This document shows positions 1-39,151 of a stretch of DNA of 39,151 bases, piece after piece (position 1 is the stretch's first letter; every line of letters starts with the position of its first letter). Source of the stretch: Gemmatimonadota bacterium (GTDB taxonomy: Bacteria; Gemmatimonadota; Gemmatimonadetes; Longimicrobiales; Longimicrobiaceae); the NCBI GenBank assembly GCA_031260285.1, contig JAIRKD010000089.1, positions 1-39,151 on the forward strand. Direction: 5' to 3'. The notes under the pieces were generated by a model. That model saw nothing but the letters and a program-made list of their open reading frames with translations, was not told the origin of the DNA and made no database searches. Both the position numbers and the translations under genes were made by a program.

Positions 1-1776
1 CGCCCAGCTGATCAGATTTACAACCCGGGTCGGAACCCCCTCGCTCTGGAGCTTCTCCCGGGCAGCCAGCGCCAGCTCAACCTCGGAACCACTGGCGATC
101 AGGATCACGGACGGAGCCCCGCCCTCTGCCTCGGCGAGGATGTAGCCGCCACGCCGGATTCCCTTCACCGAGCCGTATTTTGTGCGGTCCAGAATGGGAA
201 GCGCCTGCCGGGTGAGCGCCAGGAATGCCGGCCCGTTTGGGTTCTCCATGATCCACCGCCAGGCCTCCGCCGTTTCCGCCGCGTCAGCCGGTCGCAGGTC
301 CACCAGACCCGGAATCGCCCGTAGAGCGGCCATCTGCTCCACCGGCTGATGGGTCGGCCCGTCTTCACCCAGCCCGATGCTGTCGTGGGTGAACACGTAG
401 ATCACCGGCTGCTCCATCAGCGAAGCCAGACGGATCGGCGGACGCATGTAGTCCGAGAAGATCAGGAAGGTGGCGCCGTAGGGGCGCACTCCGCCGTGCA
501 GCGCCATCCCGTTCATCACCGAACCCATGCCGTGCTCACGAACTCCGTAATGGATGTTGCGGCCGGCCGGGTCAGCGTGGGAAAGAGAGCCTTCTCCGTC
601 GATGTTCGTGTTGTTGGAACCGGCCAGGTCCGCGGATCCACCAACCAGCCAGGGCACCCGCGAGGCAATTGCGTTCAGCACCTTCCCCGATGCGGCCCGG
701 GTAGCGATGGGCTTGTCGAAAGTCGGGATTCCCGCGTCCCAGCCTTCGGAGAGCTGGCACTCCAGAGTGGTGAGGAAACCGGCCGCGCGCTCCGGATTGA
801 GCGAGGCGAGCTGATCCAGCCGCGCATTCCATTCCGCGCGCGCCGCCTCCCCGCGCTGCTGCTGCATCCGCATGTGCGCAAGCGCGGCTTCCGGCACGAG
901 GAACGCCTCGTCCTCCGGCCATCCCAGTGCCTGTTTGGTAAGCCGGATCTCCGCCTCGCCCAGCGGCGCGCCATGCGCGTCTTCCGAGCCCGCCTTGTTG
1001 GGTGAGCCAAAGCCGATCACCGTCTTCACCCCCACCATCGTCGGCCGGGGATCCGCCTTTGCGGCCCGGACCACCGCATCAATCGCGTCCAGGTCGTTGA
1101 CGTCGTCCACCCGCAGCGTCTGCCAGCCGTAGGCCTCGTAACGCGCGAGGACATCCTCGGTGAACGCCAGATCCGTGGAGCCCTCGATCGTGATCGAGTT
1201 GTCGTCCCAGAAGCAGATCAGCTTCCCGAGACCCAGATGACCCGCCAGTGACGCGGCTTCGCTGGACACCCCCTCCATCAGATCGCCGTCCGAGCAGATC
1301 ACCCAGGTGTAGTGATCCACAATCGGGTTCTCAGGCGTATTGAAGAGCGCCGCAAGCCGAGCTTCGGCAATCGCCATCCCCACCGCGTTTGAGATCCCCT
1401 GTCCGAGCGGTCCGGTGGTGGTCTCAACACCCGGCGTCATTCCGTGCTCGGGGTGCCCCGGAGTGCGGCTCTCCCATTGACGGAAGTTGATGATCTCCTC
1501 CCGCTCCAGCCCGTATCCCGTAAGGTAGAGCATGGAATAGAGGAGCATCGAAGCATGCCCCGCGGAAAGAATGAAACGATCCCGATCCGCCCAGTCCGGT
1601 GCGCCGGGGTCGTGTTTCATGTGGCGCGTCCAGAGCGAGTACGCGAGTGGCGCAAGCGCCATCGGGGTGCCCGGATGTCCGGACTTCGCCCGCTCGACGG
1701 CATCCATCGAGAGCGTCCGGATCGTATTGATACAGAGCTGGTCCAGCTCGGCGGGAACAATAATAGAGGAGCTCAT
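1..1776 (-). CDS. tkt: Transketolase, C-terminus cut off by window edge
   Basis: Thiamine-diphosphate enzyme that moves two-carbon ketol units between sugar phosphates in the non-oxidative pentose phosphate pathway (cytosol). The 592 visible codons run without a stop from an ATG to the window edge; the family is usually about 660 residues, so roughly 70 C-terminal residues are missing. Visible hallmarks are GHPG near residue 33, the LSAGHAS loop near 70, GPLGQG near 122, the ThDP/Mg motif SDGDLMEG near 162 with the following DDN, and in the pyrimidine-binding half REHGMG and [16 protein letters not shown]. The Shine-Dalgarno sequence is weak. A perfect 6-bp hairpin lies in the leader 27-43 bases before the start. 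Nothing else of the pathway is in view, so the operon context is unknown. The family assignment is very safe. Confidence 0.97.
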
Positions 1777-1802
1777 CCACGTTTGGTCGGGCGCGGTTTA
1801 TC

Positions 1803-1819
1803 CCGGCGTCTTTCGCCGG
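1803..1819 (-). other. Hairpin in the transketolase leader
   Basis: Perfect inverted repeat CCGGCG / CGCCGG with a five-base loop, lying just upstream of the transketolase ATG and downstream of the PRC-barrel gene. No T-run follows it on the minus strand, so it is not a classic terminator. It could be a leader structure or chance in GC-rich DNA. The rest of the gap up to 2051 shows nothing I can name. Confidence 0.3.
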
Positions 1820-2051
1820 CGGCCCGCTTTCCTTTGCTCTGCGGGGCCGGTCGGTAATGTACACAGCGCGCGGGTATCGTCCAGTACAACCGGCCCGTTC
1901 CGCTCCCCGGCCTCCCTATCGCGAGCCCCTCTCCCTCTCGCAACACCCTCCTCCGATACGGTCGCGCGGTGTGCTTTCACCGCGAACCGTCATCCCCGAG
2001 CCGTCACTCTATCCCTCTCCTCATTTCATCTGAAGCTGTCACCATGCGCCC

Positions 2052-2531
2052 TCAGCGCTCAGCGTCATCACCCCAGTCACCATCAACCCACCGGTCCACA
2101 CGATCTTCGATACTCGCGCCACGCAGCGGAGGCGAATGATTCTCCGGCGGCCGGATCGGCTCTCCGGCAGCGAAGTACACCTCCAGCTCCTCCGCAAATG
2201 CATCATCCAGACGACCATCATCGTACGATGGGAGCAGACTCATCCGGCGGCTGTCCAGCCCCTGAACGCAGATCCGCTCCGGCACGCTCAACCGGGCGTA
2301 CCCGATCGGCACCAGAATATGACGCCGACCCTCCGGACGCCCACCATCAAACAGGACCTCCAGGTACCGGACCTTCATCGCCTCTGTATCCACAAGCAGA
2401 TCGTCCACACAGCCGATGCGGCAGCCATCCGCCGCAAATACCTCCCAGCCGCGGACGTCCGGTTCACCCCGGGCAACTCCGAAATCCTCTGCCTGATTAA
2501 GAGAGATCACCCGATCCGTATGTTCGTCCAT
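2052..2531 (-). CDS. PRC-barrel domain protein
   Basis: A 159-residue soluble protein with no signal peptide or membrane segment. Residues about 20-95 look like a PRC-barrel: a beta-rich stretch with GWEVFAADG, IGCVDDLLVDTEAMKVRYLEV and RHILVPIGYARL, as in the stand-alone PRC-barrel proteins related to the cytoplasmic domain of the photosynthetic reaction centre H subunit. The tail has a LLPSYDDG motif followed by an acidic stretch, an arrangement I recall from stand-alone members. PRC-barrels are generally interaction modules; no reaction can be assigned. The start is well supported by a purine-rich AAGGGAGG about six bases before the ATG. It stands alone, with more than 200 bases on each side, so it is probably a single-gene unit. 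Confidence 0.8.
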   Translation of the reverse strand: MDEHTDRVISLNQAEDFGVARGEPDVRGWEVFAADGCRIGCVDDLLVDTEAMKVRYLEVLFDGGRPEGRRHILVPIGYARLSVPERICVQGLDSRRMSLLPSYDDGRLDDAFAEELEVYFAAGEPIRPPENHSPPLRGASIEDRVDRWVDGDWGDDAER

Positions 2532-2759
2532 CGTACCCTCCCTTTTCCGGATAACACAGCAACAGACTGAGTTTACGGCGCAAGAAACATGCGGCGCTCT
2601 TTCGCTGGCGCGGGCGGGAGTTCGGAAGGAAGCGGCTGGCGTGGTTTCCGGGCGCGTCGCGGTTATGCGGCGGAGATGCGCATGCCCGCACCAGGCGCAT
2701 TGAAGATCGGGGTGGGACCGCTGAGGCCGACGGAGGCGACTTACCCGACAGCAGATCAG

Positions 2760-3371
2760 TCAGCGTGACGGGTGTCTTCTGCCGATGCCGGGGAGGAATC
2801 GTCCTGTGGTTTCAGCGTAGTGGTGGTAATCACGTCCGTGGTGAGCGGCGAGGTATGGCTCTTCAACGTATCTGACCTGGAACTCGACAGCGATGAACAG
2901 ACCCAGCCAGCCAAACACCGAGATGAGGTTCGGCACCATGAGCGCGATGCCTGCGCCAGTGGCGAGCATGGCAGTGAAGATCGGGTTTCTTACGAACCGG
3001 AAAGGGCCGGTGGTCACGAGTGCGGTATGTTCGTCAGCGTCAACGCCGATGCGCCAGCTGTTGCCCATCGCTGCCTGCGTGAAGAAGGTGGCAACCATGC
3101 CGATAACGGCGATCACGGCTCCACCCCGATGCAGCCAGGCGTGATCGGTGCCGGGGATCACACCAAGGTCGATGAGTCCGGCCACAGGCCCGAAAAACCC
3201 CGCGACAAGTGCGAGGACAAAGAGCACACCTGCGAACCATTCAAGTGTTCCGGGCCTGCCGCTCAGTCCCCGGAAGCCGCTGTTGCCGGTGCGACGCAGG
3301 TGAATGATGGTTCGCAGGCCGAACGCAAGCACGGCGTAACAGATGAACAGGATGAGAGCCAGCCGCTCCAC
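2760..3371 (-). CDS. Isoprenylcysteine methyltransferase-like membrane protein
   Basis: A 203-residue integral membrane protein with about five hydrophobic segments (residues about 3-22, 45-68, 80-100, 125-145 and 148-165). The signature LVTTGPFRFVRNPIF near residue 140 is that of the ICMT/PEMT-like small membrane methyltransferases (Pfam ICMT or PEMT families), where the R-x-P region forms part of the S-adenosylmethionine site. The C-terminal EEPYL...YHHYAETTGRFLP also fits that family. The substrate is unknown; bacterial members are poorly characterised and could modify lipids or protein thiols. The start is GTG, five bases after the stop of the cupredoxin gene, so it is likely co-transcribed with it and the cytochrome c gene. 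No ATG start in frame is better placed. Confidence 0.75.
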   Translation of the reverse strand: MERLALILFICYAVLAFGLRTIIHLRRTGNSGFRGLSGRPGTLEWFAGVLFVLALVAGFFGPVAGLIDLGVIPGTDHAWLHRGGAVIAVIGMVATFFTQAAMGNSWRIGVDADEHTALVTTGPFRFVRNPIFTAMLATGAGIALMVPNLISVFGWLGLFIAVEFQVRYVEEPYLAAHHGRDYHHYAETTGRFLPGIGRRHPSR

Positions 3372-3375
3372 CCGC

Positions 3376-3876
3376 CTACTCGTTCTCCCCGGGACCCGGG
3401 ATCACGATCACCCCCTCCATCCCCTCCGCAGCGTGCGGGATCGAACGGAAGGGATAACGCCCCGGCGGAGCCCCCCGAAAGGAGATCTCATGTGACTGCC
3501 CCGGCTCCACAAGCAGCACCCCCCAGTCCATGGAGCGATCCCGGATGAACCCGGCGGCTTCCAGTGTGACGCCGGCGGTATCAAACACAACACTCTCCGG
3601 CCGCCCCCCGGTCAGAACAAAACGAACTGCATCCCCCGTGGAGATTGCAAGCTCCACCGGATCAAAACTGTTTCCGCGATCATGCTGGATAATCCGGATG
3701 ACATGAACGGAAGGACCACGATCAGCACCGCTCTTCTCCCCCTGGTCTGCTCCGAACCACCCGCCGATATCCGAGCAGGCCGCAGACAACAGAGGCAGGA
3801 GAATCAGAACGAGGGGGAAAGACAGGCGGGATGGTTCTTTCAGAACCCCGAAGCGAGCTGATTTCCGGGAGGACAC
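3376..3876 (-). CDS. Cupredoxin-fold lipoprotein with degenerate copper site
   Basis: A lipoprotein of about 166 residues. A hydrophobic stretch ends in a lipobox (LLSAAC), followed by a short linker and a plastocyanin/azurin-like domain: FDPVELAISTGDAVRFVL, then PESVVFD, then EPGQSHEISF and a C-terminal YPFRSIPHAAEGMEGVIVI. In functional type-1 copper proteins the corresponding places read PHNVVFD and Y.Y.C.PH....GM.G. Here the first His is replaced by Glu and the Cys by Ser, while the second His and the Met remain, so a normal blue-copper site cannot form. I placed the start at a GTG (3876) because longer readings run into the cytochrome c gene; TTG and ATG codons further up (4014, 4011) are also open. 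It sits between a cytochrome c lipoprotein and a membrane methyltransferase. Confidence 0.72.
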   Translation of the reverse strand: MSSRKSARFGVLKEPSRLSFPLVLILLPLLSAACSDIGGWFGADQGEKSGADRGPSVHVIRIIQHDRGNSFDPVELAISTGDAVRFVLTGGRPESVVFDTAGVTLEAAGFIRDRSMDWGVLLVEPGQSHEISFRGAPPGRYPFRSIPHAAEGMEGVIVIPGPGENE

Positions 3877-3925
3877 CGCAACGCCCGGGGCTCCGCCTGA
3901 ACTCTGGTTATCTGCCTTCTGCCGG

Positions 3926-4399
3926 TCAACGCCCCGGAGATGACTCCGGCGACTCCCGGGCAATGCTGAGTGCGTAGACATACGTGGCAAGAGCCCGCAG
4001 ATGCTCTTCATCAAAGGCTCCCCCGCCCATGGCGGGCATCGGCACGGGGAAGTGCTGCGGACGCGCGACTCCGGAGCGGATCACCGTCTCGATTCCCTCG
4101 ATGGTGCCATCCGAATGGACCCAGCCGCTGGTCCGGAACTCCGGTCCGAGCTGGGTACCTTCCGCTTCCGGACCATGACAGACAAGGCAGGGCCCATACT
4201 GGTCGCGCCCGGTGCGCAGCGTCTCCATCGACGCGCCTTCGGGCAGCCTGGCGAGTACGGATTCCGGAATACCCTCGACGGGGGGAAGCAGATCGACGCC
4301 CAGCTCCGACTCCGGCTCGGAGGACCGGCACCCGGCTCCGGATGCTGAGAGGCTGATCACAGTGATCAGCGGAATGATTCGATACAACGGTGTCGCCAT
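3926..4399 (-). CDS. Monohaem cytochrome c lipoprotein
   Basis: A 157-residue exported class I cytochrome c. The first 24 residues form a lipoprotein signal ending in SGAGC, so the protein is probably anchored to a membrane by a lipid on Cys24. A single covalent haem motif CLVCH lies at residues 71-75; the methionine ligand is probably one of the two Met in PMPAMGG near 121-124. The spacing and the C-terminal helix (EEHLRALATYVYALS) match the cytochrome cbb3-subunit/c551-like domain. It probably passes electrons in the periplasm, but the partner oxidase or reductase is not in view. It is the first gene of a unit with the cupredoxin-like lipoprotein (about 50 bases downstream) and the methyltransferase. 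The start is ATG with a weak ribosome site. Confidence 0.85.
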   Translation of the reverse strand: MATPLYRIIPLITVISLSASGAGCRSSEPESELGVDLLPPVEGIPESVLARLPEGASMETLRTGRDQYGPCLVCHGPEAEGTQLGPEFRTSGWVHSDGTIEGIETVIRSGVARPQHFPVPMPAMGGGAFDEEHLRALATYVYALSIARESPESSPGR

Positions 4400-4530
4400 G
4401 ACCGACGGCTCTCACTTCGGGGCTTCCAGATAAGCGCAACCGGAATCCCGAAGTGCAAACCGTGTTCCCTGCTCCGCCCGCGCCCTCCCCTGCTCTCCGG
4501 CACAACCCCATCCAACCGATCATCCGCGGA

Positions 4531-5658
4531 TCAGAAGCTGTCGGGGGTCAGAACCGCGCGGACCTCGGCGGGTGCGGTGGCAATTGCGGCAGCAATCTCT
4601 TCACGCCGCCCCGACTCCCGGAGCGCACGGGCAAGACCAACCCAGGCTTCCATCGACGCGGAGTCACGCGCGATGGCGGTATTGAAGCGCGAGACCGCAA
4701 CATCCGGCTGCCCGGTATCCAGCAGAAGGAAGCCGAGTTCCCGATGAACAGCGGCGTCATCCGGAGAAATGCGTTCCGCCTCCCGGATCGCTTCCGCCGC
4801 GAGCTCCGGCTCCTGCAGCCGCCGGTGGATCCGGGCGAGGAAGAGGTGCGGAGTGACGTCCTTCGGGTTCTCTTCCGCATACTTCTGGAAGAGCATCGAC
4901 GCCTCGGTGAGCTGCCCGTTCTCGAACAGTGTCCGCGCCTGATCCAGATCCTGCGACTCACCACCACCCATGAAGCTCAGGACGAACCAGATCAGCACAC
5001 CCGCCAGCGCAACCAGTGCCACAACCCTGCCTGGCGGAGGCCCCACCCGCAGACGCCGTTGCTGCGCCGGCTCTCCCTCCATGCCATCCGGAACCGGAGC
5101 AGCATCTTCCCGGGAAACTCCAGGCGCGGGCACCGACCGGACCGGAGAAACCCTGCCCGGCGCGGAGGGAGCGGGAGCAGACAACCGCACCCGGGCTTCC
5201 GCGGCCGGAGCCGACCCACCCGCCCGGGGCGGAGTGGCGGGAAGTCTGTCGAGCCGGGCACGCAGTGTATCCGCGACCAGAACCGCGCGGGCACGGTCTC
5301 CACTGGTGACCTCCGCACCATTCTCCAGCCGCCTGCCGGTCTCGAAGAGCTCATGGATCCCCGCCGCCAGCTCCATCGGGATCCGCTCGTTCCGCCGCAG
5401 TTCGGCCAGCACCGCATCAATCCGGATCTCATCCGGAGCCAGCGCCTTCAGCCGGATCTCAACCCGGGCCGCCGGATCATCACGAAGGACACGGCGCAGG
5501 CATCGGTCAACCGCATTGATGATCCGGAGCACAGGCCGTCGCGGGTCACCCGAGGCGTCTCCCCCACGCCGGAGTGTTTCCACTTCCCTGCTCGCGGACT
5601 CCAGAGCGCGCCGGGCGGCGCCGCCGTCAGAATCGTTTTCCACTTCGTCCCTTACCAT
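4531..5658 (-). CDS. TPR protein with one membrane segment
   Basis: A 375-residue protein in three parts: an N-terminal, mostly helical, charged region (residues 1-140); a Pro/Ala/Ser-rich linker (140-205); a single hydrophobic segment at 211-229; and a C-terminal block of about three tetratricopeptide repeats (236-345) including FENGQLTEASMLFQKYAEEN and REAERISPDDAAVHRELGFL. The positive residues before the membrane segment suggest the N-terminal region is cytoplasmic and the TPR block extracytoplasmic. I do not recognise the N-terminal domain. The ATG overlaps the TGA of the upstream TPR gene (TGATG), so the two are translationally coupled and probably work together. TPRs mediate protein contacts; no enzymatic motif is visible. 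Confidence 0.75.
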   Translation of the reverse strand: MVRDEVENDSDGGAARRALESASREVETLRRGGDASGDPRRPVLRIINAVDRCLRRVLRDDPAARVEIRLKALAPDEIRIDAVLAELRRNERIPMELAAGIHELFETGRRLENGAEVTSGDRARAVLVADTLRARLDRLPATPPRAGGSAPAAEARVRLSAPAPSAPGRVSPVRSVPAPGVSREDAAPVPDGMEGEPAQQRRLRVGPPPGRVVALVALAGVLIWFVLSFMGGGESQDLDQARTLFENGQLTEASMLFQKYAEENPKDVTPHLFLARIHRRLQEPELAAEAIREAERISPDDAAVHRELGFLLLDTGQPDVAVSRFNTAIARDSASMEAWVGLARALRESGRREEIAAAIATAPAEVRAVLTPDSF

Positions 5659-6767
5659 CAGACTTCAATGCTCAAAAGGCCCATCCGGGCGCTTTCCCGG
5701 ATGAATTCCTCCGCGTCACCACAGGGGAGATCGCGGCCGGTCAGCTGACGGGCGCGCTCAGCCGCCCGATGCATAAACACCCCAATCGATTCCGACGGAT
5801 CAGAAAGCGCATCACGCATCCGCTTCACAATCTCCTCCCAGCTGCCACTGAAGAGCGTGCCATCCGCGGTACGTACCCGATGGACCAGCAGATCCTCCGA
5901 GGAGCCTGGAGCGGACGCCAGAGCCGCGGGTGAAGAAATCGAAGAAGGAAGCGGGTGCTCACCCCCGGCCTCTTCAAAAGCGGCTTCCACCTCGGAAAGC
6001 AGGAGGTCAATCGGGTCCGGCTCGCCGCGAAGCTCCTCCCAGCGCGCGCGCCAGGGAGCCAGCGACGGATCATCTTCCCGGCACTTCCCGATCGCGCACT
6101 TCAGCTCGATGTACCGCCAGACAGAAAGTGGATCCCAGTGCTCATCCGGGGGAACCTGCTCCAGCTCCGCCAGCGCGGCAGCCAGGTCACCACGTTCAAA
6201 GTGCAGATGGGAAAGGTAGATCCGCACCTCGTGGATCTCGCCGTCCAGACGGATCGCCGCACGCATCTCCCGCCGCGCGCCGAGATCATCACCCAGCGCA
6301 TGCAGCGTGTACCCGAGTGCCGCCCGGACCTCCGCCACATCGGGATGGACAGCGGCAAGCGAGGTCAGCCGCTGCCGGGATTCGCGGAAGAGCGCCTCAC
6401 GGTAGAGAGCCCGACCCATCGTCAACCCGAGTTCAACATCACCGGAGAGCCCCAGGTCATCCACTCGCCGGAAGCACTCCAGTGTATCATCGATCCGGCC
6501 GAACTTCAGGAGCGTCTCACCCCGGCCCACCCAGGCGTCTTCGTGGTCCGGATCAAGGGAAAGCGCCTTTTCAAACGCCTTCAGCGCCCAGATGTACTCT
6601 TCGCGCGCCAGACGGACGTAGCCGATTCCGATATGCAGGTCAACCGCGTCAGGGTACCGGGTGATCCCCTCCAGAAGGAGCTCACGCGCCTGATCATACT
6701 CGCCAGCGTCAAACAGCTGGTGCGCCTGCTCGTCGTATTCTTCCGAACTGAGGAAGGAAAAGCTCAT
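5658..6767 (-). CDS. TPR-repeat protein with unknown C-terminal domain
   Basis: A 369-residue soluble protein built mostly of tetratricopeptide repeats. Clear units start near residues 10 (AHQLFDAGEYDQARELLLEG), 45 (GYVRLAREEYIWALKAFEKA), 80, 150 (GYTLHALGDDLGARREMRAA) and 185 (SHLHFERGDLAAALAELEQV). After about residue 290 the repeats stop and a compact conserved-looking domain follows, with TADGTLFSGSWEEIV, IGVFMHRAAERARQLTG and DAEEFIRESARMGLL. I do not recognise that domain. There is no signal peptide or membrane segment, so it is probably cytoplasmic and may dock onto the coupled membrane-bound TPR protein downstream. It is the first gene of a two-gene unit, and the start is the only well placed ATG. 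Confidence 0.78.
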   Translation of the reverse strand: MSFSFLSSEEYDEQAHQLFDAGEYDQARELLLEGITRYPDAVDLHIGIGYVRLAREEYIWALKAFEKALSLDPDHEDAWVGRGETLLKFGRIDDTLECFRRVDDLGLSGDVELGLTMGRALYREALFRESRQRLTSLAAVHPDVAEVRAALGYTLHALGDDLGARREMRAAIRLDGEIHEVRIYLSHLHFERGDLAAALAELEQVPPDEHWDPLSVWRYIELKCAIGKCREDDPSLAPWRARWEELRGEPDPIDLLLSEVEAAFEEAGGEHPLPSSISSPAALASAPGSSEDLLVHRVRTADGTLFSGSWEEIVKRMRDALSDPSESIGVFMHRAAERARQLTGRDLPCGDAEEFIRESARMGLLSIEV

Positions 6768-6978
6768 TCGCTACCCTGAAGCGTTGTCGATAAACGAGGG
6801 GCTGGTTCGCTGATGCCTGCATGGCCAACATCCACCGTCATACCGCAAGTTGTTTCGCGAGCATAAAAGATAACCCGGCGGTAATAACCCGAATACCCCG
6901 CGCCGGATCCCCGGAGGCTCTCCACCGCTGGTTCCCGTGGCCGGATTTTTCCATGGTTCCCTTCCAGGAGGAACCGTC

Positions 6979-7341
6979 ATGTTCAATTGGCTTCGCCGTC
7001 GCCGTCTGTCCGCTGATTCCCGTCGCAAGCTGCTTCTTGCCTCCGCCCGCGCGGAGGAAGCGGTGATCGAGACGCACGTCGCGAATATCCTCGACCTGCT
7101 CGATTCACTCGGAGCCGAGGTTGATTTCGACTTCGCTCTGGAGCTCTACTCGGAAATGATGTCGCTGGACGACGCGCGGGCAAGCACCATCGCAACGCGA
7201 CTGCTCTCCCGTCTTGAAAAACCTGAAAGCCATCCCCTGAAAGCAACAGCTTCCGGAAACGGCCGGTACCACAGGATCTTCCGGGAGGAGAGCGTTGACG
7301 AGGCTTTCCTCGACAGAACCTCCGGCGGCAGGAAACGCTGA
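6979..7341 (+). CDS. Small protein of unknown function
   Basis: A 120-residue protein I do not recognise. The start is well supported: a perfect AGGAGG lies at 6966-6971, seven bases before the ATG. The N-terminus is strongly basic (FNWLRRRRLSADSRRK), the centre looks helical and acidic-amphipathic (EEAVIETHVANILDLLDSLG, then FDFALELYSEMMSLDDARAS), and the C-terminus is basic again. There is no signal peptide, membrane segment or cysteine. It is one of only three plus-strand genes here, divergent from the TPR pair and convergent with the CorC-type gene, so it has its own promoter. Codon use resembles its neighbours. It could be a small adaptor or nucleic-acid-associated protein, but that is a guess. 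Confidence 0.65.
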   Translation: MFNWLRRRRLSADSRRKLLLASARAEEAVIETHVANILDLLDSLGAEVDFDFALELYSEMMSLDDARASTIATRLLSRLEKPESHPLKATASGNGRYHRIFREESVDEAFLDRTSGGRKR

Positions 7342-7377
7342 ACGCCTCTCCACGACCGGGTCGTCTGTCCAGTGCCC

Positions 7378-7399
7378 TGACCGGGCATCAGCCCGATCA
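7378..7399 (-). terminator. Possible hairpin at end of CorC-type gene
   Basis: On the minus strand a nine-pair stem (one G-T pair) with a four-base TGAT loop overlaps the stop codon of the CorC-type gene, in the short convergent gap with the small plus-strand gene. No T-run follows, so termination is uncertain. Confidence 0.3.
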
Positions 7400-8707
7400 G
7401 GAGGCTACGCCCGACCCGTGAAGCCGGATCCGTGCAACCCGCCGGTCGTCCATCTCTTCAACCGTGAAGACACACTCACCCGTCGGGCTGGCGGTCTCAA
7501 CCGTGTCGCCGGATACCGCGACCCGTCCGAGGACCCCGAAGATGTAACCACCGATGGTGTCAAACCCCTCCTCGGGAATCTCCAGCCCGAATCGTTCGTT
7601 CACATCCGAGATCGCCGCGCCGCCATCAATCAGGACATCGCCGTCCGGAGTGACCTCGAAGTCGGACTCCTTCACATCGTGCTCATCGTGGATCTCGCCG
7701 ACAATCTCCTCCAGCAGATCCTCCATCGTCAACAGCCCGAAAGTCCCGCCGAATTCATCAATGACAATGGCCAGATGGACTCCGTGTTCACGGAACTCCT
7801 CCAGGATATCGTCCACCGGCTTCGACTCGGGTACAAAATGCGGCTCGCGCATCAGGCTCCGGAGATCAAAGTCATCGGGCCGGGCACCGTCGGGGGCGGA
7901 AAGGAGCGGCAGCAGGTCCTTGGAGAGCAGAATGCCCACAATATTATCGATGGAGCCCTCAAAGACCGGGATCCGCGAATGGGCCTCTTCCACCACCAGA
8001 TCAAGCAGTTCCGTCAGACCGATGTCCACCGGCACCGCAAAGATATCCAGCCGCGGCGTCATCACCTCGCGGGCCACCGTCTCTGAAAACTCGAAGATCC
8101 CGTCAATCATCTCATGCTCGTCCTCCTCCACAACGCCCTGCTCATGCCCGTGACGGACAAGCTCGCGGATATCGTCAGGAGTATGGACGGGAGCGTAGAA
8201 CGCAGACCGGGAAAGCCCCAGCAGATCCGAAAGCGGATTCAGGATCAGCGTAAAGATCAGGAAGAGCGGGCGAAGCAGAAACGCAGCAGCACGAAGAGGC
8301 CAATAGACCAGCGGATGGTTGATCAGACCCGGCCGGTTCGCGCCGAGAAGACGCGGAAGCTGCTGCCCGAAAAGCAGATAGGGAAGTGCAACGATCGCGA
8401 TGCCCAACACCGCTCCAAGCAGCCGGGGCACGGCGGTAAACGCCTCTTCCGCCCAGGAAACCGTCTCGTAGCCCAGCAGGAAGGTACAGAGAACACTGCC
8501 CAGCTGACTCACAAGGGCGATTCCCTCGGCATCTTCCGCGACGACCCGGCCGGAACCATTGCGACCATTGCCGTCATGGTCAACCTGGTCCACACGCCGA
8601 CGGCGGATTGTCAGTACGGCGAACTCAGCGGCAACAAAATAACCGCTCGCGAGAATCAGTGCGGCGACGACCAGCGCGAAGGCCAGGGGAGGTATGTCAG
8701 CGTCCAT
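7397..8707 (-). CDS. CNNM/CorC-family membrane transporter (HlyC/CorC type)
   Basis: A 436-residue protein with the standard three-part layout of the CNNM/CorC family (often annotated hemolysin family). Residues 1-190 form the CNNM (DUF21) membrane domain, beginning LAFALVVAALILASGYFVAAEFAVL, with the small-residue-rich E-F-A motif typical of it. A pair of CBS domains follows at about 205-330 (VMTPRLDIFAVPVDIGL, HLAIVIDEFGGTFGLLTMEDLLEEIVGEI), and a CorC/HlyC transporter-associated domain at about 345-430 (GGAAISDVNERFGLEIP). Members are linked to Mg2+ or Co2+ export and are regulated by nucleotide binding to the CBS pair; the ion is not readable from sequence. It stands alone, divergent from hldD across 295 bases. 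Length is normal. Confidence 0.92.
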   Translation of the reverse strand: MDADIPPLAFALVVAALILASGYFVAAEFAVLTIRRRRVDQVDHDGNGRNGSGRVVAEDAEGIALVSQLGSVLCTFLLGYETVSWAEEAFTAVPRLLGAVLGIAIVALPYLLFGQQLPRLLGANRPGLINHPLVYWPLRAAAFLLRPLFLIFTLILNPLSDLLGLSRSAFYAPVHTPDDIRELVRHGHEQGVVEEDEHEMIDGIFEFSETVAREVMTPRLDIFAVPVDIGLTELLDLVVEEAHSRIPVFEGSIDNIVGILLSKDLLPLLSAPDGARPDDFDLRSLMREPHFVPESKPVDDILEEFREHGVHLAIVIDEFGGTFGLLTMEDLLEEIVGEIHDEHDVKESDFEVTPDGDVLIDGGAAISDVNERFGLEIPEEGFDTIGGYIFGVLGRVAVSGDTVETASPTGECVFTVEEMDDRRVARIRLHGSGVAS

Positions 8708-9002
8708 TCAGCGGGAAGACTGTTCCAACCACCGGAGCGGATCCGGGAACCGGTCACGCTCCGGGCGCCGGCGCATTTTCAAACGCGCCCGACGACAATC
8801 CGGGGTTGTACCCCGTTCCGAAAGAAAAGCGCCTTCAACAGCTTTGTACAGTGGCGGCGCTCTGCAAGAGTTGATTCACCTCTGTCAGATGGCCCGGTTT
8901 GCCTGAAAGCAGCCTTTGGTCGAAATTACCCGATTCACTGTCAGCTCCCGTCATCCGGTCTCGTTCCGCGGGGCCGGAAAAAGTTCAGGATCGAAGCCGA
9001 AG
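8708..9002. other. Divergent intergenic region with a small hairpin
   Basis: This 295-base gap separates two divergent starts, so it must hold promoters for both, but I find no convincing -35/-10 pair in either direction. The one clear element is a six-pair hairpin with a three-base loop at 8801-8815 (CGGGGT / ACCCCG). No open reading frame in the gap looks real. Confidence 0.35.
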
Positions 9003-10037
9003 ATGAAGCCGATCAACTATGCCGGTGCTCGCGTCCTGGTCACCGGGGGAGCGGGTTTTATCGGAAGCGCTCTTGTCCATGAGCTGAACCGGCGTGGCTG
9101 TGATCGGGTTGTCATCTCGGACCGGCTCCGGTCGAGTGAGAAATGGCGGAATCTCGTTCCGCTCCGCTTTGAGGAGTATGTGGAGGCAGACGACCTTCTC
9201 GCGGCGCTGGAGCTGGGGTCCATCGGCCGGTTCAACCTGATTCTCCACCTCGGCGCCTGCTCCTCCACAACGCAGACCGACGCGGCGTACCTCTTCCGCA
9301 ACAACTTCGAATTCACCCGCGGCCTGGCGGAGTACGCCCTCACGGAAGGATCAGACACCCGGTTCGTCTACGCTTCTTCAGCGGCGACCTACGGAGACGG
9401 CTCGGGAGGGATGAACGACGAGGACAGCTCGGTGGGTGCACTCTCGCGCCTGCGGCCGCTCAATATGTACGGCTATTCAAAGCAGCTGTTTGATCTCTGG
9501 GCCGCCCGGACAGGTGTACTCAACCGGATCACGGGGCTCAAGTACTTCAACATCTTCGGCCCCAACGAGGCGCATAAGGGAGAGATGCGCAGCCTGGTCG
9601 CCAAGGCCGTTCCCCAGATCCTGGAAACCGGCTCCATCCGCCTTTTCCGCAGCCACCGCCCCGATATCGGGGATGGTGAACAGCGTCGCGACTTCCTCTA
9701 TATCAGAGACGCGGTTGCGATGACGCTCCATCTCGCCGCGCGGCGCGACGCAACCGGGATCTTCAACATCGGCTCAGGTCACGCATCGTCCTGGCTCGAA
9801 CTCACGGCCGCGCTTTTCTCCGCGCTGGGCCGCGAGCCGAATATCGAGTTCATCGACATGCCGGAGCAGCTGCGCGCGAAATACCAGTACTTCACCCGGG
9901 CGGATATCTCCCGGCTGCGCAGGACAGGATTTACCGCCCCGGTCACCCCGCTTGATGATGCGATCAGAGACTATGTGCAGAACTACCTGCTCCCCGACAT
10001 CCGTCTCGGTGACGAGGAGCTGCAGACGGCGTCCTGA
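9003..10037 (+). CDS. hldD: ADP-glyceromanno-heptose 6-epimerase
   Basis: Short-chain epimerase that converts ADP-D-glycero- to ADP-L-glycero-beta-D-manno-heptose, the last step in making the heptose donor for the LPS inner core (cytosol). The N-terminal Rossmann motif is GGAGFIGS. Family-specific features include the ACSSTTQTD segment, YASSAATYGDG, the catalytic YGYSK, GLKYFNIFGPNEAHKG, and near the end KYQYFTRADISRLR. Together these match HldD rather than general GalE enzymes. At 344 residues it is slightly longer than the E. coli enzyme (310). I chose the ATG at 9003 because the Rossmann fold begins about ten residues later; an upstream start at 8916 would add 29 unrelated residues. It converges on the DUF3108 gene 13 bases downstream. 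The GT9 transferase at 18378 is a plausible user of its product. Confidence 0.93.
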   Translation: MKPINYAGARVLVTGGAGFIGSALVHELNRRGCDRVVISDRLRSSEKWRNLVPLRFEEYVEADDLLAALELGSIGRFNLILHLGACSSTTQTDAAYLFRNNFEFTRGLAEYALTEGSDTRFVYASSAATYGDGSGGMNDEDSSVGALSRLRPLNMYGYSKQLFDLWAARTGVLNRITGLKYFNIFGPNEAHKGEMRSLVAKAVPQILETGSIRLFRSHRPDIGDGEQRRDFLYIRDAVAMTLHLAARRDATGIFNIGSGHASSWLELTAALFSALGREPNIEFIDMPEQLRAKYQYFTRADISRLRRTGFTAPVTPLDDAIRDYVQNYLLPDIRLGDEELQTAS

Positions 10038-10050
10038 CGAAGATGGAAGC

Positions 10051-10863
10051 CTACCGGATCCGTGTCGGCATCGGGATTCCGGCCTCATAACTCCTCAGGT
10101 GCAGGCTGAGTGATCCGACAATCGGCACCCGGCTGCGCAGGTATACGATCATCCGGCGCTCATCGTCGCTGAAGTAGACTTCCGCCTCCCCGCCCTCTCC
10201 GAAGAGACCGTCCGTCTGGATGATCGGCTGCACGACAATTGTGTTGAATTCACCCGCCGGAACCTTGATCCGCTCCTTCCGCAGTACCTTCAGCACCACC
10301 GGATTCCCGTCTTCCTTGAAGTAGCGGGGGATGGTGTAGGTATCCCCCACCTTCAGGGGAAGAGTCCGGGCGTAGTAGAGGAACGCCACATCATCCAGCG
10401 GCCGGTCCGTCGGCAGGGTCATCACCGTATCGCGGCCTTCCTGCTGATAGGTGCGCGTCTCCGGCGAGAAGTTGAAGATCCGATGCCGACGGTAACGGAC
10501 TTCCTTCTGGTTCTGCTCGAAGCGGCGGGAGAAGAGGCCCGCAACATCCAGCCAGGTATCCAGACGTGTATCCACTCGCGCGAGGGGAATTCCGCCCTTC
10601 ACATGGAGAGAGGCGTGGTAGGTGGTATATCCACCGGTTGTGGCGAGGTCCAGGATATCCATCGTACCATCGCCAACACCGATTCCACCCAGCTTCACCT
10701 GGTACTCGGCGTGCTCTCCGGGTCCGAACGGCGCCCGATCCATCGAGGGACCGGGGTCTCCGGTGATGGCCTGGCCATCCATGGAAGTCGCGACAATTCC
10801 GAGGCCGGATACCGTAACGGCCAGGAGGGCCGCAGTAATCCAGAGGGTACGTGTACTCCTCAT
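10051..10863 (-). CDS. Exported DUF3108-family protein
   Basis: A 270-residue protein with an N-terminal hydrophobic segment (residues 8-26) that is probably a signal peptide or anchor, so the body should be periplasmic. The domain begins FGPGEHAEYQVKLGGIGVGDGTM and includes THLDTWLD-like and RRFEQNQKEVRYRRHRIFNF stretches, GRDTVMTLP, DDVAFLYYARTLPLKVGDTY and a C-terminal AEVYFSDDERRMIVYLRSRVP. These are typical of DUF3108 proteins, which are beta-rich and often occur near envelope or LPS genes; no reaction is known. It lies eight bases after the GT2 stop and is the last gene of the DegT-LpxL-GT2 unit, which suggests a role in handling a lipid or glycan product. Confidence 0.8.
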   Translation of the reverse strand: MRSTRTLWITAALLAVTVSGLGIVATSMDGQAITGDPGPSMDRAPFGPGEHAEYQVKLGGIGVGDGTMDILDLATTGGYTTYHASLHVKGGIPLARVDTRLDTWLDVAGLFSRRFEQNQKEVRYRRHRIFNFSPETRTYQQEGRDTVMTLPTDRPLDDVAFLYYARTLPLKVGDTYTIPRYFKEDGNPVVLKVLRKERIKVPAGEFNTIVVQPIIQTDGLFGEGGEAEVYFSDDERRMIVYLRSRVPIVGSLSLHLRSYEAGIPMPTRIR

Positions 10864-10871
10864 CCTGTCAC

Positions 10872-11774
10872 CTATCCTGTTGAATCCGGAGCTGCCACCA
10901 CAGGTGGAGAGCGCCGGAGTTTCTTCGAGATATTCCAGACATCAACAACAGCGGACCAGGGTCTGAAACGGGACTCCCGCTGCCTCATTTCGTACCGACG
11001 TTCAACCTCCAGCCCTTCGGTGCGCCGGGAGTGCGGAGCCACGGCATGGAGAAGTTCCACGTTGGCCGCCCATCCATCCGCATGAAGGAGTGGAACCCCG
11101 TTCCTGTCGGCAAGCGTACGTTTGAGCACGGAGATCCGGTACGCCCGGAAGCCCGACACCGGGTCGCGGCTTCCCTCGGGGAGCCCGACTCCATGGAGAA
11201 CAAAAGGCACTCCTCGTCGGGCCAGCCGGAGGGAGCGCGGCACATTCCGCCCTTCACTCACCACCGTACCCTCTACAATATCCGCTCCGCCCTCGATCTT
11301 CCGGATCAGGCCGGGAACATCCTCAGGGGCTTCCGTGAAGTCCGCCTGCATCGTAATCAGCACGTCACGCCGGGGGTGTGATGCCCGGCCGGCAGTCTCC
11401 CGGATCAGTCGCTCGATGGAAGGGCCGTATCCCTTCCGGGTCTCTTCCCGGAGAACCGTAAGCGGAAGGACTCGCGCGTACGGAGCAAGAACATCCAGTG
11501 TACCATCCGTGGACCCGTCATCCAGAACGAGGATTTCGTAATCCCGGGGGAATTCCTCCATCACCCGCCGGATCTTCCAGAGGAGAACGCCGACTGTCGC
11601 GGCTTCATTCCATGCGGGTATGCAGAAGTAGATCAACGTTGTCCCTGCTGTTGTTACCGGAACGGAGAGCCGCCAGGCGGCCGGGTTATCCTTCAGAAGC
11701 GCCGGGTGCCGCGCGATCTGTGCCGCGGCCCGTGAACCACGCTGCTCCCTGTACGGAACAGCGCAGATGATCAC
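10872..11774 (-). CDS. Family 2 glycosyltransferase (dolichol-phosphate-mannose-synthase-like)
   Basis: A 300-residue GT-A fold transferase. The nucleotide-sugar domain begins IYFCIPAWNEAATVGVLL at about residue 48, followed by ILVLDDGSTDGT, a MQADFTEAPEDVPGLI segment in the place of the D-x-D metal site, and GGADIVEGT. This resembles polyprenyl-phosphate glycosyltransferases such as DPM1/ArnC, but it has no membrane anchor. The acceptor is unknown; LPS or another surface glycan is likely from the neighbours. The annotated start is GTG, one base after the acyltransferase stop, giving about 45 residues before the fold; a TTG at 11636 would start right at the domain and is a real alternative. 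It is transcribed with the genes on both sides. Confidence 0.85.
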   Translation of the reverse strand: MIICAVPYREQRGSRAAAQIARHPALLKDNPAAWRLSVPVTTAGTTLIYFCIPAWNEAATVGVLLWKIRRVMEEFPRDYEILVLDDGSTDGTLDVLAPYARVLPLTVLREETRKGYGPSIERLIRETAGRASHPRRDVLITMQADFTEAPEDVPGLIRKIEGGADIVEGTVVSEGRNVPRSLRLARRGVPFVLHGVGLPEGSRDPVSGFRAYRISVLKRTLADRNGVPLLHADGWAANVELLHAVAPHSRRTEGLEVERRYEMRQRESRFRPWSAVVDVWNISKKLRRSPPVVAAPDSTG

Positions 11775-11775
11775 G

Positions 11776-12705
11776 TCATGTTGAGGTGATACCGGTCAGG
11801 CGGGAGGGGGGTTCCTCGAAGGGTGAGGTTTTCCAGCGTTTGTGAAACCAGAAATACTGGGTCGGGTCGATCCGGATCTCTCTCTCCAGAGCGGAGGCGA
11901 GCTCTCCTGTCACCCGCAGGATATCCGCTTCGAAGTCATCAGTCCGGCTGGCATCGATCCGCCGGGCATCAACCAGATACCTGCCATCGGGCAGCCTGCG
12001 GGCGATGGATGCCATAAGCGGAGCCCCGGTGCGGAGCGCAAAGAGCGCCGGCCCGCGGTGGGTGCTCGCGGGGATTCCGAAGAAGGGCACAAAAACCCCG
12101 GAACGCCGCGCATCCTGATCCGCCACGATCCCGACCGCATGCCCTGCTGCCAGAGCCCGGGGCACCCTCCTGGGTGCCTCTCCAAGCCCGGTGGTCTCCA
12201 CTCCCAGAGCCCGTCTCGCGTCGCTGATGCGCCGGTCCACCAGCTGATTCCGCATCCCCTTCACAATCGCCGTGATCGGATGGCCCCGGGCGGAAACAGC
12301 GGCGGCGGCCATCTCCCAGTTGCCGTAGTGACCGGTCGCAAAGATGACTCCCCGCCCCTCGGAGAAGGCATCCTCAACCGCCGTCCAGCAGCGGTCGGAG
12401 ATCACGGTCAGATCACGTACTGCTTCGGGGTCCAGCGAAGAGAGCCGGAGCATCGCGGTCACCTCACGGCCGAGATGCCGGTAGGCGCTGATGGTTGTCT
12501 CCTCGATCCACGCTTCGCTGGCCTCCGGGAACGCCCGGCGGAGGTTCGCCACAACCACATCCCGACGGATTCCGAGCGGACGGCGGATCAGACCGCCAAG
12601 CATCGCGCCTGCCCGATCCGCCTTCCGCGCTGAAAGACCGCCCAGACCGGCCTCCAGCGCACGAAGAAATCCGTACTCAATGCGGTCCTGCCACCCCTGA
12701 CCCAT
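11776..12705 (-). CDS. LpxL/HtrB-family lipid A acyltransferase
   Basis: A 309-residue protein of the lysophospholipid/lipid A acyltransferase family (LABLAT). The catalytic H-x4-E motif is seen as HYGNWE at residues 126-131, preceded by GRGVIFATG. VADQDARRSGVFVPFFGIPAS and a C-terminal PTQYFWFHKRWK (family W-x-H-R-R-W-K type) also match. These enzymes add a secondary acyl chain to Kdo-lipid A at the inner membrane. Unlike E. coli LpxL there is only a weak N-terminal hydrophobic segment, so membrane contact may be peripheral. It lies 24 bases after the aminotransferase and one base before the GT2 gene. Whether it acts on lipid A or another lipid cannot be read, but the LPS surroundings favour lipid A. 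Confidence 0.9.
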   Translation of the reverse strand: MGQGWQDRIEYGFLRALEAGLGGLSARKADRAGAMLGGLIRRPLGIRRDVVVANLRRAFPEASEAWIEETTISAYRHLGREVTAMLRLSSLDPEAVRDLTVISDRCWTAVEDAFSEGRGVIFATGHYGNWEMAAAAVSARGHPITAIVKGMRNQLVDRRISDARRALGVETTGLGEAPRRVPRALAAGHAVGIVADQDARRSGVFVPFFGIPASTHRGPALFALRTGAPLMASIARRLPDGRYLVDARRIDASRTDDFEADILRVTGELASALEREIRIDPTQYFWFHKRWKTSPFEEPPSRLTGITST

Positions 12706-12729
12706 CCCCGGACGCTCCCTGACTCCTGC

Positions 12730-13857
12730 TCAGCCCTGGAAGAACTTCCGGATCGCGCTGGCCACCTCCTCCAGATGCGCCTGGGTCAGCTCAGGGAATA
12801 CCGGCAGCGAAAGCACTTCACGGCAGGCCTGCTCCGATACCGGGAAGTCCCCCTCCCTGTACCCGAGATAGGAAAAACACTCCTGCAGATGCAGAGGAAC
12901 CGGGTAGTAGACCCCGCTCCCGATTCCAGCCTGCTGGAGCGCAGCCTTAAGTGCGTCGCGCTGGCCATCCAGCACACGGATCGTGTACTGGTTGAAGATG
13001 GACTCATTCCCCGGAGCGATCACCGGAGTCACAACCTCCGCGATATCCGCCAGCGCGCCATCATAGAAAGCCGCGTTCCGGCGGCGGGCATCACTCCACC
13101 CCTCCAGATGCGGGAGCTTCACGGAAAGCACCACCGCCTGCAGCGCATCCAGGCGCGAGTTGTAGCCTACTTCCTCGTGATGGTACATCTGGACTCCGCC
13201 ATGCACGCGAAGACGGGCAAGCCGGGCAGCGGTTTCGACGCTGTTGGTCACCATCATCCCCGCATCGCCAAAAGCGCCGAGGTTCTTGGTGGGGAAGAAC
13301 GAGAAGGCGCAGACATCCCCCAGAGTGCCGGTGGTGATCACCGTGCCCTCCCGGGTGGTCATCTTCGCCCCGATCGCCTGCGCGGCATCCTCGATTACGG
13401 GAAGTTCGAACTTGTCGCCCAGCGCCCGGAAGGCGGGCATATCCGCCATCTGGCCGAAGAGGTGAACCGGGATCACCGCCCCGGTCCGGTCCGTCACCGC
13501 GACTTCAGCGGCGGCGGGATCCAGGTTGAACGTCTCCGGGTCGATATCCGCAAACACCGGTCGCGCGCCGACGTTATGGATCGCTCCGGCGGTTGCGAAG
13601 AAGGTGAACGGCGAAGTCACCACCTCGGTGCCAGCACCGACATCAAACGCCCGCAGGGCAAGCAGCAGCGCATCGGTACCGCTGGCGCAGCCGATGGCGT
13701 GTCTGACACCCAGCAGCTCCGTGATCTCGCGCTCCAGCTGTTCCACCGGCGCGCCCAGAATAAAACGCTGCGACTCCACAATTTCACGAATCGCTTCCAT
13801 CACCGGCTCAGCGATTGTTGCGTACTGCTCGGTAAGGTCCAGAAGAGGAACACTCAT
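12730..13857 (-). CDS. DegT/DnrJ/EryC1/StrS-family sugar aminotransferase
   Basis: A 375-residue PLP-dependent fold type I enzyme. Family landmarks are the N-terminal VPLLDLTEQY, GCASGTDALLLAL near 56, SPFTFFATAGAI near 82, VIPVHLFGQMADM near 128, the VIEDAAQAIGA motif near 154, and FFPTKNLGAFGDAG with the PLP-binding lysine at about residue 191. Such enzymes transaminate nucleotide-linked keto-sugars to make amino sugars for O-antigen, lipid A or secondary glycans; the exact substrate is unclear and no matching dehydrogenase is in view. A -35/-10 pair lies immediately upstream, with only seven bases between the -10 box and the ATG, so the transcript may have almost no leader. It is the first gene of a unit with LpxL-like, GT2 and DUF3108. 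Confidence 0.92.
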   Translation of the reverse strand: MSVPLLDLTEQYATIAEPVMEAIREIVESQRFILGAPVEQLEREITELLGVRHAIGCASGTDALLLALRAFDVGAGTEVVTSPFTFFATAGAIHNVGARPVFADIDPETFNLDPAAAEVAVTDRTGAVIPVHLFGQMADMPAFRALGDKFELPVIEDAAQAIGAKMTTREGTVITTGTLGDVCAFSFFPTKNLGAFGDAGMMVTNSVETAARLARLRVHGGVQMYHHEEVGYNSRLDALQAVVLSVKLPHLEGWSDARRRNAAFYDGALADIAEVVTPVIAPGNESIFNQYTIRVLDGQRDALKAALQQAGIGSGVYYPVPLHLQECFSYLGYREGDFPVSEQACREVLSLPVFPELTQAHLEEVASAIRKFFQG

Positions 13858-13864
13858 CAGACGT

Positions 13865-13893
13865 TTTATACTCCCACTCTCGCCTCAGGTCAG
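13865..13893 (-). promoter_or_regulatory. Candidate sigma70 promoter of the DegT-type operon
   Basis: Read on the minus strand: CTGACC, a 17-base spacer, then TATAAA. The -10 box ends seven bases before the ATG of the aminotransferase, so transcription would begin at or within a base or two of the start codon. Confidence 0.4.
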
Positions 13894-13916
13894 AAAATCA
13901 GGGATCAGTACTACAG

Positions 13917-13941
13917 AGACCGGAGCCATCCGCACCGGTCT
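13917..13941 (-). other. Inverted repeat between msbA-type and DegT-type genes
   Basis: Perfect seven-pair stem AGACCGG / CCGGTCT with an 11-base loop. A second six-pair stem lies at 13957-13976. They sit downstream of the ABC transporter stop and upstream of the DegT-type promoter; no T-run follows either, so they may be weak terminators or operator-like sites. Confidence 0.3.
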
Positions 13942-14073
13942 GGCATAACGTCCATCCGTCGCATCGCTTCGCGACGTTCCTTCAACTGCGTCCGGCGGGA
14001 AGACCCGATCAACATTACAGACAGAAAGGCATCACGCACTGAACACCCCGCCGGATACCGCTCCGGTTCTGTG

Positions 14074-15894
14074 CTACCGCATCACCGGTTCGCGGAACTG
14101 CATCTGGTGCAGACGTTGATATACGCCCCGCACCCCCAGCAGTTCGGCATGGGTCCCGCGCTCCACCACCCGTCCTTCCTCCAGCACGAGAATCGCATCC
14201 GCGCGGGCGATGGTGGAAAGCCGGTGCGCAATCACCAGAACCGTCCGGTCATGCATCAGCTCCTCGATCGCCTGCTGTACGAGATGCTCACTCTCCGCGT
14301 CAAGAGCGCTGGTCGCCTCGTCCAGAATCAGGATCGGCGGGTTGCGGAAGAGAGCGCGCGCAATCGCCAGCCGCTGACGCTGTCCGCCCGAGAGCCGTAC
14401 CCCCCGCTCCCCGACAATGGTGTCGTAGCCCTCGGGGAACTCGGAGATAAAGCCGTGCGCATGGGCCGCGCGGGCAGCAGCCTCGATCTCTCCGGAGGTC
14501 GCATCGTCGCGCCCGTAGGCGATGTTCGCCGCAATCGTGTCGTGGAAGAGGATCGTCTCCTGGGTGACAATCCCCATCAGCGAACGCAGATCCGAGAGCC
14601 GGAGCGTCCGGAGGTCATGCCCGTCAAGCGTGACACGCCCCGCTGTTGGCTCATGGAACCGGGGAAGCAGATCCGCGAGAGTGCTCTTCCCCGCTCCGCT
14701 CGGACCGACCAGTGCGACAACCTCACCGGGCCGGATGCGCAGATCAAGCCCCCGCAGCACGGGTGAACCCGCCTCATACTCGAAGTCCACGCCCTCGAAG
14801 CGGATCTCCTGACGGAAGCCGGTCACGGGAAGCGCGCCCGCCATATCCTCCACTTCGGCCGGGGTATCAACAATTTCAAAAACCCGCTCCGCCGCCGCCA
14901 CTCCCGGCTGTGCAAGCGCCGGAAACTGGCCGAGGAACTTGGCCGGCGCCATCAGCTTCATCGCCGCGCCAAGGAAGAGGATGAAGGCAGACGCTTCCAG
15001 AGACCTCTCCTCAAGCACCAGGTAGCTGCCGTACCAGAGCAACCCGAGAATCGCCAGGGCCGTCACCATCTCGGTGGCCGGCGGGAAGAACTGACGCCAC
15101 CGCTCGTTCCGTATGAACGCCTTGTAATGCCCCTGCGTCAGCGCCTGGAAACGCCGGTCCTCCCACTCCTCGGCGTTGGAGGCTTTCACCAGCCGGATCC
15201 CCGATACCGTCTCCTGAAGCTGCGACGCCAGATCACCCACCGCGTCCAGCACCCGCAGCACCCCTGTGCGAAGCCGCTGCCGGAACCGGCTCCAGAGCCC
15301 CAGCATCGGCGGGAGCGCCAGCAGCGCGATCAGCGTCAGCTTCCAGGAGATGAGGAGCAGCAGGACAATAAGGAAGACAACCTGCGCCGCGGAGGTTACC
15401 GCCTTGGCGAGGTTCGCCGTCACCAGCGTCCGGACCTGATCCACATCGGAGGTCAGCCGGGTGATGATCTGCCCCGTCCTCGTCCGCTGGAAGAAGGGAA
15501 AGCCGAGACGGAGAAGCTTCGAGTATACATGGTTGCGCAGATCCCGGGTGACCCGGCCCTGCAGAAGCGCGATGGAATACTGCTGCAGATACAGCGCGAC
15601 GTTCTTGAGGAAGAAGACGACAAAGAGGAGCACAACCACCGACCGGAGCGCATCCATCGGGTTGCTGGTTGTTGAGAGCCGGGCCAGAACCCAGGCGAGC
15701 GAACCACCCAGCTGCCCGCCCACAGCGGATGCGGCTTCCACGACCGACCCGGTTCCGTCAAAAAGAACCCCGAGGAACGGGATGATCAACGTGAAGCCGA
15801 AGGTATCCAGGGCGGCGAAGAGGATCGTCGCCGCCATCGTTCCCACAAAGAGCCAGCCGTGCGGCCGGAGATACCCGAAAATTCGATTATACAC
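14074..15894 (-). CDS. MsbA-type ABC exporter (lipid flippase-like)
   Basis: A 606-residue half-transporter with an N-terminal six-helix ABC exporter domain (residues about 15-330) fused to an ATP-binding domain. Walker A is GPSGAGKS at 397-404, the signature LSGGQRQ at 501, Walker B ILILDE at 521-526, followed by the H-loop IAHRLS. The arrangement and length match MsbA, the inner-membrane flippase for lipid A-core, although related multidrug or peptide exporters look alike. The LPS genes around it (LpxL-like, KdkA, GT9, LptD) favour lipid A export. The start is GTG because the first conserved helix begins a few residues later; there is no strong ribosome site. It follows the porX-type gene by 16 bases and is probably co-transcribed with it. 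Confidence 0.88.
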   Translation of the reverse strand: MYNRIFGYLRPHGWLFVGTMAATILFAALDTFGFTLIIPFLGVLFDGTGSVVEAASAVGGQLGGSLAWVLARLSTTSNPMDALRSVVVLLFVVFFLKNVALYLQQYSIALLQGRVTRDLRNHVYSKLLRLGFPFFQRTRTGQIITRLTSDVDQVRTLVTANLAKAVTSAAQVVFLIVLLLLISWKLTLIALLALPPMLGLWSRFRQRLRTGVLRVLDAVGDLASQLQETVSGIRLVKASNAEEWEDRRFQALTQGHYKAFIRNERWRQFFPPATEMVTALAILGLLWYGSYLVLEERSLEASAFILFLGAAMKLMAPAKFLGQFPALAQPGVAAAERVFEIVDTPAEVEDMAGALPVTGFRQEIRFEGVDFEYEAGSPVLRGLDLRIRPGEVVALVGPSGAGKSTLADLLPRFHEPTAGRVTLDGHDLRTLRLSDLRSLMGIVTQETILFHDTIAANIAYGRDDATSGEIEAAARAAHAHGFISEFPEGYDTIVGERGVRLSGGQRQRLAIARALFRNPPILILDEATSALDAESEHLVQQAIEELMHDRTVLVIAHRLSTIARADAILVLEEGRVVERGTHAELLGVRGVYQRLHQMQFREPVMR

Positions 15895-15910
15895 AGTTAT
15901 CGTAACACCG

Positions 15911-17470
15911 TTATCGCGGTGTAAGCAGCGCTACAGGCAGGATCATCTCCTCCGGACTGATCCCCCCGTGAAGGAAGCTCCCCCGGTACCTCGCCTGATA
16001 TTGTCTCAGCTTGGTCGGATAGACAAAAAACGAGTCTTCCAGCCCCAGAACGTAGTTTGTGGCTTCCTTCCCGCGCGGAAACCGGAGGATCCGCTCATCA
16101 TTTACCGCAAAGGCCAGCGACGGGTCCTCGGCACGCAGGTCATCCCCGAACTTGTACCGCAGATTCTGCGTCGCGTCGCGCTTGGCGTACACCGTCACGG
16201 GCCGGTGGCAGTGGATGGATCCGTGGTCGGTGGTGATCAGAACGGAAACCCCCATCCGGATCGCTTCCCGGACCGCCGCAAGCGCTTCAGAGCGGGCGAA
16301 CCACTGCCGCGAAAGCGCTCTCAGCGCCTCCTTGTCCCGAGCCACCTCCATCAGCACCGTTGACTCGGATCGACCGTGCGTCAACATGTCAACAAAGTTG
16401 AACACCAGCGCCGTCACACCCGGCTTCGAAAGATACCCCGGCAGCCGGTGGAGTGCCTGCGCACCGTCCGCGGCGGTGAAGATCTTCTCGTAGTTGACCG
16501 GCACCTGCCGACCCGTGAGCCGCTGAAGCTGGGCGATGAACAGCTGGTCCTCAAACGCGTTGAGGCTGCCCTCCATCTCCCGGCTCCACCAGTCGGGATA
16601 CTCTTCGGCGATCGCATCGGGAAACATCCCCGAGAAGATGGCGTTGCGTGAATAGGGAGTGGCGGTCGGCAGAATCGAGTAGTACAGCGCCTCCTCCACC
16701 TCGACCCCCGCTCCGAAAAGCGGCAGGATCGACCTCCACTGGTCCAGTCGGAGACAGTCGATCACCACAAACAGGACGTGGCGGTCTTCGGCGAGCAGCG
16801 GGCAGAGGAACTGGGGAACAAGATCAATCGAGAGCGGCGGCCGATGCTCTTCTCCGTTGACCCAGTCGCCATAGGAACCGGTTACAAACCGGCCGAACTC
16901 CCGGCGGAACTCGCCCAGCAGTGTTTCCAGTGACGCCACGAGGCCGATCTCCCCCGCGCTCCGGAGCCGGAGCTCCCAGTCGACGAGCTCGGAGTAGGTC
17001 TCCATCCACTCCCGCCAGGTGCGCTCGGTGGTGATCTCCGCGTTCAGCTCCCGGAACCGGTAGCTGAATTCGCGCGCCACATGCTGCTGCAGGAGAGTTT
17101 CACCCTCAAGAAGGCGGGTGACAACGGAGAGGATCTGCCGGGGGGAAGTCGGTTTGACGAGGTAGTCGGACACGCGACGACCGATCGCCTCCGTCATCGT
17201 CCGGTCCTCCTCGGACTTCGTCACCATCACAACGGGCACGTGCGGATCCAGCCGGCGCACTTCATCAAAAACCTCCATCCCCGTGCGCCCCGGCATCTGC
17301 TCGTCCAGCAGAATCAGGTCGTAGGGATGGAGGCGTACCAGTTCAAGCGCGTCATCACCATTGGCGACGGCGTCGATATGGTATCCGCGCCCCTGCACAA
17401 AAAGCAGGTGCGGCCGCAGAAGATCGATCTCGTCGTCGACCCAGAGGAGACGTTTCGTGGCGACCGTCAT
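15911..17470 (-). CDS. porX: PorX-type response regulator with PglZ phosphatase domain
   Basis: A 519-residue two-domain protein, the same size and order as PorX of Porphyromonas. Residues 7-120 are a receiver domain with acidic pair D12-D13, phospho-acceptor D56 (LILLDEQMPG), T84 and K106. After a helical linker (125-225) comes a PglZ alkaline-phosphatase-superfamily domain with FVVIDCLRLDQW (metal D238), PTATPYSRNAIFSGM (candidate nucleophile T271), NFVDMLTHGR (D361, H365), TTDHGS (D415, H416) and the C-terminal HGGISPEEMILPV (H501). All catalytic positions seem intact. In Bacteroidota PorX is activated by PorY, works with SigP to control type IX secretion, and has been reported to cleave oligonucleotides. 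Here it precedes an MsbA-type gene by 16 bases and diverges from a Kdo kinase. I chose the ATG at 17470; a longer reading adds 31 unrelated residues. Confidence 0.9.
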   Translation of the reverse strand: MTVATKRLLWVDDEIDLLRPHLLFVQGRGYHIDAVANGDDALELVRLHPYDLILLDEQMPGRTGMEVFDEVRRLDPHVPVVMVTKSEEDRTMTEAIGRRVSDYLVKPTSPRQILSVVTRLLEGETLLQQHVAREFSYRFRELNAEITTERTWREWMETYSELVDWELRLRSAGEIGLVASLETLLGEFRREFGRFVTGSYGDWVNGEEHRPPLSIDLVPQFLCPLLAEDRHVLFVVIDCLRLDQWRSILPLFGAGVEVEEALYYSILPTATPYSRNAIFSGMFPDAIAEEYPDWWSREMEGSLNAFEDQLFIAQLQRLTGRQVPVNYEKIFTAADGAQALHRLPGYLSKPGVTALVFNFVDMLTHGRSESTVLMEVARDKEALRALSRQWFARSEALAAVREAIRMGVSVLITTDHGSIHCHRPVTVYAKRDATQNLRYKFGDDLRAEDPSLAFAVNDERILRFPRGKEATNYVLGLEDSFFVYPTKLRQYQARYRGSFLHGGISPEEMILPVALLTPR

Positions 17471-17649
17471 AGGCGAGCAAAGGTATACAGGACAAGGAGA
17501 TTCCGCAACGCGAAACGCCCTTCCCGGGGGGCTTCGGGCGGTGGCGGGAACCCGTCGGAACACATACTTTCCGGCCCGGGAACAGACGGCGGTCCCAGGC
17601 TCTTCAACCGCTGCTTCCGGCTGCTTTTTTCAGGCCATCACTTCTCTCT

Positions 17650-18417
17650 GTGACCTTTCTCCCTGCCATGGGCTCTGAACCGCGCAACTTCACCCGGAGG
17701 GATGACGCAGGCACCAGGATCCTGGTCCGCCAGGGGTTCGAGTGGCTCGTGACAGCGGACGGGAGAACTCCATCCGGCGTTCATGTGATCGGCCGCACAG
17801 CGGGCGGGCGTGACAGCCATCCGGTTGCCGAAACTCCGGACGGGGAGCGGATTCTCCTGCGTGACTACCGGCGGGGCGGCGCCATCCGGCACTTCAACCA
17901 CAAGACCTACTTCTTCGGGAACCGGGCCCTTGATGAACTGCGGGTAACAGTCGCGGCGGCGGACAGAGGAGTCCGTGTGCCGCGGGTGATTGCGGCGATC
18001 GAGTGGCCACAGCGCTTCGGTTATACTGCGCGGCTGATGGTTGAGTGGATTGACGGGGCGATTGACCTCGCCCGCTGGCTCATCACCTCTGCGCCGGAGA
18101 ACCGCGCGGGCATGATGCGTACTGTGGGGGAAGAGCTCGCCCGGATGCACAACAGTGGCATCTCACACCCCGACCTCAACCTGCGCAACCTGCTTGTTGT
18201 CCCGGGAGATGAGCAGGGAAAATCGCGGGTGGTGATCATCGACTTCGACGGGGCGACGATACGGGACCAGCCTCTTCCGTCCCGGCTCCGGCGCGCCGCC
18301 CTCCGTCGGATGACCCGCTCCTCCTGGAAGCTCGGCGTGCCCGTCGGCATCCCCGAAAACGAAGCGCTGGCGGAAGGTTACGGCGCCAGCTGGCCGTTTG
18401 ATACCGCTCTGGGATAA
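17650..18417 (+). CDS. kdkA: Kdo kinase / LPS core kinase (KdkA/WaaP family)
   Basis: A 255-residue kinase-like protein of the lipopolysaccharide kinase family (Pfam Kdo), which phosphorylates Kdo or heptose in the LPS inner core at the inner membrane, using ATP. Typical features are LLRDYRRGGAIRHF near residue 69, the catalytic loop HPDLNLRNLLV at 173-183 (D175) and the metal-binding IIDFDGA at 196 (D198). This pattern, especially RGG and H-x-D-L-N, fits KdkA better than WaaP. The start could be GTG 17650 or ATG 17668; neither has a good ribosome site. It is divergent from porX and its last 40 bases overlap the end of the convergent GT9 gene on the opposite strand. Confidence 0.85.
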   Translation: MTFLPAMGSEPRNFTRRDDAGTRILVRQGFEWLVTADGRTPSGVHVIGRTAGGRDSHPVAETPDGERILLRDYRRGGAIRHFNHKTYFFGNRALDELRVTVAAADRGVRVPRVIAAIEWPQRFGYTARLMVEWIDGAIDLARWLITSAPENRAGMMRTVGEELARMHNSGISHPDLNLRNLLVVPGDEQGKSRVVIIDFDGATIRDQPLPSRLRRAALRRMTRSSWKLGVPVGIPENEALAEGYGASWPFDTALG

Positions 18418-19427
18418 CGCGCCAGCGCCAGCTTCACCTTTTCAACCACCTGATCCACACGGATCCGCTCCATCCGCCCCTCCCGGTACTCCGCCGTCAC
18501 CGGGTAGTCTTCACCCGGATCCCCGTACGCGTCGATCATCAGATCACCAAAGCGGCGGTACGGACCCACCCGTTTCGGATTTGTGTAGCCCAGCAGCGAA
18601 ACGGTTGGGGTCCCCAGCGCCACCCCGATATGCAACGGACCGGTATCCGGAGAGACCAGGACATCACTGGCATCAAGGAGCCAGACGAGCCGCCGAAGAT
18701 CCCATTCCAGCAGATCAAGCGGGGGATGCTTCGCGGTTCGGACGATCTCCTCCGCGGCAGCCAGCTCCCGGGCGGATTTCCCCCCGACAAGGATGATGCG
18801 AGCCCCCACCTCTTCATGCAGCTGATCAACCAGCCGGGTGTACCGCTCCACCGGCCACTCCTTCCGCGGTTTGCTGGTGCCGATCACACACGCCACCGTA
18901 GGCCGTCCGTCCGGAGGAAGGACATCCCGGTAACGCGCCCGTTCCTCATCCGTCGGGCCGAGCCGCCACTCCATGACGGCCGGAATGCCGAGATGCTCCA
19001 GGAACTCGATGTACTGATCCTGGACATGCCGCTGCCCGCGCGGCGCGATGCGTTCTGTGGTGAAAAGCCAGTTGGCATCCCGCGCCCGAACCCGGTCAAA
19101 ACCCAGCTTCCGGGGAGAGTGAAGCATCCCCGTGATCACTCCGGCCTTGAAGTACACCTGCAGTGCGATCACCAGATCGAACCGCTGGCCACCCGTCGCC
19201 CGGTGGATATCGCGGAACGCCCGCCAGCCCTTCTTCCGGTCAAAGACAACAAACTCATCCACCGCGGGGTGCCCCTGAACCAGCTGCAGCGGCCCCGGTT
19301 GAATCACCCATGTGATATGGACAGACGGAGAGGCCGCGCGCAGGGAGTTCACCACCGGAAGCACATGCACGGCATCGCCAATCGCACTCATCATCACGAT
19401 TGCGACCCGTTTCCCGTTCAGATCCAT
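18378..19427 (-). CDS. Family 9 glycosyltransferase (heptosyltransferase-like)
   Basis: A 349-residue GT-B transferase of family 9, which adds ADP-heptose to the LPS inner core on the cytoplasmic side of the inner membrane. The N-terminus reads VAIVMMSAIGDAVHVLPVVNSL, the usual G-D opening motif. The C-terminal half has VACVIGTSKPRKEWPVERYTRL, RIILVGG, and the donor-site motif VSPDTGPLHIGVALGTPTVSLLGYTNPKRVGPY. This is the WaaC/WaaF/WaaQ pattern; which heptose it adds cannot be told. I chose the ATG at 19427 (preceded by GGAAG); a GTG at 19442 would add five residues. Its end overlaps the kdkA end by 40 bases. It follows lptD by about 120 bases and may share its transcript. Confidence 0.88.
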   Translation of the reverse strand: MDLNGKRVAIVMMSAIGDAVHVLPVVNSLRAASPSVHITWVIQPGPLQLVQGHPAVDEFVVFDRKKGWRAFRDIHRATGGQRFDLVIALQVYFKAGVITGMLHSPRKLGFDRVRARDANWLFTTERIAPRGQRHVQDQYIEFLEHLGIPAVMEWRLGPTDEERARYRDVLPPDGRPTVACVIGTSKPRKEWPVERYTRLVDQLHEEVGARIILVGGKSARELAAAEEIVRTAKHPPLDLLEWDLRRLVWLLDASDVLVSPDTGPLHIGVALGTPTVSLLGYTNPKRVGPYRRFGDLMIDAYGDPGEDYPVTAEYREGRMERIRVDQVVEKVKLALARYPRAVSNGQLAP

Positions 19428-19548
19428 GCTCTTCCGTTCCACACTTTTCAGCTCTCCATCCGTCTCTGTCTGAAGCCTGCCGTCAGCCCGCCTGGTCAGC
19501 TCGCCGGTCAGCCCTTTGAAGAATCCCTTCAGGGGAGTCCTTCACCAG

Positions 19549-22308
19549 TTACCGGTTCCGGTCGATCCCGAGGTTCCGCTCGCCGTAATCAAACCGCAGG
19601 TTGCTGTTGTGAATCAATTCCACGTAGAACTCGAACGCAGTATTCCCGTTCGGAGCCTGGTAGAAGCTGAAGTTCGCCTGCCACTCGTGCAGATCCCGCC
19701 GGAAGTTCAGCCGGTGAGCTCCGAACCGGTTTTCGGAGACCGAATAGCTTGTGCCCCAGTCAACCGCCCAGTTGGGAGTCAGCTGGAAGTTGACCGTCCC
19801 GTTGAGCGTCTGAATCGCGTCATCGGGGGATACTCCACTGCTGGAGAAGGTACGTGAGGGGCGGGAGTAGTCGTACGAAACCGCCGCGCGCCAGGGCCCT
19901 CCCCCCGTGCCGACCGGATTGCCCGTAAACGCGCCCCCGTTCCCCGCCTGATCCGCGGGGGACAGCTCGCTGGGCGGCGGCACCGCATCATCCCCGCCCC
20001 GGAGCGTCCCGTCCCCGAAGAAGGTACGGTCCAGCCAGCGGAAGAGAGCCGACTGCGGACCAAGCTGGAAGGAGGTGCTGAGCGAGGTGAGTCGCGGCGC
20101 AAACCGCCCCAGCCGCCCGATATTCTCAGGAAGCGCCGGATCCAGCTCCCGCCGGTCGAACAGTTCGTGTGCCATCTGGATCGTAAGACCGCGCAGATAG
20201 TCCGACGTCACCGTGTTGCTCACCCGCTGCGTCACAAAGCCACTCCCCTCCTCGCGCGCCTTCACAAAATCGTATTCTAGCGGGCTCGTCATCAGCGACA
20301 GGATTGTCACCTTCTGGGGATCCGACGGAATCGGAGTTGGCGTCCGGGCCCGGCCTCCATTGATCGTGTCGTTTGCGGCAGCGATGGAGTCAAGCTGTTC
20401 CTGCGCCGGATCACGACGGGAAGTCCGGTTCAGCTTCGCCTCGAAAGTCTGCGTGAGGCTGAGTGAAACCCGGTTCTGGACCCGCGCATTGGAGACCCCG
20501 AAGACGGAGTCCTGGCGCGCACTCTGGAGCACCTTCGGCGCGTAGCTGTACGAGAACCGCGGTGAAAGCCGGTGGCGGATGGAGCTGAAGGGGCCAACCC
20601 CCGGCAGGAATCCGTACAGATCCGTGCTCAGCCCCGCGCCGACGCTCATCCGCATCGGCTCGCCCAGGAACTGCTCGGCGGTCAGCGTATCCCGCACCAG
20701 TCGCTGGTTCACCGAAATATTGGGAGAGATACTCGTGGTCCCGATCAGCGGCTGCTGGTAGCTCGCCCGCGCGGACCAGCTTGCATCGTCCCGCTCAAAA
20801 CCTCCCAGCGCCACCGAATCGCCATTGAGGTTCAGACCTCTGGCCTCAGCCATCGACAGCCGGTCCAGATTCCCGTTTCCCCCGACAGTAAACCGACCGA
20901 CGGACAGCGATGGCCCGAGCCGGAAGGTCTCCGTGTCCTGATCCTGATGCACGATCCTCGAATCCGCTGAGTACCGGTTGGTGGATCTCGATCCGGAAAT
21001 CACCCCGGGGGTGAAGTTCGCATTGCTGTACCAGCGCTCCCTCCCCGGCAGGGCGTCAAAGAAGGTTATCGCGGAGGGGGAAATGCTGAACGTCGGCAGC
21101 GTCGCGGACACGTCACCCGTCGCGATCGACTGCCTGCGGCTCCCACCCATCGAGATTCGTCCCCAGTCAAAACGCCGGCTGAGCGACAGCCCGGAAGTCA
21201 GATCCTGAAGCTGCTGAAGCGGGTCGTAGGTCGTCTGGCGAAGGAACCGGCTCGACGACGAGTACCGGCCGCTCGCGGAGAGACTTGTCCGCTCATCCGG
21301 CTGCCAGGAGCTGGATGTGGAGAGCGAGACCTGACGGGCGCCATCCGCCTCCCAGATTCTCTCCAGCTGGACGCTTCCGGTCAGGAACTGCTTCCGCCAG
21401 TTATAGCCGAGATCCCCGATCAGCGACGTGTACGCCCCGCTCCGCCAGGTTGTACTGAGCTGCGCGCCCATGTAGTCGTTGATCGCCCAGTAGAAGCCGA
21501 GATCGGAGACCTGCCGGGTATAGCCCGTTGAATTGCGGACGATGTCGTTGATTCCGAACCGTGGAGTCAGAAGCCCGCTCCGGCGCCCCTGCTCCAGACT
21601 CTGGAAGACAAAGGGCAGTACCATGACGGGAACGTCGCCAAAATAGAGACGCGCGGGTCGGGCGATGAGAATCCGGTCGCGGATGACCATCACCTGATCG
21701 GTCTCGAAGTGGTAATGGGGGATCTGAAGGTCACAGCTTGTGAACCGGGCGTGGCGGCCGAACAGCGTGGAGGTCCCCTCCACGGTCATATCCCCCGTCA
21801 CGAACCAGGTGGCATCCTGCACAAAACTGGTCCGCGCACCGATGGCAGTAGCTCGCCGGCGCTCGACATCGTAATACAGCACTTCACTGTCGAGGTCCTG
21901 CTCCGCACTGCTTACCCGCGCGTTCCCGAAAGCCGTGATCAGCCCCGCACCGCTCCGGTACTCGATTGTGTCAGCCGTCAGACGGTCACCCGCCCGGGTC
22001 ACCGAAGCTTCACCTTCCAGCCGCAGTGTTTCTGTATCCGCCCGATAGATAGCGGACTGCCCCAGATACTCCGTCATGATGAAGCCCGGCAGCCCTGTGA
22101 GCGCCCGCATCACGGAATCCGCGGAGGGACTCAGCGGGGGCGGACCCAGACTGTCACCAACCGCCAGCCCGAGGCTATCGACAGAAAGGCTGTCTCCCGG
22201 GAGCGGCGCACGGTTCCCGATACCAGCCGAAGGCTGCTGGGCCATGGCCATGACGGAAGCGAGGAATACCCCCAGGGCACCTGCCAGTCCGCAGACGACT
22301 CGCATCAT
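19549..22308 (-). CDS. lptD: LPS-assembly outer membrane protein
   Basis: A protein of about 919 residues that inserts LPS into the outer leaflet of the outer membrane together with LptE. A signal peptide (to about residue 24, AMAQ) is followed by an LptA/OstA-like beta-jellyroll domain (about 80-220: YRADTETLRLEGEASVTRAGDRLTADTIEY, then VTGDMTVEGTSTLFGRHARFTSCDLQIPHYHF), and then a large C-terminal LptD barrel rich in aromatic beta-strands ending in RNLGIDRNR. The mature protein shows only one cysteine, so the disulphides of E. coli LptD cannot form within it. Several adjacent starts exist (GTG 22311, ATG 22308, ATG 22305); the ATG at 22308 overlaps the upstream tatC stop as TGATG, which supports coupling. 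A partner lptE is not seen here. Confidence 0.93.
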   Translation of the reverse strand: MMRVVCGLAGALGVFLASVMAMAQQPSAGIGNRAPLPGDSLSVDSLGLAVGDSLGPPPLSPSADSVMRALTGLPGFIMTEYLGQSAIYRADTETLRLEGEASVTRAGDRLTADTIEYRSGAGLITAFGNARVSSAEQDLDSEVLYYDVERRRATAIGARTSFVQDATWFVTGDMTVEGTSTLFGRHARFTSCDLQIPHYHFETDQVMVIRDRILIARPARLYFGDVPVMVLPFVFQSLEQGRRSGLLTPRFGINDIVRNSTGYTRQVSDLGFYWAINDYMGAQLSTTWRSGAYTSLIGDLGYNWRKQFLTGSVQLERIWEADGARQVSLSTSSSWQPDERTSLSASGRYSSSSRFLRQTTYDPLQQLQDLTSGLSLSRRFDWGRISMGGSRRQSIATGDVSATLPTFSISPSAITFFDALPGRERWYSNANFTPGVISGSRSTNRYSADSRIVHQDQDTETFRLGPSLSVGRFTVGGNGNLDRLSMAEARGLNLNGDSVALGGFERDDASWSARASYQQPLIGTTSISPNISVNQRLVRDTLTAEQFLGEPMRMSVGAGLSTDLYGFLPGVGPFSSIRHRLSPRFSYSYAPKVLQSARQDSVFGVSNARVQNRVSLSLTQTFEAKLNRTSRRDPAQEQLDSIAAANDTINGGRARTPTPIPSDPQKVTILSLMTSPLEYDFVKAREEGSGFVTQRVSNTVTSDYLRGLTIQMAHELFDRRELDPALPENIGRLGRFAPRLTSLSTSFQLGPQSALFRWLDRTFFGDGTLRGGDDAVPPPSELSPADQAGNGGAFTGNPVGTGGGPWRAAVSYDYSRPSRTFSSSGVSPDDAIQTLNGTVNFQLTPNWAVDWGTSYSVSENRFGAHRLNFRRDLHEWQANFSFYQAPNGNTAFEFYVELIHNSNLRFDYGERNLGIDRNR

Positions 22309-23099
22309 CACGCTTCGCCAGCCGTCTCCATCAACGCCGGCCTCCCTGCGAACATTCTGGAGAGAAGGATACCGATCTCGTACAGAACCATCGCAGGGAT
22401 CGCCAGAAGCAGCATGCTGCTGACGTCCGCGGGGGTCACAACTGCGCTCAGAATCATCACGATTGCGATTGCGTATCTTCGCTTCTCAACGAGGAACTGC
22501 GGGGTGACCACTCCGAGCACGGTACCCAGCAGTACCAAAATCGGCAGCTCGAACGCGATCCCAAAGGCGCCCATGAGGCGAAGAACCATCGCGAGGTAAT
22601 CACTGACCACAACCGACTGCTCCAGACTCTCCGTCTGGAAACCCATTGTGAACCGGAGGATCAGCGGGAGCGTCAGGTAATAGCAGAAGAAAACCCCCGC
22701 GAAAAAAAAAGCAACACCACCCAGAATCGAAAAACGCACCAGACGCTTCTCACCCGCCAGCAGCATGGGCTCGATCAGAAGCCAGAGCTGCCGGAGAAGG
22801 TAAGGCAGCGTCACCAGAACACCGATGCAGAGAGCCAGCTGAAAGGTAATATAGAACGGATCCACAGGGTCGAGGTACTTCAGGCGCTGACCACCGAGGA
22901 AGGGCATCACGGGGCGGGTGAAAAAACCAAGCACATTATAGTTCATCGCCACCCAGAAACCGGCCGCCGTGCCGATAACAAGCACAACTGCAGCCCGGAA
23001 CAATCTCATCCGCACGTCATCAACCCGGTCGAGGAAAGTCATCTCCCCCGACCGTTTCCGGAATCCTTCGATGACACCGTCAAAGACGTTCACCCTCAC
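22308..23099 (-). CDS. tatC: TatC paralogue with altered N-terminal motif
   Basis: A 263-residue, six-helix inner-membrane protein of the TatC family, the receptor for twin-arginine signal peptides. It shares long blocks with the second copy upstream, such as FTMGFQTESLEQ, and ends in the family's LYEIGILLSRM. The family's cytoplasmic N-terminal motif (F-L-x-H-L-x-E-L-R in most members) reads FLDRVDDVR here, so the conserved His, Leu and Glu have changed, while the later Glu (AGEKR) and Asp (TPADV) positions are kept. It may have altered or no signal-peptide recognition. The start is GTG with a good GAAGGAAGAG ribosome site. The gene is coupled to lptD, and is separated from the other tatC by about 350 bases of repeat-rich DNA. 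Confidence 0.9.
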   Translation of the reverse strand: MRVNVFDGVIEGFRKRSGEMTFLDRVDDVRMRLFRAAVVLVIGTAAGFWVAMNYNVLGFFTRPVMPFLGGQRLKYLDPVDPFYITFQLALCIGVLVTLPYLLRQLWLLIEPMLLAGEKRLVRFSILGGVAFFFAGVFFCYYLTLPLILRFTMGFQTESLEQSVVVSDYLAMVLRLMGAFGIAFELPILVLLGTVLGVVTPQFLVEKRRYAIAIVMILSAVVTPADVSSMLLLAIPAMVLYEIGILLSRMFAGRPALMETAGEA

Positions 23100-23446
23100 C
23101 TCTTCCTTCCGACCTGTTTATCCTGTCTGCTGCGGAGCGGGGGTTCAAATCCGCCTCTGCCCCGTAGGTGCCCTCAGGGGATATCCCTGCCGCCATCCTT
23201 CCAGCCGCCAAGGCGGTTCTGAAACCCGTACCCCACCTCAACCCACCCGAAATATCCCATCACCAGCCATCAGCGGGGGCGTTGCATGCAACGCCCTCAG
23301 TTCCAGCCCCGAAAATCCTGTCCGGCCCCTGACAGAGGTTTCAAACCCGCCCGCACCCCTCCGCGAAGAACCCGGGATCGTTCATTCCCCCCGAAGGGAT
23401 ACCTCGGGGCGACGCACACACACCCGCAGTTCCCTGCGCGGTTCGT
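23100..23446. repeat. Cluster of degenerate repeats and palindromes between tatC genes
   Basis: This 347-base gap has no credible gene. It holds three degenerate direct copies of a GGTTTCAAACCCGCC-GCCCC-like unit (23141-23167, 23215-23239, 23335-23362) and four short inverted repeats: 23175-23189 (CAGGG/CCCTG), 23205-23216 (CCGCC/GGCGG), a perfect 20-base palindrome at 23277-23296 centred on TTGCATGCAA, and 23389-23409 (CCCCGA/TCGGGG). It looks like decayed dispersed repetitive elements (REP- or MITE-like), which would have split a tatC-tatC operon. No transposase remains. Confidence 0.6.
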
Positions 23447-24217
23447 TCACCCCTGAAGGAGGCTGGGCACGGTCCGCCGGCGCACCACAATCTTTGAGAG
23501 GATGATACTGACCTCGTACAGGATGATCAGTGGAATCATCATCAGCACCGTAATCGTAACCACGTCACCCGGTGTAATCACGGAGGCGACCACCGTGATC
23601 ACCGCGATTGCGTGTCTGCGCTTGGCCGCAAGGAACTCCGGCGTCACCAGGCCGATCGCGGTGAATGCAAGGATCACGATCGGCATCTCGAAGACGAGAC
23701 CGAAGGCAAAGAGAAGGCGGATCACAAAGCTGAGGTACTGATCAATAACGATCGCCTGCTCCAGACTCTCCGTCTGGAAACCCATCGTGAACTCAAGCGT
23801 TACCGGAAGCGCGACGTAATAGGCCATCGCGACACCCGCAAGAAAGAGCAGCAGCCCGAAGGTAAGTGTGGGGAGAATTGTCCGTTTCTCTTCCGGCCGC
23901 AGTGCCGGCGCAAAAAACGCCCAGGTCTGGTACCCCACCACCGGTGAAGCGAAGAGCAGGCCCACTACCAGCGCGAGCTTCAGGCTGATTACAAACGGAA
24001 CCGTGGGGCTGAGATACTTCAGCTTCGAACCGTTGAGGAAAGGCCGGATCGGTGCTTCGAGGATCCCGAGTATATCAAAATGAACAACGAGGTAGAAACC
24101 GATCAGTGTGGAAAGGATCAGTGCGATCAGACTCCAGAGGATCCGCCAGCGCAGCTCCTCCAGATGGTCCAGGAAGGGCATATCCCCCCCACTCGGTCCC
24201 GGAGATCGGACACTCAT
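23447..24217 (-). CDS. tatC: TatC, twin-arginine translocase receptor
   Basis: A 256-residue, six-helix TatC with the standard N-terminal motif MPFLDHLEELRWR, including the Glu needed for twin-arginine signal binding. The second conserved Glu lies in PEEKR and the conserved Asp in TPGDV. It exports folded proteins across the inner membrane together with TatA/TatB subunits, none of which are in the window. Central LEFTMGFQTESLEQ and C-terminal LYEVSIILSKI are shared with the second copy, showing a tandem duplication followed by divergence. Its ATG overlaps the TGA of nrdR by four bases (ATGA), so it is translated with nrdR. This copy looks like the functional signal receptor. Confidence 0.95.
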   Translation of the reverse strand: MSVRSPGPSGGDMPFLDHLEELRWRILWSLIALILSTLIGFYLVVHFDILGILEAPIRPFLNGSKLKYLSPTVPFVISLKLALVVGLLFASPVVGYQTWAFFAPALRPEEKRTILPTLTFGLLLFLAGVAMAYYVALPVTLEFTMGFQTESLEQAIVIDQYLSFVIRLLFAFGLVFEMPIVILAFTAIGLVTPEFLAAKRRHAIAVITVVASVITPGDVVTITVLMMIPLIILYEVSIILSKIVVRRRTVPSLLQG

Positions 24218-24750
24218 TCTGCTCCCCGCTCAGCTTCACGCCCGGCTGCGGCACCCAGAGGAAGTTCCTCCTGGTAGCGGCGCATGGCGCTCCGCGCGCT
24301 CTTCTCATCAAGCTCGCGGATTTCTTCATAAAACTCGGTGAGGTCCTGGAAATTCCGATAGACGGAGGCAAACCGGACGTAGGCGATATGATCCCGTGAC
24401 TTGAGCCGGGCCATCACCATCTCCCCGAGACGACCACTCGGGATGTCCGTGTCGTCGCTGCGATCCAGTTCCCGCTCGATCTCTTCCACAATCGCATCAA
24501 TATCAGCGGCGCCGATCGGGCGTTTCGCCGCCGCAACTTCAATACTTGTCAACAATTTGCGTCGGTCGTACTGCGCAATTTCACCGTTCCGCTTCACCAC
24601 CCGGAGCGGACGTTCCTCGATATATTCGTAGGTCGTATAGCGCCGCCCGCACTCCAGGCACTCACGCCTTCGCCGAACGGCACGGCCCTCGCGGCTCGCG
24701 CGCGAATCGACAACCCTGTCTTCCATGTGGCTGCAGAATGGACAGCGCAT
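24214..24750 (-). CDS. nrdR: Ribonucleotide reductase repressor
   Basis: A 178-residue transcriptional repressor that senses ATP/dATP and controls ribonucleotide reductase genes. The N-terminal zinc ribbon has C3, C6, C31 and C34 (CPFC and CLEC), with the typical VVDSR, VRRRREC and RRYTTYE. An ATP-cone domain follows (residues about 49-139, including VVKRNGEIAQYDRRKLLTSI and FASVYRNFQDLTEF). A C-terminal tail of about 30 residues rich in Ala, Gly and Glu extends past the usual end. It overlaps tatC by four bases; this pairing is organisational rather than functional as far as I know. No ribonucleotide reductase gene or clear NrdR box is in the window. A weak -10-like TGTAAT lies upstream. Confidence 0.96.
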   Translation of the reverse strand: MRCPFCSHMEDRVVDSRASREGRAVRRRRECLECGRRYTTYEYIEERPLRVVKRNGEIAQYDRRKLLTSIEVAAAKRPIGAADIDAIVEEIERELDRSDDTDIPSGRLGEMVMARLKSRDHIAYVRFASVYRNFQDLTEFYEEIRELDEKSARSAMRRYQEELPLGAAAGREAERGAE

Positions 24751-24952
24751 CTCTCATCGTCCCCGGCCGGGGTCCGCCCGATAAACGGACACCGCACCGG
24801 CGCATTACACTCGTCTGAATACAGAAACGTTCGTCTTGTACCGCTGAGTGGACAATCAGTTTCTTCCCGGCTTCTTCTCATCCGGACAGAAGGACCCGAA
24901 CGGAATGGAACCGCTCCCGCCTCCGGCCATGGTGATCCGGTTCCGAAACAGC

Positions 24953-24993
24953 GAGAGCGCGAGGGTCCGAACCAGCCGGTCCCTCGCGCTCTC
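24953..24993 (-). terminator. Strong hairpin terminator after the tol-pal operon
   Basis: A perfect 13-pair stem (GAGAGCGCGAGGG and its complement) with a 15-base loop begins 24 bases after the cpoB stop. On the minus strand it is followed by a short TTT-containing stretch (GCTGTTTCGG). It separates the tol-pal transcript from nrdR-tatC. The rest of the gap, 24751-24952, shows no gene. Confidence 0.75.
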
Positions 24994-25016
24994 ACGAATC
25001 ATACACCTGCGGAAGC

Positions 25017-25736
25017 CTACCGCATCTGCCTCAGTTCATCGCGCGCCGCAGCGGCCTCCGGAGAGGACGGATAAGCGGCGGTGAGCTGGTTCAGCATATT
25101 GGCAGCCAGATCCTTGTTCCCACGACCCCGCTCAACAAGCGCAGCCTGAAAAAGCGCCGTGGGTGCCTCCGACGAATCGGGGAAGGAGCTGAGAATAATG
25201 GCGTACTGCTCAAGCGCGCGCTCCACATCACCCTCGGTCGCATAGATGTTACCGAGAAAAAGCCGGGCTTCCCGGGCCCGCGGGTGATCCGGAAATGAAT
25301 TTGTGAATTCTTCAAACGCGACACGCGCCGTAGCAACCGATCCTCGCTGCAGCGCACCTTCAGCGCTGCTGAAGAGATCATCCGCGTCACCATTTGCGGC
25401 GAGGCTCGGGTCTACCAACCTGCGCTGGGCCTCCTCGCGCGCCCTCAACGACTCCTGGAACTCCGTCAGCGCCCGCTGGCTCTGCCCGGTCAACTCCTGA
25501 ATCTCGACAAGATTCCTCTCCAGTCGAAGCATCTGATTCGCGAAGTCACCGCGCTGCCGGAAGTCCTGGACCGAAAGAGAATCCAGGATCATCGCGTTCT
25601 GCCGATTGAGCTCCCGCAACAGAGACGTTTGCAGCTGCCTGATCTCAGTCTGCAGGGTCTGCATATCCTGCTTTGTCGCGCATCCCGTCAGCACCGGTGC
25701 AACGAGAAGCGCAACGACGAGGAAGCCCTTACGCAT
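25017..25736 (-). CDS. cpoB: CpoB/YbgF-type periplasmic coordinator, lipoprotein
   Basis: A 239-residue Tol-Pal-associated protein that links peptidoglycan synthesis with outer-membrane constriction. It begins with a lipoprotein signal (VAPVLTGC, Cys at about residue 19); the E. coli protein is a free periplasmic one, so lipid anchoring is a difference. A coiled-coil region follows (about 22-105, many Leu/Gln/Glu heptads), then three TPR-like units from about 120 (LFSSAEGALQRGSVATARVAFEEF, ARLFLGNIYATEGDVERALEQY, ALVERGRGNKDLAANML). The start overlaps the pal stop as TAATG. It is the last gene before a strong terminator. Confidence 0.9.
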   Translation of the reverse strand: MRKGFLVVALLVAPVLTGCATKQDMQTLQTEIRQLQTSLLRELNRQNAMILDSLSVQDFRQRGDFANQMLRLERNLVEIQELTGQSQRALTEFQESLRAREEAQRRLVDPSLAANGDADDLFSSAEGALQRGSVATARVAFEEFTNSFPDHPRAREARLFLGNIYATEGDVERALEQYAIILSSFPDSSEAPTALFQAALVERGRGNKDLAANMLNQLTAAYPSSPEAAAARDELRQMR

Positions 25737-26320
25737 TACCTGACCTCGGGCGGAACCGTTGTGATCGAACCGGCTGTAATCGCGAACTCACCGCGACGGT
25801 TACGAGCCCAGGCCGCCTCGTTCGAGGCCTGAACGGCCGGACGCTCTTCGCCATAGCTGATGGTCGAGAGCCGTCCCTGCGGAATGCCGAAGCCCACAAG
25901 GAAGGTACGGATCGACTCAGCACGACGCTGACCGAGCGCAAGGTTGTACTCTGTCGAGCCGCGCTCGTCAGTGTGACCCTCGATCCGAAGCTCAAGGGAC
26001 GGGTTCGCCCGGAGAATCGCTGCCTTCTGACGAAGGATGTCCTCGGACGGAGCATCAAGCTGCGAGCTGTCGTACGCGAAGTAGACGATCGCGGTCAGTA
26101 CTTCCTGCGCACGGGCCATACGGGCACGCTCTTCCGCCTGTCGCGCGGCAAGTGCCTGCGCAGCCGCGATCGAATCGGCCCGGGCACGGGCTGCGGCTCC
26201 GTCGTCAACCGGAGGCCGCGCGGGTGCGGGTGCGGGAGCCTCCGCAATCGGAGGACAGCAGCTGCACCCCGCTACCGTGCCGGCGGCGAGCATGAGCGCA
26301 AATACGAGACGAGGCTTCAT
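25736..26320 (-). CDS. pal: Peptidoglycan-associated lipoprotein
   Basis: A 194-residue outer-membrane lipoprotein that binds peptidoglycan and the Tol complex. The lipobox is TVAGC, followed unusually by a Ser-Cys-Cys stretch, so more cysteines sit next to the lipid-modified one. A Pro/Ala-rich linker and an Ala/Arg-rich helix lead to an OmpA-like domain (about 85-190) with VYFAYDSSQLD, LRIEGHTDERGSTEYNLALGQRRAESIRTFL and ISYGEERP; the conserved Asp and Arg that hold diaminopimelate are present. Two ATGs are adjacent; the ribosome site GGAGGA touches the first, so the second (26320) has better spacing. It lies 70 bases after tolB across a hairpin and overlaps cpoB. Confidence 0.95.
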   Translation of the reverse strand: MKPRLVFALMLAAGTVAGCSCCPPIAEAPAPAPARPPVDDGAAARARADSIAAAQALAARQAEERARMARAQEVLTAIVYFAYDSSQLDAPSEDILRQKAAILRANPSLELRIEGHTDERGSTEYNLALGQRRAESIRTFLVGFGIPQGRLSTISYGEERPAVQASNEAAWARNRRGEFAITAGSITTVPPEVR

Positions 26321-26350
26321 CATTCCTCCAGAGAATTGAACGATGTGGCG

Positions 26351-26384
26351 CGGCGCGCCGGTGGGGCGACCCCTTTTGGTCGCC
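26351..26384 (-). other. Hairpins in the tolB-pal gap
   Basis: A perfect seven-pair stem GGCGACC / GGTCGCC with a six-base loop (26365-26384) begins seven bases after the tolB stop, next to a ten-base palindrome CGGCGCGCCG (26351-26360). No T-run follows on the minus strand, so it is more likely an mRNA-processing or stability structure than a terminator; it may raise pal and cpoB levels relative to tolB. Confidence 0.4.
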
Positions 26385-26390
26385 AGAGTT

Positions 26391-27731
26391 TTATCGTACC
26401 GCGGGGGACTGGGTCCTCAGCAACGCCGGCGACCATGCCGGCAGCCCGTAACCCACTCCCCTGAGAAGCGGCCGGATCCGGCCGCTCACCGTGTCCAGGA
26501 TGAACAATCCACCGCCGTCCCGGTCCCGGGATGACATCACAAGATGCCGCCCATCCGGACCCCAACTGGGGTCCTCATTCCACCATTCATTGGTAAGCAA
26601 CCTCCGGCTTCCATCCGCCAGGTCAACTACCACAATCTGATGAATATCATTAATCCGGGTATGGTATGCGATCTTTTCCCCCGTTGGAGCCCAGTCGGGA
26701 GAGGTATTATAACTCCGCACCCCATACGCATAATCCGAAACCAGCCTCGCATCGTTCCCGCCGACCGACATCACATAGATGTGCGGCTCACCCAGACGAT
26801 TCGACTCGAAGGCGAACCGGCGGCCGTCAGGCGAAAAACTCGGTGACAGCGAATCAGAACCCCGCCCCGTTGTCTGCCGCTGAACGCCCCCGCTCCGATC
26901 CCGACGGATCGTAGCAACCTCGGTATTCCCCGCCACCGAAGTCGCAAAAGCGATCAGCGATCCGTCCGGCGAGTAGTCCGGTGTGGCGTTCAGCCCATCC
27001 CGGTCAGAGATCACCCGGGTCCGACCGCTCGCCAGATCCATCTCATAAAGATACGGCACACCTGACGCATAGGACATGTACGCGATCTGACGCCCATCCG
27101 GCGCCCAGGCCGGGGAGAGCACGATAGAGCCATCGTTCGTCAACCGCTGAACGTTCTCTCCATCGTAATCAATCACGTACATCTCTTTCGCCCCCCGGGC
27201 CTGGAGCACAAAGGCAATCCTGCTTGACGCAGGGCCCGGTGTTCCGGTGGCCCAGCGGGTCACCTCGTCCGAAGCAGCATGCACCGCGAGCCGGAAGCCC
27301 GGATCTCCCTGGGCCGGAAGCGCAAAGGTGTACTCCCCTCTCACCCGGCCGTAAACCGCATCGTGCAGCACCAGACGCAACCGTGAACCGCTCGCGTCAC
27401 CCGGCGTCAGCTCGCCCTCCAGAACCCAGTCCGCCCCGCGTTCCTTCCAGAGCGAAAGGTTCACCGTCGCACCGGGAACCGCGCCTACTCCCGCATCCAG
27501 GAGCTCGAACCGGTCTCCGTAGTCCAGATCGCGCCGCACGATCCCGCTGACCGGCTGCGTCATCGCCTCCGCACCGGTCTGCGCCGCAAAGGGCAGGACC
27601 ACGAGTTTCGGAAGGTATTCCGGTTGATACCTGAGCCCCAGCCGCACACCCTCCGGCGGATTCTGGGCGAATAATAACGTGGGGAACAGCCCGAGGGCCA
27701 TAACCAATAAGGTGTTTCTTATCTGACGCAT
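26391..27731 (-). CDS. tolB: Tol-Pal system periplasmic protein TolB
   Basis: A 446-residue periplasmic beta-propeller protein. The ATG at 27731 opens a clear signal peptide (RQIRNTLLVMALGLFPTLLFA); a longer reading from a GTG at 27773 would put 14 residues in front of it. The N-terminal alpha/beta domain (about 35-160) contains LVVLPFAAQTG and RRDLDYGDRFELLD. The C-terminal part is a six-bladed propeller with repeated WAPDGRQIAY, YSPDGSLIAF, FSPDGRRFAFES, WAPTGEKIAYH and WGPDGRHLVMSS blades. TolB shuttles between Pal and the TolQRA motor. It follows the tolA-like gene by 56 bases; a moderate GGGGAAAAG lies before the ATG. Confidence 0.95.
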   Translation of the reverse strand: MRQIRNTLLVMALGLFPTLLFAQNPPEGVRLGLRYQPEYLPKLVVLPFAAQTGAEAMTQPVSGIVRRDLDYGDRFELLDAGVGAVPGATVNLSLWKERGADWVLEGELTPGDASGSRLRLVLHDAVYGRVRGEYTFALPAQGDPGFRLAVHAASDEVTRWATGTPGPASSRIAFVLQARGAKEMYVIDYDGENVQRLTNDGSIVLSPAWAPDGRQIAYMSYASGVPYLYEMDLASGRTRVISDRDGLNATPDYSPDGSLIAFATSVAGNTEVATIRRDRSGGVQRQTTGRGSDSLSPSFSPDGRRFAFESNRLGEPHIYVMSVGGNDARLVSDYAYGVRSYNTSPDWAPTGEKIAYHTRINDIHQIVVVDLADGSRRLLTNEWWNEDPSWGPDGRHLVMSSRDRDGGGLFILDTVSGRIRPLLRGVGYGLPAWSPALLRTQSPAVR

Positions 27732-27787
27732 CTTTTCCCCGGGTCGGATATCACGGCAAGGGCGGATCGCCACGTAACTTTCACTGC

Positions 27788-28555
27788 TTATCGATCGGGA
27801 TGAAAGTAGAAGCTCACGGGGAGCTGATCTACCTGGAATTCTCTTGGCAGCGGACCGAAAGCCTGATTCCGGCCCGCCTGCTCAACGGCTTCCAGTACAG
27901 CCACGCGGAAGGAGGCTCCTCCCGTGCTGCTGACCAGTCGAATACCTGAAACAGAACCATCCCGGTGAATCACAAAATATACCTCTGCCTCACCACCGCT
28001 CGGACTCCGGAAGTACCGGTCGATCTGCAGGATGATGTTATTGCAATAGTTATCGGACGGGCACTGAACCCCCTGCAGACGCAGGTTCAGGTTATCCCCA
28101 CCCGGCGACGACGGATCCGGATTGGAACCCGTCGACTGTCGACCCGCCTGAGCCGCCGGCGGAGCGGCAGGAGGCGGTGCCGCTGATGGCCGCGCGGGTG
28201 CCGGAGCCGGAGCGGGCGCTGGAGCCGGCCGCGGAGGAGCCGGTGCCGGTGCAGGCCGCGCGGGTGCCGGAGCCGGCCTCGGAGGAGGAGGCGGCGGCGG
28301 AGGTGGAGGCGGCGGCGCGGGAGCAGGGGTTGGCTCCGGCGTTTTCTCCGGCTCCGGTACAGCCACCTGCCCTGAACGACGCGGACCCTGAGCCTGCGGC
28401 GGCGGCGAAATGATATTCACCGCGTACACCCGCATCGGAGGCGGACGCTCCGGACGCCGCCCGGCCAGAACGAAGGCTCCTGCCAGAAGACTGACGTGAG
28501 CAACAATCGACAGCAGGAGCGCAAACCTCAATCCCCCATCAGCCCTGCGAGTCAC
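27788..28555 (-). CDS. tolA: TolA/TonB-like energy transducer
   Basis: A 255-residue inner-membrane protein with a short cytoplasmic start, one membrane helix (residues 11-31) carrying the S-x3-H pair (S16, H20) that contacts TolQ/R in TolA and TonB, a Pro/Ala-rich spacer (about 50-140, including a run of twelve Pro), and a C-terminal TonB/TolA-like domain (about 155-255) with a likely disulphide between C165 and C171 (CPSDNYC). The gene position between tolR and tolB says TolA, but the spacer is Pro-rich as in TonB rather than the long alpha-helix of E. coli TolA. The start is GTG, overlapping the tolR stop by four bases (GTGA). Confidence 0.85.
   Translation of the reverse strand: MTRRADGGLRFALLLSIVAHVSLLAGAFVLAGRRPERPPPMRVYAVNIISPPPQAQGPRRSGQVAVPEPEKTPEPTPAPAPPPPPPPPPPPPRPAPAPARPAPAPAPPRPAPAPAPAPAPARPSAAPPPAAPPAAQAGRQSTGSNPDPSSPGGDNLNLRLQGVQCPSDNYCNNIILQIDRYFRSPSGGEAEVYFVIHRDGSVSGIRLVSSTGGASFRVAVLEAVEQAGRNQAFGPLPREFQVDQLPVSFYFHPDR
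28150..28345. repeat. Low-complexity coding repeat (Pro/Ala linker)
   Basis: Within the tolA-like gene, GGTGCCGGAGCCGG-type units and GGAGG/GGCGG triplets repeat many times and encode alternating Pro-Ala and poly-Pro. Such stretches change length readily by slippage, so the length here may differ between strains or be an assembly weak point. Confidence 0.7.
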
Positions 28556-28986
28556 CTGCGCGCTCCACTACCGGCAGGGTTCTCCGGATCAGCGACCAGA
28601 CCGACAGACGCGATATCCAGCGACTTCATCGCACCCAGAACCCGCAGAACGTTTCCGTACTCGATCCGCTCATCCGCCCGCAGATAGACAGCCGTAGCCT
28701 GCCGCTCGCGCACCGCATCCGTCAACGCGGGCTCGAACTCCTCCCAGGATGCACGCGCTTCACCGATATAGAGCCCACCATCCTGCGTCATCGAAACCAT
28801 GATCCCCTCGGGTGTCGCGATCGACTCCGCGCTCGCCCGCGGCACCTGCACTTCCACCCCACCAGCCATCATCGGCGCGGTAATCATGAAGATCACCAGA
28901 AGATTGAAGGCCAGATCGAGAAGTGCGGTCATGTTGATTTCCGAACTGACCTGGAGCGTATCCCGATGCCGTCTCCGTCTTCCCAT
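28552..28986 (-). CDS. tolR: TolR/ExbD-family proton channel subunit
   Basis: A 144-residue inner-membrane protein with one N-terminal helix (about 20-42) and a periplasmic domain (about 60-135). The key Asp for proton passage is D24 in TALLDLAFNLLVIFM. The basic start (GRRRRHR) sets the topology with the N-terminus inside. The C-terminal fold has VSMTQDGGLYIG and VYLRADERIEYGNVLRVLGAMKS, as in ExbD/TolR. With TolQ it forms the motor that turns proton flow into force on TolA. The ATG overlaps the tolQ stop (TGATG), and its own stop overlaps the tolA start. Confidence 0.93.
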   Translation of the reverse strand: MGRRRRHRDTLQVSSEINMTALLDLAFNLLVIFMITAPMMAGGVEVQVPRASAESIATPEGIMVSMTQDGGLYIGEARASWEEFEPALTDAVRERQATAVYLRADERIEYGNVLRVLGAMKSLDIASVGLVADPENPAGSGARR

Positions 28987-29708
28987 CAGACCTTGCCCTC
29001 ACGCGCGAGGGCTCCGATGAACTCGCTGGACAACCCTTCCAGTTCGCTGGTGAAGAACTGCAGCCGTCCGACATAATAGTTGTAACTGATCACCGCCGGA
29101 ATAGCGACAACTAGACCGGCGACAGTGCAGATCAGTGCCTGCGCGATACCCGGCGCAACCGCGGAGATATTCGCGGAACCGGCCTCGGCGACCCCGACAA
29201 ACGAGTTCATCACCCCCCAGACCGTGCCCAGCAGACCCAGCAGAGGAGCAACCGTGGCGATAATCGCGAGCCACTGGAGTCCGTTGGCTACCTGACCGCG
29301 CTCTTCATCCTCTTCCTTCTCCAGCACCATCCGCAGTGCTTCCAGCTGAACCGGGCTCAGGCCGGTGACCACAGCGCCCTCACGAAGCGCACCGGGACGG
29401 AGGTCCGAGAAGAAGTTGATACCCTTCCTGAAAATGCGGGTGAAGGGTGATTCCGGCAGGGAAAGAACGCCTCGGTAGGCATCTTCCAGCCGCTTCGAAT
29501 TATCCAGATGGTCCAGGAACCGGCTCGCCTGAGCCCAGAGCCGACCGAACTGGCGGTACTTCCAGACGATCACCGCCCACGACATCAAGGAGAAAACCGC
29601 GAGTACGAGCAGGATGAGCTTGGTTGACGGGGTGCCGTCAACGATCAGTCTCCAGGTTGTTTCGATTTCGCTGGGCGCGGTCTGTACAAGCGCCAGAGGC
29701 AGGCTCAC
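28986..29708 (-). CDS. tolQ: TolQ/ExbB-family proton channel subunit
   Basis: A 240-residue inner-membrane protein with three membrane helices (about 28-50, 145-168 and 182-206). The second and third carry the MotA/TolQ/ExbB signature: LQWLAIIATVAPLLGLLGTVWGVMNSF and then ISAVAPGIAQALICTVAGLVVAIPAV. The long cytoplasmic loop between helices 1 and 2 is charged. It forms the stator ring around TolR. The start is GTG; GGAAG lies about ten bases upstream. It follows hemA by 60 bases with no terminator between, so tol genes probably ride on the hemX-hemA transcript. The family is certain; TolQ rather than ExbB is chosen from the operon order. Confidence 0.93.
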   Translation of the reverse strand: MSLPLALVQTAPSEIETTWRLIVDGTPSTKLILLVLAVFSLMSWAVIVWKYRQFGRLWAQASRFLDHLDNSKRLEDAYRGVLSLPESPFTRIFRKGINFFSDLRPGALREGAVVTGLSPVQLEALRMVLEKEEDEERGQVANGLQWLAIIATVAPLLGLLGTVWGVMNSFVGVAEAGSANISAVAPGIAQALICTVAGLVVAIPAVISYNYYVGRLQFFTSELEGLSSEFIGALAREGKV

Positions 29709-29768
29709 GATTGTCTGCTTCCGTATCGTTGGTCGATGAATTGTCGGATGGAGGCGGAAACCAGCGTT

Positions 29769-31259
29769 CTACTCCGTCTCCATGGTAGATTGTTCCAATA
29801 CTTCAGCGGTTTCCTTCAAAATCGCGAGAGATCCGGCGGATTTGTCAGCAAACCCGGTCCGATCCTCCAGAGCTCCGGACAGACTGCCGGAGTTCACCGG
29901 TCCATCCGTCACGCCGGTATCCCGGTTGCTGGTATCCAGACTACTGACATCGGGCTCAGCACCGTTGTCGTCTTCAGCCAGCCCATCAAGTTCAAAGAGG
30001 TATCGCGCGGAATCAAGCACCGCGGTACCCCGACCATTCCCCGCCGCCTCGCGCAGCCGCACAGTGGGAGTGTGAAGCAGCTTGTTCAGCAGCGACCGGG
30101 TCATGGCTTCAACCTCGCTCCGGTCCTCGGCTGAGAGGTGGGAAAGGCGCCGCATCACCCGGTCAAGCTCGCCCTGGCGGAGCACTTCTCCCTTCTCGCG
30201 CAGGTCCCGGATGGTTGGCACCACAGCCAGCCCTGCGTACCAGTTCCAGTACTCCTCTCCGACTTCAGCGACAATCTCGTCTGCCCGCGGAACTTCGGAC
30301 CGGCGACGCTCCAGGCTGTCATCGATCACCTGCCGGAGGTCATCGATGTTATAAAGGAATACATTCGGCTCGTCACCAACAAGCGGCTCCACATCGCGCG
30401 GAATCGCAATATCGATGATACACAGCGGCCGTGAGGCGCCTTTCGGCATCGCCTTCCGGAACCGTTCAAGAGTGATCACCGGATGTGGTGCGGCGGTGGA
30501 GCAGATCACGATATCCACGCCATGGATCGCGCGCGGGAAGTCATCCCACGGCACTGCCTGCCCACCCCAGCGCCCGGCCATCTCAACGGCACGGGCGAAG
30601 GTGCGGTTGGTCACAATCGTTCCGCGAACCCCCTCCGAGCAGAGGAGTTCGAGCGTCACCTCACTCATCTCACCGGCACCCATCACCAGCGCGCGCCGTC
30701 CGCGCAGCGTGCCGAAGATCTTCTTCGCCAGCTCAACGGCGGCGGTGGAGATTGATGCTGCGCCCAGACCGACGTGTGTCTCGGTACGCACCCGGCCACC
30801 CACGCTCAGGGCCGTCTGGAAGAGCCGGTTGAGCATCGGCCCGACAACCGAACCGGTTAATCCGGGGGTCTGCCGCGAGACCTCGTAGGCCTCGCGCACC
30901 TGTCCCTGAATCTGCGGCTCACCAAGTACCATCGAATCGAGCCCGGCGGTCACCCGGAAGAGGTGCTGAACCGCCGCCCGATCCCGGTGCATGTAGAGGA
31001 ACCCGCTCAGCGACTCGGTCGGGACCGCGAGGCGATGAGAAAGTACTCCCCGGAACGCCGCCTCCGCGCGCTGCGCATCATCCGCGGCAACGTACAGCTC
31101 GGTACGGTTGCAGGTAGAGAGGAGTACCGCCTCGTTTGCGGCCCCGCTGTCCACCAGTCGCGAAACAACACCCGGAGCCTCGGACTGGCTCATGGAAAAA
31201 CGCTCACGGACCTCGATCGGCGCAGTCCGGTGGTTGGCCCCGATGACAATTATCGGCAT
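29769..31259 (-). CDS. hemA: Glutamyl-tRNA reductase with acidic C-terminal tail
   Basis: A 496-residue NADPH enzyme that reduces glutamyl-tRNA(Glu) to glutamate-1-semialdehyde, the first committed step of C5 haem synthesis. Catalytic Cys50 lies in LLSTCNRTELY; the N-terminus IVIGANHRTAPIEVRE, the LGEPQIQGQVREAY motif and the NADPH site VMGAGEMSEVTLELL are standard. The family is normally near 420-430 residues; about 70 extra residues follow the dimerisation region (after YLFELD), rich in Asp, Ser, Thr and Gly. It lies 41 bases after the hemX-like gene. Haem supply fits the cytochromes here. Start ATG at the exact conserved N-terminus. Confidence 0.96.
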   Translation of the reverse strand: MPIIVIGANHRTAPIEVRERFSMSQSEAPGVVSRLVDSGAANEAVLLSTCNRTELYVAADDAQRAEAAFRGVLSHRLAVPTESLSGFLYMHRDRAAVQHLFRVTAGLDSMVLGEPQIQGQVREAYEVSRQTPGLTGSVVGPMLNRLFQTALSVGGRVRTETHVGLGAASISTAAVELAKKIFGTLRGRRALVMGAGEMSEVTLELLCSEGVRGTIVTNRTFARAVEMAGRWGGQAVPWDDFPRAIHGVDIVICSTAAPHPVITLERFRKAMPKGASRPLCIIDIAIPRDVEPLVGDEPNVFLYNIDDLRQVIDDSLERRRSEVPRADEIVAEVGEEYWNWYAGLAVVPTIRDLREKGEVLRQGELDRVMRRLSHLSAEDRSEVEAMTRSLLNKLLHTPTVRLREAAGNGRGTAVLDSARYLFELDGLAEDDNGAEPDVSSLDTSNRDTGVTDGPVNSGSLSGALEDRTGFADKSAGSLAILKETAEVLEQSTMETE

Positions 31260-31299
31260 CGGCCCTCCACTGATTGCGTGCCCCGGCGTTCCATGGGTA

Positions 31300-32109
31300 T
31301 CACAGGAAGACTCCTTGCTGGCTCGCTCCGGCGCGCACGATCAGGTAGACGGCAACCACAACGAGGAAGCCGACCACACTGACAAACGCACCCCGCTCCC
31401 CCCGTCGCCCCCCACCCGCCCGCGCCATGATCGCGGTCAGGAGAACCACCCATGACATAAACGCCCATACAAGCTTCGCTGGCGCCGGGCTCGGGATGGA
31501 CGGGTTCGTGGTTGAACTCATCCAGGCCAGCCCGAGCATCAGCGCCAGCGTCAGAAACGGAAAGCCGAGCAGCAGTCCGCGCTGCCCCAGCCGGTCAAGC
31601 GTATCCAGCGGGGGAAAGAAGCGGAAGACCGCACCGAAACGCTTCCCCTTCAGCTCCCGGAACTGCATCAGGTACATGAGCCCGGCCGCAAAAGCGATGG
31701 TGAGGCCCACAAGCCCGATGAACGCAAAGACAATATGCAGCCCGAACCAGTTGAGTGACTGCCCGGAGGGCACGAGGCCAACAACAGCGGCAGTACCCGT
31801 CAGGACAGCGATCACCGGAGCCAGGACCAGCCCGACCGTGGACGCCTGCCCCAGCGTCGCTGCGATCAGCAGTCCAACTCCGGTAAGGAAGGCAAGCGTC
31901 GAGAGAGAGGGCCCGAGCCCCTCCAGCGGAAGCTGCGCCCACTCCGTGGTATACTCGGCAAGCGCGATGGCGTGAAGACACAGACCAAGCGCAATAATCC
32001 CGCACGCGATCACCGGAACCTGCCGTGTTTCCCGAACAAACGAGAAACCCAGCAGCGCACCGGCAATCCCGTACAGCATCACCGATCCGAAATGAAAGAC
32101 TCCGATCAT
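31300..32109 (-). CDS. HemX/CcsA-like membrane protein
   Basis: A 269-residue inner-membrane protein with about eight hydrophobic helices, of the cytochrome c assembly family (CcmC/CcsA/HemX, Pfam CytC_asm). The tryptophan-rich WGxxWxWD motif of haem-handling CcsA and CcmC is not visible, and the gene lies directly before hemA, so it resembles HemX, a membrane protein affecting HemA level, more than a ligase subunit. I chose the ATG at 32109: a GGAG lies six bases before it, and the promoter at 32182-32210 lies upstream of it; a longer GTG start at 32241 would run through the promoter. It is the first gene of the hemX-hemA-tol-pal unit. Confidence 0.8.
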   Translation of the reverse strand: MIGVFHFGSVMLYGIAGALLGFSFVRETRQVPVIACGIIALGLCLHAIALAEYTTEWAQLPLEGLGPSLSTLAFLTGVGLLIAATLGQASTVGLVLAPVIAVLTGTAAVVGLVPSGQSLNWFGLHIVFAFIGLVGLTIAFAAGLMYLMQFRELKGKRFGAVFRFFPPLDTLDRLGQRGLLLGFPFLTLALMLGLAWMSSTTNPSIPSPAPAKLVWAFMSWVVLLTAIMARAGGGRRGERGAFVSVVGFLVVVAVYLIVRAGASQQGVFL

Positions 32110-32181
32110 CGCCCGCTCCACCTTCTTCGCGTCAGAACTGACCGCACCCCGTTCTGGAGCCAAACCCCGATAGAATAAGAA

Positions 32182-32210
32182 GATATACCACAGGAGCGCA
32201 CCTCGGTCAA
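32182..32210 (-). promoter_or_regulatory. Sigma70-type promoter of the hemX-hemA-tol-pal unit
   Basis: On the minus strand: TTGACC, exactly 17 bases, then TATATC, both close to consensus. Transcription would start near 32175, leaving about 65 bases of leader before the hemX-like ATG. The 331-base gap 32110-32440 contains this promoter, the ssb terminator and nothing else I can recognise. Confidence 0.6.
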
Positions 32211-32367
32211 GGCTGTGGATGACCCCGCAACCCTCTCTCACATGGATAGTAAACTACAACCGGGTCTGAAGTTACGCGTATGAAGAAGCTACCACGAACC
32301 GGTGCTGATCCGGAGAAAAATCCGGAGCTTCCGCCGGAGGTTCCACGAATATGCTCACGGATACGGA

Positions 32368-32399
32368 AACCCCGGTGCGCTCAAGGGCTCACCGGGGTT
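32368..32399 (-). terminator. Hairpin terminator after ssb
   Basis: Perfect ten-pair stem AACCCCGGTG / CACCGGGGTT with a 12-base loop, about 40 bases after the ssb stop. On the minus strand the stem ends in GGGGTTT and then TCCGT, a short T-run, fitting a weak intrinsic terminator that separates ssb from the hemX promoter. Confidence 0.65.
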
Positions 32400-32440
32400 G
32401 ATCATCTCCGGAAAAGGGACGTTCCAGAGCTCAGAGGAGC

Positions 32441-32965
32441 TCAGAACGGGAGATCGTCGTCGCCCCCGTCGGGGAATTTGGTCGGGTAATCGTTGTAACT
32501 CGACTCTTTTGTTCCGGAACCGCCGGGACGGGAAGGAGCGCGGCTGCCACCCGACTCAGCGGTTGAGGGTCGACGGGAGCGCTCTCCACCACCATCCCCG
32601 GAGCCCGGTGCGCCTTCACGTCCGCCGAAGGTTACAATCTCGCGAGCGTTGATTTCGGTGGTGTAGCGGGTTCCGCCTTCCTTGGCCTCGTAGGATCGAT
32701 ACTGGATCTCCCCTTCAACGTAGGCCTTGTCTCCCTTGCGGAGAAAGCGCTCCACGATATCGGCGAGCTTTGCGCCCCTCTCACTATCCCAGGCAATGAC
32801 CCGGTGCCACTCGGTCTTTTCCTGAACCTGACCATTCCGATCCGTCCAGCGGCGGCTTGTCGCGAGAGAGAACTCTGCCACCTTGTTTCCGTTGCCGGTA
32901 GAGCGGATCTCGGGGTCATTCCCGAGGTTCCCGAGCAGGATAACCTTGTTGACGCTGAATGCCAC
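32441..32965 (-). CDS. ssb: Single-stranded DNA-binding protein
   Basis: A 174-residue protein that coats single-stranded DNA in replication, repair and recombination. An OB-fold covers residues about 4-112 (NKVILLGNLGNDPEIRSTGNGNKV-type opening, then WHRVIAW, AYVEGEIQYRSY and TTEINAREIVTFGG). A Gly/Ser/Arg-rich flexible tail follows, ending in DDDLPF, the acidic tip that recruits partner enzymes. The start is GTG, strongly supported by GGAGG six bases before it. It stands as a single gene between a terminator and the rimI end. A possible promoter lies 120-150 bases upstream. Confidence 0.97.
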   Translation of the reverse strand: MAFSVNKVILLGNLGNDPEIRSTGNGNKVAEFSLATSRRWTDRNGQVQEKTEWHRVIAWDSERGAKLADIVERFLRKGDKAYVEGEIQYRSYEAKEGGTRYTTEINAREIVTFGGREGAPGSGDGGGERSRRPSTAESGGSRAPSRPGGSGTKESSYNDYPTKFPDGGDDDLPF

Positions 32966-33073
32966 GATGACCTCCGAAATGGTTTATGTACGGGAATACA
33001 GAAGTTTCACCCGGCTTCGGGCAACGAGTCAGCGGCACCTGGAAAGTCCTGAACCGGTTCCTCCGCGGACTGT

Positions 33074-33117
33074 TTCCGGTACTCGCCATGAATACCGGAA
33101 CGTCCTGCGGCTTTCAA
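33074..33117 (-). promoter_or_regulatory. Possible ssb promoter overlapping a hairpin
   Basis: On the minus strand TTGAAA (33112-33117), 17 bases, then TATTCA (33089-33094), the -10 being weak. It overlaps an eight-pair inverted repeat TTCCGGTA / TACCGGAA (33074-33081 and 33093-33100), which could be an operator or an mRNA structure. Nothing else is seen between ssb and rimI. Confidence 0.25.
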
Positions 33118-33196
33118 CCGCATCAGCAACTTTTTCGATCCACGGGAGCAATCTAGGGGATAAGACGCGGATCAACCACAGCGGGTGACGGCACCG

Positions 33197-33664
33197 TCAA
33201 ATCAGGTCGCACCGCATCACAATTGCATCTTCACGGGGCTTGGCGTAGTAATCGCGGCGGCGTCCGATCGACTGAAAGCCGAGCCGCTCATAGAGGAGAC
33301 GGGCTCCGTTGTTCGAAACACGCACCTCAAGGAAGCAGACGCTGGCGCCGCGTTCCCGCACCCGTTCCAGCGAGGCGTTTATGAGCCGGGCTCCGATCCC
33401 CTTCCCTCGCTCCAGCGGGGTAACCGCGAGGTTTCCGAGTTCCGCCTGATCACCTACCGTCCAGGAGATTGCGTAGCCCACCAGCCAGCCTGTCACAGTG
33501 AGGCCGATGATATCCGTATCACCCCGGCGCATGAGACTCAGGAAGGTGGATTCCCTCCAGGGGGTACTGTACGACATGTTCTCGATCGCCAGAATTGCCG
33601 GCAGGTCAGAGAACGAGAGCGGACGGATGAGCCAGTCCGGATCCTTCTGATCAGCCGCGCTCAC
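33197..33664 (-). CDS. rimI: Ribosomal-protein-type N-acetyltransferase RimI
   Basis: A 155-residue GNAT acetyltransferase; RimI acetylates the N-terminal Ala of ribosomal protein S18 and can act on other proteins. The fold opens with IRPLSFSDLPAILAIEN, then SYSTPWRESTF, the acetyl-CoA site LERGKGIGARLI, and the C-terminal ARLLYERLGFQSIGRRRDYY. The start is GTG at 33664, overlapping the tsaB stop by four bases (GTGA); a longer start would sit inside tsaB. RimI is commonly next to the t6A genes, and this order (tsaE-tsaB-rimI) is typical. It is the last gene of the uvrB chain; there is no clear terminator after it. Confidence 0.93.
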   Translation of the reverse strand: MSAADQKDPDWLIRPLSFSDLPAILAIENMSYSTPWRESTFLSLMRRGDTDIIGLTVTGWLVGYAISWTVGDQAELGNLAVTPLERGKGIGARLINASLERVRERGASVCFLEVRVSNNGARLLYERLGFQSIGRRRDYYAKPREDAIVMRCDLI

Positions 33665-34455
33665 AGAGCCCGCCCCCGCTCGACCGCGATCCGTTCCGCC
33701 CCCGATGCCCGGAGGTACCCCGGCTCCCACCCCGCCGGATCTTCAATGCGGCCGGCATCGGGAATACGCCCCGCCAGCCAGAGCAGCGCAGCGGCGCGGG
33801 GAGCAGCCCAGGCCTGATCAGCAACCTTCAACCCCGCCCCTTCCAGCTCATCACGATGCCGGACCGCGCCTGAACCGATCAGCAGCGGGCGGGAGAGACC
33901 GCTCCAGCGATCAACAACTTCATCAATTGTCATCACCGCGGGAGCATCCAGCGTCCCGATCTCCGGCTCCATCCGGTAGCGGGCGGTATAGACATCGCGA
34001 CCCCGTGCATCCTCCAGGACGCAGACTTCACCGGGATACGCCCAGGCGTTGGCGGCGATCACCAGGAGGCTGGAGTAGGCCAGCACAGGAAGGTGCAGCG
34101 CGCGGGCAATCCCTTTTGCGGTTGCCGCCGCAAGCCGGATTCCGGTGAACGATCCCGGGCCCGCCCCGACAGCCAGGGCTCCGAGTTCCGACTTCCGCAC
34201 TCCCGCGAGGCGGAGCGCCTCGTTTGCGGCGGGGATGAGCTTCGCCGAGAGGGTACCGGGTCCTGAAAGGCCCACTTCCGCCAGAGTTCCACGGACTCCG
34301 CCAACCGCCACCGAACCGAAGCCGGTTGATGTCTCGATCGCCAGAAACAGACGGGTGCCGTCAGCTCCGTCAACCGGACTGCCGCGGGTTTTCTCACCCG
34401 TCGGAGGTGATGTATCCCGCACATTCCCGTCACCTCCCGAGGCTGCACGGCTCAT
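33661..34455 (-). CDS. tsaB: tRNA t6A synthesis protein TsaB
   Basis: A 264-residue ASKHA-fold protein that, with TsaD and TsaE, transfers threonylcarbamoyl to A37 of tRNAs that read ANN codons. The core begins LFLAIETSTGFGSVAV at about residue 36; the phosphate-loop region GAGPGSFTGIRLAAATAKGIA and the VLEDARGRDVYTARYR segment are diagnostic. The ATG at 34455 overlaps the tsaE stop (ATGA). About 33 residues rich in Gly, Ser and Thr precede the fold, an extension most TsaB proteins lack. tsaD is not in the window. Confidence 0.94.
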   Translation of the reverse strand: MSRAASGGDGNVRDTSPPTGEKTRGSPVDGADGTRLFLAIETSTGFGSVAVGGVRGTLAEVGLSGPGTLSAKLIPAANEALRLAGVRKSELGALAVGAGPGSFTGIRLAAATAKGIARALHLPVLAYSSLLVIAANAWAYPGEVCVLEDARGRDVYTARYRMEPEIGTLDAPAVMTIDEVVDRWSGLSRPLLIGSGAVRHRDELEGAGLKVADQAWAAPRAAALLWLAGRIPDAGRIEDPAGWEPGYLRASGAERIAVERGRAL

Positions 34456-34937
34456 CCGCGACTCTCCGGAAGCGGAATCATCGCGGGGTCTCCAACCGGG
34501 GTGAGGCGGATCCGACGGGCTTCTCCGTCCTCTGTTTCCCGGAAGGAAAGCTCCCAGCGGGGTGATGGCAGCAGACTTTCCGCCCGGGATGGCCATTCAA
34601 TCACAACCATATCACCAGCGCCCGGGAGGTCGCTCCACCCGAGCTCCCAGACATCGTTTTCGTGCTCAAGGCGATAGAGATCGATATGCACAAAGCTGAT
34701 TCCGCGCGGAGCCTCGTACCGGAAAAGGAGGTTGTAGGTCGGCGAGGGGATCGGACCGACAAGCCCCGCGCCGCGCGCCACCGCACGTGCGAAAGTTGTC
34801 TTCCCCGCCCCCAGATCGCCGCGAAGCGCCACCACCAGCGGCACGGTGGCGGTAGAACCCACCACCTTTCCCCATTCCATCAATGCGTCCTCGTCCAGCT
34901 CGAATTCCTGCAGGGTCTTCACGGCTTCCGACTTCAT
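34452..34937 (-). CDS. tsaE: tRNA t6A synthesis ATPase TsaE
   Basis: A 161-residue P-loop ATPase needed to reset the TsaB-TsaD complex between rounds of t6A formation. Walker A is GDLGAGKTT at residues 40-48; the family motifs [11 protein letters not shown] and HIDLYRLE follow, then [14 protein letters not shown], where the Trp and acidic residue are typical. It overlaps uvrB by four bases upstream (ATGA) and tsaB by four bases downstream, so all are translated in a chain. Length is normal for the family. Confidence 0.95.
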
Positions 34938-36946
34938 CGGGTCTTCTTTCCACCGCCCAGGGTCGCCTTCACCTCAAGCAGTTGATCACGCAGCAGAGCA
35001 GCCCGTTCAAAGTCGAGACGTGCCGCGGCATCACGCATCTCGTTCTCCAGATCAACAATGATCTCTTCCGGGCTCTTCTTCGAATCAAGCGGATTTCCGT
35101 AGCGGGCTTTTGTCTCCGCAACCTTCAGCTGTTTCTGCTGGGCGTCCGCGACGCGCGTCGTGAGCTCGATCTCCTCAACGGACTTGATGATGGTGCGCGG
35201 GATGATCCCGTGTTCCTCATTATAGGCCATCTGGATCGTCCGGCGGCGCTCGGTCTCTTCCATCATCCGCCGCATGGAACCGGTGATCCGGTCGGCGTAG
35301 AGGATGGCCTGGCCCCGCGCATTCCGGGCGGCTCTGCCCACCGTCTGGATGAGAGAGCGATCGGAGCGCAGAAACCCTTCCTTGTCCGCATCCAGGATCG
35401 CGACCAGTGAAACCTCCGGCAGATCAAGGCCTTCGCGAAGAAGGTTGATTCCAACCAGCACATCAAACCGGCCGAGCCGCAGGTCGCGCAGGATCTCCAC
35501 CCGCTCCAGCGCCTGGATATCGGAATGGAGGTAGCGGACGCGCACACCAACCCCCTGAAGGAAGTCGGTCAGATCCTCCGCCATCCGCTTTGTCAGGGTT
35601 GTGACCAGCACCCGCTCCGAGTGTGCAACGCGCTCCCGGATCTCGGCGAGCAGGTCATCCACCTGGCCTTTGACCGGCCGCACAATCACCTCCGGATCAA
35701 CCAGCCCGGTGGGGCGGATGATCTGCTCCACCACCACTCCCCCGCTCTGCCGGAGCTCGTAATCCCCCGGGGTGGCCGAGACAAAAACCGCGCGGGGCAC
35801 CATCTCCTCCCATTCATCAAAACGGAGCGGACGGTTATCAAGCGCGGACGGGAGGCGGAAGCCATGATCCACCAGAACGAGTTTTCGCGCCCGGTCACCG
35901 TTGTACATCGCCCCGATCTGGGGAATCGTGACATGGCTTTCGTCCACAATGACGAGGAAGTCATCGGGGAAGTAATCCATCAGACACGCGGGGCGCTCCC
36001 CTTCCCTGCGTCCGGTGAGAGGGCGGGAGTAGTTCTCAATCCCCGGACAGGTCCCGATCTCCAGCATCATCTCGATGTCGAAGTTGGTACGGGACTCCAG
36101 CCGCTGTGCCTCCAGCAGACGGTTCGCGCCGAGCAGATCGCGGAGCCGCCCCGTAAGCTCCTCACGGATCCGGACCACCGCCCGCTCGATGGTTGCTTTC
36201 TGCGTCACGAAGTGCGTGGCGGGGTAGATCGCCGCCGTCTGCAGAGACACAATTGTATCACCCGTCAGCGGATCAAAACGCGAGATGCGCTCGATCTCAT
36301 CACCCCAGAGCTCGATGCGTACGCCCTGCTCATCGTAGGCCGGATAAAGTTCAACCGTGTCACCCCGCACCCGGAAGGTACCGCGCTCAAAAGCGGCGTC
36401 GTTCCGGCTGTACTGGATGTTGACGAGTCCAGCGAGAATATCCTTCCGGCGGATCTCCTGCCCCACCGACAGCAGAAGCATCTGGGAACGATACTCCTGC
36501 GGATCACCAAGTCCGTAGATCGAAGAGACCGAAGCGACGATCACCACATCGTCGCGCTCCATCAGGGAAGAGGTCGCCCTCAGCCGAAGCCGTTCGATAT
36601 CCTCGTTGATGGAGGAATCCTTCTCGATATACGTGTCCGTGGTGGGCACGTACGCTTCCGGCTGATAGTAGTCGTAATAGGAGATGAAATACTCAACCGC
36701 GTTCTTCGGAAAGAACTGTTTGAGCTCCCCGTAGAGCTGCGCCGCCAGCGTCTTGTTGTGACTCATCACCAGCGCCGGCCGGCCATGGCGGGCGATGACA
36801 TTCGCCATCGTGAGCGTCTTGCCGGTTCCCGTGGCACCGAGGAGCGTCTGGTACTTCGCGCCCTGACCGAGGCCGGCGAGCAGATCCTCGATCGCTTTCG
36901 GCTGGTCACCGGCCGGCGCAAAGGGAGACTGGAGATCGAAGGGCAT
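34934..36946 (-). CDS. uvrB: Excinuclease ABC subunit B
   Basis: A 670-residue helicase-like DNA damage verifier in nucleotide excision repair, acting with UvrA and UvrC. Walker A is GATGTGKT at residues 37-44. The damage-probing beta-hairpin [20 protein letters not shown] lies near 90-110, the DESH box in [10 protein letters not shown], and the helicase motif [31 protein letters not shown] in the second half. A C-terminal UVR domain (about 625-660, [23 protein letters not shown]) contacts UvrC. The length matches E. coli. It begins the uvrB-tsaE-tsaB-rimI chain. A seven-pair hairpin lies 24-42 bases before its ATG, and the ribosome site is weak. Confidence 0.98.
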
Positions 36947-36969
36947 CAGACAGGCAACCGGAAGCGGGC

Positions 36970-36988
36970 CCGCGACAGGCAGTCGCGG
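36970..36988 (-). other. Hairpin in the uvrB leader
   Basis: Perfect stem CCGCGAC / GTCGCGG with a five-base loop between rel and uvrB, just upstream of the uvrB ATG. No T-run follows on the minus strand, so it more likely lies in the uvrB leader than ends the rel transcript. Confidence 0.35.
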
Positions 36989-37069
36989 ACTGATAAACGG
37001 AAATACGGACGGAGACGCGGTTGAAGCATCAACTGAGGAAATCGGGGACGAACCGGGCGCATCCGTGCA

Positions 37070-39151
37070 TCACCCTTCACCCGGCTCCGATCCGAAGTGT
37101 TCCCGCCGCTCTACATTGAGCACACCCTTTACTCTGCGGATTGCGTTCATGACCCGTTTCAGGTGGTCGAGGTTCTCCACTTCCACGACAAATTCACCCC
37201 GTACCCCCATTTCTTCAGCCTGTACGTTGACGCTCTTGATGTTTGTGTTCAGGCCGGAAATAGTGGTAGCGATATCCGCGAAGAGTCCCCGCCGGTCGGT
37301 TCCCTCCAGTTCCAGGCGCACGAAGAACCGCTCGCCGGACTCCGCTTCCCACTCGATCTCAACCCGCCGCTCGGGGTGCTCCCCCAGATTCAGCACATTC
37401 GGACAGTCGTTCCGATGGATCGAGACCCCGCGTCCCCGGGTGATGTACCCGATCACCTCGTCACCCGGCACCGGCTGACAGCACTGGGAGTAGCGGATCA
37501 TCAGGTTCTCCATTCCCTGAACCCGCACACCCGGGGTCTTTCCACGCACCCGGGAGACCAGCCGCTCAAACGCTGACGGCGGGCGCTCCGGCTCAGCCGC
37601 CTCCGGCGCGTCAGGCCAGAGTTCACGGAAGACAACTGACGGACCGACATCTCCCCTGCCGATCGCCGCGAAGAGATGCATCCTGTCCGGGAACTCAAGT
37701 GCGCGCGCGACCTGTTCAAAGCGGTCGTCTCCCACCTTCCCCCGCCGCGCTTTCCGGATCTCCCGTTCCAGGAACTCCTTCCCCAGACGAACCGAACTCT
37801 CGAACTCCTCCTCCCGGATCCACTGGCGGATCTTGTTCCGCGCACGGGCCGTTTTGACAAACGCCAGCCAGTCGCGTGACGGACGCTGCTTTGTGTCCGT
37901 CAGGATCTCGACGGTATCTCCGTTCCGCAGCTCCCGGGAAAGCGGAGTGATCCGGCCGTTGACCCTGGCTCCGTTACAGCGCAGACCCACCGCGCTATGG
38001 ACAGCGAAGGCGAAGTCGATCGGGGTCGCGCCACGGGGAAGCTGCTTTACATCCCCCTGCGGTGTGAAGATGAAGATCTCATCCTGGAAGAGATCAATCT
38101 TGAGGAACTCCAGGAACTCCTCGGGCTCGCGGGCGTCCTGCTGCCACTCCAGTACCTGCCGGAACCAGGTCAGCGTGTCGTCGACCTCGCTCCCCGCGCG
38201 AACGCCTTCCTTGTACTTCCAGTGCGCGGCGATACCGTACTCCGCTGTGCGATGCATCTCGCGGGTACGGATCTGGATCTCGTAAAGCCGCCCCCCCGGG
38301 CCGAAGATCGTTGTATGCAACGACCGGTAGAGATTGGACTTGGGGGTCGCGATATAGTCATGGAAGCGCTCCTGGAGCGGCGTCCATTTGTTATGGATCA
38401 CCCCAAGGGCATGGTAGCAGTCCGCGACGGTTTCCACGACAACACGCACCGCCATGAGGTCGTAGATCTCCTCATAGGTCTTGTCGCGCCGGACCATCTT
38501 CCGCTGGATCGACCAGAGATGTTTCGGGCGGCCGGTGACTTCACAGGCGATCCCTGCTTCACGCAGGTCCTCTTCCAGCGGTCCGCGCAGGCTGGCCACA
38601 AGTTCTTCCCGCTCATGCCGCTTCTCCGCAATCTTCGCCGCCAGCGCCCGGTAGGCCTCCGGCTCCAGGAACTTGAAAGCGAGGTCCTCCAGCTCCCACT
38701 TGATTGTGGCCACCCCCAGACGGTGGGCCAGCGGGGCGTAGATCTCCCGCGTCTCCAGAGCAATGCGCCGCTGCTTCTCTTCGCGCAGATGCTCCAGCGT
38801 ACGCATGTTGTGCAGCCGGTCCGCGAGCTTGATGAGAATCACCCTCGCGTCCTGCGCCATCGAGAGAAGCAGCTTCCGGTAGTTCTCGACCTGCTGCTCC
38901 GTATTCGTCCGGAACTGTACCCGCGAGATCTTGGTGAGCCCGTCCACAACATGACCAACCTCCTCACCGAACTCCCGCCTCACATCGTCCAGCGTTGCTT
39001 CCGTATCCTCAACAACGTCGTGGATCAGGGCGCAGGTGAGCGTGACCGTGTCGAGGTAGAGGTCCGCAAGGATCTCGGTCACCTCCAGGCAGTGGACAAA
39101 GTAGTCTTCGCCGGAGTGCCGCTTCTGGCCCTCGTGCGCTTTCTGACTGTA
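37070..39151 (-). CDS. rel: RelA/SpoT-family (p)ppGpp synthetase/hydrolase, N-terminus cut off
   Basis: The 693 visible residues of a long Rel enzyme; about 30-40 N-terminal residues lie beyond the window, and the reading frame is open to the edge (SQKAHEGQKRHSGEDYFVH is in frame). The HD hydrolase domain keeps ALIHDVVEDT and ADRLHNMRTL. The synthetase domain has GRPKHLWSIQRKM, RFHDYIATPKSNLYRSLHT and EIQIRT; the usual R-F-K-D is R-F-H-D here. TGS (IFIFTPQGDVKQLPRGATPIDFA), zinc-finger/CC (RYSQCCQPVPGDEVIGYITRG, then HRNDCPN) and ACT domains follow. Intact HD and synthetase motifs suggest it both makes and degrades (p)ppGpp in response to starvation. An internal GTG at 39082 is not the true start. 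Confidence 0.96.
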   Translation of the reverse strand, partial: YSQKAHEGQKRHSGEDYFVHCLEVTEILADLYLDTVTLTCALIHDVVEDTEATLDDVRREFGEEVGHVVDGLTKISRVQFRTNTEQQVENYRKLLLSMAQDARVILIKLADRLHNMRTLEHLREEKQRRIALETREIYAPLAHRLGVATIKWELEDLAFKFLEPEAYRALAAKIAEKRHEREELVASLRGPLEEDLREAGIACEVTGRPKHLWSIQRKMVRRDKTYEEIYDLMAVRVVVETVADCYHALGVIHNKWTPLQERFHDYIATPKSNLYRSLHTTIFGPGGRLYEIQIRTREMHRTAEYGIAAHWKYKEGVRAGSEVDDTLTWFRQVLEWQQDAREPEEFLEFLKIDLFQDEIFIFTPQGDVKQLPRGATPIDFAFAVHSAVGLRCNGARVNGRITPLSRELRNGDTVEILTDTKQRPSRDWLAFVKTARARNKIRQWIREEEFESSVRLGKEFLEREIRKARRGKVGDDRFEQVARALEFPDRMHLFAAIGRGDVGPSVVFRELWPDAPEAAEPERPPSAFERLVSRVRGKTPGVRVQGMENLMIRYSQCCQPVPGDEVIGYITRGRGVSIHRNDCPNVLNLGEHPERRVEIEWEAESGERFFVRLELEGTDRRGLFADIATTISGLNTNIKSVNVQAEEMGVRGEFVVEVENLDHLKRVMNAIRRVKGVLNVERREHFGSEPGEG

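Follow-up and report, generated by a model that had tools for sequence, protein, structure and literature searches.

The window analyzed here, a stretch of 39,151 nts, makes up an entire contig (C83) of a Gemmatimonadota MAG, which is 98% complete and totals 2.76 Mb in 110 contigs. On its minus strand, positions 15911-17470 (ATG at 17470, stop at 15911) encode a 519-aa orthologue of PorX, which consists of a receiver domain with the phospho-Asp D56, a helical linker and a PglZ/alkaline-phosphatase-like phosphodiesterase domain; an upstream GTG at 17563 would extend the protein to 550 aa. Just as the earlier note had placed porX 16 bases before an MsbA-type flippase gene, an msbA-type lipid A flippase ABC transporter gene (14074-15894, minus strand; ABC_membrane and ABC_tran domains) lies in the same orientation and begins 16 nt after the end of porX, and its best NCBIfam match is TIGR02203 MsbA (535.8 bits, below the 602 cut-off). 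The minus-strand run continues with a DegT/DnrJ/EryC1 aminotransferase gene (12730-13857, PF01041), which is the next co-directional gene and is specific to this family, a lipid A acyltransferase gene of the LpxL/HtrB type (11776-12705, PF03279), a co-directional family 2 glycosyltransferase gene (10872-11774, PF00535) and a DUF3108 gene (10051-10863, PF11306), where the run ends. On the other side, a Kdo/WaaP-type LPS kinase gene lies divergent from porX on the plus strand (17650-18417; PF06293, E 5e-25; 108.6 bits against NF002475, below its cut-off of 142), followed on the minus strand by genes for a family 9 (heptosyl-type) glycosyltransferase (18378-19442, PF01075) and an LptD-like outer-membrane LPS assembly protein (19549-22311, PF19838). 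No type IX secretion genes were detected among the scanned proteins of the whole contig, in agreement with the earlier note, which had seen none near porX.

The identification of PorX, first made from length, domain order and catalytic positions, is borne out by several comparisons. The protein matches Response_reg and PglZ in Pfam, and it scores 548.9 bits over positions 2-513 of 513 against the NCBIfam equivalog T9SS_RR_PorX (NF052313), a full-length curated model with a cut-off of 300 bits. Its best solved relatives are PorX of Porphyromonas gingivalis (7pv7, E 2.9e-118) and of Flavobacterium johnsoniae (E 3.5e-113), and an AlphaFold2 model (mean pLDDT 86) superimposes on PorX 7pvk with a TM score of 0.94. 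Residues D56, D238, T271, D361, H365, D415, H416 and H501 are invariant in 151 sequences (79 Bacteroidota rows and 72 Gemmatimonadota rows, a few of the latter being the same genome fetched twice). They correspond to the Zn ligands published for F. johnsoniae PorX (PorX_Fj), D237, T271, D360, H364, D414, H415 and H499 (PMC10951265, PMC11320123), and to its nucleophile, all of which are intact in the window protein. Thus, the window gene is a genuine and intact PorX orthologue. BREX PglZ proteins (type I and type 3) share the PglZ alkaline-phosphatase-like metal phosphodiesterase domain, and a BREX-3 PglZ model does match the window protein weakly, at 76.3 bits. However, this is far below the 250-bit cut-off, the PorX cut-off is far exceeded, the window protein has a receiver, the scan of the window proteins revealed no BREX gene, and no second PglZ gene was detected elsewhere in the genome. 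Scores and gene context thus ruled out that porX encodes the PglZ of an anti-phage BREX-like system, a reading that we consider scarcely credible.

Compared with PorX of P. gingivalis and F. johnsoniae (structures 7pv7/7pva/7pvk, 8p6f and 8ted/8tef), the window protein is approximately 35-37% identical and shares domain order, length, fold, phospho-Asp, Zn ligands, nucleophile Thr and the auxiliary phosphate site R275/K329/N358. In contrast, a set of residues flanking the metal site is changed throughout the phylum (Gemmatimonadota/Bacteroidota: C239/N, P272/Q, T364/S, G366/A, L500/Q), with C239, P272 and L500 present in all Gemmatimonadota rows and T364 and G366 in nearly all, and positions 486-489 read TKLR in Gemmatimonadota but NNYN in Bacteroidota. 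The PglZ dimer-interface serines S384/S388 of PorX_Fj correspond to A385/Q389 in the window protein and are variable across Gemmatimonadota; these serines are needed in PorX_Fj (PMC11320123) but do not define PorX proteins in general. Such sequence differences suggest that the pocket or the dimer may have changed in Gemmatimonadota PorX, but they could also be the product of ordinary divergence. In a phylogenetic tree, which omits one row first taken as Bacteroidota that was the window's own locus, PorX of the two phyla split cleanly (support 1.0), and the window branch is not elongated. Because the phyla separate with full support and the window branch is ordinary, porX has been inherited vertically for a long time here, in a genome that is indeed, as the earlier note supposed of its lineage, outside Bacteroidota. 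Recent transfer from Bacteroidota was ruled out by the clean split together with 22 group-specific positions that set Gemmatimonadota PorX apart. Of the named matches, one is a near relative, 'Gemmatimonas sp. Dino_bin9' (82% identity in PorX), and the rest are Bacteroidota proteins of 34-40% identity.

To our knowledge, accounts of PorX have linked it strictly to type IX secretion, and we know of no agreed physiological role for its enzyme activity. PorX is the known regulator of the type IX secretion system (T9SS) of Bacteroidota, and Gemmatimonadota relatives of the window's genome carry SprA. In the window's own genome, a search covering SprA, GldM and C-terminal-domain (CTD) cargo found none of them. 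The earlier note had named a full T9SS elsewhere in the genome, together with a lack of conservation of the porX-msbA pairing, as what would count against its proposal, and neither was found. SprA was sought with two types of query. The SprA model, which matches SprA in 6/8 control genomes, gave no match in this genome even at E 10; neither did the GldM model at E 10, in a search without a positive control, and the best match to the type A CTD cargo model reached 16.1 bits against a cut-off of 23. A Gemmatimonadota SprA query run over 16 genomes also gave no match here, but E 1e-253 in a member of the same family (G286). The missing SprA is not a gap of a single assembly, a cause that was ruled out since SprA is absent in 14 of the 15 genomes of the family.

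Across the phylum, PorX exceeds the NF052313 cut-off in 345 of 395 genomes. Because SprA was found in 280 of the 395, type IX secretion is, judged by gene content, native to Gemmatimonadota, where it had earlier been mentioned as possible (PMC11285876). The window's family has SprA in 1/15 genomes and PorX in 14/15. When PorX was called by E-value, which differs from the cut-off tally by one genome, 267 genomes had both proteins, 79 PorX only, 13 SprA only and 36 neither. Absence of PorX thus goes with absence of SprA (of the 49 genomes without PorX, 36 are also without SprA; odds ratio 9.4, with no correction for kinship), and some of the 13 genomes with SprA only are probably gaps, as 10 of them are less than 90% complete. 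The same holds within genera: both genes are present in one genome of g18 and absent from four, and both are present in twelve genomes of g65 and absent from two. In many lineages, then, the fate of PorX follows that of SprA, which points to a role in type IX secretion.

These distributions bear on whether PorX in the window's genome could still be a type IX regulator that serves a divergent or undetected system. The frequency of SprA in the phylum and its tracking by PorX would fit such a role, as would the presence of porX and sprA on a single contig, approximately 20-25 kb from each other, in f11, the sister class (G007:C92, G009:C79), and the search of this genome for type IX components covered SprA, GldM and the CTD. 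Nevertheless, neither the NCBI model nor a Gemmatimonadota query that performs well within the family detected SprA, no GldM and no CTD above the cut-off were seen, and the loss is family-wide, so that we regard a hidden T9SS as unlikely. The earlier note's picture of a PorX outside a type IX setting therefore stands for this genome as far as SprA, GldM and the CTD are concerned, but not for the phylum, which has SprA and to which PorX is no stranger in that role.

PorX-less genomes were also informative about LPS. They retain msbA in all 25 tested and an LpxC match with one exception in 36, and in the regions read the flanking gene order is intact with porX cleanly absent; PorX is therefore dispensable for making or flipping LPS as such. 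The absence of porX from many lineages that have msbA and lpxC, most of which also lack SprA, runs counter to a pure LPS role. Genome G018 (locus L154), which is 97% complete, has PorX, but neither LpxC nor SprA was matched in it and its porX is not followed by msbA; it may have lost LPS. In the window's family, dN/dS of porX is approximately 0.08-0.19 and below that of msbA in every pair, with dS near saturation. Such low values in a family nearly devoid of SprA indicate, at the level of sequence, strong purifying selection that preserves porX for some function not tied to SprA. Among SprA-less genomes, 79 have PorX and 36 do not, and this uneven distribution might be taken to mean that porX is a vestige being discarded now that the secretion system is gone, but PorX persists in nearly all family members, its catalytic residues are invariant, its dN/dS is below that of the flippase gene and its branch is not long. 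Purifying selection and retention in the family ruled this reading out, and we regard it as highly improbable.

The earlier note had asked whether the arrangement of porX and msbA recurs in related genomes, and it does. Of the 60 class genomes read, the window's included, 54 have a co-directional msbA after porX; the 60 were not a random sample (about half carried the best-scoring PorX matches, and the others were picked to cover families). Within these 60, the gap is ≤40 nt in 49 genomes and the reading frames overlap in 16. For loci in which the ORF-cluster map labelled msbA as an antisense cluster (C30), the tblastn neighbourhood map was preferred. The pairing is thus a conserved trait of the Gemmatimonadota class. 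It is also particular to Gemmatimonadota among the phyla read, because in Bacteroidota porX is followed instead by tsaE, at 62 of the 79 loci. The gene upstream of porX changes between families while msbA stays: it is a Kdo kinase or family 9 glycosyltransferase (GT9) gene in the window's family, a gene for a protein without Pfam match plus a CtaB-like gene in some other families, and a DnaB-like ATPase gene plus YebC/Ruv genes in further ones (the CtaB, YebC and Ruv names were assigned by reading the sequences). The Kdo-kinase neighbour of the earlier note is accordingly real and divergent in the window, but as it occurs mainly in the window's family and in scattered others, it was ruled out as a conserved partner of porX.

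Where msbA does not adjoin porX, other LPS genes were found. In lineage f7/g89, porX is divergent from lptF/lptG (L141:6347-9093, L142), and in sister class f11 it lies between GT9 genes. Among 20 SprA regions with wide flanks, sprA itself is divergent from lptF-lptG in 19, the exception being G286 (sprA loci concerned: L213-L216, L219-L224, L226-L227 and L229-L245). No report of this divergent arrangement was found in the literature searched. The f7/g89 porX takes the position that sprA holds in relatives.

The best reading of these data, in which our confidence is evenly balanced, is that PorX connects a phosphorelay to envelope or LPS export and, in genomes that have it, to type IX secretion, and that in the window's family it would be kept without the secretion system. 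An unlinked histidine kinase would phosphorylate PorX at D56 and thereby control its dimerisation and its zinc phosphodiesterase, whose substrates would probably be short linear or cyclic oligonucleotides; this activity would in turn adjust LPS export or envelope assembly. Alternatively, the receiver might contact an inner-membrane transporter directly, as PorX does with PorL/GldL in Bacteroidota, where the PorX_Fj receiver binds GldL (PMC10951265). In SprA-bearing genomes, PorX would couple the supply of LPS to type IX secretion, and in the window's family the LPS/envelope branch alone would remain. Support for an LPS or envelope role comes from the constancy of msbA beside a changing upstream neighbour, from the LPS genes next to porX in f7/g89 and f11, from the retention of porX under constraint stronger than that of msbA in a nearly SprA-less family, and from the divergent sprA-lptF-lptG arrangement. 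The earlier note's suggestion that PorX controls LPS or envelope traffic is hence strengthened by the class-wide pairing, though unproven, but does not extend to a requirement for LPS itself. A bolder form, which we put forward tentatively, is that in Gemmatimonadota PorX belongs to LPS export itself, as its nucleotide phosphodiesterase under phosphorelay control, and acts on MsbA or together with it, and that the T9SS and LPS export form one coupled system (porX-msbA, sprA-lptFG) whose LPS branch alone survives loss of the T9SS.

PorX might instead act on non-LPS targets, as a general phosphorelay-controlled oligonucleotide phosphodiesterase in stress or nucleotide signalling, with the msbA pairing a frozen ancestral gene order. 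Cleavage of oligonucleotides by PorX-family enzymes, as cited in PMC12839542 and PMC11320123, would agree with this, and so would the PorX-less genomes that keep msbA in place and the PorX of G018, which persists without an LpxC match. Were the order simply frozen, however, one would not readily expect the genes upstream of porX to change from family to family while msbA keeps its place, often in an overlapping frame, nor to find LPS export or LPS glycosyltransferase genes beside porX in f7/g89 and f11, and we therefore consider this alternative somewhat doubtful.

PorX is retained by a whole family that almost entirely lacks the SprA translocon, and its association with msbA across the class offers a concrete candidate for a second pathway of this regulator. 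The database name 'T9SS response regulator' is hence no proof of a type IX system in a genome. Coupling of LPS export and type IX secretion is known from A-LPS anchoring and from LpxE in P. gingivalis, and the sprA-lptFG link raises the possibility that such coupling is old and common to several phyla. LpxE, the lipid A phosphatase of P. gingivalis, depends on a functional T9SS (PMC12704123). As a separate observation, the window carries a pair of nearby tatC-like genes in the same orientation (22308-23099 and 23447-24217), of which the first is TatC by Pfam and the second was judged tatC-like from its sequence; the same pair is also present in L120.
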